Below, piece after piece: positions 1-64,000 of a stretch of DNA of 64,000 nucleotides. The notes under the pieces are model-generated. The model was not told the DNA's origin. It did not search any database and saw only the letters and a list, made by a program, of their open reading frames with translations. The translations under genes and the position numbers were made by a program. Position 1 is the stretch's first letter. Each line of letters begins with the position of its first letter. The DNA is from Chloroflexota bacterium (GTDB taxonomy: Bacteria; Chloroflexota; UBA11872; VXOZ01): positions 124,001-188,000 of the forward strand of contig CATQHC010000005.1 of the NCBI GenBank assembly GCA_958295775.1. The letters run 5' to 3'.

Positions 1-2
1 TA

Positions 3-1181
3 GGGGAATTCAGGAAGGCCATAGAGGATTTCAATCAAGCAGTTGCACTCGATCCAGAGGATTCTGGCGCCTACCTTTACCGTTGTCTTGCTTACGCGAG
101 ACTGGGGGAATACAAGTGTGCCACAGAGGACTATCACACTGCAATTAGAGGAGGCGCTGATGGATACATATTCTTCGCCTTTGGCTTTGATCAATCGGAG
201 GACATGCAAAGAGAGATTAGAGCCTACAGCGAAGCTATAGCACAGAATTCGATTGATCTACACGCTTGGTTCTTCCGCGGTCTTGCGAACGAGAGAAACA
301 TGAACTTTCAGGAAGCCATAGCAGACTATAGCCAGACCATTGAGCTAAACGCGGAGCATGCTGGTGCCTACTTTCGGCGCGGAAGAGCCTACGTTGGAAG
401 TGGTGACTACGAGAAGGCCGTTGCTGACTACACCAAGGTGACTTCACTCCAATCAGAAGATGTTAAGGCCTACCTTGAGAGAGCGAGTGCCTACGAGTAC
501 ATAGGTGAGATCGAGAAGGCGATAGCCGACTATAGCCAAGCTATTGCGCTGGACCCAGAGGTTGACCGTGCCTATTTTCACCGTGGCCTCTGTAGTTTGA
601 AAATACGGAGAAGCAGGGATGCTATTGAAGATTTCGACAAGGTAATTGAACTCAACCCAGAGGATAGTAATGCTCATTACAACCGTGGTCGTTGCAATAT
701 GCAACTAAAGGACTACGAGAAGGCCATCACAGATTTCGATCAGGCCATTGCGCTGAATCCAAAGGACTATCGATTATACCTAAGTCGTGGGCGTGCCTTC
801 AGAATACTAGAGGAATATGGGAAGGCCAAGACAGATTTCGACCAGGTTATTGCGCTAGAACGAAAGGATGTTGACGCCTATCTCAACCGCGGGTTGACCT
901 ACGAGGGACTAGGAGAATATGGGAAGGCAATTGCAGATTACAGCTTGGCGATTGCACTTGAGCCAGGCCATGGCCAATCCTACCTCTACCGTGCAGTGGC
1001 CTATGATGGACTTGGGCAGTACGAGCAGGCCATAGCAGACTACAGTCAGATAATTGAGCTCAATCCAGACCATATGAGTGCCTATCGATTCCGAGGACTA
1101 GCTAAGAGAAAATTGGGCTTGGAAGCTGATTCAGACCTTAACCGAGCACGTTCCCTGCAATCGGATGCGGCGGAAAGATAA
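3..1181 (+). CDS. TPR-repeat protein, 5' end outside the window
   Basis: The reading frame is already open at the left edge and runs to a TAA at 1179-1181, so the gene starts upstream; the ATG at 204 is internal. The visible 392 residues are almost entirely tetratricopeptide repeats, about eleven units of 34 residues. Each carries the usual pattern of A-Y-x-x-R-G in helix A and Y-x-x-A-I-x-D-Y/F in helix B, followed by A-I-x-L-x-P. TPR arrays are protein-binding scaffolds; no enzymatic domain is visible in this part. No membrane segment is seen. The gene is visibly richer in A+T than its neighbours, which may mean transfer or just repeat expansion. The partner is unknown. The fold is certain, the role is not. 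Confidence 0.9.
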   Translation, partial: GEFRKAIEDFNQAVALDPEDSGAYLYRCLAYARLGEYKCATEDYHTAIRGGADGYIFFAFGFDQSEDMQREIRAYSEAIAQNSIDLHAWFFRGLANERNMNFQEAIADYSQTIELNAEHAGAYFRRGRAYVGSGDYEKAVADYTKVTSLQSEDVKAYLERASAYEYIGEIEKAIADYSQAIALDPEVDRAYFHRGLCSLKIRRSRDAIEDFDKVIELNPEDSNAHYNRGRCNMQLKDYEKAITDFDQAIALNPKDYRLYLSRGRAFRILEEYGKAKTDFDQVIALERKDVDAYLNRGLTYEGLGEYGKAIADYSLAIALEPGHGQSYLYRAVAYDGLGQYEQAIADYSQIIELNPDHMSAYRFRGLAKRKLGLEADSDLNRARSLQSDAAER

Positions 1182-1335
1182 GGGCGGCTTCAAGATCGGG
1201 AAGGCGATAGCATCGAAACTCAATTGGCATGTGCTCTTCCGCAGAAGTCGAGGCAATCTTGCTGTAGGTGTCTTGACGCGGCGTACATTGCTTGGACGGA
1301 TTGGCATGACCGCAGAATCCGTTAATATGTCCTCG

Positions 1336-1365
1336 TTGACACCGCAGTGAGACCCTCACCATACT
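1336..1365 (+). promoter_or_regulatory. Putative sigma-70 promoter, copy 1 of a duplicated promoter block
   Basis: TTGACA at 1336-1341 and CATACT at 1360-1365, with an 18-base spacer. A nearly identical block lies at 2381-2410; the differences are all transitions. It sits 57 bases upstream of the NIF3-family gene. The spacer contains GTGAG-ACC-CTCAC, a small inverted repeat that is not kept in copy 2. Confidence 0.5.
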
Positions 1366-1422
1366 GAAAACGCAACTATAGCAACCAATAGGCCGTTGCC
1401 CGAATGAAGTGAGGCAGCCGTA

Positions 1423-2244
1423 ATGCGCGCGCTCGAAATCGATCACCACATGCGGCAAGTCGGCGCCTGGGTCGATTGGAGCAAGACCGTCGATACGTTT
1501 AAACTGGGCGAGCCCAGCATGGAAGTGCAGGGCATTGCCGTGGCGTGGCAGAGTCAATTGTCCACCCTGAAGGCTGCGCATGCGCTGGGATGCAACCTCT
1601 TCGTGACCCACGAACCTACGTTTTACACCCACTTGGATTCCGTTTCGGGGGAATTTCCCAAAGTCCATGCAGAGGCGAAACGAGCCTGGCTGACAGAGAC
1701 CGGCCTGATCATCTATCGCTGCCACGACGTGTGGGACGTGATGCCGACTCACGGCATTCGCGATAGCTGGGCGCGGGGTCTTGGGCTGGATGGCCCGCCG
1801 CTGGCCGAGGACGAGCGCCGCTGGTACGGACTCTATGCGGTCCCGCGCCAGACCGTCCATGCCCTGGCGCAAGACTTCGCCGCCCGGCTCAGCGCCATCG
1901 GACAGGACCAAGTGCAGGTGGTTGGCGACCTCACGCGCACGGCGGAACGCCTGGCGATCGGGACGGGCGCTGCCTGCCGCGTGCCCCACATGGCGCAATT
2001 ACAGGACAAAGACGGTAGGCGCCCCGATGCGCTGCTGGTGACCGATGACGGCATGAGCTTCTGGCGAGACGGGAGTTGGGCGCAGGACCGCGACCTGCCG
2101 CTGCTGGTCGTGAACCACGCCACCGCCGAAGAGTGGGGCATGCAGTCCTTGGCGGAGTACCTCAAGGTTCAGTTCCCCGGTGTTCCCGTGCGGCACTTTC
2201 CCCAGGGCTGTCAGTACTCGAGTGTTCGCGCCGTGTCTGGGTAG
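1423..2244 (+). CDS. NIF3 / DUF34 family dinuclear-metal protein
   Basis: A 273-residue protein of the NIF3 family (also called GTP cyclohydrolase I type 2 homologue or DUF34). These cytoplasmic proteins bind two metal ions; their physiological reaction is still unsettled. Seen here: the N-terminal metal motif VTHEPTFYTH at about residues 60-70, a second histidine-containing stretch CHDVWDVMPTHGI at about 105-117, and a C-terminal motif with the family's His and Glu, VNHATAEEWGMQSLAEYL, at about 232-250. Length fits single-domain members. The ATG at 1423 has only a weak AGG upstream. It stands alone behind the promoter at 1336 and is followed 250 bases later by a dehydrogenase with the same promoter block, so the two may be co-regulated. 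Confidence 0.8.
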   Translation: MRALEIDHHMRQVGAWVDWSKTVDTFKLGEPSMEVQGIAVAWQSQLSTLKAAHALGCNLFVTHEPTFYTHLDSVSGEFPKVHAEAKRAWLTETGLIIYRCHDVWDVMPTHGIRDSWARGLGLDGPPLAEDERRWYGLYAVPRQTVHALAQDFAARLSAIGQDQVQVVGDLTRTAERLAIGTGAACRVPHMAQLQDKDGRRPDALLVTDDGMSFWRDGSWAQDRDLPLLVVNHATAEEWGMQSLAEYLKVQFPGVPVRHFPQGCQYSSVRAVSG

Positions 2245-2380
2245 ATAGGTTGAGCCGGCAAAGACGCTGAAGCTGCCAAATTTGATATGCTCTCTAGTCG
2301 CGGAGTGTGGCGTAAACCGTGGTATTTCCCTAACTCTATCTCGCCAGGATGTGGTTTCTTCCGCCATGGCGTCAGTTGCC

Positions 2381-2410
2381 TTGACACCGCAGCGAGGCCC
2401 TTACCATACT
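2381..2410 (+). promoter_or_regulatory. Putative sigma-70 promoter, copy 2 of a duplicated promoter block
   Basis: TTGACA at 2381-2386 and CATACT at 2405-2410, again with an 18-base spacer. Sequence is close to the block at 1336 across more than 30 bases. It lies 83 bases upstream of the alcohol dehydrogenase start. Confidence 0.5.
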
Positions 2411-2493
2411 GAGAGCGTCATTCCTGTTGGGGACGATGACCTGTGCGCAGGCTCGGCAAGTATCGCATAACCACTTTCGGAGAAGGCAGGTTC

Positions 2494-3570
2494 ATGGCTG
2501 ACACAATGGAAGCGGTGGTCTGTTACGGGCCTCAGGACTATCGGGTGGAGCAGGCCCCGATGCCGGTCATGACGGATGCGTCCATGGTGCTGCGCATAGC
2601 CGCCTGCGGCATCTGCGCCAGCGACATCAAGTGCTTCGACGGCGCCGGCCACTTCTGGGGCAGCGATACCCGCCGACCGTACGTGATTACGCCCGTTATT
2701 CCTGGGCATGAATTCAGCGGCTACGTGGAGTCGATTGATCCGGCTGTAGCGGAACAGCAGGGACTCCAAGTAGGCGATCTCGTGGTGGTGGAGCAGATCG
2801 TGCCCTGCTGGCAATGCCGCTTCTGCGCCCGCGGCAACTATTGGATGTGCCAGGTCAACCATATCTTCGGTTTCAAGGGCGGCATCTGCGATGGCGGCAT
2901 GGCCACCCACGCGCGCGTGCCGCGCGGGGCCCTCGTCCACAAGGTGCCCGCGGGACTCACGGTGGAACAGGCCGCCTACGTGGAGCCGCTTGGCTGCGCG
3001 CTCCACGCGGTGGAACGCGGCGAGATCACCGTCGGAGATACTGTGGTGGTTGCCGGGCTCGGCAACATCGGCCTCTGCATGTTGCAGGCGGCGCGGCTCT
3101 ATTCACCAGGTAAACTCATTGGCATCGACCTACATCCGCGGCGCCGCGCCTTGGCCACCGAATTTGGCGCCGACGTGGTGCTGGACCCTACCGGCCCCGA
3201 CGCGATGGAGGCGGTTCTCGACCTTACGGACGGCTACGGCTGCGACGTGTACATCGAGGCCACCGGCCACCCATCCGGCGTGACGCAGGGATTGGATATG
3301 GTCCGCAAGCTCGGCACGTTTGTCGAGTTCAGCGTGTTTGGCGAGGACGTGAAAGCGGACTGGACAATCATCGGCGACCGCAAAGAGCTGAACATCCATG
3401 GCGCGCATCTTAGTCCCTACACCTATCCGCTGGCAATGGACCTGCTACTGCAGGAGCAAGTCACCGTGGACCCGCTCATCAGTCACACGTTTCCCATTAG
3501 CGCCTTTCCGGACGCAATCGAAGCAGCGCACAATGGGGCCGAGGGCATGAAGGTCATGATTGTTCCGTGA
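2494..3570 (+). CDS. Zinc-dependent alcohol/polyol dehydrogenase (MDR family)
   Basis: A 358-residue medium-chain dehydrogenase that oxidises a secondary alcohol, sugar alcohol or amino-acid alcohol with NAD(P). Visible motifs: CGICASD at residues 38-44 (catalytic zinc Cys), GHEFSGYV (catalytic His and Glu), the structural-zinc cluster CWQCRFCARGNYWMC, and the Rossmann motif VAGLGNIG. Threonine and sorbitol dehydrogenases are the nearest familiar types, but the substrate cannot be read from sequence. The ATG at 2494 is preferred over an upstream in-frame start at 2443 because GGAGAAGGCAGG precedes it and the family begins here. It is followed by a repeat-rich spacer and an epimerase gene, suggesting sugar catabolism. 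Confidence 0.88.
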   Translation: MADTMEAVVCYGPQDYRVEQAPMPVMTDASMVLRIAACGICASDIKCFDGAGHFWGSDTRRPYVITPVIPGHEFSGYVESIDPAVAEQQGLQVGDLVVVEQIVPCWQCRFCARGNYWMCQVNHIFGFKGGICDGGMATHARVPRGALVHKVPAGLTVEQAAYVEPLGCALHAVERGEITVGDTVVVAGLGNIGLCMLQAARLYSPGKLIGIDLHPRRRALATEFGADVVLDPTGPDAMEAVLDLTDGYGCDVYIEATGHPSGVTQGLDMVRKLGTFVEFSVFGEDVKADWTIIGDRKELNIHGAHLSPYTYPLAMDLLLQEQVTVDPLISHTFPISAFPDAIEAAHNGAEGMKVMIVP

Positions 3571-3601
3571 GGGCTGCAACCGCCTCAGGGATGATGTAAA
3601 C

Positions 3602-3628
3602 GTAGCGCGGGGGCTTGTCCCCCGCTCT
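3602..3628. repeat. Family B intergenic palindrome
   Basis: Contains GCGGGGGC-TTGT-CCCCCGC, a strong hairpin preceded by GTAGC. The same sequence recurs at 13335 and 61255, with degraded copies at 48445, 61443 and 62629. It follows the dehydrogenase stop codon by about 30 bases. There is no T tract, so it is a dispersed repeat rather than a typical terminator. Confidence 0.8.
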
Positions 3629-3701
3629 GGGAAGCAGGGTCTAAGAGAAGGGATCGTGGTAGCTAGTCCCCGCCGGTGAGGAGAGTCCGCGAATGAAAGA
3701 A

Positions 3702-3731
3702 GATGGATTCCGGTTTTCACCGGAATGACGG
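3702..3731. repeat. Family C intergenic palindrome
   Basis: GATGGATTCCGG-TTTTCA-CCGGAATGACGG: an imperfect palindrome framed by GATGG and GACGG. It belongs to the family that both IS30 copies have entered (12251 and 61521). Confidence 0.75.
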
Positions 3732-3747
3732 AATACAGTTGGAGGCT

Positions 3748-3865
3748 ATGTGGAGGTCTCCAACATGCGGAGTCTCCAGTTTGTGTGGGTTTCTACCATG
3801 TGGGACTCATCAATATGTGGAGATGCCCACTGTGCAAAGGTCTCCAATGAGGAGATGACTTTCGG
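3748..3865 (+). repeat. Imperfect tandem repeats of about 17 bases
   Basis: Seven diverged units in a row. They start at 3748 (ATGTGGAGGTCTCCAAC), 3765, 3784, 3798 (ATGTGGGACTCATCAAT), 3815 (ATGTGGAGATGCCCACT), 3832 (GTGCAAAGGTCTCCAAT) and 3849. Four are exactly 17 bases. The array ends about 40 bases before the epimerase start, so it would lie in its promoter or leader. Confidence 0.6.
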
Positions 3866-3906
3866 TCAGAGAGAATCGTTTGCAGAGAGTAAGGAGCGCT
3901 TATACT

Positions 3907-4698
3907 ATGAAGATTGCCTGTCAAGAGAACAAGGTGCCGGGAGACACCTTCCAGGAGAAGGTAGACAATCTGGAGCGGTTCGGTTTTGCAGGCGTGGAGT
4001 TGATGCACGGCCATTTGGCGGAGCGGTTGTCGGAGGTCAAGCAAGCGCTCAGCAATAGCAGCGTGCAGGCCAGCACTATCTGCACCGGCTCGGAGCACGA
4101 TCTCTTGGGTGTCACCAAAGAGGACCGTGCCGCGCGCATGGAACGCTTTAGGGGTCTGCTGGCGCTGGCGGGTGATTTGGGACTGGTGGGCGTCATAGCC
4201 GTACCGGTGCGGGGGCGCACGCCGATCTTCCCCGATCTTTCCCCCTACCAGTCCGGCGCGGACTTGGAGCGCAATCTCTATGTCGAATTGCTGCGGGAGG
4301 CGGGCGAGAGCGCCGCGCGTGAGGGCACGAATATCCTCGTGGAACCGCTCAATCGCTATGAAACGCACTTGGCCAATACGCTGGCCGACGGCGCGGCCAT
4401 CTGCGCGGCGGCAGACCATCCCAACGTCAATATCATGGCCGACTTCTTCCATATGAGCATCGAAGAGGCGGACATCGCGGCCAGCATTCGCGAGGCGGCG
4501 CAATACGTCAAGCACGTCCACCTCGCCGACAGCAACCGCACCCAACCGGGCACGGGCCATACGGAATTCAATTCCGGCTTTGCCGCCCTGCAGGAGATCG
4601 GCTTCGAAGGGTTCATGGCGCTGGAGTGCGGCATCACCGGCGATCCCGAAGAGTCCCTGCCCGCCACGGCGGCCTACCTGAAGAGCTGCATGGCGTAG
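3907..4698 (+). CDS. Sugar phosphate isomerase/epimerase, TIM barrel
   Basis: A 263-residue xylose-isomerase-like TIM barrel (AP endonuclease family 2 fold), a group that includes hydroxypyruvate isomerase, tagatose/psicose epimerases and inosose-pathway enzymes. Likely metal ligands are ILVEPLNRYE (Glu, about residue 143), MADFFHMSIEE (Asp/His, about 178), VKHVHLADSNR (His) and LECGI (Glu) near the C terminus. No signal peptide, so cytoplasmic. The ATG at 3907 is chosen because AAGGAG lies at 3891-3896; an in-frame ATG at 3880 lacks this. It sits between an alcohol dehydrogenase and a mannonate dehydratase on the same strand, consistent with a sugar-acid route. The exact substrate is unknown. 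Confidence 0.85.
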   Translation: MKIACQENKVPGDTFQEKVDNLERFGFAGVELMHGHLAERLSEVKQALSNSSVQASTICTGSEHDLLGVTKEDRAARMERFRGLLALAGDLGLVGVIAVPVRGRTPIFPDLSPYQSGADLERNLYVELLREAGESAAREGTNILVEPLNRYETHLANTLADGAAICAAADHPNVNIMADFFHMSIEEADIAASIREAAQYVKHVHLADSNRTQPGTGHTEFNSGFAALQEIGFEGFMALECGITGDPEESLPATAAYLKSCMA

Positions 4699-4789
4699 CC
4701 CGCCAAAATGTGAACACTCGCTCTTCAAAGCGAATCATGCATGACCTTGATCGCGAGCGAGAGAATCTCTAGCTATGCGGCCGGATGTT

Positions 4790-4824
4790 CCCTCTCCCCG
4801 AGGGAGAGGGTTAGGGTGAGGGGG
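4790..4824. repeat. Family D intergenic repeat (CCCTCTCCC...GGGAGAGGG)
   Basis: CCCTCTCCCCGAGGGAGAGGG followed by TTAGGGTGAGGG. A close copy lies at 58771. It occupies the middle of the 334-base gap 4699-5032, in which I see no gene. Confidence 0.75.
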
Positions 4825-5032
4825 AATCCTCGCTATCGGAAAAGTTTTCAGCAATTTAGCACGATTGCGCACTGATTCTACAGGTAATAGGAGCCGAATT
4901 AGCAAGAGTCCCCTCATCGCGACACTCTCACCAGGGAGTGAGAGTGATTCTTGAGGGCACTGAATTCGTCGCACTACCTGGAAACACGGGCCGATTCCCG
5001 TCAAAGATTGTCTAACGTAAGGAGGACCACCA

Positions 5033-5995
5033 ATGCGAGTAGGGTTTGGTCAATTCAGGGACCCGTTACCGGAATATCTGCAATTCGCCGCGCAGTATGG
5101 CGCGACGGACGTGCTATTGAATACGGCGAACTTGCCGGGCGACAACGGGCGCTGGGAGCTCGGCGACCTTGTAAAGCTGCGCAAGAACATCGAGCAGTAC
5201 GGCCTCAAGCTCACGGCCTTGGAAAACGTGCCGGTTGAATTCTATGACCACGTAATGCTGGGCGGACCGCGCCGCGACGAACAAATCGAGAACATGGTCG
5301 CCACCATTCGCAATATGGCGCGGGCGGGCATACCCATCTTTGGCTATCATTGGATGCCGTCCCACGTTTGGCGCACCACACCCGCGGAGATTCGCTGCGG
5401 CGCGGTGGCCACCGCCTTCGACTACGCCGAGGCCGATCAAAGGCCGATCAGCCACGGCCGCGAGTACACCGAAGAAGAGGTCTGGAAAAACCTAGAGTAT
5501 TGGATCAAGCTCATCACGCCCATTGCCGAGGAAGAAGGCATCCGCTTGGGCATTCACCCCTGCGACCCGCCCATGGAGCGGCTGGGCGGCATTCCCTTGC
5601 TCTTTCGCAACTTCGCTTCCTACAAGCGCCTCATTGAGATCTACCCATCCGATTGCAACGCAATCGAGTTCTGCCAAGGGACGTTTGCCGAGATGCAGGG
5701 CGAGGATATCTACGAGATGATCCGCTACTTTGGCGAGCGCAAGAAGATTCTCTACGTCCACTTCCGCAACGTCTCAAGTCCCGTACCGAAGTTCCAAGAA
5801 GAATTCATCAATACAGGCTACGTGGACATGCACAAGACGATGCAGATTTACCACGAGGTCGGCTTCGACGGCTTCTTCATCGACGACCACGTGCCGCAGA
5901 CCGACGGCGATTCCGCCTGGGGCCACCGCGGGCGCGCCTTCGCCAACGGCTACATCCAAGCGCTGATCGACGTGGTGACGAAAGAGGGAAACTGA
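5033..5995 (+). CDS. uxuA: Mannonate dehydratase family protein (UxuA-like)
   Basis: A 320-residue TIM-barrel protein of the UxuA family, which dehydrates D-mannonate to 2-keto-3-deoxygluconate in hexuronate breakdown. The four expected metal ligands can be placed: His in LGIHPCDPP (about 180), Cys in EFCQGTF (about 217), His in YVHFRNV (about 246) and Asp in IDDHVPQ (about 285). It is shorter than the E. coli enzyme (about 394 residues), and the usual HPDDPP reads HPCDPP, so it belongs to a divergent branch and substrate specificity may differ. The ATG has a strong AAGGAGG eight bases upstream. It fits the nearby epimerase and dehydrogenase genes as part of a sugar-acid pathway. Confidence 0.82.
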   Translation: MRVGFGQFRDPLPEYLQFAAQYGATDVLLNTANLPGDNGRWELGDLVKLRKNIEQYGLKLTALENVPVEFYDHVMLGGPRRDEQIENMVATIRNMARAGIPIFGYHWMPSHVWRTTPAEIRCGAVATAFDYAEADQRPISHGREYTEEEVWKNLEYWIKLITPIAEEEGIRLGIHPCDPPMERLGGIPLLFRNFASYKRLIEIYPSDCNAIEFCQGTFAEMQGEDIYEMIRYFGERKKILYVHFRNVSSPVPKFQEEFINTGYVDMHKTMQIYHEVGFDGFFIDDHVPQTDGDSAWGHRGRAFANGYIQALIDVVTKEGN

Positions 5996-6134
5996 CGGGC
6001 GTCTCAACTGGACCTACTGTAGGCCAATCCTGTCCCTATTGAATGTGCTGAACTGCTATTCAGGCAAGGGCTCACCTGTCCAGGCAAAAATGTGAGGCAC
6101 AAGTGCCCAAGGTGAGGACGGTACCTAAGTAAAC

Positions 6135-6287
6135 ATGATAGACATCAACTGGAACGACCCGCTGGCCGTCGTGATTAGCCTGCTAATCTTCGCCGCCGGC
6201 ATCATCGGGTTGGTCTATATGGTGATACCCGAGGACGATGGCAATAGAGGAGATAGCGACATACGCGACCTGGCCGGCGATGAGTAG
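6135..6287 (+). CDS. Small single-span membrane protein, 50 residues
   Basis: An ATG at 6135 opens a 50-codon frame to TAG at 6285-6287. The product has a short polar start (MIDINWNDP), one hydrophobic span of about 22 residues (LAVVISLLIFAAGIIGLVYMVI) and an acidic tail rich in Asp and Glu. This is the layout of a small inner-membrane protein. Only a weak AGGTGAGG lies upstream, 16 or more bases from the ATG. It is not recognised as a family. It sits 139 bases after uxuA and 37 bases before the next gene. The composition argues for a real gene, but the call rests on one frame. Confidence 0.5.
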   Translation: MIDINWNDPLAVVISLLIFAAGIIGLVYMVIPEDDGNRGDSDIRDLAGDE

Positions 6288-6324
6288 GTTTAGCCGGTAT
6301 GAACAGGAGGCATTGATGTAACAA

Positions 6325-6651
6325 ATGGAACAATATGAATCCACAATAAGCAAGTTCATGTCGGAAGGAGTGCCGCGACGCGTTGCGGAGCGAGCCATCG
6401 AAGCGGCTGTGGAAGGAGTGCGTGCAGGCACAAGGGCCCCGTTCAACCATGATCGAGACCTGACATTTGAGGGATGCTACAAGCCACTTTGCGGTCACGA
6501 TACTCAAGACTTTGGATTCAGTTGCCCTGAAATTGCGGCATGCCCCAATTGCGGGGAGGAAACATGGCACTTGCAGTTCGTCACAATTTATAGGGCGCAC
6601 CCACATCCTCCTGTGGTCATTTGCTTGGAGGCATTTAACCCTAGCGTCTAA
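6325..6651 (+). CDS. Small zinc-ribbon-like hypothetical protein
   Basis: A 108-residue protein with no recognised family. Residues 1-35 look helical; the centre holds CYKPLCGHD and, twenty residues later, CPEIAACPNCGEETWH. That arrangement of cysteines and histidines fits a zinc ribbon. AGGAGG lies at 6306-6311, about 13 bases before the ATG. It converges with the NYN-domain gene, which also carries a small zinc-binding insert. A nucleic-acid or protein-binding role is an inference only. Confidence 0.5.
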   Translation: MEQYESTISKFMSEGVPRRVAERAIEAAVEGVRAGTRAPFNHDRDLTFEGCYKPLCGHDTQDFGFSCPEIAACPNCGEETWHLQFVTIYRAHPHPPVVICLEAFNPSV

Positions 6652-6744
6652 CCCGATTCCACGGTGCGGTCAAGTACACCTGGTGCTTTACCGGCTAGAA
6701 AAACTGCAACCCCGGCCCAGCGCCAAGAATATGAATGCACTCAT

Positions 6745-7395
6745 CTACTGCCTGCGGAACTTTTCCCTCATTGAGAAGATATCAAATGACGCCCAGCAAG
6801 ACGTGGCAAGGTGGGCGCCGGAGGGAGGAAAGCCTGCCTGGATCAGCTTTAGACCACGTGAATCAAGGAACTCAACAGCCGGAACGAAGTCACTATCAGA
6901 CGAGACAACTACGCCGACGTCATATGCATCTTCCCATGCAAGCCGAACCATGTCCGTTACCATGGCAGTGTCGATTCCCTTCTCCTCTGTCGCAGTTATC
7001 GGCTCATCGCAATGGGGGCATTGTTCGATTGACTTTCTGCAACTTGGACACGTTGGAATTCGCTTTGAGCGTCTTTCCTTTACCACTACCTGTATGCCTG
7101 GCTGGCGGTCTAGCCATGTCGTCAGCCACTTCTTGAGTCGGGCATCTGTATCGCCAACTTTGTAGGAGGCATAGACAATAGCACCATCGTACGAGTAGTC
7201 GCGCAAGCCTACTATTCTCGCAGCCTCGGAGGCCATGGCTTGAGGAAACGATCTCCAATCTATCTCGAAACGTGCATCGCCGTTCCCAGTGGACTCTGCC
7301 TCTCTACTGTTGAAGGCAAGCTGCAGATTCCAGAAGTCAATGAAAACTCTGACGCGATCCCGTCTGTGAGGCTGGAATTGTTGTTCAATTGCCAT
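6745..7395 (-). CDS. NYN-domain (PIN-like) ribonuclease with zinc-ribbon insert
   Basis: A 216-residue NYN/LabA-type protein; the family has a PIN-like fold and metal-dependent RNase activity in studied members. Acidic residues expected at the active site are seen in RVFIDFWNLQ (about 16-25), KGIDTAMVTDMV (about 138-149) and VVVSSDSDFVPA (about 160-171). Between strands two and three is a small insert, CPSCRKSIEQCPHC, which reads as a zinc knuckle. No signal peptide, so cytoplasmic. There is no clear ribosome binding site, but a perfect 12-base inverted repeat begins 18 bases upstream of the ATG (7413-7441) and could control expression. The target RNA is unknown. Confidence 0.85.
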   Translation of the reverse strand: MAIEQQFQPHRRDRVRVFIDFWNLQLAFNSREAESTGNGDARFEIDWRSFPQAMASEAARIVGLRDYSYDGAIVYASYKVGDTDARLKKWLTTWLDRQPGIQVVVKERRSKRIPTCPSCRKSIEQCPHCDEPITATEEKGIDTAMVTDMVRLAWEDAYDVGVVVSSDSDFVPAVEFLDSRGLKLIQAGFPPSGAHLATSCWASFDIFSMREKFRRQ

Positions 7396-7412
7396 CGGTA
7401 TTTGTATGATTC

Positions 7413-7441
7413 AAGGGGTGCATTAGAAAAATGCACCCCTT
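7413..7441 (-). promoter_or_regulatory. Perfect 12-base inverted repeat upstream of the NYN gene
   Basis: AAGGGGTGCATT, loop AGAAA, AATGCACCCCTT. On the minus strand it lies just before the NYN start codon, so it is either an operator or a leader hairpin. No T tract follows on either strand, which argues against a terminator. The rest of the gap to 7774 shows no gene; a direct repeat GACTATTC occurs twice near 7514 and 7541. Confidence 0.55.
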
Positions 7442-7774
7442 GGGGTTTAGACTATCAGCAGCTGCCCGAACTGGGTTACTGATGCCGCCGATGGGTTCAT
7501 ATGCGTCTATTATAGACTATTCGTAAAGGAATTGAGACAGATTTGAGACTATTCTTAGCCTCTTTTCTGCATGAAATGGGCGCAAGTTTCTGCCAATTGT
7601 GGCGTCGAATTGTAGCGCCAAGCCGAGTCGTTTCCAAAGATCGCCCTCCACTGGCTACACTTCGGGAGCCGTTAACATTCTGAGGCTTTCGACCAGATGA
7701 AGCAAAGTACATGGAATTAGCTCACTTGTCTTGAACGCTTTGGTTTTCTCACTTCAAGTCCATAAGGAGCAAGC

Positions 7775-8815
7775 ATGGCTACAGAATCTACCGTCTCTGA
7801 ACTGCACCGCTCATCCCTTGTCATCGATTCCCACAATGATGCAATTGTGGCCTACCTGATCCGCAAAGGGGAAAGTATCGCCGGGCCGGAGGCGCCGGCT
7901 CGCTCGGAGCCGGAGAGCGTCGTGACGTTCTTGCGGGGTTCGCTGATGCCCGGCACGCGCGAGATGCAGGTCAACCTGCCTAAGTTGCGGGCAGGCGGCA
8001 TCGACGTGGTCTACTGCGCCGTGGACGTTACCCGTGTCTGGGGCAATCACCTGCTGTACGCCATGGATGCCTTTGGCTGGTTTCTGGCGGAGGTGGACGC
8101 CCATGCCGACCAGATTGCCGTGGCGACCACAGCAGATGAGATTGAATCCATTGCGGCGAGCGGTCGGATCGCCGCCGTGCTCACCATCGAGAACTCCGAG
8201 GTGCTGGAACGCAGCCTCTGGGTGCTGCCCATGCTCCATCGTCTCGGCGTGCGTTCCATGACGCTGACCTGGAGCTACCGCGCCCACGCCGCCGATGGCG
8301 CGTTCGAAAATGTGACCGGCGGCGGCCTGACTCACTTTGGGCGCGACTTGGTGCGCCATATGAACGAACTCGGCATGATCGTGGACATCTCGCATATCAG
8401 CGATCAAGGTTTTTGGGACGTGATGGAGGTCACGACCGCGCCCATCATCGGCTCCCACAACGCCTGCCGCGCCCTTTGCGAGCATCCGCGCAACCTGACC
8501 GATGACCAGATTCGGGCCGTGGCCGACAACGGCGGCGTGATCGGCGTGACCTATGTGCCCGCGTTCGTGGATGAGGACGAAAGCAAGCGCACACTGGAAC
8601 GGCTGCTCGACCACTTCGACCACATCGCTCAGGTCGGCGGCACGGACTGCATTGGCCTGGGATCGGATTTCGACGGCGGCGGCGACATGCTGAAGGATGC
8701 CACCGTGGTGCCGCAGATTACCGAGGGCTTACTGGCCCGCGGCTGGCAGGAAGATGACCTGCGCAAAATGCTCGGCCTCAACCACTTGCGCGTCTTCCGC
8801 CAAGTGTGTGGGTAA
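7775..8815 (+). CDS. Membrane-dipeptidase family (M19) zinc peptidase
   Basis: A 346-residue amidohydrolase-fold enzyme of peptidase family M19 (renal dipeptidase type), which cleaves dipeptides, often with a D-residue at the C-terminal side. Zinc-site motifs are seen in order: VIDSHNDAI (residues 19-27, HxD), VLTIENSEV (bridging Glu), DISHISDQGFWDV and IIGSHNACRALCEHPRNL (two His), and GLGSDFDGG near residue 290 (Asp). No signal sequence is present, so it is cytoplasmic. ATAAGGAG precedes the ATG. It stands between unrelated genes and is probably its own transcript. Confidence 0.92.
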   Translation: MATESTVSELHRSSLVIDSHNDAIVAYLIRKGESIAGPEAPARSEPESVVTFLRGSLMPGTREMQVNLPKLRAGGIDVVYCAVDVTRVWGNHLLYAMDAFGWFLAEVDAHADQIAVATTADEIESIAASGRIAAVLTIENSEVLERSLWVLPMLHRLGVRSMTLTWSYRAHAADGAFENVTGGGLTHFGRDLVRHMNELGMIVDISHISDQGFWDVMEVTTAPIIGSHNACRALCEHPRNLTDDQIRAVADNGGVIGVTYVPAFVDEDESKRTLERLLDHFDHIAQVGGTDCIGLGSDFDGGGDMLKDATVVPQITEGLLARGWQEDDLRKMLGLNHLRVFRQVCG

Positions 8816-8950
8816 GCATACAGAATTGCCGCAGCGGCTGTGCTAATCTGGAGGCGTGGAGTTCTGTTTTCCACACGAACAGTGACGAGATGTGGCTCGG
8901 GCACACTTGAACAGCAATTGCGGCGATTGTGCATGTAGAGGATTAACGCA

Positions 8951-9619
8951 ATGGAACTCGGACGATTCCTTTCAGGACTTGGCAGACAAAGAGATGACGA
9001 CCCGACGATGCCGGAGAGCGTACGCGAAGAGGCGGCCGACGCACTGGATGCCCGGCCCTCAGACCGGTCACGGGTGCCGCCGGGACAGTGGGTAACGCGC
9101 GGCTGGCCGGTGCTTACGTACGGGTCAACGCCGCGCTTCGATCCCGCTAGGTGGGACCTCCGCATTGTCGGATTGGTGGAAAATCCAATCACCTGGGACT
9201 ACGAGACGTTCATGGGCCTCTCCACGAAGAAGGTGCTCTGCGACATCCACTGCGTCACCACGTGGAGTTTGCTCGACAGCGTGTTCGAGGGCGTGCCGGC
9301 CCTCTACGTTGCGGAACAGGCCCAGATCAGGCCCGACGCAACCCACGTGATCGCCCACGCCGAACAGGGCTACACCGCCAACCTGCCGCTGGCCGACTTC
9401 CTGCGCGACGACGTGCTGCTGGCGTACAAGCACAATGGCGAAAACCTGGCCCACGACCACGGCTGGCCGTTGCGTCTCATGGTCCCGCACCTATACTTCT
9501 GGAAGAGCGCCAAGTGGCTGCGGGGCTTGGAGTTCGTGAACGCTGATGCACCCGGCTTCTGGGAACAGCGCGGCTACCACATGCGCGGCGATCCCTGGAC
9601 AGAGGAGCGCTACGGGTAA
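8951..9619 (+). CDS. Sulfite-oxidase-like molybdopterin protein
   Basis: A 222-residue protein of the sulfite oxidase / MsrP (YedY) molybdopterin fold. The fold's core starts at WDLRIVGLVENPITWDYE, and the molybdenum-ligand Cys is in DIHCVTTWS at about residue 100. The lower part VPHLYFWKSAKWLRGLEF is also typical. There is no Tat signal, no haem domain and no C-terminal dimerisation domain, so this is the short cytoplasmic version found in many bacteria; its substrate is unknown. The first 40 residues are charged and probably disordered. The ribosome binding site is weak, GAGGATTAACGCA before ATG. Confidence 0.85.
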   Translation: MELGRFLSGLGRQRDDDPTMPESVREEAADALDARPSDRSRVPPGQWVTRGWPVLTYGSTPRFDPARWDLRIVGLVENPITWDYETFMGLSTKKVLCDIHCVTTWSLLDSVFEGVPALYVAEQAQIRPDATHVIAHAEQGYTANLPLADFLRDDVLLAYKHNGENLAHDHGWPLRLMVPHLYFWKSAKWLRGLEFVNADAPGFWEQRGYHMRGDPWTEERYG

Positions 9620-9680
9620 GGCGGACATTTGGTAATGGAGGCAGCCGAGGCGAATAGCTGCAGGTGTAGGTTGTCTCGCT

Positions 9681-9708
9681 CCGGTAGCGCAGGTTTGCAA
9701 CCTGCGCC
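9681..9708. repeat. Family E palindrome, copy 1
   Basis: CCGGTAGCGCAGGTTTGCAACCTGCGC; the core GCGCAGGTT-TGC-AACCTGCGC is a perfect stem. The same 27 bases occur at 36600. Confidence 0.8.
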
Positions 9709-9767
9709 CGGATGTCCCAGATGAATGGCGAGGGCAAAGCGTCGTCTAACGGTATTGAACAGGTGTT

Positions 9768-9795
9768 GTAGGGGCACGATATATCGTGCCCCTAC
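9768..9795. repeat. Family A 28-bp perfect palindrome (centre TATATA)
   Basis: Half-site GTAGGGGCACGATA followed by its exact reverse complement. Five other members lie at 24046, 28732, 48549, 56891 and 58657. This copy ends 44 bases before the epimerase start codon. Confidence 0.85.
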
Positions 9796-9839
9796 GTGCG
9801 TCGAACGGAAATTCGGGAGAAATTCTCAAAGGAACTGAA

Positions 9840-10673
9840 ATGACGAATACAAGCTGCTCGACGGCACTCTTCAAGGACCGCGAACTGACTGCCGCTCTCG
9901 ATGCTATCGCGGAAGTCGGCTTTCCCCAAGCTGAGTTAAACGTGCGAGAGCCGCATGTCTATGGGGCGGACGCGCAAGAGCAGCAGCGCCTCATAAACCT
10001 ATTTGCTTCGCACTCTGTTCAGGCAAGAACGATGCACGCGCCGTCGGGCCGCTCAATTCTGGGGACTCTGGACCAGGAGTGGCACCAGGAAAGCGTTGAC
10101 ATCCTGGCTCCACATATACGCATGGCCGGCAATCTCGGTCTCACCGAAGTGGTGATTCATCCTATCCCCAGCCGTACGCTGGTGCCCGATGACGCGGATC
10201 CCACGCTGCGCCAGCGGATGGAGGATGGCATTCGACGTTCGCTCGACGCGCTGCTGCCCACTATCGAGGAGGCCGGCGTCCGGGTGACGCTGGAAAACCT
10301 GCCGTATCCGGACTATCCGCTCAACAACATGGGTGACTTGCGGTCGGTGATTGAGCCCTATCCCAGCGCTTCCGTGGGGCTGATCTTAGACTTCGGGCAT
10401 GCCGGCAGGGTCGGACGCGATCCGTCGGACGAGCTGCGCGCCGCGGGAGAGCGCCTCTGCGGCACGCACATGCACGACATCGAAGTGGGAGACGACCTGG
10501 TGGACCACCACTCGCCTGCCTTGGGCTATTTCGACTGGGCTGCCATCCGCCGCACGTTTGACGAAATTGGCTACCAGGGCCCGTGGACCATGGAGGTCAG
10601 TAAGACCAGCCGCGAGGAAAGCCTGGAAGAACTGGCCACGGAAATCGCTCACTGGCTGGCTGGTTGGCTTTAG
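9840..10673 (+). CDS. Sugar phosphate isomerase/epimerase, TIM barrel
   Basis: A 277-residue xylose-isomerase-like TIM barrel. Ligand-bearing stretches: VVIHPIPSRT (His, about 104), VTLENLPYPD (Glu, about 150), LILDFGHAGRVG (Asp/His, about 184), GTHMHDIEVGDD (His, about 213) and TMEVSK (Glu, about 250). The start is placed at ATG 9840, preceded by AAAGGAACTGA; an in-frame ATG at 9786 would begin inside the family A palindrome and has no binding site. It is paralogous in fold to the genes at 3907 and 36689 but not closely alike. Substrate unknown. Confidence 0.83.
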   Translation: MTNTSCSTALFKDRELTAALDAIAEVGFPQAELNVREPHVYGADAQEQQRLINLFASHSVQARTMHAPSGRSILGTLDQEWHQESVDILAPHIRMAGNLGLTEVVIHPIPSRTLVPDDADPTLRQRMEDGIRRSLDALLPTIEEAGVRVTLENLPYPDYPLNNMGDLRSVIEPYPSASVGLILDFGHAGRVGRDPSDELRAAGERLCGTHMHDIEVGDDLVDHHSPALGYFDWAAIRRTFDEIGYQGPWTMEVSKTSREESLEELATEIAHWLAGWL

Positions 10674-10917
10674 TAAGCCTGGCTGCCTGCGATGCAACTG
10701 TTGCGCCTTGTCACCCCTGCCGCTGCCCTCTGGTATGGGTTTCGCGGCACTGGGCGCGCTAGTCTCCGTACAGTAGCCCAGCAGTCAAAGTGCGAGGACC
10801 TGAAACTGGCTACACTGTAAGGTCACGACTCTTCGTGCCCCTCTACGTCGCGCAGGGTGACGAATCCTCACGAATCCGCAGAATTCAGCGCATGCGAACG
10901 CCGGCAATTGCCCCTGT

Positions 10918-11952
10918 CTATTTCTCTTCTTGCCGCCATTGGTTGAGCATCTCCGCGCCTACCGTGCCTTCGAAGACGTGGCCCTTGTCGAATTGGTGCA
11001 CGGTGAGATTGTCCGGCATGCCGGCAGCGGCGTAGGCCTTGCGGATGCGGGTGAGGCCGCGTTCGGCCCACTCGTGGGGGATGAGCTTATCCTGCAGGCC
11101 CCACTCGATGACCATCGGGCGCGGCGCGATCAGCGAAAAGATCTCCGGCGTGTCGCCGTAGAGCAACAGGCTGGGAATAAGCTGCGAGCCGCACTGTTTT
11201 AAGTTCTGGAAGCGTTCCTGGTACATGTTAAGGCAACCGGAGGGCACGCAGACCTTGATGCGTGGGTCCATGGCGCTGATCATCATCGTCATGCGTCCGC
11301 CATAGGAAAGGCCCGCCGCCGCGAGCATTTCGGATTCCACGTACGGCAGCGATTGCAGCACATCCAGCGCCGCGTGCAAATCGCAGAGTTGGTAGCCCAC
11401 TACCGTGCGGCCCAGCAGGGTGGCGGCCATGTAGTTGCGGCAGCAGTAGTCGGGCTTGGGATCGGGGTAGTGCGGCTGGCGCTCGCCAAAGCCGCGCTGG
11501 TCGGGCGCGAGCACCACGTAGCCCTGTTCGGCAAAGCGATGGCCGAAGTCGTATTGGGCGCGCTTTATGTCTGCTAGGCGTTCCGGCGTATCCGCGATGC
11601 CGACGACACTGTCTTTCCCGAACTGGCCGTGCCCGTGCAGACACAGGATCGCGGCTGACTTCTGCGCTGCAGATACACCTTTTGGCACCAGGAGATAGGC
11701 CGGGACCCAGACGTCCCGCTCGGTCTGGTAACGAATCTTGTGGCGAACGTATGAGCCGCAGTCCACTTCCTCTTCATACTCTACCTTGAGCGCGGCGCGC
11801 TCCGGCAGGATGCCCAGCAGGCTCAGCACCTTGGCGCGGAAGCGCTCCTGCCAGTCGCGGAGCTCCTCGGTGGTGGCGCCGTTGAAGAGCATAGTGGGTT
11901 CCGCTTCATCAACGTGCTGGGAGAGGTCGTATTCAAAGGCGAGCGGGCGCAT
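10918..11952 (-). CDS. Alpha/beta hydrolase, acetyl-esterase / dienelactone-hydrolase type
   Basis: A 344-residue cytoplasmic alpha/beta hydrolase resembling bacterial acetyl-xylan-esterase-like proteins. Seen in order: the oxyanion-loop motif LCLHGHGQFGK (about 108), APDQRGFGER (about 160), the nucleophile elbow GLSYGGRMTM (Ser about 219), and PRPMVIEWGLQDKLIP and FDKGHVFEG near the C terminus (acid and catalytic His). The ATG at 11952 is chosen because AAGGAGG lies eight bases before it; longer in-frame starts at 11991 and 12081 lack this. It is divergent from its left neighbours. A deacylating role on sugar esters is likely but not shown. Confidence 0.85.
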   Translation of the reverse strand: MRPLAFEYDLSQHVDEAEPTMLFNGATTEELRDWQERFRAKVLSLLGILPERAALKVEYEEEVDCGSYVRHKIRYQTERDVWVPAYLLVPKGVSAAQKSAAILCLHGHGQFGKDSVVGIADTPERLADIKRAQYDFGHRFAEQGYVVLAPDQRGFGERQPHYPDPKPDYCCRNYMAATLLGRTVVGYQLCDLHAALDVLQSLPYVESEMLAAAGLSYGGRMTMMISAMDPRIKVCVPSGCLNMYQERFQNLKQCGSQLIPSLLLYGDTPEIFSLIAPRPMVIEWGLQDKLIPHEWAERGLTRIRKAYAAAGMPDNLTVHQFDKGHVFEGTVGAEMLNQWRQEEK

Positions 11953-12256
11953 AGTGGATGCCTCCTTGTGTGGGAAGGTTGACGTATTCATGGGCGTGCC
12001 TCGATTCAGTATATATGCCCGCTTGCTAAGGAAACGGTAGTACCAGGAACTTCCTAGCCAGAATGAGAGGTGAAAGGCCATTCGACCAAGGTCAAGCTGC
12101 CGGCACTAAGCCCATAGGTAGCATCCATGACGGACTACACCTATGCTTGCCGTGGGACGAAATTAGTGAGCGGAGGAGCGCAGCGTTACTTAATCGAAAT
12201 GCCGGCTCAGGACGAGATTAGGCGCCGCAAACCACAGTGAGAGCGAGACTGGATTC

Positions 12257-13290
12257 TCTAGACTCACAAACGAAGTGCAACACTTTGCTAAGGTGTTGCC
12301 ATGGGAAAGAGATACACGCATTTTACCATTGAAGAGCGGTGTGAAGTGGCCAGACTTCTCGCCGCGGGGCAGTCGCAGCGGAAAATTGCTACAGCTCTGG
12401 ATCGCGCGCCATCGACCATTACGCGGGAGGTAATACGCAATGGGTCCGGGAAGCAGGGGTATCAGGCGAGATATGCCCAGGAACAGGCGTTGGCGCGGCG
12501 TTGGGGCGGCGGCAAGCTGGAGCGAGATGCTGCCTTGCGGGAGGTGGTGCTGGGATACTTGCGAGCTGGCTGGTCGCCGGAGCAGGTATCCGGACGCTTG
12601 GCGCGGGACGCCAGCGGCCCGGTCATCTCCCACGAGACCATCTATCGCTTTATCTACGCGCAAATGGCACGCACCAAGGACTACACGTGGCGGCACTACC
12701 TGCCGCGGGGCAAGTCCAAACGCGGCTGGCGGGGGCGCAGAGGCGGCAGTCCGGCCTCGTTCATTGCCCAGCGCCGACCGCTGGCAGAACGGCCCCAGAC
12801 GGCGGCAGACCGCCAATCCCCCGGTCATTGGGAGGTGGACCTGATGCTCTTTCGCACCTACGGCCAAGCCGTCTTGACCTTGCACGAGCGCCACTCGCGC
12901 TTGCTCATCGCCACGCGACCGCCCGGCAAGGCCGCCGAACCTATCGCCACTGCCATGCACGACCTGTTCGCTTCCTTGCCTCCAGAGTGGCGTCAAACCG
13001 CCACCTTCGACAACGGCACCGAGTTCGCGCGCCACTACCGCCTCCATGACCTGGGGATGCAGACCTTCTTCTGCGACACCCACTCTCCCTGGCAGAAAGG
13101 CGGCATCGAAAATGCTATCGGGCGCCTGCGGCGCGGGCTGCCGCGCAAGACCGATCTGGCGACCGTAACCGAGGAACGCTTTGCGCAACTCGTGCAGGCC
13201 TACAACCACACCCCGCGCAAGTGTCTTGACTACCAAACGCCAGCAGAAGTATTCATGAACCAAGTGTTGCACTTGAAATGTGAGTCCACC
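12257..13290 (+). mobile_element. IS30-family insertion sequence, copy 1 (1034 bp)
   Basis: Flanked by GGATTC (12251-12256) and TTCCCGCG (13291 on), giving a 3-base TTC duplication if it entered a family C palindrome. Terminal inverted repeats share GACTCACA and AAGTGCAACACTT, separated by four mismatches (left 12261-12285, right near 13262-13286). Copy 2 at 61529-62562 has the same length and appears identical by eye. Only one gene, the transposase, is inside. Confidence 0.9.
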
Positions 13291-13311
13291 TTCCCGCGTG
13301 CGCGGGAATGA
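12301..13311 (+). CDS. IS30-family transposase
   Basis: A 336-residue DDE transposase. The N-terminal helix-turn-helix region (HFTIEERCEVARLLAAGQS, about 7-25) is followed by an IS30-type HTH and the catalytic core: Asp in HWEVDLM (about 181), Asp in TFDNGTEF (about 239) and Glu in GGIENAIGRLRRG (about 271). It lacks a stop codon inside the element. Codons 1-330 lie within the insertion sequence; the last six residues, FPRARE, and the TGA are read from the flanking palindrome. The encoded protein is identical to copy 2 except for the last residue (Glu here, Ala there), which is outside the element. It looks intact, so recent movement is likely. Confidence 0.93.
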   Translation: MGKRYTHFTIEERCEVARLLAAGQSQRKIATALDRAPSTITREVIRNGSGKQGYQARYAQEQALARRWGGGKLERDAALREVVLGYLRAGWSPEQVSGRLARDASGPVISHETIYRFIYAQMARTKDYTWRHYLPRGKSKRGWRGRRGGSPASFIAQRRPLAERPQTAADRQSPGHWEVDLMLFRTYGQAVLTLHERHSRLLIATRPPGKAAEPIATAMHDLFASLPPEWRQTATFDNGTEFARHYRLHDLGMQTFFCDTHSPWQKGGIENAIGRLRRGLPRKTDLATVTEERFAQLVQAYNHTPRKCLDYQTPAEVFMNQVLHLKCESTFPRARE

Positions 13312-13334
13312 CGTATTGAGGTGATCTCTTCTTT

Positions 13335-13361
13335 GTAGCGCGGGGGCTTGTCCCCCGCTCT
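13335..13361. repeat. Family B intergenic palindrome
   Basis: GTAGCGCGGGGGCTTGTCCCCCGCTC, the same as the copies at 3602 and 61255. It lies 24 bases after the transposase stop. Confidence 0.8.
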
Positions 13362-13415
13362 TAGGAGAGTGAGCACGCCAACACACTGTTCGTTAGATAG
13401 CTGTCAAACTGTCAA

Positions 13416-13444
13416 GATGGATTCCCGCTCTCTCGGGAATGACT
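13416..13444. repeat. Family C intergenic palindrome
   Basis: GATGGATTCCCG-CTCTCT-CGGGAATGACTG. The palindromic arms ATTCCCG/CGGGAAT are intact. The rest of 13312-13608 holds no gene. Confidence 0.75.
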
Positions 13445-13608
13445 GATGATGAGACACTCGCGTTACCCTCTCACCTTCGCTCATCTGTAGGCCTTCTTCA
13501 ACATACAAATGACGGGCAATTCGCTCGCAGTCTACTGCGAAACCTGACTCTTGGTGGGAATTGAAGAAGTGATGCTTTTGGCGGAATATCCGTGCGGCCT
13601 ACACGCCG

Positions 13609-15861
13609 TCAGGCTAGCGATTCTTTCATCTCCGCCGGTTCGGCGATGTTGGTGGGAGTGGGTCGCGCGCCAAAGTCGCGCCAGCCCCAGTCCACGTGTA
13701 TTCGGGGCAAGTCGAATTCGTAGTACCAGCGAATGCTGACCGGCCAGCCGTCGCGAGCGTAGAACGCGTAGAACAACGCCGCGCGGCCCGGGGCTTCTGC
13801 CAAGAGTCCCACCGGCGTCAAGTCTCGGAATAGCGCCGGGTCTTCTTCGATCTCCAAGTATGTCATGAGATCGGCTTGATATTGCTCGGCAGCGTTGGGC
13901 CGGAGCAGCGAAAGGTCCACCGGCTCGTGGGCGTTCCAGAGCGGCAGGCTGGGACTAGGCGCGGCGCTGCCGTCGGCGCAGGAAACCCATACCGGCGTGC
14001 TCCACGCGTACTCGCCGTCGCTCTGGCGGAGGCGCACATAATACGCGCCTTCGCCCAGGGGTTGCTCGTCAGTGTGGTACAGCGTGGCATCCAACGTGCT
14101 GGGAAACCACGCTGCCAGGCAGCGGTTGCCTCTGATCAAGTCCACCCGCTCGATTTGGGCGCAGGCGTGGGCACGAATGTGCACGTCTACTACTCCGTCA
14201 GACTCGATGATGCTCCCGGCAGGTTCGCCGTTTGCGCTCACGTCCAGGATGATGCGCGCGCCGGTCGTGGCGAAAGTGCGGCGGTCACGGATAGCTTGCC
14301 AAATGGCCTCCCGCTCGCAGGCGGCGGCGAAAACTCCGGCTGCCTGCCCGCTGCCAAACGCCGTATCGCGGATGTTGAGTTCGTGGTTGAAGCGTCCCCG
14401 GAAACAATGCGCTGCCATGGGCGCGCCGAGCGTGGGCAGGTGCACGTCGCTGGAGCCGATGACCGCCGGATGGTAGCCGTGGCGGAGCGCCCGCTGCAGT
14501 ACCCATTCGAACGCGCCGTGGCCGCTGGTGATCTCCAGCAGCGGCGCTTCTTTGGTGGGATATGCCGTCCAGTTGGGCGGGCCGCCGCCGATGTGGGCTT
14601 CCAAGAGCACGTCAGCGCGTGCGCCGTAGGTCGCCATCACGTCGTTCATGGCAGCTTTCATTGGCAGATGGGTTGCTTCATGTCCGAGAAACACCACGTT
14701 GCGGTCGCCGCCTGTGCCGGGATGCGCCTCGTAAGCGAGAAACGGCACATACGTGCCCGGCTCGTCATTGGCGCGAAAGGCTGCCTGGTGGGCCTGCCAG
14801 ACCTCGGGACGGTCCTCGTCATTGGGCGCGGACATCGGACCCGGAGCACAGAAGTCCAGGCGGCCCACTTGCCGCGCCTGGTCATGCCGTCGAGCGGGAT
14901 GCACCTTGAAATTCGGCTCGCTCATCAGCGCGAGCGTGGTGTCGCCCCAGCTATGGCAATGCAACTCGCCCCAATACAGGCGTCTGCTCGGCTCCGGCTC
15001 GCAGCGCGTGGGATTGCTCAGCGCCTGCAGGCCGTTTCGCTCGTCCGTGGCAGTGAAACGATAGAGCCCAGGTGACGTGAGGCGCACGTCTTCGACAATC
15101 AGGATGCCCTGTTCCTGCGTCGTGAACGAGACACTTGGCGGGAGGATGTCATGTGATCCAGCGGAGCCGGCCAGGGTCACCGTGCCCCGGTACTGGTCGC
15201 ACACGTTGCGATGCCGGTCGAAGGCAATGAGATGGAGGGCGAACGGCTCATTTGGCGCGACTATCGAGGGGCCAAGCACGCGCAGCATGTCGGCGTGGGG
15301 TTCCGACGTAATCCGAACAGTCGCGGGACTGCAGGCGAGCGTGCGGTAGGTCCCGCTGCCGGTGCGGTCTACCGCGAATACGAAACTCCCAAGGGTCGTG
15401 GCGTCGTAGACCTCGCTGCCGGCGCCGCCCTGGCGGCGGTCTCCCACCCGCAGGGTGAAGCGGTCGCCCGGTGCGAGCACGCCAGCCGTCACCACCACCT
15501 GGGCAAAGCTCGGCCGGTGGGACTGGTTGAGCGAATTCACGACCAGGCGCAGGTTCGCCGCCGCATTGGATTCAAGGGTGACGTAGTCACGCCCCGGCGG
15601 GTTGTAGTCCTGGACGCGGTGCCCGAGCAGAAAGCCGAGACGCTGAAAGAGGAAGCCGCCGCCGGCCGGCACGGTTTCGCGGACGGTGACCGTAAGCTCC
15701 CAGGTGCCGACGCGACCCGCCGGGAGAGTGAGCGCCAAGCCGCGGTCTGTCGCGCCGTCGCTGCCGCGAAAGGCAACGTCGCACCGGTCGGGCTCGGCGG
15801 CGGGCACGGGTTGGATTTCGATTGACACCCGCTGGGGGATTGCACGCGCCACGGATCGCAT
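13609..15861 (-). CDS. DUF3604 family protein (PHP-like predicted metallohydrolase)
   Basis: A 750-residue protein. The N-terminal 270 residues look like beta-sandwich domains. The DUF3604 part begins with the signature YWGELHCHSWGD at about residue 293, continues with RRHDQARQVGRLDF, VPFLAYEAHPGTGGDRNVVF and LLEAHIGGGPPNW, and includes IGSSDVHLPT near residue 480. The spaced His/Asp residues suggest a PHP-type metal site, but no reaction has been established for the family to my knowledge. There is no signal peptide. The start at 15861 is uncertain because TTTAGGG sits very close to it. It is transcribed away from the tRNA region and towards IS30 copy 1. Confidence 0.8.
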   Translation of the reverse strand: MRSVARAIPQRVSIEIQPVPAAEPDRCDVAFRGSDGATDRGLALTLPAGRVGTWELTVTVRETVPAGGGFLFQRLGFLLGHRVQDYNPPGRDYVTLESNAAANLRLVVNSLNQSHRPSFAQVVVTAGVLAPGDRFTLRVGDRRQGGAGSEVYDATTLGSFVFAVDRTGSGTYRTLACSPATVRITSEPHADMLRVLGPSIVAPNEPFALHLIAFDRHRNVCDQYRGTVTLAGSAGSHDILPPSVSFTTQEQGILIVEDVRLTSPGLYRFTATDERNGLQALSNPTRCEPEPSRRLYWGELHCHSWGDTTLALMSEPNFKVHPARRHDQARQVGRLDFCAPGPMSAPNDEDRPEVWQAHQAAFRANDEPGTYVPFLAYEAHPGTGGDRNVVFLGHEATHLPMKAAMNDVMATYGARADVLLEAHIGGGPPNWTAYPTKEAPLLEITSGHGAFEWVLQRALRHGYHPAVIGSSDVHLPTLGAPMAAHCFRGRFNHELNIRDTAFGSGQAAGVFAAACEREAIWQAIRDRRTFATTGARIILDVSANGEPAGSIIESDGVVDVHIRAHACAQIERVDLIRGNRCLAAWFPSTLDATLYHTDEQPLGEGAYYVRLRQSDGEYAWSTPVWVSCADGSAAPSPSLPLWNAHEPVDLSLLRPNAAEQYQADLMTYLEIEEDPALFRDLTPVGLLAEAPGRAALFYAFYARDGWPVSIRWYYEFDLPRIHVDWGWRDFGARPTPTNIAEPAEMKESLA

Positions 15862-16015
15862 CCCTAAAGGTGAGAAGGTTTAGACCAAGAGCAGAACGCC
15901 GGAGTCGTGAGCCGCCTCGGCTCTGCTCGCTGCTATGCTTGCGAAGATGCCACATGGAGGCGGGTGCGCCATCATCATAACTGCCCGCCTTCTTTTCATT
16001 TACTTCACCAACAAT

Positions 16016-16090
16016 TGGAGCCGACGAAGGGATTCGAACCCATAGCCTGCGGTTTACAAAACCGCTGCTCTGCCATTGAGCTACGTCGGC
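16016..16090 (-). tRNA. tRNA-Thr (anticodon TGT), CCA encoded
   Basis: On the minus strand the acceptor arm GCCGACG pairs with CGTCGGC; D arm GCTC-AATGGCA-GAGC; anticodon stem GCGGT/ACCGC with loop TTTGTAA, giving anticodon TGT (Thr, ACA codons). The T loop is TTCGAAT and CCA follows. The T stem ATGGG/CCCTT contains one T-T mismatch, which is unusual but tolerated. No clear terminator is seen after it. Confidence 0.93.
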
Positions 16091-16427
16091 GTGTACTAAG
16101 GTACGAGAACCACGTACTTCGCTTGAAGACCACAAACTTCGGTCAAGGGGCGAATTTGCGACGTGAAAATGCGCCTGTGCACACACTTGAATTATAGGAG
16201 TGGCGCGGAAATAGGGTCAAGCACACAGCGGCGCCATTGCCTCAGTGCGCACCTTGTGTCAAACTCCACCATTGGGCGAATCGCGCGGAGAAAGCGCGCT
16301 TGCCGGGGCGTGCGCGGTATTGGAATTGGCTTAGCCGGCAGTAAATGCCGTCAGGGAATCAGCGAAATGAATCCCAAGGGTGTTGGCTGGTGGCTGAAGG
16401 CGTATGATAGAGAGGGAGGTTTGATTC
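16091..16427. other. Gap between tRNA-Thr and the glutamate-synthase-like operon
   Basis: No open frame here looks coding. It must hold the promoters of both the tRNA (minus strand) and the operon (plus strand). The only strong signal is GGGAGG just before the GTG at 16428. Confidence 0.5.
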
Positions 16428-17384
16428 GTGTACGGGGTTGTCGGCTATCTTGATCGCACGGGCAATGGCTCTGCGCCAATCGGCAATATCGCTTTGAAGA
16501 TGTTGCGTTCCCTCTCGCCGTATGCTCCCGATTCAACTGGGGCCGCGTTCTTTGTCCCACAGACGCACGGTCAGGTCCTAGTAGCCGTGAAAATAGAAGG
16601 TGACGACGTGCGCACGCTGAGCGGGCGCGTCGTGCGGCGGGTGGGGCGCAAGGCAAACGTCCTGAAGTCGCGCATGGTCGGTCACACGCTACAACTCGTG
16701 CTAGATACGGTGGAAGACGTGTACGGAGTTGTGTCCGTTGCCGAAAGCGTGTGCGAGATCGGGGGCGTCGAGTGTTTCAGTGTCGGCCGCCGCCTCAGCA
16801 TCATCAAGGACGTAGGCTCCATCGATCATCTTGAAGAAGAGTACACGCTCTCAGATATTCGCGGTACGCACATGATCGGCCAGGCCCGCATGGCTACGGA
16901 AAGTCGTGTCGATGCGAGCCACTCGCAGCCCTTTTGGGCGCGGCCGCGACCCGACATGGCCGTGGCGCACACCGGACAGATTACCAACTACCATAAGCTC
17001 CGCCGCAAGTATGAGGCGCAAGGCCAACGTTTCTTCACCACGAACGACGCGGAAGTAATCGGCGCTTATCTGGCCATGGAAATGGAACGAGGCGCAACGC
17101 TTGAAGACGCAATGCGCGCGTCGCTCGACGTGCTCGACGGCACCTATGCCTATGTGGCGGCTACCGAAAACGAACTTGGCGCTGCGAAGGACTTCATGGG
17201 CGCGCGCCCGCTTGTCATTGCCGAAACCGATGAATTCGTGGTGGTAAGCTCGGAAGCCGCCGCCGTTTGCGATGGGCTGGAGCAGGAATTGGTGACGTGG
17301 GAGCCTGACGCGAAGGAAGTGCATGTGTGGGCCACACGGACGCCAAGCGCGGCTGACGCGCATGAGCAAACGACATTACCCTAG
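16428..17384 (+). CDS. Class II glutamine amidotransferase-like subunit without the catalytic Cys
   Basis: A 318-residue protein with the Ntn glutaminase fold, like the amidotransferase subunit of split glutamate synthases and of the GlxB/MgsA proteins of N-methylglutamate synthase. The GTG start has GGGAGG eight bases upstream. Family members start M-C-G-I-x-G with Cys as the nucleophile; here the protein starts MYGVVGYLD, so Tyr replaces it. The substrate loop is recognisable in IGQARMATES (usually GHTR), but the oxyanion motif HNG reads HTG in AVAHTGQITNYH (about residue 185). With two key residues changed, glutamine hydrolysis is unlikely. It overlaps the next gene by 23 bases, so the two are translated from one operon. 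Confidence 0.82.
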   Translation: MYGVVGYLDRTGNGSAPIGNIALKMLRSLSPYAPDSTGAAFFVPQTHGQVLVAVKIEGDDVRTLSGRVVRRVGRKANVLKSRMVGHTLQLVLDTVEDVYGVVSVAESVCEIGGVECFSVGRRLSIIKDVGSIDHLEEEYTLSDIRGTHMIGQARMATESRVDASHSQPFWARPRPDMAVAHTGQITNYHKLRRKYEAQGQRFFTTNDAEVIGAYLAMEMERGATLEDAMRASLDVLDGTYAYVAATENELGAAKDFMGARPLVIAETDEFVVVSSEAAAVCDGLEQELVTWEPDAKEVHVWATRTPSAADAHEQTTLP

Positions 17385-18057
17385 TAATTTAATGTTCTTC
17401 ATCGAAGCCGTTGACCGTACTACCCGCGAAGTAAACCAGCTCATCCGCCACGCGATCGAGCAGGGGCAGCACGACATCCACGTATACGACCCGCGGGGCC
17501 GCCACAGTCTCGGGGTAGCGTTGTTCCAGCAGGTGCATCTCATCTTTGCCGGGAGCGTGGGCTTCTATTGCGGCGCCATGGGCGACGGGCCTACGGTCGA
17601 AATCCACGGCAGCGCGGGCTGGAGCACGGGAGAAGGGCTCCAGAGCGGGAGTGTCGTTGTACGCGGCAACGCGGGGAACGCCACAGGCGCCGCCATTCAC
17701 GGGGGCAGCGTATGCGTGCATGGCAGCGCGGCCGCCCGCACCGGAATCGCAATGAATGGTGGTATGGTGGTTGTGGGGGGAAACGTGGGGTACATGAGCG
17801 GCTTCATGATGCATCAAGGCGATCTCATAGTCTGCGGCAACGCGAGCGAACGCCTGGGTCACGGCATGGACGGCGGCCGCATCTTTGTCGCGGGAGCGGT
17901 GAAGCAGCTCGGCGAAGGCGTAGTGGAATCCGAAGTCACGGGGCAAGAACGTGACCACGTGGAAGGATTTGTCGCAACCGCCGGACTTTCTCACGCGCGT
18001 CCGTTCCGCAAGTTTTGCGCCGGTGGCGTGGAAAATGCCCTACGCACTGGAGGCTGA
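17362..18057 (+). CDS. GXGXG-domain subunit of glutamate-synthase-like enzyme
   Basis: A 231-residue protein made almost wholly of the GXGXG (GltB C-terminal type) right-handed beta-helix: SVGFYCGAMGDGPTVEIHG, GSVVVRGNAGNATGAAIHGG, GGMVVVGGNVGYMSGFMMHQ and GRIFVAGAVKQLGEGVVE. In glutamate synthase this domain is structural and positions the ammonia tunnel; here it is a separate subunit, like GlxC/MgsB. The start at ATG 17362 overlaps the previous gene by 23 bases, which favours coupling. ATG 17392 is an alternative; neither has a good ribosome binding site. It is the middle gene of three in one operon. Confidence 0.85.
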   Translation: MSKRHYPSNLMFFIEAVDRTTREVNQLIRHAIEQGQHDIHVYDPRGRHSLGVALFQQVHLIFAGSVGFYCGAMGDGPTVEIHGSAGWSTGEGLQSGSVVVRGNAGNATGAAIHGGSVCVHGSAAARTGIAMNGGMVVVGGNVGYMSGFMMHQGDLIVCGNASERLGHGMDGGRIFVAGAVKQLGEGVVESEVTGQERDHVEGFVATAGLSHARPFRKFCAGGVENALRTGG

Positions 18058-18065
18058 TACCAGTC

Positions 18066-19370
18066 ATGGATTCGTTGGAGAAGACTGAAGGTACGCCGTA
18101 TACCCCACAGGTGTATGCCGAGATACAAGAGAAGGCGGAGTCCGGTCATTTTCGTGTGGTGGGCACCGGCAGGTCACGGAGTCTCCCGACGTTCGATGAC
18201 CTCACTTTGATCCCCTGCTCGCTGAGCCGGGTGCCCTTGGAAGCATTTTACGAGCAGTGCACGACGACCACCACCCTGGGGACCCGCTTTGCCGCGCAAC
18301 CGTTGGAGCTGAGCACGCCGGTAACCATTGCCGGCATGGGCGCGAAACTGCTGCCGCAGGCGGTGCGGGCGGCGCTGGCGTACGGGGCGGCGCGAGCCGG
18401 AATTCTCTACACCACCGGTCACGGGGGTATGCTGGCCGCTGAGCGGGAGTATGCCAAGCTACTGTCCTATGAGGTGCTGCCCAGCCGCATCGGCTTCAAT
18501 CCGCGGCACCTCATCCGGGCCGACGTCATCGAGCTTGTCAGCGTGCGCGGCGTGAGCCCAAGTATCGGTATGCCGCAGCAAGACGACCAAGGCCCGGGGC
18601 AGCCGTTGGGTTCGGCCCAAGAAACTGCCTATTCGCGGCTCTCGCATTCGCCGACGCGCCACCCCGATTGGGTGGGGCCGGACGATCTGCCCAAGAAGGT
18701 GGAGGAATTGCGGGAAGCTACCGACTGGCAGGCGCCAATCATCGTCAAGATTAGTGCGGCGCATGTATTCGATGACGTCCAGCTTGCGGCCAAGGCGGGT
18801 GCGGACATTGTAACCGTGGAAGGGATGGAGGCCGGCGCCTCAACCGGACCGGCAATACTCAACGAGCATACCGGCGTGCCCGGAATTGCCGCGGTTTGCC
18901 AGGCGCGGCGCGCGTTAGAGGTGCTGGGGCTTGAGGACGAAGTCAATCTGATACTCTGCGGCGGCATCCGCAGCGGCGCCGACGTCGCCAAAGCGCTCGC
19001 GCTGGGTGCGGACGCCGTCTCCATCGGCACTGCGGCGCTGGTTTCCTTGGAGCCGTGGGCCGGGCAGGTAACCGCGCAAGGCGAGGAAGCTGGCGCGGCG
19101 CAGTGTGCAGACTATGCTGCTTCGGCCGAAGAAAGGGACTCTGCACCGCCGCCGAATTTACCGGCCGACCTGCCGGGATTCGATGAGGCGGCGTACCGCC
19201 TGGCGAACTTCATCACCTCTCTAACGCAGGAAATCCAACTGCTGGCGCGGGCGTGCGGCAAAGCCAACGTGCATGACCTCGAAGCCGAAGACCTGCGTGC
19301 GCTTAGCCTTGAGGCCTCATTGATCACCAACGTCCCGCTGGTGGGCATGGAAACCGTGGTTGGGCGCTGA
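18066..19370 (+). CDS. FMN-domain subunit of glutamate-synthase-like enzyme, Fe-S site not visible
   Basis: A 434-residue TIM-barrel protein corresponding to the FMN domain of glutamate synthase (GlxD/MgsC type). Seen: an N-terminal linker with SRSLPTFDDLTLIP, GAARAGILYTTGHGG, APIIVKISAAHVFDDVQLAA, the signature VEGMEAGASTGP (about residue 257) and the FMN-phosphate loop LILCGGIRSGADVAKALALG (about 300). After GADAVSIGTAAL, normal members have three closely spaced cysteines binding a [3Fe-4S] cluster; here only one Cys follows, in AAQCADYAASAEERD. The electron-transfer cluster therefore seems lost. The start, ATG 18066, is 8 bases after the previous stop. No GltD-like partner is nearby. Confidence 0.82.
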   Translation: MDSLEKTEGTPYTPQVYAEIQEKAESGHFRVVGTGRSRSLPTFDDLTLIPCSLSRVPLEAFYEQCTTTTTLGTRFAAQPLELSTPVTIAGMGAKLLPQAVRAALAYGAARAGILYTTGHGGMLAAEREYAKLLSYEVLPSRIGFNPRHLIRADVIELVSVRGVSPSIGMPQQDDQGPGQPLGSAQETAYSRLSHSPTRHPDWVGPDDLPKKVEELREATDWQAPIIVKISAAHVFDDVQLAAKAGADIVTVEGMEAGASTGPAILNEHTGVPGIAAVCQARRALEVLGLEDEVNLILCGGIRSGADVAKALALGADAVSIGTAALVSLEPWAGQVTAQGEEAGAAQCADYAASAEERDSAPPPNLPADLPGFDEAAYRLANFITSLTQEIQLLARACGKANVHDLEAEDLRALSLEASLITNVPLVGMETVVGR

Positions 19371-19543
19371 CACAATCTGATATTAAGAGCTAATATTATG
19401 ATTGTGGGCGCAAGCGGGGTAGTTGATATTGTCTTGATATCCATTGTTTGAAGCTATTAAAGATATGCTTTACACTGGATTCAAGACACGGCTGCGGCGC
19501 AATGTTTGCGCATTGCACTGCATAATGTAGATGGAAGAAACTC

Positions 19544-20101
19544 TTGGCAGCAACAGCAGTAGAGCCGCCTCCCAATCGCCAGGAATCCGTTGACCGCATT
19601 ACGCCGGTCGTAAGCAGTATGTCGCGGCGCAGGATCGATCGGCTGGTATTGCGCAAGTATCTGCGGCGGCTAGTCACGCTTGTCCTCTGGCCTTCAATCG
19701 ACATAGTCGTAACGATTCTTTCCAACTACCTGATCTTGCGATTCAATGGGTTTGTTGCCACGGCAGCTACCATCCTGTTGATGATTGTCCTCAACGGTGC
19801 GCTTCTCTACCTGCTCATGCTCGAGCTCGATTTTTCCGACTGGATCCGCGCCAAGACCGAACGCTTGCAGAAGATTCGCAGGTTCGTGCACGCGACGGAT
19901 AGGCGGCGCGACCTCCTCATCCTGCTGGTGTACACCTTCTCCGGCCCCACCATGGCAGGAGTGCCGCTCATCTGGCTCATGGGAATCACAGGCAGACGTG
20001 CCTATTCCCTTGTGGTCATCGGCACCACCCTGAACGGCATCTTCTGGGTGGGCGCGATCTACAGCAGCATCTGGGCCATTCTGCGCGGGCTGATTGGGTG
20101 A
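19544..20101 (+). CDS. Hypothetical multi-pass membrane protein
   Basis: About 185 residues with no recognised family. Hydrophobic spans at roughly 44-62 (LVTLVLWPSIDIVVTILSNY), 70-92 (FVATAATILLMIVLNGALLY), 125-147 (LLILLVYTFSGPTMAGVPL) and 158-180. Two basic stretches (SRRRIDRLVLRKYLRRL and RAKTERLQKIRRFVHATDRRR) should face the cytoplasm. The start is uncertain: TTG 19544 follows GGAAGAAAC, while ATG 19620 begins just before the first basic stretch. It stands alone, 173 bases after the FMN subunit. Confidence 0.6.
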   Translation: MAATAVEPPPNRQESVDRITPVVSSMSRRRIDRLVLRKYLRRLVTLVLWPSIDIVVTILSNYLILRFNGFVATAATILLMIVLNGALLYLLMLELDFSDWIRAKTERLQKIRRFVHATDRRRDLLILLVYTFSGPTMAGVPLIWLMGITGRRAYSLVVIGTTLNGIFWVGAIYSSIWAILRGLIG

Positions 20102-20794
20102 AGCGCGTACCCTGAGGTTTTGGGCGTGCTTTATTGCGCCTAGTTTGTGCGCCCGTGCCTTGTCTGTGCGCCCAATCTCAATTTCCCTTGTAGTGACTGG
20201 CTGCAGTGCCTGCACGCAATGGGAATCTTGCATCCTCTTGGCGCAGGCTTTTAGTAAGCGCTACCGGGGTGGTGAGCAGCGTGGGCGTTCCCTTCTTCCC
20301 TGATGCGTGAGCCGTCTGCATCTTACCCAGCCACCTGCTCTAACATTGGCAGAACACTTGCCAAGAGAATTGACTAATAGGTAAAACTATGGAATCCTTT
20401 TGTGCATGGAGGAAGCCGTCAATACCTTCAGATTGGAGGATGCCCCTGCCGCGCAGGAGACGGTGCCCAGACCCGCTGAACCGGTGACCAAGAGTTTCTG
20501 GGCTTATAGCGGGATTGCCGCATACAATTGCACTCGTCACGCCATCGTCGTGGCATGCCGCAGGGCGAACCCGGCCGAATTAGAAGCCCTGCCCAATCCA
20601 GTGGGCTTCGGCGCCAGTGTGTTAGAAGCTTGACAAGCATATCATTTGGAGAAAGGGGGAAGGACGGCAGGCGATCGGCCTTAGGATTCTCACAGTTCCG
20701 ATGTGCGGGAAGCGCTAATTCCGAGGTAGCGGAAGATGGCGCGCGTGTCCGGCGTCATGAATAGCGCCGGTAAGAGCGACAAGGGGAGTTCACA
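20102..20794. other. Gap of 693 bases without a supported gene
   Basis: A 77-codon open frame near 20400 has no family resemblance, no ribosome binding site and a weak composition. A TTGACA at 20630-20635 could be a -35 element, but no matching -10 is seen 16-18 bases later. The next gene's GGGGAG lies at its end. Confidence 0.5.
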
Positions 20795-22159
20795 ATGAGC
20801 AGCAAAGCTAGTCGTAGAACAGTTCTCCGTAGTGCAATGTTAACCGGAGCGGCCAGCCTCCTAGCCGCCTGTGGGACCGCGGTCGTGCCGACGGAGACCA
20901 TGGAAGAGAAACCCGCGGCAGAGCCGGCCCCCACGGAAGCGCCCGCGCCTGAGCCGTACGCGATCACGATCTTCACCGTGCCGTTCTGGACGCTCAGCGA
21001 GGGGCTGGGCGCTGAGGTCGTGGCGGAGTTCGAGGAACAGAATCCCGGGCTTACCGTAGATTCGACCATCCCCGAGGGCAACCGCGTCACTAAACTGCAG
21101 GCCGCCATGGCTGCCGGCAGCGGCCCGGATATTGGCCAGTCCGGCTCGTGGCAGGCGCAGACCCTCGCCGCCTTGGAGATCGGGCAGCCGCTCGATCCAT
21201 TCATGGCCGTGTCGGACATCGTGCGCAAGGATGACATCTGGCCCTCGCTTCAGCGCGACCTAACCTGGGAAGGTCAAATCCAGGGCATGCCGTTCGGCCC
21301 GGACGTGCGGCCGGTTTACATGAACGATACCGTCTACCTTGAGAATGGCGTGGATGTCGAAAACCCCCCGCAGAGCTGGGAAGAGCTCGAAGCGGCTATC
21401 CCCAAGCTCACCAGGATAAGCGGCGATACGACCGAACTGGTTGCGTTTGCGCCCCTCTGGCAGATCAATAGCATTTGGATGGTGCCCATGTGGCAATTGG
21501 GCGGCGAGACGTTGAGCGATGACGGACGCACCGTAACCATCAACACGCCGGAGGGCATCGAGGGCCTGCGGTGGCTCATGAAGATCTACGAAATGCAGGG
21601 CGGCTGGCAGGCGCTGGAGGACTTCCGCAAAGATACGCGTCCGCATCTCCTCTTCTACGACGGCCACGTTGCCAACCTCTACTGGCCGAGCACGCTCCAC
21701 GGCATCATGCGCAGAGACGTGCCGGACGTGCAGTATCATTTTGCCCACTGGCCCAAACCGCCTGAGGGTCGGCATACGACGTACGGCGGTTGCCATACCT
21801 GGATTCTCACGACGCAGAGCGGGCAACCGGAGAGCGCCTGGAAGTTTCTCGAGCATTTCGGCAGCGGCAGCGTAAACGTGCGCTGGTCGCATAATTTCAA
21901 CACGCTTCCAATTCGCGCTGACGTAGCCCGGTCCGAGGAATACCATCAGAACGATCCCTTCCTCCTGATCACCGCTGAAATGATGGAAAACCGGCGGTTC
22001 GTGATCCCCGCACCCGGCGCGCCGGAAATGCTTGGGGCGACGCTGCGAGTGGTGCCCACGGCGCTCGGCGGCGAGAAGACCATCGAGGAAACCCTGCGGG
22101 ATACCGAAGTGGAACTGCAGACCATCATGGATACGTTCCTGAGCAATCTGGGCGGCTAG
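20795..22159 (+). CDS. ABC transporter sugar-binding lipoprotein (SBP 1)
   Basis: A 454-residue family 1 extracellular solute-binding protein. The N terminus carries SRRTVLRSAM, a twin-arginine motif, followed by a hydrophobic stretch and the lipobox LLAAC with Cys at about residue 26; it should be exported and lipid-anchored. A Glu/Pro-rich linker (about 35-52) leads to the binding fold: AEVVAEFEEQNPGLTV, NRVTKLQAAMAAGSGPDI and ETLSDDGRTVTINTPEGIEG are typical of carbohydrate binders. The ATG follows AAGGGGAG. No permease or ATPase gene is adjacent; a sulfatase follows 288 bases later, so a sulfated or otherwise modified sugar is a reasonable guess for the ligand. Confidence 0.88.
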   Translation: MSSKASRRTVLRSAMLTGAASLLAACGTAVVPTETMEEKPAAEPAPTEAPAPEPYAITIFTVPFWTLSEGLGAEVVAEFEEQNPGLTVDSTIPEGNRVTKLQAAMAAGSGPDIGQSGSWQAQTLAALEIGQPLDPFMAVSDIVRKDDIWPSLQRDLTWEGQIQGMPFGPDVRPVYMNDTVYLENGVDVENPPQSWEELEAAIPKLTRISGDTTELVAFAPLWQINSIWMVPMWQLGGETLSDDGRTVTINTPEGIEGLRWLMKIYEMQGGWQALEDFRKDTRPHLLFYDGHVANLYWPSTLHGIMRRDVPDVQYHFAHWPKPPEGRHTTYGGCHTWILTTQSGQPESAWKFLEHFGSGSVNVRWSHNFNTLPIRADVARSEEYHQNDPFLLITAEMMENRRFVIPAPGAPEMLGATLRVVPTALGGEKTIEETLRDTEVELQTIMDTFLSNLGG

Positions 22160-22447
22160 CGGCGGGTGATTGCCGGCCTTGTGGTCGGTAAGGCCTGCTG
22201 GCTGGGCATGCGTACACGTTATGCTTAGACTGGAATTTGGATGCGGGCTGATTGCTGAGAAGCAAAGGCAAACCGCCGGAGTGCGGCGGGTGGGCGCAGG
22301 GCTTGGCTACGAGCCGCCTCCTGCCCGCCGCGCTGGCTATGCTACTATCGAGCCGGATGTGCGGTACCGGCGGGAGCGCCCGTAAGGTATCGGCGCATCG
22401 GCAGTCCCGCATGAAATGCACAGGTGAATCCCCCAAGGAGTGTGCGT

Positions 22448-23962
22448 ATGTCCGCAGAATCATCTCCCCAACGTCCCAATCTGCTCTTCATCATCTCCGA
22501 TCAACACAATCCCATGGTGACGGGCTGCTATGGGGATCCAGTGGTGCAGACGCCGCATTTGGACCGCCTGGCCGAGCGCGGCGTGGTATTGGACAATCTC
22601 TATTGCACTGCGCCGCTCTGCGTGCCCGCGCGTATGTCGTACATGACCGGGCAGTACCCCACCGACATCGAGACCTGGGATAACCGGCACATCCTCGATC
22701 ACGGCATTCCCACGTTCGCCCATGCTCTTGGGGCCGCGGGGTATCGACCTACGCTCATCGGACGCATGCACTTCGTGGGTGCAGACCAGCACCACGGTTT
22801 TGCCGAACGGCTCGGTGGTGACGCCACGCCCAACTATCCCGGCGGCCGCGGCATAGACCTGGGCATGCTGGGTAGCGGCACCGCCGGTCCCTATCACGTG
22901 GCGCTGGAGCGGTCCGGCGCCGGCCAGAGCGGCTATGAGGTGATCGATGAGGATACCACCGCCGCGACGGTGGACGTGCTCAATCGCCTCGGCTGGCAAA
23001 GGCGCGCCGGTGTTCTCAAGGAGCCGTTCTGTTTGACGGTCGGCTACCTGCTGCCGCACCAGCCTTACGTGGCGCGCAAGCAAGACTACGACCGCTACTG
23101 GGGCAAGGTGCCGCCGCCGACCCATCCCAATCCGCCCAGCGATCCTCATCCTTACATCGGCTGGTGGCGCGAGCAATGCGGGCTGGACAAAGCCACCGAC
23201 GACGAGGTAATGCGCTCGCGCACGGCCTACTGGGCCCTGGTGGACCGCATGGACGCTATGATCGGCCAGATACTCGACGCCCTGGAGGCCAACGGCTTGA
23301 CGGACAACACCCTGGTTGTCTACACCTCCGACCACGGCGACCAGGTAGGCGAGCACGGCCTCTGGTTCAAGCAGACCTTCTACGAGGGTTCTATCCGCGT
23401 ACCGGCCATATTCTCGTGGCCCGGCAAGCTGCCGGCGGGGACGCGCTTCTCCCAGGCCACCAGCACCGTGGACGTGGTTGCCACAATGCTCGATGCGCTC
23501 GGCGCGACGCTGCTGCCGCAGGCGCGGGGCGAATCCCTGCTGCCGGTACTGCGCGGCGAGGACGTTGCCTGGAAGGACCAGGCGTTAGCAGAGTACGCGC
23601 CTCACGGACGCTTCCAGCGCATGGTGCGGCGCGGCCCCTGGAAGCTGAACTACTACTTGGGCGAGCCGACGCAACTTTTCAATCTGCAGGACGACCCCCA
23701 CGAGACGACCGACCTGGCCGGCGATCCGCAGTACCGCTATATCCAAGAGCAACTGCTTTCGAAAGTACACGTGGACTGGAATCCCGATCGCATCGCCCGC
23801 CAACTGGAGCGGAAGGCGGCCGACCTGGAACTCATGGTGCAGTGGACCCGGCACGTGCAGCCGCCCGATCCTTACCACTGGCCGCTGACCGGCGAAATGA
23901 ACTACCTGGACGACTACGACGGCCCGGACATGGATACTCGTGCCTTTGCCGATCCGCTATAG
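22448..23962 (+). CDS. Type I sulfatase (formylglycine-dependent)
   Basis: A 504-residue alkaline-phosphatase-superfamily sulfatase that hydrolyses sulfate esters. The formylglycine site is the Cys type: PLCVPARMSYMTGQYP with Cys at residue 58. Metal and substrate residues appear in LLFIISDQHN (about 12-21) and VVYTSDHGDQVGEHGLW (about 296-312). The C-terminal part GPWKLNYYLGEPTQLFNLQDD is typical of the family. No signal peptide is present, so it acts in the cytoplasm on an imported substrate. The activating formylglycine-generating enzyme is not in the window. ATG 22448 is preferred over a GTG at 22424 because AAGGAG sits just before it. Confidence 0.92.
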   Translation: MSAESSPQRPNLLFIISDQHNPMVTGCYGDPVVQTPHLDRLAERGVVLDNLYCTAPLCVPARMSYMTGQYPTDIETWDNRHILDHGIPTFAHALGAAGYRPTLIGRMHFVGADQHHGFAERLGGDATPNYPGGRGIDLGMLGSGTAGPYHVALERSGAGQSGYEVIDEDTTAATVDVLNRLGWQRRAGVLKEPFCLTVGYLLPHQPYVARKQDYDRYWGKVPPPTHPNPPSDPHPYIGWWREQCGLDKATDDEVMRSRTAYWALVDRMDAMIGQILDALEANGLTDNTLVVYTSDHGDQVGEHGLWFKQTFYEGSIRVPAIFSWPGKLPAGTRFSQATSTVDVVATMLDALGATLLPQARGESLLPVLRGEDVAWKDQALAEYAPHGRFQRMVRRGPWKLNYYLGEPTQLFNLQDDPHETTDLAGDPQYRYIQEQLLSKVHVDWNPDRIARQLERKAADLELMVQWTRHVQPPDPYHWPLTGEMNYLDDYDGPDMDTRAFADPL

Positions 23963-24045
23963 AGTGCAGGGATACATGGCGCGCGCAGCCTTACCTTCTC
24001 TTGCAAGCGGGCGCCCAGGCTTTGTAGCTCAAGTGCGTGGATAAG

Positions 24046-24073
24046 GTAGGGGCACGACATGTCGTGCCCCTAC
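24046..24073. repeat. Family A 28-bp perfect palindrome (centre ACATGT)
   Basis: Half-site GTAGGGGCACGACA plus its reverse complement, 84 bases after the sulfatase stop. The remainder of the gap 23963-24392 holds no gene except the promoter at 24265. Confidence 0.85.
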
Positions 24074-24264
24074 GACTGTGGCGACTTCTCTGCTCCGACT
24101 CTTGCCTGTGAATGGGCCGCATAGCGGACATCCTGTTCAAGCGAAGCCGAGTTGTCTACGCTTTACATTCATCTGGGCATTGTCCGATTGAGTGTATTTT
24201 AAAACCCCTCACTCCATTCGGCGAGACATTGGGTGACTCCTAATGTGTTGCACAACAGAGTGTC

Positions 24265-24311
24265 TTGGCAATTGGCCTAGCCCATGCTATACTACTTGCG
24301 CTAAAGCAAGT
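24265..24311 (+). promoter_or_regulatory. Strong sigma-70 promoter with overlapping operator-like palindrome
   Basis: TTGGCA (24265-24270), a 17-base spacer and TATACT (24288-24293) preceded by TGC, an extended -10. Immediately after it lies TACTTGC-GCTAAA-GCAAGTA (24293-24312), a 7-base-arm inverted repeat covering the expected transcription start. This is the classic placement of a repressor site. The driven gene is the solute-binding lipoprotein at 24393. Confidence 0.65.
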
Positions 24312-24392
24312 ATGACACTGAAGGGTGTGGAAAGCTCTTTGGCAGGATAGTTTGTGGAGTGCAAATACGGTTTCAATCAGAGGAGGAGACCG

Positions 24393-25784
24393 ATGGAGAC
24401 CCGATTTACACGCAGAATGCTCATTGGCACGGCGGGCGCGTTTAGCGGCGCAGCCCTGTTTGCCGCCTGCGCCACAGGCGGCGCAATGGCCCCGGCGGCT
24501 GATGCTCCGGCCGATGATGACATGGGCGAGGCCAAATCCGAAGAGATGATGGGCCCCGCCGAAGTCAAGTTCTGGACGTACCAGGACTTCTTGCTGGAAG
24601 GCCACATTGGCAACGACCTCCTTAACGAGTTCCAGGAGGCGAATCCCAACGTCGACCTGGCGCTCACGCCGACTCACATCGGCAGCGGCAGCAAAGAGAA
24701 GCTCATTACCGCCGCGGCGGCCGGCGCCCCACCGGACGTCTTCTACATGGACCGCTATCTGGCGGGCCAGCTCTCCGCGCCGGGGTTCCTCTTGAACCTG
24801 AACGACCACATCAAGGCGACTTCAGCGTTTAGCTGGGACGATCTCTGGCCCAAGCTGCGGGATGACTGCACCTGGAAGGGCAACATCTATGGGGTAGGGC
24901 TGCATACCGACGCCCGCACGTACATGTACAACGTGGACCATTTCCTAGAAGTGGGCCTCGATCCGGAACGTCCGCCCACCACCTGGGACGAGTTGGAATC
25001 GGCGACGCTCAAGCTCCACAAAGCGGGACAGGACGGCGTGATCGAGCGGCTTGGCTATTCCACCGGCCCGCCAGGCAATCCGCCGGTCGGCTTGCAGTGG
25101 TATATCCACTTCTGGCAGCAGGGCGGCGAATACCTCACGCCCGACAACAAGATGGTCAACTTTGACAACGATAAGGGCGTGACCGCGCTCAAGTTCATGA
25201 TCAACATGGTCGACCTTTGCGGCGGCAACGTGCGGATCGATGAGTTCCTGGGCCAGCAGCGGCCCGATCGCAACGATGCCTTCACCACCGGCGGTGTCTC
25301 GCAGATGATCGGCGGCCACTGGTATGCCGCCACGTATCGCAAGACGTGGGAATCCGAAGTGAACTTCATGTCGGCGCCCATGCCGCTGCCGCCGGATGGC
25401 GTGGCGACCAACTACCAAGGTGGCTGGGCACTGGCACAGCCGCAGGGCGCTGCCAATGCCGAAGGGGGCTTCTCCCTCATCGAGTTCTTCCTGGGCGGAG
25501 ACGTCAACCTGCGCTGGTCGGTTGGCGCCGGCGACTACATCCCCGCGCTGCAGTCAGCATCATACGGCGGCTACCTGGAGCAGGTGCCTGAGGCTGAGGC
25601 CTACCTGGCAGAGTTAGAGCTCGCCAAGTGGGTGCCGGTTATCCCCGGAAACGATGAGATCATCGGCATCAACATTGACATTTGGTTTAGGGCCTACGCC
25701 AAGGAGATCACGCCCGAAGAGGCCAATAAGGAGCACGCCGATCGTGTGCAAGAGGTCCTCAATACGTATGCCGACCAACTGTAA
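24393..25784 (+). CDS. ABC transporter sugar-binding lipoprotein (SBP 2)
   Basis: A 463-residue family 1 solute-binding protein. METRFTRRMLIGTAGAFSG gives a twin-arginine signal, followed by a lipobox ending in FAAC at about residue 28. The acidic linker is followed by the binding domains: VKFWTYQDFLLEGHIGNDLL, LLNEFQEANPNVDLAL, KEKLITAAAAGAPPDVFYMD and a Trp-rich ligand region (YIHFWQQGGEYL). It should sit on the outer face of the membrane and feed a carbohydrate ABC importer, whose membrane genes are absent here. AGGAGG precedes ATG 24393. The promoter at 24265 suggests induction by its sugar. Confidence 0.88.
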   Translation: METRFTRRMLIGTAGAFSGAALFAACATGGAMAPAADAPADDDMGEAKSEEMMGPAEVKFWTYQDFLLEGHIGNDLLNEFQEANPNVDLALTPTHIGSGSKEKLITAAAAGAPPDVFYMDRYLAGQLSAPGFLLNLNDHIKATSAFSWDDLWPKLRDDCTWKGNIYGVGLHTDARTYMYNVDHFLEVGLDPERPPTTWDELESATLKLHKAGQDGVIERLGYSTGPPGNPPVGLQWYIHFWQQGGEYLTPDNKMVNFDNDKGVTALKFMINMVDLCGGNVRIDEFLGQQRPDRNDAFTTGGVSQMIGGHWYAATYRKTWESEVNFMSAPMPLPPDGVATNYQGGWALAQPQGAANAEGGFSLIEFFLGGDVNLRWSVGAGDYIPALQSASYGGYLEQVPEAEAYLAELELAKWVPVIPGNDEIIGINIDIWFRAYAKEITPEEANKEHADRVQEVLNTYADQL

Positions 25785-26224
25785 TTGAGCTCTTGCGCGC
25801 AGCGCGCTAAGCGCCTGCGTAAATAGGCTGCGCCTAGGGAACTTCACTGTTCCGTCAAGCGAAGAAGAGGCTACTGTGCCGTTCACCCGGGAAAACTCCC
25901 TGAGTGAATGGCACAGTGCTTTATCTTGAAACGACATTCCGATCCCGTTAGCTTGAGGATTCGAGGTACAAGCCGCTGCGTTACAGTAAGTGGAGGGGAG
26001 ACTTGCCTGTGTCGCTTCAGAATGCTTCTTCTCCCCGTCATTCCCGCGAAAGCCGGAACCGGAATCTGTTTTCTCCGGAATCCCGATCATTCCACAGTTG
26101 CAGGGGGTGGAGGTAGGGCGATGGGGAGACTTGGGCCAAGTGTGGCGCTTGGGATTTCGGCAGTCTCTAGCCGTGCTGCCAGCGGCACAAAGCTTGGCCT
26201 ACGCCTGAAGCAAGAGTAAGGGAA
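25785..26224. other. Gap of 440 bases with degraded repeats
   Basis: No gene is supported. Positions 26035-26065 carry a decayed family C repeat (CGTCATTCCCGCGAAAGCCGG). AGAGTAAGGGA before 26225 is the ribosome binding site of the next gene. Confidence 0.5.
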
Positions 26225-27004
26225 ATGCCAATGGTAATCGACTGTCACGCGCACCTAACCGGCGAACACACCGGCATCACGCGGATCTGGGGCCGGAATG
26301 ATGGAGCGCTCATCGCTGCCGCGGAGCGTGTCGGCATCGACGTGAGTTGCGCTTCAATCCTGACCACTGCTATGCCCGCCCCACTCGCGGACTTCCAAGA
26401 GTGCAACCGCCAAATGGCTGCCGCGACCCAACTGTTTCCCGGCAAGGTGCGGGGCTACTGCTACGTGAATCCCGGCTACACGCGTGAAGCCCTGAGCGAG
26501 ATTCGTTACTACGTGGAAGAGCACGGCTTCGTAGGCGTAAAGCTCTACAACGAATACAAGTGCACCGATCCCATCCTCTATCCCATCGTCGAACTCGCTA
26601 TCGAGCTCGGCGTGCCTATTTTGCATCACGCCGGACATCCGCACCGGCCGATACCCCAGCAGCCCAACATCTCAGACAGCGGCGACCTTGCCACGCTGGC
26701 CGCGCGTTACCCTGAGGCGGTGCTGATAGTCGCCCACATCGGCGGCGGCGGTGACTGGGAGTGGACGATCAAAGCCGCGCGCGCCACGCCAAACCTCTAC
26801 CTGGACACCAGCGGCAGCGTCTTCGATAGCGGCATGGTCGCGATGGCCGTGCGCGTCGTCGGGGCCGAACGCGTGCTCTTTGGCTGTGATACATCGTTTA
26901 CTGCCGGCATAGGGAAGATACGGGCGGCGAACCTCACTGATGCGCAAACCGCGCTCATCATGGGCGGCAACATGGCGCGCATCCTGGCTATGCGCAAGGC
27001 TTAG
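26225..27004 (+). CDS. Amidohydrolase family protein (ACMSD-like)
   Basis: A 259-residue metal-dependent amidohydrolase (amidohydrolase_2 group, with ACMSD and related decarboxylases or lactonases). The barrel begins with MVIDCHAHLTG (HxH, residues 7-9); further ligands are in PILHHAGHPHRP (about 138), LIVAHIGGGG (about 176) and ERVLFGCDTSF (Asp, about 221). Short length and lack of signal peptide fit this cytoplasmic group. The start has a modest AAGGGA upstream; ATG 26231 is possible. It lies between two sugar-binding lipoprotein genes, so a hydrolase in the same catabolic block is plausible, with unknown substrate. Confidence 0.83.
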   Translation: MPMVIDCHAHLTGEHTGITRIWGRNDGALIAAAERVGIDVSCASILTTAMPAPLADFQECNRQMAAATQLFPGKVRGYCYVNPGYTREALSEIRYYVEEHGFVGVKLYNEYKCTDPILYPIVELAIELGVPILHHAGHPHRPIPQQPNISDSGDLATLAARYPEAVLIVAHIGGGGDWEWTIKAARATPNLYLDTSGSVFDSGMVAMAVRVVGAERVLFGCDTSFTAGIGKIRAANLTDAQTALIMGGNMARILAMRKA

Positions 27005-27177
27005 CCAGACCGCACTCCACGCGCACATAGTGCGGCTCCCACGAAACGGCAATGCCCTGCCAAGATGCGCCCAATTCTGACTCTCTGCACAGCCTGGCGC
27101 CTACCACAATGCAGCCGCAGTCCTATCAGATCTCACACTTGCGGCAGCATATCGGACCCACAGCACATGGTTCTTGC

Positions 27178-27207
27178 TTGACATTGGGCATTTGTGAGAA
27201 GTACACT
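27178..27207 (+). promoter_or_regulatory. Putative sigma-70 promoter
   Basis: TTGACA at 27178-27183, 18-base spacer, TACACT at 27202-27207. It lies 59 bases upstream of the next solute-binding lipoprotein. Confidence 0.55.
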
Positions 27208-27265
27208 TCTTGACACAGCAGGGAATGGCTTGCAGTCGTCCGCTGCCGTTTCCGAGGAGTGAGCA

Positions 27266-28657
27266 ATGGCACAGAGGAGAGCAACGATGAAAGAAGCCAA
27301 CCGTTTTTCACGACGTAACCTACTTGGCGCGTCGGCTATCGGCTCTGCCGGGCTGGTTCTGGCTGCCTGCGGCCAGGTGCAGATGGCGGAAGCGCCCATG
27401 GAGCAGGATGCTGAAGCACCAAAAGAAGAGGCGGAGCAGCCGCAGATGATGGAGCACGCGCCCGTGGTGGCCTTGCTCATCAGCCAGCGTGAGGACACAA
27501 TCGCCAAGACGGCGGCCACGCTCGAACTCTTCGACACGGAACATCCCGAAGTCGATATTGCCTGGAAGCTGGGCTACCCGCCGGGAGAGCTGCCGGCGCT
27601 CTTGGCAGCCGGTTCCCCGCCGGACGTCTGCTGGTGGGGCGTGGCGCCGCATCAGGTGGCCGACATCGTCAGGGACCACCGCCCGATACTGGCGGCGCAT
27701 GGCGTAGATATTGACGAGATTGTGGAGCCCGTGATCAAGGGCAATACCTGGCAGGGCAAACTGCTCGGCGTGCCGTACGGTCTCAACACCACGAGCATCT
27801 TCTACAACAAAGATCAATTCGCTGCCGCCGGCCTCAATCCTCCAACGGACGACACCACGTGGGAGCAAGTGCTAAGCGATGCCGAAGACCTGACGGCGCA
27901 CCTCAACCAGGGGCAGGAGAAGACGACTGCTTGGGGTATCAGCACCAGTTCTTATATCCCCCAGTATTTGCCGTTCGTCTATGCGGGCATGCTCGACGAA
28001 GACGGCGAGTTGGCTGCCGACCGCGAAATCGCGCTGCACATGGTGCGCATGATCAAGGATGCGTGGACCAGGCGCGGCGCGGCTCCGGGTCCGAACAACG
28101 AAGACATCGACCTGAGCGGCTTTGCCATTAACGCGTTCAACAATCAGCAACTCAGCCAGGTGATCTTCGGCACCTGGGGCATCACGCCAACACGCGAGCA
28201 AGCCCAATTCGGATTCGATTCCATCGAGCCGCCCTATCTTGAAATTGGCGGCGGACGCACGCGCGGCGCGTTTATGGGCCAGGAAGAGCACTTCGTGCTG
28301 GACAGCAGCACGAATCCGGATGCGGAGACGCTCGTCGTCTGGTTCGCCAAGTCCACCCATCAGGAGTGGATGGGCCAGCGCGGTCATGCGATTCCGGTAC
28401 ACATCCCGTCACAACATGCCTTCGGCCCGCCGGAAGACAATCCGCACCCGGCCAACCAGTTGTCATTCGCCCGCAGCGCGGGCTATGCCACGCCGTTCTG
28501 GCCGCACCCGGCGTACCGCAACTTCACGGGCGCCCTCAATACGCACCTGCGACCGCACTTCCGGGAAGAGGACAACCTAACGTCGGAAGAGGCGGTGGAT
28601 AACTCGTTCGCGGCGCTCGAGCAGGCGATTGAGGACTGGAAGAAGGAGAACGCATAG
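27266..28657 (+). CDS. ABC transporter sugar-binding lipoprotein (SBP 3)
   Basis: A 463-residue family 1 solute-binding protein. NRFSRRNLLGASAIG is a twin-arginine signal and LVLAACGQ the lipobox (Cys about residue 35). A Met/Glu-rich linker precedes the binding fold: AATLELFDTEHPEVDIAW, LPALLAAGSPPDVCWWG, LLGVPYGLNTTSIFYNKDQF. GAGGAGTGAGCA precedes the ATG at 27266; a second in-frame ATG at 27287 is less well spaced. It ends with a true terminator at 28804. As with the other three binding proteins here, no importer subunits adjoin. Confidence 0.88.
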   Translation: MAQRRATMKEANRFSRRNLLGASAIGSAGLVLAACGQVQMAEAPMEQDAEAPKEEAEQPQMMEHAPVVALLISQREDTIAKTAATLELFDTEHPEVDIAWKLGYPPGELPALLAAGSPPDVCWWGVAPHQVADIVRDHRPILAAHGVDIDEIVEPVIKGNTWQGKLLGVPYGLNTTSIFYNKDQFAAAGLNPPTDDTTWEQVLSDAEDLTAHLNQGQEKTTAWGISTSSYIPQYLPFVYAGMLDEDGELAADREIALHMVRMIKDAWTRRGAAPGPNNEDIDLSGFAINAFNNQQLSQVIFGTWGITPTREQAQFGFDSIEPPYLEIGGGRTRGAFMGQEEHFVLDSSTNPDAETLVVWFAKSTHQEWMGQRGHAIPVHIPSQHAFGPPEDNPHPANQLSFARSAGYATPFWPHPAYRNFTGALNTHLRPHFREEDNLTSEEAVDNSFAALEQAIEDWKKENA

Positions 28658-28731
28658 GCTTCGGACGAGGCCTTGTTCGCAGTCTATGGCGTCCGAGCGA
28701 TGCGTGGGGGCAAGTAACTGATGGGAACTAC

Positions 28732-28759
28732 GTAGGGGCGGTTCGCGAACCGCCCCTAC
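28732..28759. repeat. Family A 28-bp perfect palindrome, variant arms
   Basis: Half-site GTAGGGGCGGTTCG and its exact reverse complement. The outer eight bases match the other family A members; the inner six differ on both arms in a compensating way. Confidence 0.85.
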
Positions 28760-28803
28760 ACATGGCCTGGAACCCAAAGACACGTAGGCTAGTAAACCAC
28801 CGA

Positions 28804-28841
28804 AGAGGGAGGCACGGGGGCGTTGCCTCCCTCTTTTTCTT
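28804..28841 (+). terminator. Rho-independent terminator
   Basis: AGAGGGAGGCA, a 9-base loop, TGCCTCCCTCT, then TTTTTCTT. The T tract is on the plus strand only, so it ends the transcript of the binding-protein gene at 27266. It touches the stop codon of the convergent hydrolase gene. Confidence 0.88.
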
Positions 28842-29646
28842 AATCTGTCTCGGCTGCTGCCATCAAGGGTTCTGCCGCCGCCGTGAACTCCTCTGCCGTG
28901 ATCGAACCCGCGAGACTGCGCGACTCAAGGTGATGCAGTACCTCTTCCGTACAGAAGTTGTGCGGCAGTCCGGGCGCGCCGATGCTCGTCGTGCAGTCCC
29001 GCAAAACGATGATGCAGTAGCCGCGCTCACGCATGGCGAAGACGCCATAGTCGCGGTGCGGCACGCAGTAGTTGGCCGCAAAGCCCGCGTAGAAGAGATA
29101 GCGGATTTTCTTGTCCCGGCACAGGCGGTGCAGTTGCGCGCCGGTAGCGATTACGAAGTCTTCTCCCGTGGGCCACACGGCTTCATCAATTGACCGTGCT
29201 TCCTCATGTTGACGGCGCAAGGGCAGCCACTCCTCGCCATAATGCGCTTCCAAGTTTGCCCACCTGCCTTGCCGTAGCGCGAAGTCTGGCGGCGGCCAGT
29301 CCGCAACGGACTTTGACGGCGGATTGAGTTCACTCTCGCCAGCGTAACATAACCATTGCGGGAACTTTTGCGCCACCGGCGGCGACGGCGCGTGCACCAC
29401 GGCAATTTCCAGCGCGCGGCACACGTCCAGCAAGGGCCGCATGAGGTCTCGACAGATCTGGGCGGAGCGCTCGCCGTGACTCTCGATGGTAGGCTCGTCC
29501 CAGCAGTCCACCAAGACAATGGCGGCTTGGGATGGCGGAATGCTGACCGGGGCGTACTTGAAGCCAAAATGCTCCTCCCGGTAAGGTAAGTCGATAGAGT
29601 GCGGTTCGTGGATGAGAAAACGAGTATTCAATTCTAGGTTCGGCAT
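28840..29646 (-). CDS. Isochorismatase-family cysteine hydrolase
   Basis: A 268-residue member of the isochorismatase-like hydrolases, which cleave amides or vinyl ethers (nicotinamidase, carbamoylases, isochorismatase). The catalytic Asp is in AIVLVDCWDEP (about 45), the Lys position is less clear, and the nucleophile Cys is in LFYAGFAANYCVPHRDYG (about 193), followed by GYCIIVLRDCTT. It is longer than simple members because of an N-terminal 35-residue extension and an insert at 100-160. AAGGAG lies before the ATG. It converges with the binding-protein gene. Substrate unknown. Confidence 0.83.
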   Translation of the reverse strand: MPNLELNTRFLIHEPHSIDLPYREEHFGFKYAPVSIPPSQAAIVLVDCWDEPTIESHGERSAQICRDLMRPLLDVCRALEIAVVHAPSPPVAQKFPQWLCYAGESELNPPSKSVADWPPPDFALRQGRWANLEAHYGEEWLPLRRQHEEARSIDEAVWPTGEDFVIATGAQLHRLCRDKKIRYLFYAGFAANYCVPHRDYGVFAMRERGYCIIVLRDCTTSIGAPGLPHNFCTEEVLHHLESRSLAGSITAEEFTAAAEPLMAAAETD

Positions 29647-29894
29647 CCAGGATCTCCTTCAGTCTAGAGGATCGTGACTTTTCTCTATTCTAGGTGGTGC
29701 GAAAAAAGCAGGACATTCCTTTATAGTTAAGGTCAACGTTTTTGTGTGGCATATGGTCGCAATGGTCACTTCCTCGAATGCAGGTGTCCACGTGTCACGC
29801 AAGAGATGGCTTCCGGATTTCTTGGGAATGAGGGACTTGAATGCCGTTTAGTCTTGTAGCAAGATCGCGCCACTAGTCATTGAGGAGAAGCCGC

Positions 29895-30911
29895 ATGCTG
29901 CGCGTAGATACTTGGAAGCACGGTTGGCGCTGGGTCTATTCCATCACCTATGACGAAGCGGTGCACTCCCTGTTGGAGTTCGCCCTACCGTTGCACCGCC
30001 GGCATGCCATACCCGGTGCGGTAGCCCTCGACGCGGAGGGACAATCAAGTGGCGACGGCCAGAGTGACTCCGGCGGCCGGAAACACGCACCTACTCTGAG
30101 TATTGACGAGTTGCGGGAACTCCAGCGCCACGGCTGGAGCGTTGCCGGATGTGGCCCGACGCGCAAGCAGTCCCGCAACGGTGACGGGGAGCCCACAAGA
30201 GGCATCCCAACCCAGGCATCGCGGGAAGCGCTAGAGCGGCTGGTTGGAGCGCCGGTCACAGTCCATGCGGTGCCGACCATAGATCATCATCATGGAATTC
30301 TACCGGAAGAGGTGCAGGCAGCCGGTCTCTTGGCGGTCTTCACATTGGAAGACCGCCTGAACTACAACCACGTCGACGAGGACCTGTATGCGCTGGGTCG
30401 CTCAGCGCTCTACACGGTAGAAGGCGTCCCCCTGCCTGCGCGGACCTACGATCCTTACTGGCGGCTGCACCAAGCATGGGATTCTGAGGGGTGGCTGGTC
30501 GATAGCGCTCGCGTGGTCTCCGCAGATCCGGAGGACTCGGAACGCGACATTACGCCCGCGCTGCTCGGCGAGCGCTTTGCGAAAGTTGCAGAAGTCGGCG
30601 ACGTGTGGCTTGCGACGCCGGACGAGGTGATCGACTACATCCTGATGCGCCGCGCCGCTCATCCACGCGGGTACCGCGCCACTGAGGAGGCAATCGAGTT
30701 TTGGATGGAAGCGCCCAGAATCCCGGAGCGCGTGCAGAATCGGGAACTCACCTTCACGCTGGATGTGCCGGCCACATGGCAGAATTCGGTGGTTGCGAGC
30801 GATGGCGCGCCGGTGAACGACGTAACGGCAATTAAAGCAGGACGAATTCGGTTTACGTTGCCTGTGCACGACGGCCAGCAACTTCGGATTGAGAATGCGG
30901 CTACCGTGTGA
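29895..30911 (+). CDS. Polysaccharide-deacetylase-like protein, degenerate NodB motif
   Basis: A 338-residue protein. The start WRWVYSITYDEAVHSLLEFA resembles the beginning of a NodB deacetylase domain, where the usual T-F-D-D metal motif reads ITYDE. HAVPTIDHHHGILPEE (about 130) may supply histidines. A low-complexity insert, GQSSGDGQSDSGGRKH, sits near residue 55. The last 60 residues look like a beta-rich domain (FTLDVPATWQNSVVAS). Whether it deacetylates sugars is uncertain because the canonical H-x3-H motif is not seen. ATG 29895 is chosen for its TGAGGAG. It is followed 118 bases later by glpK on the same strand. Confidence 0.55.
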   Translation: MLRVDTWKHGWRWVYSITYDEAVHSLLEFALPLHRRHAIPGAVALDAEGQSSGDGQSDSGGRKHAPTLSIDELRELQRHGWSVAGCGPTRKQSRNGDGEPTRGIPTQASREALERLVGAPVTVHAVPTIDHHHGILPEEVQAAGLLAVFTLEDRLNYNHVDEDLYALGRSALYTVEGVPLPARTYDPYWRLHQAWDSEGWLVDSARVVSADPEDSERDITPALLGERFAKVAEVGDVWLATPDEVIDYILMRRAAHPRGYRATEEAIEFWMEAPRIPERVQNRELTFTLDVPATWQNSVVASDGAPVNDVTAIKAGRIRFTLPVHDGQQLRIENAATV

Positions 30912-30960
30912 GGACTCGTAATTCTCCAATTGACTTGCATTCTTCGGCCCCACAGAGCCC

Positions 30961-30990
30961 TTGGACTCCGGTTTTCGCGGGAGTGACGGT
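30961..30990. repeat. Family C palindrome, diverged
   Basis: TTGGACTCCGG-TTTTCG-CGGGAGTGACGG, a changed version of the GATGGATTCC...GGAATGACGG unit. Confidence 0.55.
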
Positions 30991-31029
30991 AACAGGCGCC
31001 CCGGAGTCTGAATTAAGAGTGGCAATAGC

Positions 31030-32520
31030 GTGAGCGATTACATACTCGCCCTTGACCAAGGGACCACCTCTTCGCGGGCCATTCTCTTCGATGCCGCCGG
31101 TCAGATCGCCGCCAGCGCCGGACAGGAACTGCCGCAGATTTACCCACAGGCAGGGTGGGTGGAGCACGATCCCAACGCTATCTGGCAATCGCAGCATGAA
31201 TGCATCCAAGCGGTGCTGCGCAAAGCGGCGGTCGCGCCAGAGCAGATTGCGGCAATCGGGATCGCCAATCAGCGGGAAACCAGCCTCGCCTGGCAACGCT
31301 CCACCAGTGAACCCCTGTGCAACGCCATCGTCTGGCAGTGCCGCCGCACGGCGTCCCGCTGCCAGGAGCTGGAAGCGCAGGGCTTGGCCGAGATGGTCAG
31401 GCAGAAGACCGGCTTGGTGCTGGACGCCTACTTCTCAGGTCCCAAGTTCGAGTGGATTCTGCAAAACGTGCCGCGTGCCCGCGAGTTGGCGGCGCGGAAC
31501 GACCTCTGTCTGGGCACGGTGGACTCTTGGCTCATTGCAAACCTCACGGGTCACGCCCAGCACGTCACCGACCCGACCAACGCCTCCCGCACCATGCTCT
31601 ACGACATCCATGCGCGCGAATGGGACGAGGACATGCTCGCGCTCTTTGGCATTCCACGGGCGGCGTTACCGCGCGTGGTACCGTCGTCAGGATTTATAGA
31701 AAACACTGATCCGGCGGTGTTCGGCGCTGCGGTTCCGATCGCGGGCATCGCCGGCGACCAGCAGGCGGCGCTCTTCGGCCAGACGTGCTGGCAGCCCGGG
31801 CACGCCAAGAACACGTACGGCACCGGCTGCTTCTTGCTCTCGCACACGGGTGAGCACGCCACGCCATCGCGGTCAGGCTTGCTGACAACAGTGGCTGCCT
31901 CGTCGCACCGCACCGCCTACGCGCTGGAAGGGTCGGTCTTCGTGGCGGGCGCCGCAATCCAGTGGCTGCGCGACAAAATGGGCGTTATTGCCACCGCAGC
32001 AGAGAGCGAGGAGTTGGCACGGCAGGTCCACGACTCCGGTGGTGTGTTCGTGGTGCCCGCCTTCACAGGCCTGGGCACGCCCTATTGGGATCCCAACGCC
32101 CGAGGCTCCATCCTTGGCCTCACCCTGGGTTCCACGAAGGCGCACATCGTGCGCGCCACTCTAGAATCAATCGCGTTGCAAACCCGCGACGTCGTGCAGA
32201 CCATGCAACAGGAGTCGGGTGCCGCGCTGCAGGAACTGCGGGCCGACGGCGGCGCGGTCGCCAACGCCCTGCTCATGCAGACACAGGCCGACCTACTCGG
32301 TATCCCGGTAGTCGTGCCCTCGATTACCGAGACCACGGCCCTCGGCGCGGCGTACCTGGCTGGGCTGGGCGTGGGCTTCTGGCCGGACACCGAAACTGTA
32401 AAAACGCAGTGGCGTGTGGCTCACCGCTACGAGCCCCAAATCAGCGCCGACGAGCGTGAATCCCGCTACGCCACCTGGCAACGGGCGGTCGAACGTGCGC
32501 GGGATTGGGCGGCCAACTAG
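31030..32520 (+). CDS. glpK: Glycerol kinase
   Basis: A 496-residue FGGY kinase that phosphorylates glycerol with ATP to sn-glycerol 3-phosphate in the cytoplasm. The phosphate-binding start YILALDQGTTSSRAILFD, the glycerol-contacting stretches IGIANQRETS and TVDSWLIANLTG, the ATP site IAGIAGDQQAALFGQ and NTYGTGCF, and the C-terminal LQELRADGGAVANALLMQ are all present. Length matches GlpK (about 500). The start is a GTG at 31030 with only a weak upstream site. No GlpF or GlpD gene is adjacent. Sugar kinases of the same family can look alike, but the motif set is that of GlpK. Confidence 0.92.
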   Translation: MSDYILALDQGTTSSRAILFDAAGQIAASAGQELPQIYPQAGWVEHDPNAIWQSQHECIQAVLRKAAVAPEQIAAIGIANQRETSLAWQRSTSEPLCNAIVWQCRRTASRCQELEAQGLAEMVRQKTGLVLDAYFSGPKFEWILQNVPRARELAARNDLCLGTVDSWLIANLTGHAQHVTDPTNASRTMLYDIHAREWDEDMLALFGIPRAALPRVVPSSGFIENTDPAVFGAAVPIAGIAGDQQAALFGQTCWQPGHAKNTYGTGCFLLSHTGEHATPSRSGLLTTVAASSHRTAYALEGSVFVAGAAIQWLRDKMGVIATAAESEELARQVHDSGGVFVVPAFTGLGTPYWDPNARGSILGLTLGSTKAHIVRATLESIALQTRDVVQTMQQESGAALQELRADGGAVANALLMQTQADLLGIPVVVPSITETTALGAAYLAGLGVGFWPDTETVKTQWRVAHRYEPQISADERESRYATWQRAVERARDWAAN

Positions 32521-32681
32521 GTTGCGCAAGGGCGTTACCACTCTTACACGCGTCCGGATGCCAACGGCTGGCGAGAAGCAGCATTACACAGAGATCCATC
32601 TGCTAGAAAGGCTTGCCGGGCATACACCTCTCGGCTCTCCCATCTTAGCCAGTCTCCCGCACCTACAGCGAGTACTACCGG

Positions 32682-34001
32682 CTAGGCTTCACGGTGCGCC
32701 GGCGGGTTTGCGGCAAGCCGCGCCTGACGGACTTCGTCCACTCTCAGGAGCGCGAGACTCAATGTGATTGCTACCACGCCCGCAGCCATGAGACCGGTGC
32801 GAAGGCTTGTCAAATCGATGAATGCCGTGAACGCAAATGACCCAAGTACCGCAAGAATCAGGCCGACGGTGCCAATATTCGCCAACACGCGGCCACGTAG
32901 GTGGTCAGGACACTCTGCTTGCACGATGCTCCAGAGGGGCAGTGTCGCCGCTCCCCTCACACTTAGGGCGACTAAGATTGCCACGCCCTGCCACAGCCCT
33001 CCCAGAGCAGCCATCACTGCGAACAAAGCGCCAAGAGCCAAGAGCGCCAGCAAGCCTGTCTTCCCGTCGCCAATTCTCCTGGACACCCAGGGAATCGCCA
33101 GGAGGCAAATCACCGTCCCAACCGCTATGGCAGACTGACCCACCCAGATCGACACCGAAATCCCCCTTAGCGTATCGTCTATAAACCTCGCTACCACTAC
33201 GGGTAAGGCTGAAATCACTAGCGCATCGAGTATCACCCAAGCGACGGCGGCCGCCCGCAGCAAAGGCGCCTTGACTACAAAAGTCAACGAATTCGCCAGA
33301 TCCCGCAGCGCCGTTAGCGCCATCGCCACCAGCCTCACATGCGGCCGGACATCGGAGACCACCCCACGGCAGACACCCGCGTGCCCCGGCGCGTCAATGG
33401 CGCTAATCAAGAACGCCGCGAGTCCGTACAAGAAAATTGCAGCGCCAAGGGCGTTGAGCCCTCCGAAAGCGGTGATCAGAAATCCCGCCACAGTACCTCC
33501 GGCCATTGAGATTGGCCGGTTTATCAAGTGCACCGACAGTGCAGCGTTCCCGGCCACCAACTCATGCCGCGCCACGAGACTCGGCAGCATGGCGCTCCGG
33601 GCCACGGAGAAAAACTCCCCCGCCGTAACCAGCAGGAACGCGCCAACAGCTAAAAGAATCCCGTTCAATAACCCCAAGTGGCCAACTATCATGAGCACCG
33701 CCAGCACAAACACCCGCGCTACCTGCGCGTAGAGCATGAGTAACTTGCGGTCTACGCGGTCCGCCAGCAGACCGGCCAGGGGTCTCACAACGAGTATTGG
33801 ATAGATGGAGGCGGCAATGAGCAGATCTGCGGGGGCTATGCGCGCTTCCTCTCTGAGCAAGTGCAGCAGCAGTCCATAGAAAAGGGCGCCGTTGCCCACA
33901 CCGCTGGCGATGTACGCGGCAAGAAGGTAGCGAAAGTTGCGGCGTGCGAGAACTGCAGCGAAATCAGACCGCTGGAAGAATCTGAGGACAGGTAAACTCA
34001 T
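32682..34001 (-). CDS. Major facilitator superfamily transporter
   Basis: A 439-residue integral membrane protein with about twelve hydrophobic spans. The loop between helices 2 and 3 reads RPLAGLLADRVDRKLLM, the MFS motif A (G-x-L-x-D-R-x-x-R-K). It resembles the enterobactin-exporter-like and drug-exporter branch. The ATG at 34001 has GGAGCGG upstream and is preferred to a TTG at 34031. It is convergent with glpK and co-directional with the PmoA-like gene upstream, 244 bases apart. Substrate unknown; export of a small molecule is most likely for this branch. Confidence 0.85.
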   Translation of the reverse strand: MSLPVLRFFQRSDFAAVLARRNFRYLLAAYIASGVGNGALFYGLLLHLLREEARIAPADLLIAASIYPILVVRPLAGLLADRVDRKLLMLYAQVARVFVLAVLMIVGHLGLLNGILLAVGAFLLVTAGEFFSVARSAMLPSLVARHELVAGNAALSVHLINRPISMAGGTVAGFLITAFGGLNALGAAIFLYGLAAFLISAIDAPGHAGVCRGVVSDVRPHVRLVAMALTALRDLANSLTFVVKAPLLRAAAVAWVILDALVISALPVVVARFIDDTLRGISVSIWVGQSAIAVGTVICLLAIPWVSRRIGDGKTGLLALLALGALFAVMAALGGLWQGVAILVALSVRGAATLPLWSIVQAECPDHLRGRVLANIGTVGLILAVLGSFAFTAFIDLTSLRTGLMAAGVVAITLSLALLRVDEVRQARLAANPPAHREA

Positions 34002-34245
34002 TGGCCCGCTCCAGCTTGGCGTGGCGTTCAAGCTCTATACCCGCGTCCGCGGATCACTCCCTTAAATCGAAGGGTGCGTGTGCTCGACGGCCCCGCCTGG
34101 GGCCGACTTTCATCTCACCCACAGTCAATTCTTCTGTAGTTCAGAAAGCGCTCGCGCGCAACGCCAACGGATGATTACGGTAGGGCGCTCCTTTGGGAGA
34201 CGAAAACCTGCAACGTCCCTTCGCAGAACACCGGACTCGGTCGAC

Positions 34246-35409
34246 CTACTCGGCTCCCGCGACCTCAGGCGGCGTGATGTAATCGTGGTACCGCTGGGCC
34301 ACCTGCGCGGTGGCGGTGTCACCGGCGTGGACGTAGATGCGGTATTTGAAGCGCAGCAAGCCGCCTTCAGGCAGCACGTGGCTGCCGTCGACGCCAGGGT
34401 CGGCGTAGAAATCGCTCAATCCGAAGGGATTAGCCGTAAAGAGGCCGTAGTTGCGCGCGTGCCAGTAGGTGGGGTGGCGAAAACTGGAGGGATGGTCGTA
34501 GACGGCAAAGCCCAACGTCTCTCCCTTCACCGGACCGGTATAGTCGAGCCACTGTGCCCGCTTACCCCAACACTCCGCTTCGCCGATGCCGCCGATGGCG
34601 TTCTCCATGCGGCCGTCATCGGACGCATCCATGCTGGTCGCGACGCGCAGCGAGATGATGCCGCCCTCTTTCGTATCGCCAAAGTGGACCGGCCCCGCCG
34701 TGGCGCGGAACGTGATTTCAACGTCGATCAAGCGCGCGCCGGATGGCAAGGGATAGAACGTGAAGCGTCGTTCGTCTTCCACTACTTTCCCCTCGTCCGC
34801 GCCAACCCAATCGTTCGTCGAACGGATTGCGCCCAACACCGGACCGCTAACGTGCCCGCCACAATCCCCATACCCCGGCGAGAACCCGGTGTGCCGCTGG
34901 TAGCCGTGGCCTTCAACTTCGCTCCACACGTCGGCGCCGCTCACCTCGCCGTGGGAGACGTAGATGGACTTATGGTGCGGGTGGTCGTGCTTCTCGCCCG
35001 GCACATCCGGGATCATAGGGTAGTTGCGCGTCATGCCCTCGCCGGTAGGCCCGATAACCGGGTACAGATAGGGCTTTACCACCGGCTCGGCATAGCGATA
35101 CGTCGTGAAGAGCGCACCGCCGCAAGCAACATCCACGCCGTGCTCACCATCTGTCACCGAAACACCGCCTGCCGCAGATCCTGCTTGCACAGTGTAGGTG
35201 CGCGAATCATCCGCCGCCAGTTCAGGCACTACCCACACCAGCTTTGCGCCGGAAGCGCAAGCCACAACCTGCGCGGGCAACTCAGCGCCGGTTACGTCGT
35301 CGCGCGCGACGTAACTTCCGGCGGGGTCTAGTCCGTCAACGGCTGCCCATACGGGACACTCATTGCGGTCGTGGTTACCGGCATGCACTATGAGTTTCTT
35401 ATTTGGCAT
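34246..35409 (-). CDS. PmoA-like family protein (DUF6807)
   Basis: A 387-residue protein of the family named after, but not shown to be, a methane oxygenase subunit. The signature HDHPHHKSIYVSHGEV (about 142-157) carries a cluster of His, preceded by KPYLYPVIGPTGEGMTRNYP, which is typical. The N-terminal 80 residues form a beta-rich domain. These proteins occur with sugar dehydrogenases and epimerases in glycan-degrading bacteria; the function is not established. No signal peptide. AAGGATCACGTA precedes the ATG. The neighbours fit carbohydrate metabolism. Confidence 0.83.
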   Translation of the reverse strand: MPNKKLIVHAGNHDRNECPVWAAVDGLDPAGSYVARDDVTGAELPAQVVACASGAKLVWVVPELAADDSRTYTVQAGSAAGGVSVTDGEHGVDVACGGALFTTYRYAEPVVKPYLYPVIGPTGEGMTRNYPMIPDVPGEKHDHPHHKSIYVSHGEVSGADVWSEVEGHGYQRHTGFSPGYGDCGGHVSGPVLGAIRSTNDWVGADEGKVVEDERRFTFYPLPSGARLIDVEITFRATAGPVHFGDTKEGGIISLRVATSMDASDDGRMENAIGGIGEAECWGKRAQWLDYTGPVKGETLGFAVYDHPSSFRHPTYWHARNYGLFTANPFGLSDFYADPGVDGSHVLPEGGLLRFKYRIYVHAGDTATAQVAQRYHDYITPPEVAGAE

Positions 35410-35708
35410 TACGTGATCCTTCTTTTCATAAACGCTGCCTCTGCTCGATTAGAAGTGATTATACACCCTGCGGCGTTAGGGCCACTGTAAGGAAGAGGCG
35501 CCGAGCGCTACGGTAGGCTTGTCGCTGGCATGATCTCGCAACACTTCCGAAAGCTAGGCGTTGACGGCGGAAGAATCCAGCAGTGCGTAGCGCCAAGCTT
35601 GCCTCGACCCTTCAGCTTGCTTAGGAGAGCTCAGCACGATCTGTGGCGCCAACGTGTCCGGTACACTGATAGAAAGTTCAGCCGTCAAGGATTCAGGAGG
35701 CGGTGTAC

Positions 35709-36521
35709 ATGAGGATTCCAATAACCATGTCCCACGGTACCGATCAGTTCCCAGGTCATAGCAATCGTCTCACGCTGGAACACTTCGCCCGGCTTGTCGC
35801 GATTGCGCACGAACTGGGCTTCCAGTCCATCAGCTACGACGACCTGGCCGCATGGCTATGGCACGGCGGCGCCCTGCCGGAACGGCCGATAATGTTCGAC
35901 TTCGATCATCCCATGAAGTCCATGCGCCACGAGGTCTTGCCTGCGTTGGAACGCCACGGCTACACGGCGAACCTCTTTCTCAACACCGGCATGCTGGACG
36001 ACATGTACCGCGCGGGCGTGCCCGACTTTGCCGAGCGCCGGTATCTGCTCTGGGAGGAAGCCGGCGAACTGGCGGCGGCCGGTTGGCAGATTGGCGCGCA
36101 CACGGTTACCCACCCCAACCTGTCCGAACTCAGTCTGGAAGACCCCAGCGGCGAGAAGTTACGTGCCGAACTCGCGCAGTGTGACGCGATGATTGAGCGT
36201 CATCTCGGCATTACGCCGCAGGACTTTGCCTTTACCGGCACGAGTTGGAGCAGTGCCGCGGAGCGCGAAGTGAAGGCGCGCTACCGCTTTGGGCGTTTGT
36301 GGATTGTTGGTGCAGAGTACCAGGTTGACGGCAAGAAAACCCGCTACGCGGACCTGGTCGGCGTGCCTGGAGAGGACGAGGCTGACGGCGGCCCGCCTCA
36401 CGCCGCCCGCTACATCACCCGCGACTCCGACCCTTACCGCTTGCCTTCGCTGGAGATCAATGCGCTTGTCTTTGAGCCGGCAGCTTTTCGCAGCTATCTT
36501 GAAGGGGCTCTGCGAGCGTAG
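35709..36521 (+). CDS. Polysaccharide deacetylase (NodB domain)
   Basis: A 270-residue carbohydrate-esterase family 4 protein that removes N- or O-acetyl groups from sugars using a metal ion. The first motif reads PIMFDFDHPMKS (about 58), a variant of T-F-D-D-G. The second, IGAHTVTHPNLSEL (about 131), is the canonical H-x3-H-P site. No signal peptide, so a cytoplasmic substrate such as an imported oligosaccharide or a small acylated sugar. AGGAGG lies seven bases before ATG 35709; a GTG six bases earlier is less likely. It is divergent from the PmoA-like gene. Confidence 0.85.
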   Translation: MRIPITMSHGTDQFPGHSNRLTLEHFARLVAIAHELGFQSISYDDLAAWLWHGGALPERPIMFDFDHPMKSMRHEVLPALERHGYTANLFLNTGMLDDMYRAGVPDFAERRYLLWEEAGELAAAGWQIGAHTVTHPNLSELSLEDPSGEKLRAELAQCDAMIERHLGITPQDFAFTGTSWSSAAEREVKARYRFGRLWIVGAEYQVDGKKTRYADLVGVPGEDEADGGPPHAARYITRDSDPYRLPSLEINALVFEPAAFRSYLEGALRA

Positions 36522-36599
36522 GCTTGGGGAAAAAGCCAAGTGCTGGCGACCAGTCTACGCTGACGGCCGGCTTGCCTATTGGAGAGTGAGCCCTAGCAT

Positions 36600-36626
36600 C
36601 CGGTAGCGCAGGTTTGCAACCTGCGC
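36600..36626. repeat. Family E palindrome, copy 2
   Basis: Same 27 bases as at 9681. It lies between two convergent genes. Confidence 0.8.
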
Positions 36627-36688
36627 ATACGTCCAACGAGCCAAAATTCTTTCCGGCGTACCGCAATCAAGCGGCGGCGCGCAACCGG

Positions 36689-37525
36689 TCAGTCGCTCAC
36701 CACCCGCGCCGCGCACTCGCGCAAGTAGCGTATGCCCTCGCGTGCCTGCACTTCCGCGTGCGGCTCGAACTCGAAGATCTCGATGGAGACGTAGCCGTCG
36801 TAGCCGGTGTCATGCAGAGCCTGCATGATGGGAACAAAATCGGTATCCCCGTAGCTCGGCCCTTTCATGTTCTCATCGTTGGCGTGAAAGTGCGGGAACG
36901 TGCCGGCGTGCGCCCGGATAATGTCCGCAGGCGGCGCGGCTTCCCCGCTCTCCATGGCCTTCACGTCGAGGTGCAACTTGAAGGCGGGGTGATTCACCCG
37001 CCGCACGAGATCGGCCCCCTCTGCCGCGTTGGTGATGAACTGGCACAGCGGCGGCGCCAGCGGTTCGATGGCTATGATGGTCCCGGCCTGCTGCGCTTCA
37101 TCGCACACACCTTGAAATACCTCAGTCGCGTAAGCCATGCCCTGCTCGTAGCTCACGCCTTCCGGCAGGTTACGCTGGTTCGGTGATCCGAAAACGAGAT
37201 ACGGCGCGTTCATGTCGTGGCCGAGCGCGATCAATCCCCGCAGGTATTCAGTGGTCCGCTGCCGCACTGCATCATCGGGATCCGTAAGATGCAACCCATC
37301 CGGCCCGACAAGCAGCCAGTGTAAGCCAATGATTTCAAGTCCGGCGTTCGCTGCCGCCTGGCGGGCGCCTGCGCGCTGTTCGGCGCTTATGTCAAATACC
37401 GACTGCTCAAAAGTGAACGGCGCGGCCTCGACACCCTCATAGCCAAGCCCCGCCAAGTAATCGCAAATCCGCCCAAATTCCCAGTTTTCAAAGGCTTCAT
37501 TGCAGAACGCATACCGGAATGCCAT
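36689..37525 (-). CDS. Sugar phosphate isomerase/epimerase, TIM barrel
   Basis: A 278-residue xylose-isomerase-like barrel of the tagatose/psicose 3-epimerase kind. Ligand stretches: LEIIGLHWLLVGPDG (His, about 69), IIAIEPLAPP (Glu, about 153), FKLHLDVKAMESG (Asp, about 187), FPHFHANDENMKGP (His, about 213) and YVSIEIFEFEP (Glu, about 248). The ATG follows AAGGATGA. A Gfo/Idh/MocA dehydrogenase lies 142 bases upstream on the same strand, an association often seen in inositol and keto-sugar catabolism, so the two probably act in one pathway. Confidence 0.87.
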   Translation of the reverse strand: MAFRYAFCNEAFENWEFGRICDYLAGLGYEGVEAAPFTFEQSVFDISAEQRAGARQAAANAGLEIIGLHWLLVGPDGLHLTDPDDAVRQRTTEYLRGLIALGHDMNAPYLVFGSPNQRNLPEGVSYEQGMAYATEVFQGVCDEAQQAGTIIAIEPLAPPLCQFITNAAEGADLVRRVNHPAFKLHLDVKAMESGEAAPPADIIRAHAGTFPHFHANDENMKGPSYGDTDFVPIMQALHDTGYDGYVSIEIFEFEPHAEVQAREGIRYLRECAARVVSD

Positions 37526-37667
37526 AGCATATTCATCCTTGCTTGAGATCGTGTTTTTCTTGGCGGCAATAGTACCACGGTAGCAGCCGAGCCACAGGGC
37601 AAAGCACTACCGTTAATTGCAGCCAGCCTGCGTGACGCTGCCGGTGGCAGCAAGCCATCAGACCGCT

Positions 37668-38675
37668 CTAGAGCGTAACCTCACGGTCCTCGCGCGCCGA
37701 CGTGTACATGGCTTCCAGCAACGCCACGGACCTGCGGCCCTCGGGCCCGGTGCACGCCACCGGCTTGCCATCGCGCAACGCGCCGATCATGTCCTCGATG
37801 ATGTTCTGGGGGCCGGGCGGCAGATCTGCGGGATCCGGCATGCCGCCGTCGGGGTCGTCGGCAAAGGCCCAGGTTGTGATGTCCTCTTGCCGCATTTGGA
37901 TGGTGCCGTCGGTGCCGTGGATCTCATGCTCGTGCCCCAAGCCGCCGAAGACGGTGGTCGTTGTCTGAATGATGCCCCACGCGCCCGACGCATACGTCAC
38001 CAACGCCTCCAGCGCGTCTTCGGTCTCGATGTCGTGATTGAATACGTTAATGCGCGCCCGCACGCTCTGCACCGGCCCCATGAACCAGAGCGTTTGGTCA
38101 ATGCCGTGAATGCCCTGGTTTGCCGCCGAACCGCCACCGTCGTACTGCCAGGTGCCGCGCCAGCCGGGCGGATTCCCGCCGGCAAAGTAACTGTCGGCGC
38201 GGAACCACTTCAGCCGGAAGTCGCCAAAGATCGGTCGCCCGATCCTGCCCGCGTCCAGTGCCTGCTTAATCAGGCGCGTGCTCAGTTCGTAGCGGCGTTG
38301 GAAGTCCACGGCCAGCAATTGGCCGCTCTCCTCCGCGGCGGCCAGCACCTGGTCGATCTTCGCCGTGGTGACGTCCATCGGCTTGGTCGTAAAGGTGTGC
38401 TTGCCCGCCTGCAAACTCTCGATAGCCAGGTCGCCATGAGTGCCGCTGGGCGTAAAAATGCCCACCGCGTCGATGTCCTGCCGCTCCAACAGCGCGCGGT
38501 GGTCGGTGTGCCAGTCGCAGCCATACTCCGCCGCCTGCGCCTGCGCCAGTTCCTCCTGCAGGTCGCAAACCGCCACCAACTCCGCCCCCGCCGTAGTCGC
38601 CGCCTGCTTTACCCGCGACCTGCCAACACCGAGACCGATTATGCCAAACCGAACCGGATCCTGTTGCGCTGCCAT
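37668..38675 (-). CDS. Gfo/Idh/MocA family oxidoreductase
   Basis: A 335-residue NAD(P)-dependent sugar or inositol dehydrogenase. The Rossmann motif is FGIIGLGVGRSRV (9-21); the catalytic-region motif E-K-P reads TTKPMDVTTAKID (about 95), so Glu is replaced by Thr while Lys and Pro remain; the C-terminal domain contains GGSAANQGIHGIDQTLWFMG, with the usual His-Asp pair (about 184-187). AGGAGG precedes the ATG. It is upstream of the epimerase at 36689 on the same strand and probably shares its transcript. Exact sugar unknown. Confidence 0.9.
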   Translation of the reverse strand: MAAQQDPVRFGIIGLGVGRSRVKQAATTAGAELVAVCDLQEELAQAQAAEYGCDWHTDHRALLERQDIDAVGIFTPSGTHGDLAIESLQAGKHTFTTKPMDVTTAKIDQVLAAAEESGQLLAVDFQRRYELSTRLIKQALDAGRIGRPIFGDFRLKWFRADSYFAGGNPPGWRGTWQYDGGGSAANQGIHGIDQTLWFMGPVQSVRARINVFNHDIETEDALEALVTYASGAWGIIQTTTTVFGGLGHEHEIHGTDGTIQMRQEDITTWAFADDPDGGMPDPADLPPGPQNIIEDMIGALRDGKPVACTGPEGRRSVALLEAMYTSAREDREVTL

Positions 38676-38870
38676 AGGAAAGTGTCCTCCTCAATTACAT
38701 TTCTCGTGACGAAGGCGAACTATTACCCCTGATGGGAGGTGAACTCCTAGTGTCTTCTCTTCCGTACACAGATGATACCACCATAAGGTCAATCGGCGAG
38801 TTCAGTTACTAATTAGCTGCTTGACACACCTTAGCAAATAGACTCCACTGCCATAGCAGACTAAGATTCC

Positions 38871-38900
38871 TTGACAACCGTGTATGAGAACGATTGTATA
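38871..38900 (+). promoter_or_regulatory. Putative sigma-70 promoter for the AAA/DUF4276-like pair
   Basis: TTGACA at 38871-38876, 18-base spacer, TGTATA at 38895-38900. It is in the A+T-rich 315-base gap 38676-38990, 90 bases before the ATPase start. Confidence 0.45.
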
Positions 38901-38990
38901 GGTAATGTCGGTTAATGTGTTCAGCTACATAGTCTAGGGATAGACCCTGCCTCCTTCCCAACCAGAATAACAAAGTGCAAGGAACAACTG

Positions 38991-40181
38991 ATGGACGGTG
39001 AGAAAGTAATTAAGTCTATCCGGCTAGAGAACATTCTCTCCTATGGGCCTGATACTCCCGAGTTTAGTTTGGAGCCCTTAAACGTCGTCATAGGTCCAAA
39101 TGCTTCAGGAAAATCGAACCTCATTGAGGCACTGTCAATTCTTGCCAACACGCCAAAGGACGTACAGGATCCGCTTCGTAAAGGCGGTGGTACCATTGAG
39201 TGGCTTTGGAAAGGAGCCCCGAAACTTGGTAACGCGACAATCGAGGTAACCGTTGATGCACTTTGGAATCTTGTGCCTCTAAGGTACCGACTGTCGTTTA
39301 CCGAGTTCTTTGCCCGCTTCGTGCTGAAGGATGAAGCCGTCGAGGATGCATACGCAAGTGCATCTGGGAAAGACCCGACCGTTTACTACCAGTACCGAGA
39401 CGGTAAGCCAGTGATAAGGGTTGAGGGGGAGATTCCATCCGAGCGGCCACTAAAACGGGACGATTTGAAGACCGACCAATCAATTCTGTCCCAACGACGA
39501 GATCCTGATTCACTTGCTGAGCTGTCTTTCCTCGTATTCCACTTTGAACGCATGCGATTCTACCGAGAATTCCAGTTAGGGCACGACTCCTCGTTACGAA
39601 GGCCTCAACAAGCTGACCTCATCCAAGACTACCTGATGGAAGATGGCTCGAACCTGGGAGTGGTATTGAGCTTTCTGCTAAATCAACCGAGCATAAAGAC
39701 CAGGATAATTGACCGTCTTCAAGAATTCTACCCCTCAGTTCAGGACATTCTTGCTGTGGTACTTGGAGGTAGTATTCAGATGTCCTTCCACGAGGAAGGC
39801 TTATACCATCCTGTGCCTTCAACTCGCCTATCCGATGGAACTTTGCGCTACCTCTGCCTGCTCGCTGTGCTCTGTCATCCTGAGAGTCCGTCGGTAATCT
39901 GCATCGAAGAACCGGAAACAGGCTTGCATCCCGATGTAATCCCAGGGTTAGCAAGTCTCCTCGTGGAAGCATCGAAACACAGCCAGATAATCGTCACAAC
40001 CCACTCCGATATCCTCGTGGATGCGCTTTCTGAAACTCCTGAGGCCGTCGTGATTTGTGAGAAAGTCAACGGCGCCACGCAACTTTCCCGCCTCGACCAA
40101 GATGATCTAAAGGTTTGGTTGGAAAAGTATCGCCTAGGGGAGCTCTGGACAAGCGGACAACTTGGGGGAAATCTCTATTGA
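38991..40181 (+). CDS. AAA15-type ATPase, first gene of a candidate defence pair
   Basis: A 396-residue SMC/RecF-like ATPase of the AAA15/21 group. Walker A is VVIGPNASGKSNLIEAL (about 31-47); the signature-like region TRLSDGTLRYLCLLA (about 280) and Walker B SVICIEEPETGLHPDV (about 302) follow; an H-loop is in IIVTTHSDILVDAL (about 335). The centre (about 90-270) is an insert without a recognised domain. AAGGA precedes ATG 38991. Its stop overlaps the start of the next gene. Such ATPases paired with small nuclease- or TOPRIM-like partners are common in abortive-infection systems (for example AbiL and PARIS). Base composition is lower in GC than in flanking genes. Confidence 0.88.
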   Translation: MDGEKVIKSIRLENILSYGPDTPEFSLEPLNVVIGPNASGKSNLIEALSILANTPKDVQDPLRKGGGTIEWLWKGAPKLGNATIEVTVDALWNLVPLRYRLSFTEFFARFVLKDEAVEDAYASASGKDPTVYYQYRDGKPVIRVEGEIPSERPLKRDDLKTDQSILSQRRDPDSLAELSFLVFHFERMRFYREFQLGHDSSLRRPQQADLIQDYLMEDGSNLGVVLSFLLNQPSIKTRIIDRLQEFYPSVQDILAVVLGGSIQMSFHEEGLYHPVPSTRLSDGTLRYLCLLAVLCHPESPSVICIEEPETGLHPDVIPGLASLLVEASKHSQIIVTTHSDILVDALSETPEAVVICEKVNGATQLSRLDQDDLKVWLEKYRLGELWTSGQLGGNLY

Positions 40182-40789
40182 GCGTATACGTATACGTGGA
40201 AGGAGGAGGCGAAAGCGGAGCGCTGAAGAGCGCGTGTCGCGCGGGCTTCACAAAGTTCTTGAGGAAGGCGGGTCTCGCTGGGCGTATGCCTCGCGTTATA
40301 GCTTGCGGCAGTCGGGAAGATACACTTGATTACTTTAGGACCGAACTCAATAGGGGAGTGAACACTGTTCTTCTCTTGGTCGACGCTGAAGGTCCTGTAA
40401 GAGCACCAATTGAAAACCCGGAGCCGTGGCAGCACCTCAAGGATTGCGACGGCTGGGATCGACCTGATCAAGCCTCAATGGAACAGTGTCATCTTATGGT
40501 GCAGGAAATGGAATCGTGGTTCCTAGCCGATATTGCCACCCTTAAGTCTTACTTCCGCCAAGGATTCCAAGAGAATTCGCTTCCAAAGAACCCAAATGTA
40601 GAGGAAGTCCCCAAGCAAGACGTTAAAAGAGGTCTCAGGCAGGCTACGCGCAGTACAAGCAAGGGCACGTATTCCAAGGGTAAGCATAGTTTTGAAATCC
40701 TCGCGGCGTTAGACCCGGACAAAGTTCGGCGGAAGTCGGACTATGCCGAACGCTTTCTCTCTACTCTTGAGCGATTTTGCCAACAGTGA
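40178..40789 (+). CDS. DUF4276-like protein, second gene of a candidate defence pair
   Basis: A 203-residue protein. The start is a TTG inside ATTGA, overlapping the ATPase stop by four bases, with GGGGGA upstream, so translation is coupled. The N terminus SVYVYVEGGGESGALKSA has the Glu-Gly motif, VNTVLLLVDAEGPV (about 67-80) the acidic motif, and MVQEMESWFLADIATL (about 107-122) the helix typical of DUF4276; together they resemble a TOPRIM-like metal site, as in OLD-family nucleases. An effector role beside the ATPase sensor is inferred from this arrangement. No antitoxin or phage gene is adjacent. Confidence 0.78.
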   Translation: MSVYVYVEGGGESGALKSACRAGFTKFLRKAGLAGRMPRVIACGSREDTLDYFRTELNRGVNTVLLLVDAEGPVRAPIENPEPWQHLKDCDGWDRPDQASMEQCHLMVQEMESWFLADIATLKSYFRQGFQENSLPKNPNVEEVPKQDVKRGLRQATRSTSKGTYSKGKHSFEILAALDPDKVRRKSDYAERFLSTLERFCQQ

Positions 40790-40865
40790 ATTCGGCAATT
40801 TCGAGTTGGCCAAAGTCCGATTTTCTCGCCGCTGGCTAAGTGCCTTACTTCGGTAGAGTCAGTTG

Positions 40866-41714
40866 CTAGCCCTTCGGCGGCGCGGCAGTGTCGGCGTCGG
40901 TAGTGATCATCGCGTCCGGGTGTTCTTGCAGCAGCGTGGCCGGGTAGTGGGTGGAGACGTCGCCGAGCAGGGTGATGCGCAGGATGGCTTTTTGCCAATC
41001 GCCGCCGTCGCAGTAGAGGCGGATGCGGCGGGACTCCAGGATATCCTTCATGCCGATGGTGATCGCCATGGGTGGGAAGGTGTAGAAATTGCCGCCGACA
41101 CGGCGGATGGAGTTCATTACCATCGTCTCTGGGGCCAGGGGCAGAACGCGGGTGCGGGACTGGCGAAATTCCTCAAGCGTCACCTGATAGAAGCGGCTGA
41201 TGGGCGGTTCGTTGAAAGCCACGTGACCGTGAATGCCGATGCCGCCGTAACACGAGTCAATACCGCCGAGCCCGGCGATGGTCTCGCTGACCTCATCGAT
41301 GCGTTCGATGCGTGGAAAGAAGACCTGGTCCTCCGGTATGCGCAGGTCCGCGTCGAGCCGCGCGAAAAACTCACGGCGCATGTAGCCCTCAAAGCTCAGC
41401 GGATGGTCGAGCGGAATCGAGCGGCCTTCCCAGTCGCAATACTCGTCCATGTTGAACGTCCACACGTTCTGCCACGAGATGCGCTCGCGGTTGCAGATCT
41501 CGGCAAGCACCGGGAACTGGCCGATCGGACCCACAGGCAGAATGAGCCGCGTCGGTTCGCCGGCGGCGTTGTGCGCTCTGATCTCATCGGCGATTTCGCG
41601 GGCAAACGCTGCGTAGAGCGCCGCCCGATCCGGCACAACATACACCGGGGTTTTCGCCTCACGTCGCAGATTCTCTGCTGGCAATTGCAGCCACGCATCA
41701 ATCTCTGGCCCCAT
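40866..41714 (-). CDS. Glucosamine-6-phosphate deaminase-like protein (NagB family)
   Basis: A 282-residue NagB/SugarP isomerase-fold enzyme, expected to convert glucosamine 6-phosphate to fructose 6-phosphate and ammonia. WTFNMDEYCDW (about 88-98) contains the catalytic Asp, and GGIGIHGHVAFNEP (about 157-170) the family signature with the catalytic His. The LILPVGPIGQFP phosphate loop (G-x-T/S in classic members) is altered. ATG 41714 follows AAAGGAGC; the longer in-frame start at 41807 lacks a site. Divergent from classic NagB, so a related aminosugar is possible. Confidence 0.82.
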   Translation of the reverse strand: MGPEIDAWLQLPAENLRREAKTPVYVVPDRAALYAAFAREIADEIRAHNAAGEPTRLILPVGPIGQFPVLAEICNRERISWQNVWTFNMDEYCDWEGRSIPLDHPLSFEGYMRREFFARLDADLRIPEDQVFFPRIERIDEVSETIAGLGGIDSCYGGIGIHGHVAFNEPPISRFYQVTLEEFRQSRTRVLPLAPETMVMNSIRRVGGNFYTFPPMAITIGMKDILESRRIRLYCDGGDWQKAILRITLLGDVSTHYPATLLQEHPDAMITTDADTAAPPKG

Positions 41715-42438
41715 ATTTTGCGCTCCTTTTGCAATATGCTCTATAGACGTTACTTGTGTCCGACCATCCAAAAATGCGCAATCATCTTTGTCGACATCCC
41801 CTGCCAATCAGCACTCAATTGCACCTACTAGCAATTAATTCCTCGCTCTGCCCAAATGGCAGCAATCAGCAAGTAGCTTACTTGCATCAACCGTAACGAT
41901 GCCCAAACAGTTCAAGAGCTCCTATTGAATGGTAATCTGCACGTGAATAGTGACATTTCAGCAAAAATAGAGTGATTCCGTCGCGACAGATTTCCAATTC
42001 TGTTATCCTTTTGGTGGGATAGGCGACGCGCATTTCTTTCGGCGTAATGTGCCTGGCAGAGGATGGTAGAGGCGCGGTAGGTGTAAGGCAGATTCTCGCT
42101 GCCACACTTCTCTAGTTCATCGGGGATTATACCCTCTTGATCCCTTTGTGGTAGTAGAAGGCCGTCACACGAATTGCTGCTCAGGTCCAAGCGCGTCCGT
42201 TTGCGTTGGAGAGTACACTGTCTATTCCTCCTTTCGCGCGCCATGTGGGCCTGTGCCCTTGGGTGGCTTCGTGCGATAGCAGCGGCCTACTGACCGATGC
42301 ACAGAACACGGTATTCTGCCTAAAATATAGACAGGTACAATACGGTTCGACTAGGGGTATGGTTAGCCACCAATATAGGCAGGGCAGCGCTGCTAGTTAA
42401 CGAGTTTGCGAGCTTCAGGTCCGTCTTGGAGTGGGTCT
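41715..42438. other. Gap of 724 bases without a supported gene
   Basis: Short open frames on the minus strand (41887-42244) overlap each other and have no family resemblance or ribosome binding site. A possible -10, TACAAT at about 42336, has only a weak -35 (TTCTGC, 16 bases upstream) and could serve the RodZ-like gene. Confidence 0.5.
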
Positions 42439-43272
42439 ATGCAAGAGCCGCAACAAATGGGAGAAAGGCTGCGCGCGGCGCGCTTAGCAAAAGGCGTCTC
42501 GCTCGAAGAAGCCGCGGCAGCCACACGCATCCGCAGATCCTCGTTGCAGGCGCTCGAGGCTGACGATTTTAGCTCGCTGCCACCACCGGTCTACACGCGG
42601 GGCTTTTTGCTCAACTACGCCCGCTACCTGGGTCTAGTCCCGGAAGAGGTGGTGGAAGCCTACGACCGTCAGCAGCGCGAAAGTGATGAGCCTTCAGAGC
42701 AGGAACCCCAGGACGAAAAGCTTAGACGGTCATCGTCATTTGGCTCTAAGCTCCTGCTCTCCGTCGTGCTCGTGATCGCAATTGGCGTAATCCTAAACTT
42801 CCTCTACCAGGAATTCTTGTCGGCAGGACCCGCGCTACTGGAGCCCGAAGCTGAAGCAACGCCAACCAGCGTACCGACGCCGCTGGTCGAACTCCCGCCA
42901 CTGCGCACGCCAACACCAATTCCTACGCCCTCACCTGCCCCCTCGCCGACGCCCACGCCGATCACCGGCGTAAACCTAACGCTGCGGTCCACTACCCAAG
43001 GGGTCTGGCTCCAAGTTACGGCTGACGGCGAAACTGTCTATCTAGGGACTATTGGCCCGGAAACCGACCAGGGCACTGAACCGCTGACGTGGGAGGCTGA
43101 GGAGAGTATATCCATCCTCTTTGGTCGCACCGGCGGCGTTGAGATAACCGTAAATGGGCGTGAACTCGATCCCCTGGTTGAAACCGGAGTCCCACTGACG
43201 TTCGCGGCAATTGAGACGGACGAGGGGGACGTTGATATCTCGGTCAACGGCACGCCGTTACCATCGCCGTGA
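42439..43272 (+). CDS. rodZ: RodZ-like membrane protein (HTH, TM, DUF4115)
   Basis: A 277-residue bitopic protein. Residues 6-70 form the RodZ-type helix-turn-helix (GERLRAARLAKGVSLEEAA, then VYTRGFLLNYARYLGL), which in studied bacteria binds MreB. A single membrane span lies near 104-125 (LLLSVVLVIAIGVILNFLY). A Pro/Thr-rich linker (PTPIPTPSPAPSPTPTP) follows, and the outer C-terminal domain (about 180-277) matches the beta-sandwich DUF4115. It should help keep rod shape or organise the wall. GGAGTGGG precedes ATG 42439. The closeness to pgsA resembles the rodZ-pgsA order seen in Firmicutes. Confidence 0.88.
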   Translation: MQEPQQMGERLRAARLAKGVSLEEAAAATRIRRSSLQALEADDFSSLPPPVYTRGFLLNYARYLGLVPEEVVEAYDRQQRESDEPSEQEPQDEKLRRSSSFGSKLLLSVVLVIAIGVILNFLYQEFLSAGPALLEPEAEATPTSVPTPLVELPPLRTPTPIPTPSPAPSPTPTPITGVNLTLRSTTQGVWLQVTADGETVYLGTIGPETDQGTEPLTWEAEESISILFGRTGGVEITVNGRELDPLVETGVPLTFAAIETDEGDVDISVNGTPLPSP

Positions 43273-43837
43273 TTGCTTGACTCGAGTAGCCAAGGGCATC
43301 CTGTTCCTGACCCCAGCAACACCAATGTCCGGCTTATACGGATTTCGATTTCTTGCTCGCTCCACGCTTGCGGGCACATGGCGGGCAATCCCACGGTATC
43401 GGACCTGCCTCAGCATCTTGCACTCGCCCTGACTTCCATTTCCGTGACTGGACGCGGCTTCTGACCCAGCGCGTCACTACTCTTGGCTCGATGGGGCGGA
43501 CTCGGCCTGAGGCAGTGCGCACACACCAAGGAACGCTTAGCAGAGCGTTCCCCTTTACAAGAGATTTGCTGAGCATCTTCTCCCGCCTTGCCACGACTTG
43601 ACCACCCGGCTGGAGCCTTGCAAGCCATTTGCCGACATAATTCTACCCGGTGGGAGAGTTCACACGAGTGCCTGTGCACGCCGGGTCTTTGCCATTTCGC
43701 ATTCGCCGCCGCAGGGCTTTACCTCGCCTGCGCACACGAGCGGAGTTGCCGCGCCGCCGCAATAACGGTATCGTGAGAAACCAGAACGGAACTACATGGC
43801 GAGCAGCATACGTGTACTGCTGCGAGAGGATTTCTAT
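43273..43837. other. Gap of 565 bases between rodZ and pgsA
   Basis: No gene is supported. A perfect 8-base hairpin, GGAACGCT-TAGCAG-AGCGTTCC, at 43530-43551 is followed by CCTTTAC, a weak T tract, and may end the rodZ transcript. Confidence 0.4.
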
Positions 43838-44428
43838 ATGCCGGTTGGCATTGCCACGCAGTTGACGCTTGCACGTATTGCGCTCGCCCCTGTCATTATG
43901 TTTCTCCTCATTTGGGGTAAGGACACGCCCCAATGGTATTGGCTGGCAACAGCCTTGCTCGCACTTGCGGCGGGAACAGATTGGCTCGACGGATTTGTTG
44001 CGCGTCGCAGCGACACGGTCTCGGCAGTCGGGGCAACGCTAGACCTGGTGGCGGATAAGATTCTCGTTGCCGTGGTCTTGATTGCCCTCGTGCAAGTAGG
44101 CTTATTGCCCGGCTGGTGGGCGGCGGTCATAGTCTGTCGCGAAATGGCAGTGACCGGCCTCCGCACACAGGCCGCCGAGCGCGGCATCGCGATTCCGGCA
44201 GGCCGCGCGGGAAAACTCAAGACGGCCGTTACTTTTCTCGCCTTGATCGTCCTCATCCTCTGGCAGAGTATCGTGAGCGACGTCCTGCTCTGGCTTGCCC
44301 TCATACTGACGGTGTACTCCGGCATAGAATACCTTTACACCGGCATGCGCAAGATGCGAGACGCGAGCAACAGTCAGCCTCTGCAATCGCAACCCCAATC
44401 TTCCAATAAGGAGGTACACGCAGAATGA
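43838..44428 (+). CDS. pgsA: CDP-diacylglycerol--glycerol-3-phosphate 3-phosphatidyltransferase
   Basis: A 196-residue integral membrane enzyme making phosphatidylglycerol phosphate, the committed step to phosphatidylglycerol. The CDP-alcohol phosphotransferase motif D-G-x2-A-R-x8-G-x3-D-x3-D is complete in LDGFVARRSDTVSAV plus GATLDLVAD (about residues 50-73). Several membrane helices surround it, and REMAVTGLRTQAAERG is typical of PgsA. ATG 43838 follows GAGAGGA; the longer start at 43796 has none. The C-terminal 20 residues are polar and rich in Gln and Ser. Its stop overlaps the next ATG by four bases (ATGA), so it heads an operon with the two dehydrogenases. Confidence 0.92.
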   Translation: MPVGIATQLTLARIALAPVIMFLLIWGKDTPQWYWLATALLALAAGTDWLDGFVARRSDTVSAVGATLDLVADKILVAVVLIALVQVGLLPGWWAAVIVCREMAVTGLRTQAAERGIAIPAGRAGKLKTAVTFLALIVLILWQSIVSDVLLWLALILTVYSGIEYLYTGMRKMRDASNSQPLQSQPQSSNKEVHAE

Positions 44429-45315
44429 AAGTAGCCTTTATCGGCCTCGGCACAATGGGGATGCACATGGCGGTGAATCTCCGCGACGCCGGCCATGATG
44501 TCTATGTCTATAACCGTACGCGGAGCAAAGCAGAGGCATTTGTTACCGCCGGCGGGACGCTGGTGGAAAGCCCCCGCGCGGCGGCAGAGCAAGCCGACTT
44601 CGTGCTTTCATGCGTCTCGATGCCGGAAGACGTGGAAGAGGTCTTCCTGGGTGACGCCGGGGCAATACACGGATCACGCCCGGGCCAGGTGTTCGTCGAC
44701 CACAGCACAATTGACCCGGCAACAGCTCGCAAGGTTGGCGCCGCCCTCGCCGAAAAGCACATCCAGTTCATCGATGCCCCCATCAGCGGTGGCCCCATGG
44801 GCGCCGAGGCCGGCACCCTCGCAATCATGGCTGGGGGAGACGATGACGCCTTTGCCAAAGCAGAGCCGCTCTTCCAAGCCATGGGGGAGAATATCTTCCA
44901 CGTCGGCCCCCTTGGCGCGGGCTCAGTGGTAAAACTTCAAAATCAACTGCTCGTTGGCATTAACTTGGCCGGCATCGTAGAAGCAATGGTGCTTGGGGCC
45001 AAGAACGGTGTCGACCCCGAAACGTCCTACCAGGTGCTGGGCACCGCCATGGGCGACAGCCGCATGTTGCATCGCGCCATGCCGGACTTCATTCTGAAGC
45101 GCAATTTCGATCCGGCATTCGCCATCAAACTCCTCGTAAAAGACCTCCGGTTGGCCACGCAACTCGGCCAGCAAGCCAGCGTGCGGCTGCTGCTTAGCAA
45201 TCTCACGCAACTCGTCTATGAAGAAGCCATCGCCCAAGGGCTGGCTGATGAAGATCAGACGGCGGTGGTCAAGCCGCTGGAAACGCTCGCCAAGGTGGAG
45301 GTCGCCAAGGCGTGA
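44425..45315 (+). CDS. 3-hydroxyisobutyrate dehydrogenase family (beta-hydroxyacid dehydrogenase)
   Basis: A 296-residue NAD(P)-dependent beta-hydroxyacid dehydrogenase (3-hydroxyisobutyrate, tartronate semialdehyde or related). VAFIGLGTMGMHMAVNL is the Rossmann motif (3-19); DAPISGGPMGAEAGTLAIMA (about 119-138) is the substrate-binding signature; the catalytic Lys is in GSVVKLQNQLLVG (about 171). An AAGGAGG precedes the ATG, which overlaps the pgsA stop. The next gene overlaps its own stop by four bases. Substrate not determined from sequence. Confidence 0.9.
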   Translation: MKVAFIGLGTMGMHMAVNLRDAGHDVYVYNRTRSKAEAFVTAGGTLVESPRAAAEQADFVLSCVSMPEDVEEVFLGDAGAIHGSRPGQVFVDHSTIDPATARKVGAALAEKHIQFIDAPISGGPMGAEAGTLAIMAGGDDDAFAKAEPLFQAMGENIFHVGPLGAGSVVKLQNQLLVGINLAGIVEAMVLGAKNGVDPETSYQVLGTAMGDSRMLHRAMPDFILKRNFDPAFAIKLLVKDLRLATQLGQQASVRLLLSNLTQLVYEEAIAQGLADEDQTAVVKPLETLAKVEVAKA

Positions 45316-46382
45316 GCCTAACGGATGACGCACCTGCCGCCACGACTCGTATTCCCGCAGCGCGCCTAGAGCAATTTGCCCGGGACGTGCTCATGCATGA
45401 GGGCATTCCACCGAAGCATGCAGCGCAGTCGGCGCGGCACCTCGTGCTCTGCGACCTACGCGGCGTCGAGACTCACGGCATCACGCGGCTCTCCGCGCTG
45501 GCGCAGCGCATTCGCAACGGCGTCGTCAACGCCAACGCGCACATTCACGTCGAGCGGCAACGCGCCGCTTCCGCGCTGGTGGATGGTGATAACGGGCTGG
45601 GCGTGCCGGTCAGCACGTATGCGACTCAACTGGCGATTCAATTCGCCCGAGAACAGGGCATTGGCACGGTGGGCGTTCGCAATAGCAACCACTTTGGCAT
45701 GGCGGCCGATTACGCGTTGCAGATGGCGGCTGCTGGGTGCCTCGGCATTGTGACGACCAATTCAAGCCCGGCCATGGTGCCCTGGGGCGCAGCCAGGAAG
45801 TTCTTGGGGACCAATCCCATTTGCTTTGGCGCGCCCACCCACGAGGCGCCGCTCATCCTCGACATGGCGACGAGCGTCGTGGCCATGGGACACGTGGTTC
45901 TCGCAGAGAAGCGCGGTCAACCCATCCCGGACTCTTGGGCGGTTGGACCCGACGGCCTACCAACCACCGACCCGACCCTAGCCAGGCAGGGCGGGGCGCG
46001 TCCGCTGGCCGACTACAAGGGCTCCGGACTCGCATTGATGATTGAGATCTTCACCTCGCTCCTTACCGGCGCAACCTTAGGCGTCCATGCCGCCGGCTTC
46101 TTCAGCGACATGAGCCGGCCCGCCGACGTGGCACACCTTTTCCTTGCAATTGACATTGCGGCTTTTGTGGATCTCACTTCATTCAAGGAAAGGCTGGCCG
46201 CGCTGCTCACGGAGATGCGGGAACTCCCGCTGGCGCCTGGGTTCGACCGCGTCACGCTGCCCGGTGAGATCGAAGCAGAGCACATGAGTGACCGCACAGC
46301 AAACGGTGTCCCAATCGACCCGGCGGTGCTCGCGGACTTGCAGCAACTCTCCGCACAAACGGAAGTGCCTCTGACAGTATGA
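45312..46382 (+). CDS. Malate/L-lactate dehydrogenase family (LDH2/YlbC type)
   Basis: A 356-residue member of the LDH2 family (malate, ureidoglycolate, 2,3-diketogulonate or lactate dehydrogenases; not the classic LDH fold). Seen: LCDLRGVETHGITRL (about 42-56), VGVRNSNHFGMAADYA (about 120-135; His is catalytic) and MVPWGAARKFLGTNPICFG, then LADYKGSGLALMIEIF (about 235-250). The GTG start overlaps the previous stop (GTGA), giving a tightly coupled operon with pgsA and the hydroxyacid dehydrogenase. Probable role is oxidation of a 2-hydroxyacid or sugar acid. Confidence 0.88.
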   Translation: MSLTDDAPAATTRIPAARLEQFARDVLMHEGIPPKHAAQSARHLVLCDLRGVETHGITRLSALAQRIRNGVVNANAHIHVERQRAASALVDGDNGLGVPVSTYATQLAIQFAREQGIGTVGVRNSNHFGMAADYALQMAAAGCLGIVTTNSSPAMVPWGAARKFLGTNPICFGAPTHEAPLILDMATSVVAMGHVVLAEKRGQPIPDSWAVGPDGLPTTDPTLARQGGARPLADYKGSGLALMIEIFTSLLTGATLGVHAAGFFSDMSRPADVAHLFLAIDIAAFVDLTSFKERLAALLTEMRELPLAPGFDRVTLPGEIEAEHMSDRTANGVPIDPAVLADLQQLSAQTEVPLTV

Positions 46383-46434
46383 ACTCAACACGCTCACTCG
46401 ACTCCAAGCCGCGTTCATTCTTGGTAAAGCCGTA

Positions 46435-48249
46435 ATGGCACTCCCCGTATTTGGCCGCCAGGTTCTCGTCGAGCGCGCGTACGGCATCTTGGCGCAGGGC
46501 GGGAGTGAAATGCACGTCACAGCCCTCGCGCGCGCCGCCATGCAGATGGATGGCGATCTCCCCGACTCCTTGCTGCGTCTCGTTGAAGCTAAGCTAGTCG
46601 CCGACGGCCGCTTTACTCGGAACGCCGCGGGCCAATGGGGACTGCTAGAGTGGCAAAACCCTACTGACGACGCGCTCGGCGCTCAGGTGTTCGTCGTGCT
46701 GGACGTTGAAACCACGGGGGGTATTGCCGGGCGTCACCGCATAATTGAGCTGGGCGCGGTGCGAATCTGCAACGGCGAAGAACTCGCGCGCTTTCAGTCG
46801 CTTGTACATCCCGGACAGCGGGTCAGCAAGCGCATCTGGCAACTTACCGGCATCAGCGATGACATGCTGAGCGATGCGCCAACCGCGGGACCGGTGCTCG
46901 ACGAGCTCTATGCCTTTGTCGCCCACGTGCCGGTTGTCGGTCACAACATCGCCTCCGACTTCAGCTTCCTGCGCAACGAAGCGCTCTGGACAAAGCGGCG
47001 CCCGCTCACCAATCCCACTATTGACACGGTGACGCTGAGCGCACGGCTATTCCCGGATCTCAAGCGGCCCAGCCTGGAGCGCCTGGCCCGTCACTTCGGT
47101 TTGAACGACGCGCCCAAGCACCGCGCTCTCATCGATGCCCACGTGACCGCCCAGTGCTTTGCACGCCTGCTCAAGGAGATTCCTACTGAGCATGGGGCGA
47201 GCTTGCAGACGTTTTTGGCATGGCTGGATAGCGGTCAAAACGCGCGCGTGTCTGCCCCCCGCGCCGCGCTGCAAGCGCAAATCCGGCTCCTACCCTCGCT
47301 CCCCGGCATCTATACATTTCGGGATAGTGAAGGCGCGGTGCTATACGTGGGCAAGTCAAAGTCGCTCCAGCGCAGAGTGCGCAGCCACCTTTCGAACCCT
47401 GACCGGCTCTTCGACGGCATGATTGAGCGGCTTGACCGTATTGAGGTCGAAGTCACCGGCTCCGAATTCGAAGCGCTCCTGCGGGAAGCCCAAGTGATCC
47501 AGGAGTTGCAGCCGGTCTACAACGTGCAGCAGCAGTATCGTCCCATGCAGCCCTATGTACGCGTATGGCGCAGCCAGACGGAGGGCATCAAGGTGCGCAC
47601 AAGCAGCCGGCTGCGGCCGGACGATTCGGCATACTTTGGGCCTTACCAGAACCGCGCGGCAGCAAGCTGGAATGCGCGCGTGGCGCGACGCGTACTGAAC
47701 GCGACTGCCGGACTTTCGGCCCAGGACCAGGCGAATCTCGTGTTCCAATTCCTCGCGGAGGGGCCGGACGCGGTTGTAACCAATTGGCAGGAACGCAGTT
47801 CGGCCGAGGTAGAAGCGGCGCTGCGCATATTGCGCCGCCTCCGCGCGCACCACCGACCCCTCTCCGGCGGCTTTGCCGGCCACACCATCGTGCTGATCTA
47901 TCCTGCCGACCCGCCGGGCAAAGTTCTCCTCTTCTTCGTCCGCAACGGTCAGATACTGGGGCAGGAAACGCTGGGGCCGGCAGCGGCGGCGGCATGCGAG
48001 GAAAAGCTCCAGGCATTCTTTGCCCACTACCTCGCCTTGCCCGATTCCGCGGCGTCTGCGGATACGATTCGCCACTTCGTACTGCAGTGGGTGTACCAGC
48101 ACCGCGATGACCCCGCGGTCATTCCCATCGATCCATCTCGCCTGCAAGACGCTATGACCGCGGCCGGCAAACGCCTCAAACGCTTGGGTGTGATTGAGCC
48201 GGCGCCGGCTGCGGAAGCCCTTCCCTTGCCGGAAACACTGCCCGAATAG
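46435..48249 (+). CDS. Fusion of winged-helix, DEDDh exonuclease and GIY-YIG nuclease domains
   Basis: A 604-residue nuclease. Residues 1-75 resemble a HARE-type winged helix, ending DGRFTRNAAGQWGLLEW. Residues about 82-250 are a DnaQ-like 3'-5' exonuclease with all DEDDh residues placed: VVLDVETTGG, VVGHNIASDFSFLRNE and HRALIDAHVTAQ. Residues about 288-370 are a UvrC/Cho-type GIY-YIG endonuclease, LPGIYTFRDSEGAVLYVGKS, with Arg in RRVRSHL and Glu in FEALLREAQVIQ. The remaining 230 residues have no known domain. Exonuclease-GIY-YIG fusions are known in Actinobacteria and are thought to act in DNA repair; the winged helix is extra. It lies 52 bases after the LDH2 gene. Confidence 0.85.
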   Translation: MALPVFGRQVLVERAYGILAQGGSEMHVTALARAAMQMDGDLPDSLLRLVEAKLVADGRFTRNAAGQWGLLEWQNPTDDALGAQVFVVLDVETTGGIAGRHRIIELGAVRICNGEELARFQSLVHPGQRVSKRIWQLTGISDDMLSDAPTAGPVLDELYAFVAHVPVVGHNIASDFSFLRNEALWTKRRPLTNPTIDTVTLSARLFPDLKRPSLERLARHFGLNDAPKHRALIDAHVTAQCFARLLKEIPTEHGASLQTFLAWLDSGQNARVSAPRAALQAQIRLLPSLPGIYTFRDSEGAVLYVGKSKSLQRRVRSHLSNPDRLFDGMIERLDRIEVEVTGSEFEALLREAQVIQELQPVYNVQQQYRPMQPYVRVWRSQTEGIKVRTSSRLRPDDSAYFGPYQNRAAASWNARVARRVLNATAGLSAQDQANLVFQFLAEGPDAVVTNWQERSSAEVEAALRILRRLRAHHRPLSGGFAGHTIVLIYPADPPGKVLLFFVRNGQILGQETLGPAAAAACEEKLQAFFAHYLALPDSAASADTIRHFVLQWVYQHRDDPAVIPIDPSRLQDAMTAAGKRLKRLGVIEPAPAAEALPLPETLPE

Positions 48250-48444
48250 GGAAGATTCGCCCTTCTATTGACCTGTGCTGGGGCTCTTGTGCCCACGCGC
48301 CCCTTGCGGATCCGCGACCTTGATCCGGCGCATCGCAGACTCTGCGGTCCACCAGAGCGACAGCGGGAGACAGGCTGCGACAGACTTGCCCTGAGTTACT
48401 TCCCGGTTGCAGAGCAATCCAACATGGCGCCGGTGGAGACTACT

Positions 48445-48470
48445 GCAGCGCGAGGGCTTGTCCCCAATGC
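48445..48470. repeat. Degraded family B repeat
   Basis: GCAGCGCGAGGGCTTGTCCCC, with the right arm decayed. It lies in the 526-base gap 48250-48775, where no gene is supported. Confidence 0.45.
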
Positions 48471-48548
48471 AGTCACATAAACTTCTGCCTTGGGCAAACC
48501 GTAGGGCTGAGAGCCGCAAAGGGAGAATTGAAACTCCATCATACTGAC

Positions 48549-48576
48549 GTAGGGGCACGACATGTCGTGCCCCTAC
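48549..48576. repeat. Family A 28-bp perfect palindrome (centre ACATGT)
   Basis: Same 28 bases as at 24046, in a gene-free stretch about 300 bases after the exonuclease gene. Confidence 0.85.
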
Positions 48577-48775
48577 CACGCTTGAAAGACCGTGTAGAAA
48601 TACTCTTGTGAATGCCGCGTTGTTTGATGCGACGGCGTTAGAGCTTGTCTCTCGCCCAGTTTAAGACGAGCGTTTAACAATTGGGGTTGGTCAGGGTGAC
48701 CCAGATCCCGTTTCACTAGGCAGCGTATTACGACGGGTGAAGCCTAAAGTTGCACCCATCGCCACTTAATCCTAC

Positions 48776-49186
48776 TCAGCGTTTGCGCTTCTGCACTTCG
48801 GCGCGTTCTGCCGGAGTTAGATTGACGATGAAGATAACGCCCGTAACCAGCGCGGGCAATGCCGCGATGCACCAGATGGCCATGTCGGCAACGCTCTGCA
48901 TGCGCACAACGAGCAGCGATGAGAGCAGGAATCCGGCAATCAGCCAGTACACACCTCCCGCCAGTGGATGCCGCCGGGTGGCGATGCCGCCGGCAATCCC
49001 AATGCCTACCGGTATGAAGTGCACCACGAGACTATCCTGGGGCAACTCGGGGATGCCCACCCAGGGGCCGACCCCCACAATGCCCCAAACGAACGTCCAG
49101 AGAAGCATCAACGCCCAGCCGCTGCGACGGTAGAGATGGATGCGAGGAGATGGCTCCTCAGCGCTCTTCTTTTCACGCCTAGCCAT
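48776..49186 (-). CDS. Hypothetical membrane protein, about four spans
   Basis: About 136 residues. A charged N terminus (MARREKKSAEEPSPR) is followed by hydrophobic spans near 24-44 (ALMLLWTFVWGIVGVGPWV), 58-72, 80-96 (GGVYWLIAGFLLSSLLVV) and 103-124 (MAIWCIAALPALVTGVIFI); the tail is basic. No family recognised. The ATG at 49186 has AAAGGTACC upstream and makes a better topology than a longer in-frame start at 49252. It is followed by a gene-poor region on both sides. Confidence 0.6.
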   Translation of the reverse strand: MARREKKSAEEPSPRIHLYRRSGWALMLLWTFVWGIVGVGPWVGIPELPQDSLVVHFIPVGIGIAGGIATRRHPLAGGVYWLIAGFLLSSLLVVRMQSVADMAIWCIAALPALVTGVIFIVNLTPAERAEVQKRKR

Positions 49187-49453
49187 AGCTGGCGGTACCT
49201 TTCGTGTTGCTTGTCCTTCTGCCGAGTGAAACGGGAACGCAATTCTTGTCATTTATGTATTGAAGAAGGCCTACAGATGAGCGAATGTGAGCGGGTAACG
49301 CGAGGGGCGCGTCGTCCGTCGTTAGGTGAGCCAGCCCGGTAGTGGTGGCTGCAGCGTGCGGGAGTACGGACACCCCACGTGCCAGTACGTCGCGCCGCAC
49401 AGCTACCTGGGCAGGCCGGAGAACAGCACCAGTATGCCAGGAAGGTGAGGGGA

Positions 49454-50202
49454 TTGGAAGTGGTAGCAGGCATTGACGTGGGAAAAGCCCCGCTCGACGT
49501 GTCGGTAGCGGCGGGTCCCGTGCGGTGCTTTGCCAACAGTGCGCCGGGCATCACGGCCCTGGCGCGCTGGCTGGCAGGTGCGGGCCTGTGGCGAGGAAGC
49601 AAACACGGTTCGGTACCGTGTTTACCCGGGCAGGAACGCCGGCGCCGTCACCAGACCGCGAACTTCTGCGCGATGTGCTGCGGCGGCGCCAGCAACTCGT
49701 GACGCAACGGGTGCAAGAATTGAACCGCCTAGACACAGGGCTCTCTCCCAGTGTGCGGCGTTCCATCACACGCCACCTCCGCTGGCTGGACAAGGAAATT
49801 GAACGCTTGGATCAGGATTACAAAGCGGCGGCGCAACGCAACCTTGACCTGCAAAGCCCGCGTCCTCCTCTCTCGCAGCCTGTGCGGTGTCGGTGAACGC
49901 ATCGCCTTCCTGCCCGAGTTGGGTCAACTCCCCGGCAAGAGCGTGACCGCTCGCGCGCGCCCTGGCCCCGCGAGAGCGGCCAACACTGCGGCTATCGCGC
50001 CAGCCGCGGCGCTTTGTACCTGCCTGCCCTCTCTACCGTGCGCCATGACAACACCCGCCGCCGCTTCTACCCAGGCCCGCGCCAGCGCGGTAAGCCCGGC
50101 AAAGTCGCCCTCGTCGCTGCCATGCGCAAGCTGCTCTTGCAACTCAACGCCAGCGCCCGTCGTGCTGCTCCCTGGCAACAACACTACCCACTATCAGCCT
50201 GA
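49454..50202 (+). pseudogene. IS110-family transposase remnant, frameshifted
   Basis: Three pieces of an IS110/IS116 transposase can be read in changing frames. The N-terminal DEDD start VVAGIDVGKAPLDVSVAAG (from about 49454) is followed, after a loss of sequence, by LRDVLRRRQQLVTQRVQELN and RHLRWLDKEIERLD (another frame, about 49665-49830), then GVGERIAFLPELGQLPGKS (about 49885-49945). The C-terminal part GALYLPALSTVRHDN...GKPGKVALVAAMRKLLLQLN (about 50010-50170) is in the first shifted frame and ends at TGA 50200-50202. At about 750 bases it is too short for an intact copy (about 1,000-1,300), so it is inactive. Confidence 0.75.
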
Positions 50203-50369
50203 GCCCACTTGACCTACAACACAGTTGCTCCCCCGTATGCCGGAATCTGTCTTTTCGACAGTGCAAGGGAGGTTGCACCCCCTTTCACATGTTTCAAGTG
50301 CCGCACGCGGCCAATGTTGAATGCTATAGACGTCGGTATTGTGGCATCAGTTGCACCCACCATGAATCA

Positions 50370-50401
50370 GGAGAGACGCACATCGGCAGGTGCGTCCCTC
50401 C
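50370..50401 (+). terminator. Possible terminator hairpin
   Basis: GGAGAGACGCAC, 8-base loop, GTGCGTCCCTCC (one mismatch), followed by TGTTT. The T run is short; it may end read-through from the IS110 remnant, lying just before the convergent rhodanese gene stop. Confidence 0.4.
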
Positions 50402-50428
50402 TGTTTAACCGGCTTCCTGAACTAGGGC

Positions 50429-51382
50429 CTACGGATTAGAGCCGGTGTTGATCGTTGTGTCTTCGCGGTTGCCCCACTCGGACCACGCGCCGTCGTAGTT
50501 CTGGACGTTGTTGTAGCCCAGCAAGCGCGCTACAAAGTAGGCCACCGACGAACGCACTGCAGTCTGGCAATGGGCGTAGACCACGGTATCTTCAGTGATG
50601 CCGGCGGAATCGAAGAGTTCCGTGAGCTCTTCAGCCGACTTTAGAGTGCGCACGTCGTCGCCGTTGAGGTACACCACCCAGTCCTGGTTGATGGCGCCCG
50701 GGATGTGACCGCCGCGATCAGCGCGCACGTCCCGTCCGGAGTACTCGCCTGCGGAGCGGTTGTCCAAGATGACTGCATTGCCATCATCGATAGCCGCCTG
50801 CACCTCTTCAAATGTGCCGAGCAGGAGCGGATCGAAGCTGATGGTAAAGGTGGCTGCGGGGAACGACGGCGCCTCTGTGGTCAACTCTCGTTCTTCCTCG
50901 GCCCACTTGGCAAAGCCGCCGTTGAGCACTTTGGCATTCCTATTGCCGTAGAGTTCCAGGGCCCAGAAGACGCGGGTCGCCCAGAGGATATTGCCGCTGC
51001 CGTAGACTACGACCTCCGAATCACTGCCGATGCCAGCGCTGCCCACGAGCTCTGCGAACGTGTCCGGCGGGATCAGCATGCCGCTTACTTCATTGTCAGG
51101 ATCGATGAAGGTTCGCGAGTGGATGTTAACGGCATTGGGCACGTGGCCGGCGGCGTAGTCTTCCGCCGAGCGCACGTCAATGATGCGCAGTCCCTCTTTG
51201 CCGAGATTCTCCGCCAGCCAATCGGTCTCTACCAGGAGATCGGGGTTGGCATAGCCTAGCGGCCCTTCCGGCGCGTCTGCTTCTTGCACGGCAACCTGGC
51301 CGCAGGCGCTGGCCAGCAGCGCACCGCCGGCAGTGAGGCCGGTGATCTGCAGCAATCTCCGGCGTGATAGTCCGTTTCGCAT
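50429..51382 (-). CDS. Exported rhodanese-type sulfurtransferase lipoprotein (two domains)
   Basis: A 317-residue thiosulfate/3-mercaptopyruvate sulfurtransferase-like protein. The N terminus LSRRRLLQITGLTAGGALL is a twin-arginine signal, followed by the lipobox LLASAC (Cys about 27), so it should be folded before export and lipid-anchored outside. Domain 1 (about 45-165, LRIIDVRSAEDYAAGHVPNA) lacks the active-site Cys (YGSGNILWATR), as usual. Domain 2 (about 185-305) has the active loop VVYAHCQTAVRSS with Cys near 277. AGGAGG precedes ATG 51382. Most tandem-rhodanese enzymes are cytoplasmic; export here is unusual. A promoter with an overlapping palindrome lies at 51448. Confidence 0.9.
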   Translation of the reverse strand: MRNGLSRRRLLQITGLTAGGALLASACGQVAVQEADAPEGPLGYANPDLLVETDWLAENLGKEGLRIIDVRSAEDYAAGHVPNAVNIHSRTFIDPDNEVSGMLIPPDTFAELVGSAGIGSDSEVVVYGSGNILWATRVFWALELYGNRNAKVLNGGFAKWAEEERELTTEAPSFPAATFTISFDPLLLGTFEEVQAAIDDGNAVILDNRSAGEYSGRDVRADRGGHIPGAINQDWVVYLNGDDVRTLKSAEELTELFDSAGITEDTVVYAHCQTAVRSSVAYFVARLLGYNNVQNYDGAWSEWGNREDTTINTGSNP

Positions 51383-51447
51383 TGGTACATACCTCCTGCG
51401 ATAGCTATGTCCATGAATAACAGCATAGACAATGGTCAAACACGCTT

Positions 51448-51485
51448 ATATTAGCCTCACTTGTCGCTTAAGTCAACTAAGTTGA
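51448..51485 (-). promoter_or_regulatory. Sigma-70 promoter with palindrome over the -35, for the rhodanese gene
   Basis: On the minus strand: TTGACT (51476-51471), 17-base spacer, TAATAT (51453-51448). A perfect inverted repeat TCAACT-A-AGTTGA spans 51473-51485 and covers the -35. That is where a repressor or activator would bind. Confidence 0.6.
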
Positions 51486-51771
51486 TTAGGTTTAATAACT
51501 TTTATGAGCGAAACACGGAAAACACGTTGAATGTCAAGCCTTGAAATCGGGTAGGCGACGGGTCTTACCAATCTCACCACCTTCTATATTGCCCCGCCAA
51601 GGGAGCTCTTTGCGTAACTCTCGCGGAAATGAGAAATTTCTCAATCCTTCGACGGAGACCTTTGCAACCCCCTTTTTCCATTGCTAGGGAAGATTGGGGT
51701 GGGGGCTGAAGAACAGCTTCACGGCTAGCGATCACTATTCACACCACCCCCCTGGATTCCGGCCCCGTATC

Positions 51772-51804
51772 AGGTACGGGGCAAGCTTTTCGCCGGAATG
51801 ACGG
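51772..51804. repeat. Family C repeat, composite form
   Basis: CTGGATTCCGG... and ...CGCCGGAATGACGG with a 20-base interior containing CCCCGTATC...GGTACGGGG, which is itself palindromic. No gene is seen in 51486-51870. Confidence 0.6.
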
Positions 51805-51870
51805 AGTTATGCAAAGGTCTCCCACAGGAGAATACGGTAGGAGCCGGGCCATCGGAAGTGCCCACAAATG

Positions 51871-52587
51871 TCACCGCTCGTGCGGTCTCCCTGCCCGAAT
51901 AGTCTCAGCATTCTTCAGGGCTTCGCGCTTGGAGAGGGCGCTGAGACGGTCGGCGTTTTCAGAAACGTAGTTTTCGATCGTATCCAGATCTGTCCAGGCC
52001 AGGTCGCGCAGCGCCCAGCCGATGGCCTTGCGAATGAAGAAGTCGGGGTCGGAGAGATTGGGTTCGATGCAGTCGAAGAGCAGGGAGAGATCGGTTGCCT
52101 CCTTACGCTTCACCTGGCAGATGATGGACGAGCGGCGTTTCCACAGGTCCGGATCAGTGCTCCATGTGCGCATGGACTCTGCCATCTCCTGCGGGTGGTT
52201 ATCCACGAGTTCCCGGAGTTTGCGGGTGGCGACGTCGTCCACTAGGTCCCACCACGCGCCGCTGACGACCATTTCTTCATAGAGCGGCAGGGCGTCGAGG
52301 GTGCGAAAGGCGCGGAATTGCGGCGCGCCGGTCACGTCCTGGGCGACGTAGCGTTCCTCGCGGTAGGCGGCGTTGCGCCAGAGCGCATGGATGGCGGCGA
52401 GCCAATCTTTCTTGCTCGCGAGCGGATGCGCATGCAAAGCGGCGCGCACAAGCTTGCGGCGAATAGGAGTCTGCACACCCCGGTACGGCATCGCCGACTT
52501 CATGTAGGCCTGCATGCCTGCGGCCTTTTCCGGGTTGACATTGTCGGCGAGCCCCTGGCGGATTGCGGTGACAAATTCAATGCTCAT
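51871..52587 (-). CDS. DNA alkylation repair protein (AlkD family)
   Basis: A 238-residue HEAT-like-repeat DNA glycosylase of the AlkC/AlkD group that removes alkylated bases such as 3-methyladenine and 7-methylguanine. Seen: MQAYMKSAMPYRGVQTPIRR (about 25-44), WWDLVDDVATRKL (about 111-123, with the catalytic-region Asp), DLWKRRSSIICQVK (about 145-158) and DPDFFIRKAIGWALRDLAW (about 179-197, with the conserved Arg). Length matches. No strong ribosome binding site. It is transcribed towards the rhodanese promoter and stands alone. Confidence 0.9.
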   Translation of the reverse strand: MSIEFVTAIRQGLADNVNPEKAAGMQAYMKSAMPYRGVQTPIRRKLVRAALHAHPLASKKDWLAAIHALWRNAAYREERYVAQDVTGAPQFRAFRTLDALPLYEEMVVSGAWWDLVDDVATRKLRELVDNHPQEMAESMRTWSTDPDLWKRRSSIICQVKRKEATDLSLLFDCIEPNLSDPDFFIRKAIGWALRDLAWTDLDTIENYVSENADRLSALSKREALKNAETIRAGRPHER

Positions 52588-53191
52588 TACGCGTATTCGC
52601 TTCTGTGTTTGGTGGGGTGGGCGTAGACTGGCGGGTTTCCGGCTGGCACGAGTCTATGTTGAGAATAATTCTCGCTTCGCTCCCTGCCAAACGACATTAG
52701 CGGTGACCCAGCGCAAGGGCATACGACGGGAGCGTCGCTCTGCGCACCTCAATTCTGGAAAGTCATGCCGAGTCCGCCCTCCCGCATTGTATCTTCGCTT
52801 GACCCGGAAGCGTAGCACTTAGGTGGCGCTCCTGCAAACCCTGCGTGCGTGTGGCTCCGGACAGTGCATTGCGTTAAGTCAAGACTCTGCACCCGCGGCG
52901 CCTATCTGGCGAGGAGATAGCACCTCAGAACCAACACCCAGCTTTGCTCTTGCGCTGGTATGGCCACTGCTACCTTATAATGAGACACAACGTTGCTCCG
53001 GGATACACAGTGGAAAAGGGCGCCGGAGTACCGACTCCATGTCCCGTGCCATTGGGTTGCGTAAGCCGAGTCATTCCCAGAAAAACGATTGACTACACGA
53101 GTTTCCAGGAACTTTCACGCTAAAGTAGGGTAGTATTTGGTATGATGTAAGTGTCGGACAACTATGGAGTTATAAAAGTAGGTGAAGTTTC
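52588..53191. other. Gap of 604 bases with promoter-like elements
   Basis: No gene is supported. A consensus -10, TATAAT, lies at 52976-52981 without a clear -35. An extended -10, TTGGTATGAT, lies at 53137-53146, 46 bases upstream of the MarR start, and is the better candidate for that gene. Confidence 0.45.
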
Positions 53192-53653
53192 GTGCAAAAC
53201 GATAACCGGGAAGAATTGACAAGCAAGTTCATAGAAGCGGTGGACTACCTAAACCGTCAGATGCACACGTGCGGTCTGGACGACTGGGAAGGTCTCGAAA
53301 TGACCATTCCCCAGTTGAAGACCTTAGTCTTGTTGGAGCGTTCGGGCCCCTTACGCATGGGCAATATCGCTGCTTTTCTCGGTAGAGCGCTTTCCGCCAC
53401 CACCACGGTTGTGGATCGTTTGGTTGAGAAGGGACTGGTGGACCGGGCCTGGGATCCAAGTGACCGGAGAGTCGTGATCTGCAGGTTGACTGACCGGGGA
53501 TTGCAGGCGATGGATCGATTTTGGCGCATTCGCCGGGAACGACTGCAGATGATGGCGGACACTTTTGGCATGGAAGAGTTGGAGATTGTGGTGCAGGCAG
53601 TGGAAATGATGCGCGCGGCGGATAGGGAAATGCAGTCCATACCTACTTCCTAG
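53192..53653 (+). CDS. MarR-family transcriptional regulator
   Basis: A 153-residue winged-helix regulator. The DNA-binding region is typical: ITIPQLKTLVLLERSGPLRM, NIAAFLGRALSATTTVVDRL (recognition helix, about 58-77), EKGLVDRAWDPSDRRVVICR (wing with D-R-R, about 80-99) and LTDRGLQAMDRFW. MarR proteins are dimers that usually repress a neighbouring gene until a ligand binds. Start is GTG 53192 after AAGTAGGTGAAG. No obvious target gene adjoins, as 561 gene-poor bases follow; self-regulation or a distant target is possible. Confidence 0.92.
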   Translation: MQNDNREELTSKFIEAVDYLNRQMHTCGLDDWEGLEMTIPQLKTLVLLERSGPLRMGNIAAFLGRALSATTTVVDRLVEKGLVDRAWDPSDRRVVICRLTDRGLQAMDRFWRIRRERLQMMADTFGMEELEIVVQAVEMMRAADREMQSIPTS

Positions 53654-54214
53654 CAGTCCATATTTGCTTCCTGGCAGGCTCTCGGACAGGCGATGATTTG
53701 CCATCTCTTTCAGTTTCTTATGTAGAAAGTCTCCTTCTGCCCCATTCTGTCCTCCGGGAACGCCAGGCCTTAGCCGTACGTAAGCGCGACGGCCGTGCGC
53801 TTGGCCTCCTGGGGGTAATTCTCGCGTCCCAAGCGCGTGCAACGCTGGTGACGCTCCGGCCCACCCTCCAAGCTTGAGGCGTAGACGCAACACTCCAGCC
53901 CAAGCGGATCGTTCCCTTGGGTGTCGGCTTCAAGTATTCTACCCACATCACGGGGATGCGCTCGCCGCAAGAGGCACGCGCGAGTGTGGTCTCCGGCTAT
54001 CTCTAGACTAATGGCCGCCTACCTGACGCCAGCGCTTGGGCGGGGCTGGCAGGTGGACGACCGCTTCCCGCTCCAGGAATTGCGCGAAACAGCAGCGGCA
54101 ATTGTAGTCTAATTGCCGTCGCGGTAGTGTATAATGCTAGCAGAGCAGTAGTGCAGGCTTGCACGATGGTGTAAGCGTGTGCGGCTGCAACGGGGGAGAA
54201 GGGGTAAGGCACGC
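53654..54214. other. Gap of 561 bases without a supported gene
   Basis: Short open frames on both strands (about 53718-53970 minus, 53921-54112 plus) have no recognisable domain and no binding site. They could be remnants. GGGGTAAGG just before 54215 is the nadA ribosome binding site. Confidence 0.4.
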
Positions 54215-55387
54215 ATGGCAGCCACGGCAGACGCGCTCACGCCGCGCGAGTACCGGCGGATACATCGGCTTCTGCTGCGCAGTCGGCGCACCGCAGGCAG
54301 AGAGCACGAGCAGATTCCCAAGCACTATCTGCAGGCGCCTGCCGCAGAGTTGGACGAACGCATCGCCGCGGTGCGACAGAAGCTCGGCGAACGGGTGCTC
54401 ATCCTGGGGCACCACTATCAACGCGACGAGGTCATCAAGTACGCCGATCTGCGCGGCGATTCATATAAGCTTGCCACCTTTGCCGCGAACCGCCGCGATT
54501 CCGAATATATTATCTTCTGCGGCGTGCATTTCATGGCGGAGAGCGCCGATATTCTCACGGCATCCCACCAATCCGTCATCTTGCCTAACCCCACGGCCGG
54601 TTGTTCCATGGCCGATATGGCCGATATCGACGACATTGTGGAGTGCTGGGAGCAACTTACCGACGCGGTTGGCGAGTCGATCGTGCCGGTTACGTACATG
54701 AATTCCACGGCGACGCTCAAGGCGTTCTGCGGCGCGCACGGCGGCATCGTGTGCACCTCCTCCAATGCTGCCGCCGTCTACGAGTGGGCGATGGCGCGCG
54801 GCGAGAAGATTCTCTTCTTCCCGGACCAGCATCTCGGGCGCAACACGGGCCAAAAGTTCGGCATTCCTCTCGATGAAATGGTGGTCTGGGACCCGCAGGA
54901 ACCCGTGCTGGGCGGCAATTCAGAGGCCGACGTGCAAAACTCCAAAGTAATTCTTTGGAAGGGCTGGTGCTCGGTGCACACGCGCTTTACGGTCAAGCAG
55001 GTGGAGTTTGCCCGCCGGCAGCATCCGGACGTAAACGTCATCGTCCATCCTGAGTGCCCCATGGAAGTCGTGCAGGCCGCCGATTACAACGGCTCTACCG
55101 AGTTCATTCTCAAGACCATTACCGAAGCGCCTGCAGGTACCGCCTGGTCGGTCGGCACCGAAATCAACATGGTAAACCGCATGGCCGCCGAAAATCCCGA
55201 CAAGCAGATCTTCTGCCTCGATCCCATCGTCTGCCCCTGCTCCACCATGTACCGCATTCACCCGGCCTACGTGGCGTGGGTGATGGAAGACCTCCTGGAA
55301 GACAAAGTCACGAATCAGGTAAGCGTCGATCCCGACGTGGCCCACTGGGCGGTGGTTTCCCTCGAGCGCATGCTCACGGTGCATTAG
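54215..55387 (+). CDS. nadA: Quinolinate synthase A
   Basis: A 390-residue [4Fe-4S] enzyme that condenses iminoaspartate with dihydroxyacetone phosphate to quinolinate in NAD synthesis. Three domains with the conserved motifs LILGHHYQRDEVIKYADL (about 71), FCGVHFMAESADIL (Cys about 113), PNPTAGCSMADM (about 140), MNSTATLKAFCGAHGGIVCT, VIVHPECPMEVVQAAD (Cys about 288) and CLDPIVCPCSTMYRIHP (about 336). Three Cys fit the cluster. The start is ATG 54215; an earlier in-frame start lacks a binding site. NadB and NadC are not in the window, so the pathway is split. Confidence 0.96.
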   Translation: MAATADALTPREYRRIHRLLLRSRRTAGREHEQIPKHYLQAPAAELDERIAAVRQKLGERVLILGHHYQRDEVIKYADLRGDSYKLATFAANRRDSEYIIFCGVHFMAESADILTASHQSVILPNPTAGCSMADMADIDDIVECWEQLTDAVGESIVPVTYMNSTATLKAFCGAHGGIVCTSSNAAAVYEWAMARGEKILFFPDQHLGRNTGQKFGIPLDEMVVWDPQEPVLGGNSEADVQNSKVILWKGWCSVHTRFTVKQVEFARRQHPDVNVIVHPECPMEVVQAADYNGSTEFILKTITEAPAGTAWSVGTEINMVNRMAAENPDKQIFCLDPIVCPCSTMYRIHPAYVAWVMEDLLEDKVTNQVSVDPDVAHWAVVSLERMLTVH

Positions 55388-55488
55388 GGCATTAGGCAAC
55401 GCCTTGGTCGGATTGCGCCCGCGTCCGGCGCTCTTCTCCGAAGAAGCGAAGGTCTCCGGCGGAAGAAACCTACAAGGAGCAATGACTG

Positions 55489-55881
55489 TTGGCAATTTTT
55501 GACACCCACAAGGTGTATACTGCGCTCGCGGCCGGGGGCTTCACGGAGACGCAGGCGCAAACCCTGATTGAGACCCTGAGCGAATCCCGCGACGCCCTAG
55601 CCACCAAAGCAGACCTGGAGGCGTTGCGGGTGGCCACCAAAGCAGACCTGGAAGCGTTGCGAGTGGCCACCAAAGCAGACCTGGAAGCGTTGCGAGTGGC
55701 CACCAAAGCAGACCTGCGTGAATTGGAAATGCGTGTGGATGCACGCTTCGATTCGGTAGATGCGCGGTTCGTTGCATTGGAACAACGCATGACGATTCGC
55801 CTGGGCGCCATGCTGATTGCCGCAGTCGCCCTGATCGTGACAATTCAAGGATTCCTCTTCGCGCTTTTCCTGAGCGCCTAA
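55489..55881 (+). CDS. Coiled-coil protein with C-terminal membrane anchor (DUF1640-like)
   Basis: A 130-residue protein. Residues 1-35 (DTHKVYTALAAGGFTETQAQ) are like the start of DUF1640/CCDC90-type proteins. Residues 38-77 are an 11-residue repeat, ATKADLEALRV, three and a half times, forming a coiled coil; a second coiled stretch runs to about 103 and a single span (MLIAAVALIVTIQGFLFALF) ends the protein. It is probably membrane-anchored and oligomeric; function is unknown. The start is TTG 55489 with AAGGAG ten bases upstream; an ATG seven bases earlier is out of frame and stops at once. It follows nadA by about 100 bases. Confidence 0.75.
   Translation: MAIFDTHKVYTALAAGGFTETQAQTLIETLSESRDALATKADLEALRVATKADLEALRVATKADLEALRVATKADLRELEMRVDARFDSVDARFVALEQRMTIRLGAMLIAAVALIVTIQGFLFALFLSA
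55600..55716 (+). repeat. 33-bp tandem repeat inside the coiled-coil gene
   Basis: Three full units and a partial one start at 55600, 55633, 55666 and 55699 (GCCACCAAAGCAGACCTGGA...). Units 2 and 3 are identical and unit 1 differs at two positions, so the expansion is recent. The period is 11 codons, so copy number can change without a frameshift. Confidence 0.9.
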
Positions 55882-56009
55882 GCGCCGCCGCTCACCTCCA
55901 AACACTTAATCCAGCTAACCTTTGGCAGTCCCGCAGTTGTGCAGTATACTGACACGAGCGCGGGATGTTTTCGTGTTGCCTGCGCATACTTTCACCCCGG
56001 AGGATGCCC

Positions 56010-56792
56010 ATGCAACCGAATCGGATTCGCGAGAAACTCAACGCCGGTGAACCCACCTTGGCGACGCACGTGCACACGACGTGGCCCGGCATGATCGAGG
56101 TCATCGGCTTGACCGGGATTTACGATTACGTCGAGTTCGTCGCCGAATACGCGCCATTCAATATGCACGACTTGGAAAACTTCTGCCGGGCGGCGGAACT
56201 GCATAACCTCTCGACCATGATTAAGGTCGACCAAGCGCCCCGGAGCTTTCTGGCGCAGCGCGCTATCGGCGCCGGCTTCCAGAGCGTGCTCTTTGCCGAC
56301 AGCCGCACGGTGGCGGACGCCGAGGAATGCGTGCGCGCGGTGCGGGCGGATACGCCGGAGGCCCGCGGCATTCACGGCGTGGCCATGCGCCGGGCGTGGT
56401 ATATGTCGTACGGCGCCGGACCGGATTATCCCCAAGCGCTGGACGACATCGTGGTGGCGCTGATGATCGAAAGAGAGTCGGCGGTCGACCAGCTAGACGA
56501 GTTCCTGGAGGTAAAGGGCGTTGACATGGTGCAGTGGGGTCCCGCTGACTACGCCATGAACATCGGCCGGGCCGGCGAATTCCAGCACCCAGACGTGAAA
56601 GCCGCCGAAAAGAAGGTGTTCGAGACGTGTTTGGCGAAGGGCATACCGCCCCGCGCGGAAATAAACTCTGTCGACCAGGCCCAGCGCTTCCTCGACATGG
56701 GCGTAACCCACTTCTGCATAGGCACCGACATCAACATCATCCATGATTGGCTCCGCGACCAGGGCGATACGCTGCGCAACCTGCTTAGCTAG
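56010..56792 (+). CDS. HpcH/HpaI-family aldolase (2-dehydro-3-deoxyacid aldolase type)
   Basis: A 260-residue class II aldolase of the HpcH/HpaI family, cleaving 2-keto-3-deoxy acids to pyruvate and an aldehyde with a divalent metal. Seen: VEVIGLTGIYDYVEFVAEY-type barrel start (Asp/Glu), TMIKVDQAPRSFLAQRAIGA (Arg/Gln near 72), GFQSVLFADSRTVADAEECV (about 90), VDQLDEFLEVKGVDMVQWGP and AEINSVDQAQRFLDMGVTHF. ATG 56010 lies eight bases after GGAGGA; two ATGs slightly upstream are possible. Such an aldolase would act after UxuA-like dehydration in sugar-acid breakdown. Confidence 0.85.
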   Translation: MQPNRIREKLNAGEPTLATHVHTTWPGMIEVIGLTGIYDYVEFVAEYAPFNMHDLENFCRAAELHNLSTMIKVDQAPRSFLAQRAIGAGFQSVLFADSRTVADAEECVRAVRADTPEARGIHGVAMRRAWYMSYGAGPDYPQALDDIVVALMIERESAVDQLDEFLEVKGVDMVQWGPADYAMNIGRAGEFQHPDVKAAEKKVFETCLAKGIPPRAEINSVDQAQRFLDMGVTHFCIGTDINIIHDWLRDQGDTLRNLLS

Positions 56793-57267
56793 GTTTGCGT
56801 ATCTAATACGTCTGGCGGCAGGTGCGGAGGCCGCGTCGAGTTGCAAGCCGGGGTTACAGCATGGTGGACTGGCGAACTATTGCGGAACTGGTAGGGGCAC
56901 GACATGTCGTGCCCCTACGCTTTCGTGGCATTAGCGCACTCTGGAGTGCCAAAAGGCGCGTTGCCGCCATGCGCACCCTTCTTAGAACTGCGAACCCAGC
57001 CAAACCGGCACCTTCTCGACGACAGCCCGCATGTCGCCTAGCGGTGGCGCCATTGGTTTCGTAGTATTCGGACGAATTGCGTGAGAATGCTATTGCCAAC
57101 ACATTTAAAGTAGGATAGGATTATTGGCAAGAGTAGTATTTCATTGAAAAGGGGGTATTCACAAGCTCAGGTAGCAACGCGGTGTTGTCTATACTGAATG
57201 TGGTCTACGTGCAGACTCTTCGTTGAAGTGGTGTCGTGAAATACGGCACTGCAAAGGAGTGAGAAGC
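56793..57267. other. Gap of 475 bases with a family A palindrome and a -10
   Basis: Apart from the palindrome at 56891, TATACT at 57190-57195 could be a -10 for the binding-protein gene; no good -35 is placed 16-18 bases before it. No gene is supported. Confidence 0.45.
56891..56918. repeat. Family A 28-bp perfect palindrome (centre ACATGT)
   Basis: Same 28 bases as at 24046, 48549 and 58657; it begins 99 bases after the aldolase stop. Confidence 0.85.
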
Positions 57268-58641
57268 ATGAGTTTCCAGACGAGCAGACGCGCATTTCTT
57301 GCCGGAACGGCAACGACTATCGGGGGAGTTGTCCTGGCAGCGTGCGGCCAGGTAGCAACGACGACCGAGACGATGGAAGAAAAACCGGCTGAACAGGAAG
57401 AAGAGGCAAAGGCCGTCGAGGAGCCGGTAGCCGAGCAAGTGACCATTCAGTTCATGTGGCCGCCCTATTCTCCGGCCAAGGAGCGCTGGTACGAGCGCTT
57501 GGTGAACGCCTACGAAGAGAAGAACCCCAACGTAACCATATCCACGATTCTCGATACGGCGCTCAATGACCGCATCGGCACGAACGCCGCCGCCGGCGGC
57601 GGCTTGCTCGACGTGACCTGGCACGGCTGGGGTTGGGCTCGTTGGGGCGAAGAAGGAGTCTTCCTGCCGCTGGAGCCGTACGTCAAGGCGTCGGGCCTCA
57701 ACCTTGACGACTACTATAAGGCCGCCATCGACGGTGTCACCTGGAACGGCACGCTGCATGCGCTGCCGCTGGGCATTCTAACACCGGTGATGGCGCTAAA
57801 CCTCGATGCGTTCGCGACGGCGGGCATCGAAGTGCCGGCCGATGACTGGACCTTCGGGGACATGATTGATATCGGCGCCAAGCTCACCGATGCCGCCAAC
57901 GGCAAGTGGGGCGTGTCGACGCGGTTCTGGTATTGGTCGACCTGGTACGTCTCCTATGGCCGCGATCAGGGTTCCGTGAACAATGAGTGGCAGACCATGA
58001 GCTGGGACGCGGCGGTGCGCACCGAGCTGATTAGGACGCGGGGAGACCTGTTCCACAAGCACCAGGTCGAAGCCTACGGCGACGATGCCGCGGAAGAGAC
58101 GATCTTCGATCACTTCAAGAACCAGAAGGTTGCCATCTACTCGGGCTACAACTGGCTGGTGCCCAGCTTCCGGACCGACGCGCAGTTCAATTGGACGTTG
58201 CATCCCATCCCACTCATCGATTTCGAGGGCGAACCGACGCGTAACGGCGCGCTCTACACTGAGGAAATCGCCCTCGTGGAAGGCAGCAAGGTGCTCGACC
58301 ACGGGTGGGACTTCACCTCGTGGATCTGCGGGCCGGAACAACTGGATACGGCCGCCCGCAACGGCGATACCGCGCCGACGATCAAGGCGATTGCCGAGAG
58401 CGACGCATTCATCAATCTGGACCTGCCGCCCGGAGAGAGAATCGTCGAGTATCTGCGCGCGATGGAAACCGCCATTCCATTCTTGCTCCATCCTATTGGC
58501 GGCGATCTCGCCGGACCTCTGTGGAAGAACGCCGGCCTGGCGACGCAAGCGAATCCGGAGCTTACGCCGGAGGAGGCTACCCGCACGGCCCAAGGCGAAG
58601 CCCAAGCCATCTTGGACGAGTACAACGCCAGCAGGCAGTAA
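57268..58641 (+). CDS. ABC transporter sugar-binding lipoprotein (SBP 4)
   Basis: A 457-residue family 1 solute-binding protein. SFQTSRRAFLAGTATTIGG is a twin-arginine signal, and VVLAACGQ the lipobox (Cys about 28). A Glu-rich linker leads to VTIQFMWPPYSPAKERW, LVNAYEEKNPNVTISTI and LHALPLGILTPVMALNLDAF, the typical binding fold; the C-terminal half is rich in Trp (VSTRFWYWSTWYVSYG), as for carbohydrate ligands. AAGGAG precedes ATG 57268. It is not a close copy of the three others, so it probably has a different ligand. No importer genes adjoin. Confidence 0.88.
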   Translation: MSFQTSRRAFLAGTATTIGGVVLAACGQVATTTETMEEKPAEQEEEAKAVEEPVAEQVTIQFMWPPYSPAKERWYERLVNAYEEKNPNVTISTILDTALNDRIGTNAAAGGGLLDVTWHGWGWARWGEEGVFLPLEPYVKASGLNLDDYYKAAIDGVTWNGTLHALPLGILTPVMALNLDAFATAGIEVPADDWTFGDMIDIGAKLTDAANGKWGVSTRFWYWSTWYVSYGRDQGSVNNEWQTMSWDAAVRTELIRTRGDLFHKHQVEAYGDDAAEETIFDHFKNQKVAIYSGYNWLVPSFRTDAQFNWTLHPIPLIDFEGEPTRNGALYTEEIALVEGSKVLDHGWDFTSWICGPEQLDTAARNGDTAPTIKAIAESDAFINLDLPPGERIVEYLRAMETAIPFLLHPIGGDLAGPLWKNAGLATQANPELTPEEATRTAQGEAQAILDEYNASRQ

Positions 58642-58656
58642 GTTAGCAATTGACGG

Positions 58657-58684
58657 GTAGGGGCACGACATGTCGTGCCCCTAC
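58657..58684. repeat. Family A 28-bp perfect palindrome (centre ACATGT)
   Basis: Same 28 bases as at 24046; it begins 16 bases after the binding-protein stop codon, a position where a hairpin would lie at the mRNA 3' end. Confidence 0.85.
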
Positions 58685-58770
58685 GTGCATTTGGCGGTAG
58701 TAAGGCGCCTGGCACTACAACTTGGCACCACAATTGGAGGGGTCTGTAGGACAGCGAGGCCCCAATCTTG

Positions 58771-58806
58771 TCCCCTCTCCCTCGGGGAGAGGGTTAGGGT
58801 GAGGGC
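58771..58806. repeat. Family D intergenic repeat
   Basis: CCCCTCTCCCTCGGGGAGAGGG followed by TTAGGGTGAGGG; matches the copy at 4790 except in the loop. Confidence 0.75.
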
Positions 58807-58843
58807 AAAACACAGGGCTACATCCACCTGAAAGACTCTTAGC

Positions 58844-59905
58844 ATGGACACACTCGGTGTATCTCCCGAAGATGCGGAAGCCATTCGCCTGGAGCAAGTA
58901 GCGGAAATAGACCGCTACTACTCTGGGCTGGTCTACGCGGCCGCGGCAAATCGCCAGTGCGCATGGCAGCGCGATATGCGTTCGCCCGAGGCTTATCAAC
59001 GCTCCGTGGCGGCGAACCGCCAACGATTCTGGCAGCTCATGGGCGGCGTGCCGCGCGATACCGTGCCGCTGGAGCCCCGAGCAGATGACCTGCCGGAGCG
59101 CTCGGGCGTTACGGCGCGGCGCGTCTGGATTCCGGTTGATGCAGGCGTCCACGCCTATGGCGTCATGCTCGTGCCGGCAGAACCCGCCGGCCCGAAACCG
59201 GCCGTGATCGCCCAGCACGGCTTCTCCGGTTCACCGGAAGCCACCTGCGGCTACTACGAGTTGGATGAGACTGCCTACCTGCGTGATTTCGGCCTGCGGT
59301 TGGCCGAAAAAGGCTACGTGGTCTTTGCCCCGCTCGTGATGAACAACACGCCTGACCGTTCGCGCACCAACCGCAAGGCCACGCTCATCGCCCAGCAACT
59401 CATGGGTCTGGAAGTGGGCAAGATGATGCGCGTAGTGGACTACCTCCAGACCTTGCCGGAGGTAGACAATGACCGCATCGGCTACATGGGCATCTCGCAG
59501 GGCGGCATGATGGCGCTCTGGGCCGCCGCCGCCGACGAGCGCATCGCCGCCTGCGTCTGCTCGGGCTACTTCACCAACCGCACACCCAAGATGATCGATC
59601 TTTCGCCCCACTACACGTCCTTCATCCAAACCGGCGATGACGACAAATTCTTCTGGGGTCAGTTGAATGAATTCTCCGATTGGGACATTGCCTCGCTCAT
59701 CTGCCCCCGGCCCTTCTTCGTGGAGGCGGGCACGGAAGACCGCGTCTTCTGGATAGAACACGTGAAAGAGGAATTCTCACAACTCCAGTCAATCTATGCG
59801 GAGCTTGGCATCGCTGAGCGTGCAGAACTCGGCATATTCGCAGGGCCGCACGTGATTCACGGCGTGGAGTCGTTTGCCTTCTTGGACCGGTGGCTGCAAA
59901 GATAA
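58844..59905 (+). CDS. Alpha/beta hydrolase (dienelactone-hydrolase / acetyl-esterase type)
   Basis: A 353-residue cytoplasmic hydrolase. The core is recognisable: PAVIAQHGFSGSPEATCGYY (oxyanion region, about 122), KGYVVFAPLVMNN, the nucleophile elbow RIGYMGISQGGMMALWAAAA (Ser about 218), FFVEAGTEDRVF (Asp about 290) and IFAGPHVIHGVESF (His about 339). The first 110 residues form a lid or N-terminal domain. It is related in fold to the hydrolase at 10918 but not closely. The ATG at 58844 lacks a good binding site. It follows the fourth sugar-binding protein, so removal of an acyl group from an imported sugar is plausible. Confidence 0.83.
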   Translation: MDTLGVSPEDAEAIRLEQVAEIDRYYSGLVYAAAANRQCAWQRDMRSPEAYQRSVAANRQRFWQLMGGVPRDTVPLEPRADDLPERSGVTARRVWIPVDAGVHAYGVMLVPAEPAGPKPAVIAQHGFSGSPEATCGYYELDETAYLRDFGLRLAEKGYVVFAPLVMNNTPDRSRTNRKATLIAQQLMGLEVGKMMRVVDYLQTLPEVDNDRIGYMGISQGGMMALWAAAADERIAACVCSGYFTNRTPKMIDLSPHYTSFIQTGDDDKFFWGQLNEFSDWDIASLICPRPFFVEAGTEDRVFWIEHVKEEFSQLQSIYAELGIAERAELGIFAGPHVIHGVESFAFLDRWLQR

Positions 59906-59989
59906 CGCGAACCGACCGCATGTCGTAGACGCTTGAGAGGCCGTTTTCACGGACATAATTGGCCGATTCTATCCGTAGGGCAGTGCTTT

Positions 59990-60085
59990 CCGTTCGTCCT
60001 GAGCATGTCGAAGGGCGAAATGAAAAGAGTAGGCGAGACGCGCCGCACACTTTCGTTCATGCTTCGACAAGCTCAGCACGAACGG
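59990..60085. repeat. Family F inverted pair (CGTTCGTCCTGAGC... / ...GCTCAGCACGAACGG)
   Basis: CCGTTCGTCCTGAGCATGTCGAAGG at 59990 and GCTTCGACAAGCTCAGCACGAACGG at 60061 are near reverse complements, 45 bases apart. They could pair as a long stem. No gene is seen in 59906-60200. Confidence 0.7.
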
Positions 60086-60200
60086 ATGAGAGTCACTTAA
60101 CAAGGCTACTTCTGGGAGTTAGGACGCAACTGCACCTTCAGGTGTCCTTTAAAATTGGTATCCGCACTTGATTGGTGCAACTGCTACGAAGGAGTGAGCA

Positions 60201-61031
60201 ATGGTTGCCCCTGTGCCGCCACAGCATAAGGTCCTTAGCAACGACCAGGTCGCTTTCTATCACCGGCATGGCTATCTAGTCCTCGAAAACGTCCTGTCGG
60301 CGGCTGAGCTCCAGGAATTGCGCGCAGCAACGGAGAGCTTGCAGGAGGAGCGCATCCGCCGGGGTGGAAGTGACAGTATCGTAGCTATCATGGACTTTGC
60401 GCTGCTCGACGATGCCTTCATGCGCGCCGCCCACCATCCGACGATGCTGGCTGCAGTCACCCAACTCATCGGCGCAAACCTGCGCCTGCAACACTGCAAG
60501 CTGAACTGGAAACCGCCCACCAAAGGCACCGGCGAGGTGGACTGGCACCAGGACTTTCCCTTTCTGCCTCACACGAATTACGATCTGCTCGCCTGCATGG
60601 TTCTGCTGGACGACTCCGTACCGGAAAACGGCTGCATGCGGATGATACCCGGCAGCCATCTGCGCGGTCCGGTGGACCATTTCGCTGCCGACGGGACGTT
60701 CGCGAGACACTGCACCGATCCGGCAGATTATGCAGATGACGTGGCGCGCGGCAACGTGGTTGACCTCGTCGCGCCGGCCGGTTCGATAACGATCCATCAC
60801 TGCTGCATCGTGCACGCTTCCTACCCCAACATTAGCGACACGCCGCGGCGGGGGCTGATTTACCAAATTGCCGCGGGTGACAGCATCCAACTTGGCGGAC
60901 ACCTCTACAAGGTCTGGCCGCTTTGGCTCCAAGGCGAGGACCCGCTGCAAGCCCGCATGAACGACGGCACGGTCTTTCGCCTCAGCAGACCGCTCACCAA
61001 CGTCGGCGGCCTGGAACCGAGCGAAGACTAG
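60201..61031 (+). CDS. Phytanoyl-CoA dioxygenase family protein (PhyH)
   Basis: A 276-residue Fe(II)/2-oxoglutarate-dependent oxygenase. The metal-binding facial triad is placed: HxD in VDWHQDFPFLPH (about 114-116) and His in CCIVHASYPN (about 204), with Arg in TPRRGLIYQI (about 215) for the oxoglutarate. Related proteins hydroxylate lipids or small metabolites; many bacterial ones have unknown substrates. GGAGTGAGCA precedes the ATG. It is followed by a repeat-rich stretch and IS30 copy 2. Confidence 0.9.
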   Translation: MVAPVPPQHKVLSNDQVAFYHRHGYLVLENVLSAAELQELRAATESLQEERIRRGGSDSIVAIMDFALLDDAFMRAAHHPTMLAAVTQLIGANLRLQHCKLNWKPPTKGTGEVDWHQDFPFLPHTNYDLLACMVLLDDSVPENGCMRMIPGSHLRGPVDHFAADGTFARHCTDPADYADDVARGNVVDLVAPAGSITIHHCCIVHASYPNISDTPRRGLIYQIAAGDSIQLGGHLYKVWPLWLQGEDPLQARMNDGTVFRLSRPLTNVGGLEPSED

Positions 61032-61046
61032 GCCGAGCTATGGATC

Positions 61047-61075
61047 TTCGTCATTCCGAGCGGAGCGAGGAATCT
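61047..61075. repeat. Family G repeat (TTCGTCATTCCGAGCGGAGCGAGGAATCT)
   Basis: A short imperfect hairpin (ATTCC...GGAAT) starting 16 bases after the PhyH stop codon. Only one copy is seen in this window. Confidence 0.5.
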
Positions 61076-61182
61076 AGTGCGTAGGTTCTGCTTGTTCGCC
61101 AGATTGCTCAGCCAGAAGAGAGATAGGATGCAGCGCAAGTGCTTAACCCCCGCTTGGGTTGGGCTGCGATAAGTCAAGAGAA

Positions 61183-61212
61183 GATGGATTCCCGCGCACG
61201 CGGGAATGACGG
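61183..61212. repeat. Family C palindrome, complete copy
   Basis: GATGGATTCCCGCG-CA-CGCGGGAATGACGG, the best preserved member. It shows what the IS30 target looked like before insertion. Confidence 0.85.
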
Positions 61213-61254
61213 ACTATTGTGCCTCTAGCAAGGGAATGACAGGACATCTAGGCA

Positions 61255-61280
61255 GTAGCGCGGGGGCTTGTCCCCCGCTC
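61255..61280. repeat. Family B intergenic palindrome
   Basis: GTAGCGCGGGGGCTTGTCCCCCGCTC, complete. Confidence 0.8.
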
Positions 61281-61442
61281 CTGTTACGGTGGGCGCGAGG
61301 TACTGTGCGGCTCGATTCCCTGCCGGTACTAGGTTCTGGCAAGCTGTGCTGGGAAGAGGAAAGAGTCTCTGTGCTCTCCGGGCCACTCTCTTTTGGAGTA
61401 TGTTAATACTCGTGTGCGCTGGAATGACGGAGTTTCTTGTCA

Positions 61443-61468
61443 GTAGCGCGGGGGCCTGTCTCCTGCCT
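61443..61468. repeat. Family B palindrome, diverged
   Basis: GTAGCGCGGGGGCCTGTCTCCTGCC; several right-arm changes. No gene is seen in 61032-61528. Confidence 0.6.
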
Positions 61469-61528
61469 GGGACACAAGGCGTAGACCCCATGCTTGATAG
61501 GGGTGCGCCAGTGCTGACAGATGGATTC

Positions 61529-62562
61529 TCTAGACTCACAAACGAAGTGCAACACTTTGCTAAGGTGTTGCCATGGGAAAGAGATACACGCATTTTACCA
61601 TTGAAGAGCGGTGTGAAGTGGCCAGACTTCTCGCCGCGGGGCAGTCGCAGCGGAAAATTGCTACAGCTCTGGATCGCGCGCCATCGACCATTACGCGGGA
61701 GGTAATACGCAATGGGTCCGGGAAGCAGGGGTATCAGGCGAGATATGCCCAGGAACAGGCGTTGGCGCGGCGTTGGGGCGGCGGCAAGCTGGAGCGAGAT
61801 GCTGCCTTGCGGGAGGTGGTGCTGGGATACTTGCGAGCTGGCTGGTCGCCGGAGCAGGTATCCGGACGCTTGGCGCGGGACGCCAGCGGCCCGGTCATCT
61901 CCCACGAGACCATCTATCGCTTTATCTACGCGCAAATGGCACGCACCAAGGACTACACGTGGCGGCACTACCTGCCGCGGGGCAAGTCCAAACGCGGCTG
62001 GCGGGGGCGCAGAGGCGGCAGTCCGGCCTCGTTCATTGCCCAGCGCCGACCGCTGGCAGAACGGCCCCAGACGGCGGCAGACCGCCAATCCCCCGGTCAT
62101 TGGGAGGTGGACCTGATGCTCTTTCGCACCTACGGCCAAGCCGTCTTGACCTTGCACGAGCGCCACTCGCGCTTGCTCATCGCCACGCGACCGCCCGGCA
62201 AGGCCGCCGAACCTATCGCCACTGCCATGCACGACCTGTTCGCTTCCTTGCCTCCAGAGTGGCGTCAAACCGCCACCTTCGACAACGGCACCGAGTTCGC
62301 GCGCCACTACCGCCTCCATGACCTGGGGATGCAGACCTTCTTCTGCGACACCCACTCTCCCTGGCAGAAAGGCGGCATCGAAAATGCTATCGGGCGCCTG
62401 CGGCGCGGGCTGCCGCGCAAGACCGATCTGGCGACCGTAACCGAGGAACGCTTTGCGCAACTCGTGCAGGCCTACAACCACACCCCGCGCAAGTGTCTTG
62501 ACTACCAAACGCCAGCAGAAGTATTCATGAACCAAGTGTTGCACTTGAAATGTGAGTCCACC
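61529..62562 (+). mobile_element. IS30-family insertion sequence, copy 2 (1034 bp)
   Basis: Flanked by GATGGATTC (left) and TTCCCGCGTGCGCGGG (right), so it again splits a family C palindrome with a 3-base TTC duplication. Same length, orientation and, as far as I can read, sequence as 12257-13290. Confidence 0.9.
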
Positions 62563-62583
62563 TTCCCGCGTGCGCGGGCATGA
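61573..62583 (+). CDS. IS30-family transposase, copy 2
   Basis: Identical protein to the one at 12301 (336 residues, helix-turn-helix plus DDE core) except that the last residue is Ala, not Glu. The difference comes from the flanking palindrome: the last six codons and the TGA are outside the element here too. It looks intact and able to act on both copies. It lies 154 bases upstream of the acyl-CoA dehydrogenase start, so its promoter could also affect that gene. Confidence 0.93.
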   Translation: MGKRYTHFTIEERCEVARLLAAGQSQRKIATALDRAPSTITREVIRNGSGKQGYQARYAQEQALARRWGGGKLERDAALREVVLGYLRAGWSPEQVSGRLARDASGPVISHETIYRFIYAQMARTKDYTWRHYLPRGKSKRGWRGRRGGSPASFIAQRRPLAERPQTAADRQSPGHWEVDLMLFRTYGQAVLTLHERHSRLLIATRPPGKAAEPIATAMHDLFASLPPEWRQTATFDNGTEFARHYRLHDLGMQTFFCDTHSPWQKGGIENAIGRLRRGLPRKTDLATVTEERFAQLVQAYNHTPRKCLDYQTPAEVFMNQVLHLKCESTFPRARA

Positions 62584-62628
62584 CGGAACCGGGTCAAGGG
62601 CATGTTGCCCGCTCCTTGAGTCAGAGCC

Positions 62629-62655
62629 GTAGCGCGGGGGCTTGCCTCCTGCTCA
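62629..62655. repeat. Family B palindrome, diverged
   Basis: GTAGCGCGGGGGCTTGCCTCCTGCTC; left arm intact, right arm changed. Confidence 0.6.
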
Positions 62656-62736
62656 TAGGTGCGAGAAATCAACACAGAATCGGACAAGGTGCAATTTGCG
62701 CCTACTCCGTAATCACAGCACAAGAAGGAGACAGCT

Positions 62737-64000
62737 TTGGCCAATTCGGGTCTTTCGGAAAGTGGTATTGAAGTCCGCCGTGCCGCGGTGATCGGCGCGG
62801 GCACCATGGGCGCGCAGATCGCGGCGCTGTTGGCTGGATTCGGCATCGAGTGCGAGTTGCTCGATCTCCCGGAAGCGGAAGGACGCGATGCGCGGGCGGA
62901 AGCGGCGCTGGAAAAACTCGCTGCCATGCGTCCGTCGCCGCTATTTGCGCGGGACGACCTGGACCGCATCCGCCCCGGCAACGTGGAGGACCATCCTGAA
63001 CGGCTGGCCGCGTGCGATTGGGTCATCGAGGCGATTTTCGAGGACCTGGCCGTCAAGCAGCAACTCTGGTCGGCGCTGGCGCCGCATGTGCGCGACGACG
63101 CCATTGCCAGCACGAACACGTCCAGCATTCCTATAAAGTCCATTGCCAAAGTACTGCCTCCAGACTTGAGAACAAGATTCCTTGGCGCGCACTTCTTCAA
63201 TCCGCCCCGTTACCTGCGGCTCTTCGAACTGATTCCCACGGACGAGACTGACCCAGGGGTTACGGCAGCCGTGCAAAGGTTTGGCAGCGAGACGCTGGGC
63301 AAAGGCTGTGTGCTCGCCCACGACGTGCCCGGTTTCGTCGGCAACCGCATCGGGCTGTACGTCTTCGCGGAGACCCTGCGCGCCATGCAGGAGTTGGGTC
63401 TGGGGCCCGACGACGTAGACAGCACCACCGGGCCGCCATTGGGCCGTCCCCGCAGCGCCACGTTCCGTACACTCGATCTCATCGGCATCGACGTCTACGT
63501 GGACATCTGCGATAAGTTGCAGGCCACAGTGCCCGAGTCCTGGGAACAAGCCGCGTTCGCCGTGCCTGACTTTGTGCGGACTATGGTTGAACGCGGCTGG
63601 CTGGGCGAAAAGAGCGGCCAGGGTTTTTATAAGCGTGAGCAAGTGGACGGACGCAGGGAGATACTTGTGCTCGACCCGGTCACGCTGGCGTACCGGCCGC
63701 AGCGCAGGTTGGCTGCTCCTTCACTGGCCGCGGCACGCAAAGCGGAAGACAGCGGCGCGCGCATTGCCGCCCTGACGCAGGCCGATGATGTCGCCGGACA
63801 ACTTGCCTGGCGCATTCTCTCGCGGCTCTTTGCCTTTGCCGCCGCCAAGATTCCCGAGGTCGCCGACGAGATTGCCAGCATCGATAACGCCATGCGCTGG
63901 GGCTTTGCGTGGGAACTCGGCCCGTTCGAAACCTGGGAAGCCATGGGCATAGCCGAGACGGCAAGCCGCATGGCGCGCGACGGCCTGGCAGTGCCGCCGT
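62737..64000 (+). CDS. 3-hydroxyacyl-CoA dehydrogenase (FadN/FadB type), 3' end outside the window
   Basis: An open frame from TTG 62737 (AAGGAG at 62725-62730) to the right edge, 421 codons without a stop. It begins with the NAD-binding motif RAAVIGAGTMGAQIAALLAG (about 16-35) and continues with VIEAIFEDLAVKQQLW, the catalytic signature ASTNTSSIPIKSIA and FLGAHFFNPPRYLRLFELIP (His about 152), then VPGFVGNRIG and GWLGEKSGQGFYK. A second dehydrogenase C-terminal domain starts near residue 345. The layout, with the dehydrogenase first, is that of FadN-like beta-oxidation enzymes, which end in an enoyl-CoA hydratase domain; that part would lie beyond the window. Confidence 0.9.
   Translation, partial: MANSGLSESGIEVRRAAVIGAGTMGAQIAALLAGFGIECELLDLPEAEGRDARAEAALEKLAAMRPSPLFARDDLDRIRPGNVEDHPERLAACDWVIEAIFEDLAVKQQLWSALAPHVRDDAIASTNTSSIPIKSIAKVLPPDLRTRFLGAHFFNPPRYLRLFELIPTDETDPGVTAAVQRFGSETLGKGCVLAHDVPGFVGNRIGLYVFAETLRAMQELGLGPDDVDSTTGPPLGRPRSATFRTLDLIGIDVYVDICDKLQATVPESWEQAAFAVPDFVRTMVERGWLGEKSGQGFYKREQVDGRREILVLDPVTLAYRPQRRLAAPSLAAARKAEDSGARIAALTQADDVAGQLAWRILSRLFAFAAAKIPEVADEIASIDNAMRWGFAWELGPFETWEAMGIAETASRMARDGLAVPP

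Follow-up and report, generated by a model that had tools for sequence, protein, structure and literature searches.

What does a glutamate synthase-like complex do once the residues of its glutaminase, 2-oxoglutarate and iron-sulfur centres have been replaced? The question is raised by three adjoining genes in a 64,000-nucleotide stretch of Chloroflexota DNA (the window), which were read in the initial annotation as an operon that had lost both its glutaminase nucleophile and its Fe-S ligands. The genes follow the same three-subunit order (GATase, GXGXG, FMN barrel) as MgsABC/GlxBCD of Aminobacter (L120), of Rhizobium (L072), and of an intact paralog (L037) in the genome from which the window comes.

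The three subunits and their lost catalytic residues

Subunit A (16428..17384, on the + strand as are all features of the operon given below; 318 aa) is a class II glutamine-amidotransferase-like protein related to GlxB/MgsA, and matches Pfam GATase_7 (4.6e-18) and GATase_6, but with its glutaminase residues lost. Subunit B (17392..18057; 221 aa; Pfam GXGXG, 2.1e-17) is a GXGXG beta-helix protein related to GlxC/MgsB, and subunit C (18066..19370; 434 aa; Pfam Glu_synthase, 1.2e-50) an FMN-barrel protein related to GlxD/MgsC. The start of A is a conserved GTG at 16428, preceded at a distance of 8 nt by a Shine-Dalgarno-like GGGAGG (16414..16419); comparable purine-rich stretches precede the GTG or ATG of A in four other species. 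The starts of B (ATG 17392, MFFIEAV) and C (ATG 18066, MDSLEK) were chosen by conservation. The gaps between A and B and between B and C are 7 and 8 nt, respectively, so that the genes nearly touch, as had been suggested, without overlapping, which had been offered as the alternative. No convincing promoter or terminator of the operon was found. A small hydrophobic protein with no Pfam match (19544..20101, + strand) is always encoded 3' of the variant operon in the genus (synteny with genomes G001-G004); with a conserved position but a 174-nt gap from C, it is a candidate member of the operon. The neighbourhood also encodes a DUF3604 protein, solute-binding proteins, a sulfatase and a hydrolase, and gives no pointer to a substrate. 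An IS30-like element (12261-13286; HTH_38/rve transposase, 12301-13311; 25-nt inverted repeats, 84% complementary) sits between two genes that are ~270 nt apart in G001.

The N-terminus of A reads MYGVVGY, and its equivalent of the HNG motif reads AHTGQ. Tyr2 (TAC, 16431..16433) stands at the position of the nucleophile Cys and Thr182 (16971..16973) at that of the oxyanion-hole Asn. Tyr occupies the first position in all five variants and Thr or Ala the second (HTG, or HAG in G001), whereas Cys and Asn are found in all 20 intact relatives examined and in E. coli GltB. Since in-frame stops lie just 5' of the start of A, a longer N-terminus cannot supply the Cys; before a Tyr, the initiator Met is normally left in place by methionine aminopeptidase. 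The RG of RGPDS is also gone in 5/5 variants (R32 replaced by Tyr or His, G33 by Ala). When aligned with the 20 intact relatives and E. coli GltB, A was seen to retain R154, T157, H181, G183 and D207. The glutamine-clamp residues Arg154 and Asp207, which from the alignment we take to be the equivalents of GlmS R73 and D123, are present in every variant A. Compared to PurF and GlmS, A matches across the glutaminase domain and keeps the Arg, Thr, Gly and Asp of the glutamine site, but has neither the nucleophile Cys nor the oxyanion Asn. As judged from its sequence, the A-B-C complex cannot cut glutamine or release ammonia from it in the usual way, which agrees with the original proposal. A further cysteine of A, C116 (16773-16775), is fixed in the variant and absent at that position in the intact paralog of the genus.

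In the alignment, subunit B was without the conserved C-terminal tail (W/Y-N-F motif) of its relatives. In subunit C, the Lys of VK, the glycines of GGIR and the Gly of IGT are kept in 6/6 variants, as is the Met of GMS. Both glycines of the FMN-phosphate motif GGIRSG (18960..18977) are invariant in the six variants and 20 relatives, and the complex probably still binds FMN. Directly before the GG of this motif lies C298 (18957-18959), which is fixed in the variant and absent there in the intact paralog.

The 2-oxoglutarate site of C was compared to that of ferredoxin-type GltS (Fd-GltS), in which E903, Q969, K972 and R992 are presumably the 2-oxoglutarate-binding or synthase-site residues; a residue count along the PDB chain agreed with this numbering. 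The position of Glu903 is taken by His119 (18420..18422), with His in four variants and Tyr in two, against Asp in 18 relatives and Glu in two. QGAK, the Q and K of which (Gln969 and Lys972) were found in 20/20 relatives, is replaced by R161-G-V-S164 (18546..18557), and this Arg and Ser are common to all six variants. At the Arg992 position (18618..18620), which falls in a loop whose length varies, the Arg has been lost; the variants have Gln, Lys or Pro there and all 20 relatives Arg. QGAKPGxGG and the other residues of the site are thus found in none of the six variant C proteins, and E. coli GltB has all four of the residues that they have lost. With these replacements, the usual mode of 2-oxoglutarate binding is very probably closed to the complex.

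The former [3Fe-4S] loop (19044..19172) contains no ligand cysteine and varies in both sequence and length. The ligands C-x5-C-x4-C are absent from all six variants, and the lone Cys347 of the window's C (19104-19106) is neither aligned with them nor conserved. From these alignments the complex is predicted to be one that cannot hold a [3Fe-4S] cluster or pass electrons through one, and in this, too, the initial annotation is borne out. Its statement that MgsABC/GlxBCD proteins normally keep the cluster ligands needs correction, as the cluster cysteines are absent from five of the six proteobacterial GlxD/MgsC sets examined, in which Cys2 and HNG are kept; loss of the cluster alone therefore has a precedent in the family. 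The five (L072, L074, L119, L120 and L121) have a AYDDWHEGKDPAG-type loop. The cysteines are kept in Aquabacterium (L073) and in nearly all Chloroflexota members, and the GlxD/MgsC family is likely to be split in cofactor content.

C has 156 near-invariant positions: the variants keep 93 of these, 23 carry a new residue that is fixed in all variants, and 40 are replaced or lost with no such fixation. Many of the fixed new residues lie near the former substrate site (R161, S164, T187, A188, H194, H233, E252, A258 and T260), and the unfixed positions include the cluster loop. Such a pattern would be expected if the barrel had been re-used and the cluster loop discarded. Structure predictions of C and A, in which four sequences were used, had a mean pLDDT of 45 and 38, respectively, too poor to place the fixed residues in a pocket.

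Taken together, the variant differs from MgsABC/GlxBCD in lacking Cys2, the oxyanion Asn, the RG of RGPDS, QGAK, the equivalents of E903 and R992, and the tail of B; its identity to the intact Chloroflexota sets is about 29-45% for A, 36-45% for B and 43-52% for C. GltB (Azospirillum, 1EA0/2VDC; Synechocystis Fd-GltS, 1OFD) has the same kinds of domain and a recognizably homologous FMN barrel. Unlike GltB, the variant is encoded by split genes and its glutaminase, 2-oxoglutarate and [3Fe-4S] residues are all absent; no GltD partner was seen near the operon. Three findings go beyond what had been noted at first: the loss of the 2-oxoglutarate-site residues, the absence of the C-terminal tail from B, and the presence of an intact paralog elsewhere in the genome.

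Distribution, selection and the intact paralog

The three open reading frames, MYGVVGY, HTG and the missing cluster cysteines were as first described, and the same state was found in other species of the genus. Variant A with Tyr2 and HTG or HAG occurs in five species and variant C without cluster cysteines in six, and the clade that shares these features (A in 5/5 variants, C in 6/6) is, as far as sampled, a single genus. In four other species variant A was found at 79-86% identity and with conserved flanking genes; in the sixth only variant C was found, on a contig that appears to end before A. At the thresholds used, 23-24 of 400 sampled Chloroflexota genomes have homologs, and none of those outside the genus is variant-like; Cys and HNG are kept in every homolog outside the genus whose operon was read. 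When peptides conserved in variant C were searched for in a large collection of genomes, matches came from just three loci, all of them in Chloroflexi/Chloroflexota MAGs of the same genus.

The variant genes have mean pairwise dN/dS values (Nei-Gojobori) of 0.090 for A, 0.110 for B and 0.114 for C at a dS of 1.1-1.4, a range in which dS, being above 1, is imprecise; the values for the intact paralog in the same species are 0.064, 0.074 and 0.024. The three variant genes are under purifying selection even though their catalytic residues are lost. The view that this is not simple decay is upheld by these ratios (0.09-0.11) and by the recurrence of the losses in every species of the genus that was sampled. 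Being kept under selection, the operon probably has an FMN-linked job.

An intact paralog is present in all six genomes of the genus; the one in the genome of the window (G000:C2, L037) has MCGIIG, HNG and CHHCHTGRC, and is 43-44% identical to the variant in A and 50% in C. At 8802-17363 of L037 this intact MgsABC-like operon is followed by soxA-, GCV_T- and soxB-like genes, which resemble those of N-methylglutamate dehydrogenase, a gene set that makes an N-methylglutamate pathway probable in this Chloroflexota genus. Another Chloroflexota set is followed by a type III glutamine synthetase, and Aminobacter has the full mgs-glnT-sox gene order; N-methylglutamate pathway genes of this kind have been described (PMC6237917, PMC3160333). 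Neither a gmaS-like or type III glutamine synthetase nor a sarcosine-oxidase-like dehydrogenase lies beside the operon in the window, such linkage being usual but not obligatory. In-frame TAG/TGA codons, which might have indicated recoding in intact paralogs, proved to be ordinary C-terminal stops overrun by the alignment.

When the three subunits were joined for tree building, the variants came out as monophyletic, with a stem length of 1.02 substitutions per site, and branched from among the intact Chloroflexota sets (support 84). All tree neighbours keep the catalytic residues, and the losses in the variant are therefore derived. In separate trees the stems are 0.88 for A, 0.98 for B and 0.97 for C, with an identical sister group. 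The near-equal stems and the common sister group suggest that A, B and C changed jointly, as one complex. That the variant arose recently, by copying of the intact paralog that the genus itself carries, was rejected by an AU test, with the caveat that a long branch can mislead such a test. Segmental duplication of the surrounding region was also rejected, as the similarity between the genes around one operon and those around the other is only about 29%. DUF3604-like proteins are encoded near both operons (13609-15861 in the window; 1507-3867 of L037), and are 29% alike over a short stretch only.

Possible functions of the variant complex

The explanation that we favour, with a probability of roughly 0.45, is that the operon encodes a separate, co-diverged complex, in which the glutaminase-like subunit does not cut and the FMN barrel has acquired a new function. 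Its ancestor would have been a glutamate synthase-like enzyme of the MgsABC/GlxBCD type, from which the three-subunit complex separated and changed its function. Subunit A would still dock on the other two subunits; it may also bind a ligand, be it glutamine, glutamate or something similar, that it does not cut. Subunit C would bind FMN and use it in a redox reaction whose substrate is not 2-oxoglutarate, and electrons would pass directly to or from FMN, bypassing any [3Fe-4S] cluster. A different FMN chemistry was among the options offered at the outset, and is the one that fits best. In its most specific form, that of a whole N-methylglutamate synthase re-tooled into a new cluster-free FMN complex whose substrate is not 2-oxoglutarate and whose A subunit is ligand-binding or structural, we advance the proposal tentatively, as somewhat less than an even chance. 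Several observations run counter to the favoured explanation. No single new residue is fixed at the positions of E903 and R992 in the variants; the dN/dS of C, 0.11 compared to 0.024 in the intact C, fits a reduced catalytic constraint equally; and the kept barrel motifs of C could be structural only.

A second possible explanation, less probable but a serious one, is that A-B-C is a pseudoenzyme complex which, without catalysis, serves as a sensor or regulator that controls or joins the intact MgsABC paralog, for example with glutamine bound in A and FMN in C. The catalytic residues of all three centres are gone while A retains its clamp residues and C its flavin motifs, the intact paralog accompanies the variant in all six genomes, and C is less constrained than its intact counterpart, all of which would suit such a role. 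Dead class II glutaminase domains are known to be kept through a change of function, as in beta-lactam synthetase and AsnB-like proteins, where they are retained for structure; beta-lactam synthetase differs from the variant in its ATP-dependent synthase chemistry and unrelated C domain. A literature search, with subscription papers mostly outside its scope, found no paper on a GlxB/MgsA without its nucleophile. A regulator, however, usually needs one subunit, and here all three have been kept and have changed together; neither a regulatory domain nor a linked regulator was seen in the neighbourhood. It is this joint change of A, B and C that favours a complex with a new FMN function over a regulatory pseudoenzyme.

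That the complex is still a glutamate or N-methylglutamate synthase, fed by free ammonia or an amine and with its FMN reduced directly, was the other option offered in the initial annotation, and we now consider it unlikely. The loss of the glutaminase and the retention of the FMN barrel are compatible with it, the proteobacterial MgsC proteins without cluster cysteines suggest that the cluster is dispensable, and there is a proposal, cited in PMC6237917, that NMGS acts directly on methylamine. What weakens it is the loss, in 6/6 variant C proteins, of the four residues matching the 2-oxoglutarate site, which the 20 relatives conserve and which E. coli GltB also has.

A decaying duplicate, that is, a pseudogene operon on its way out, might account for the many conserved residues lost and for the long stem, but is very improbable: the frames are open, starts, flanking genes and motifs are conserved in up to six species, and a dN/dS of about 0.1 excludes neutral decay despite the imprecise dS. 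A sequencing or assembly artefact or a misread start codon, which a reading of a single genome could not exclude, can be dismissed, given Tyr2 and HTG or HAG in four further assemblies of other species, and given the stops that preclude an N-terminal extension of A.

Implications for the glutamate synthase family

Glutamate synthases are a textbook case of active sites that are coupled through an ammonia tunnel. With its glutaminase, 2-oxoglutarate and cluster residues all lost and its three subunits nevertheless kept under selection, the variant of this genus presents a natural experiment on what the glutamate synthase architecture can do without its chemistry, placed beside an intact paralog. 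For such genes, the automatic names 'glutamine amidotransferase' and 'glutamate synthase' would be misleading. The variant and the intact operon together provide a concrete pair of paralogs for laboratory tests.
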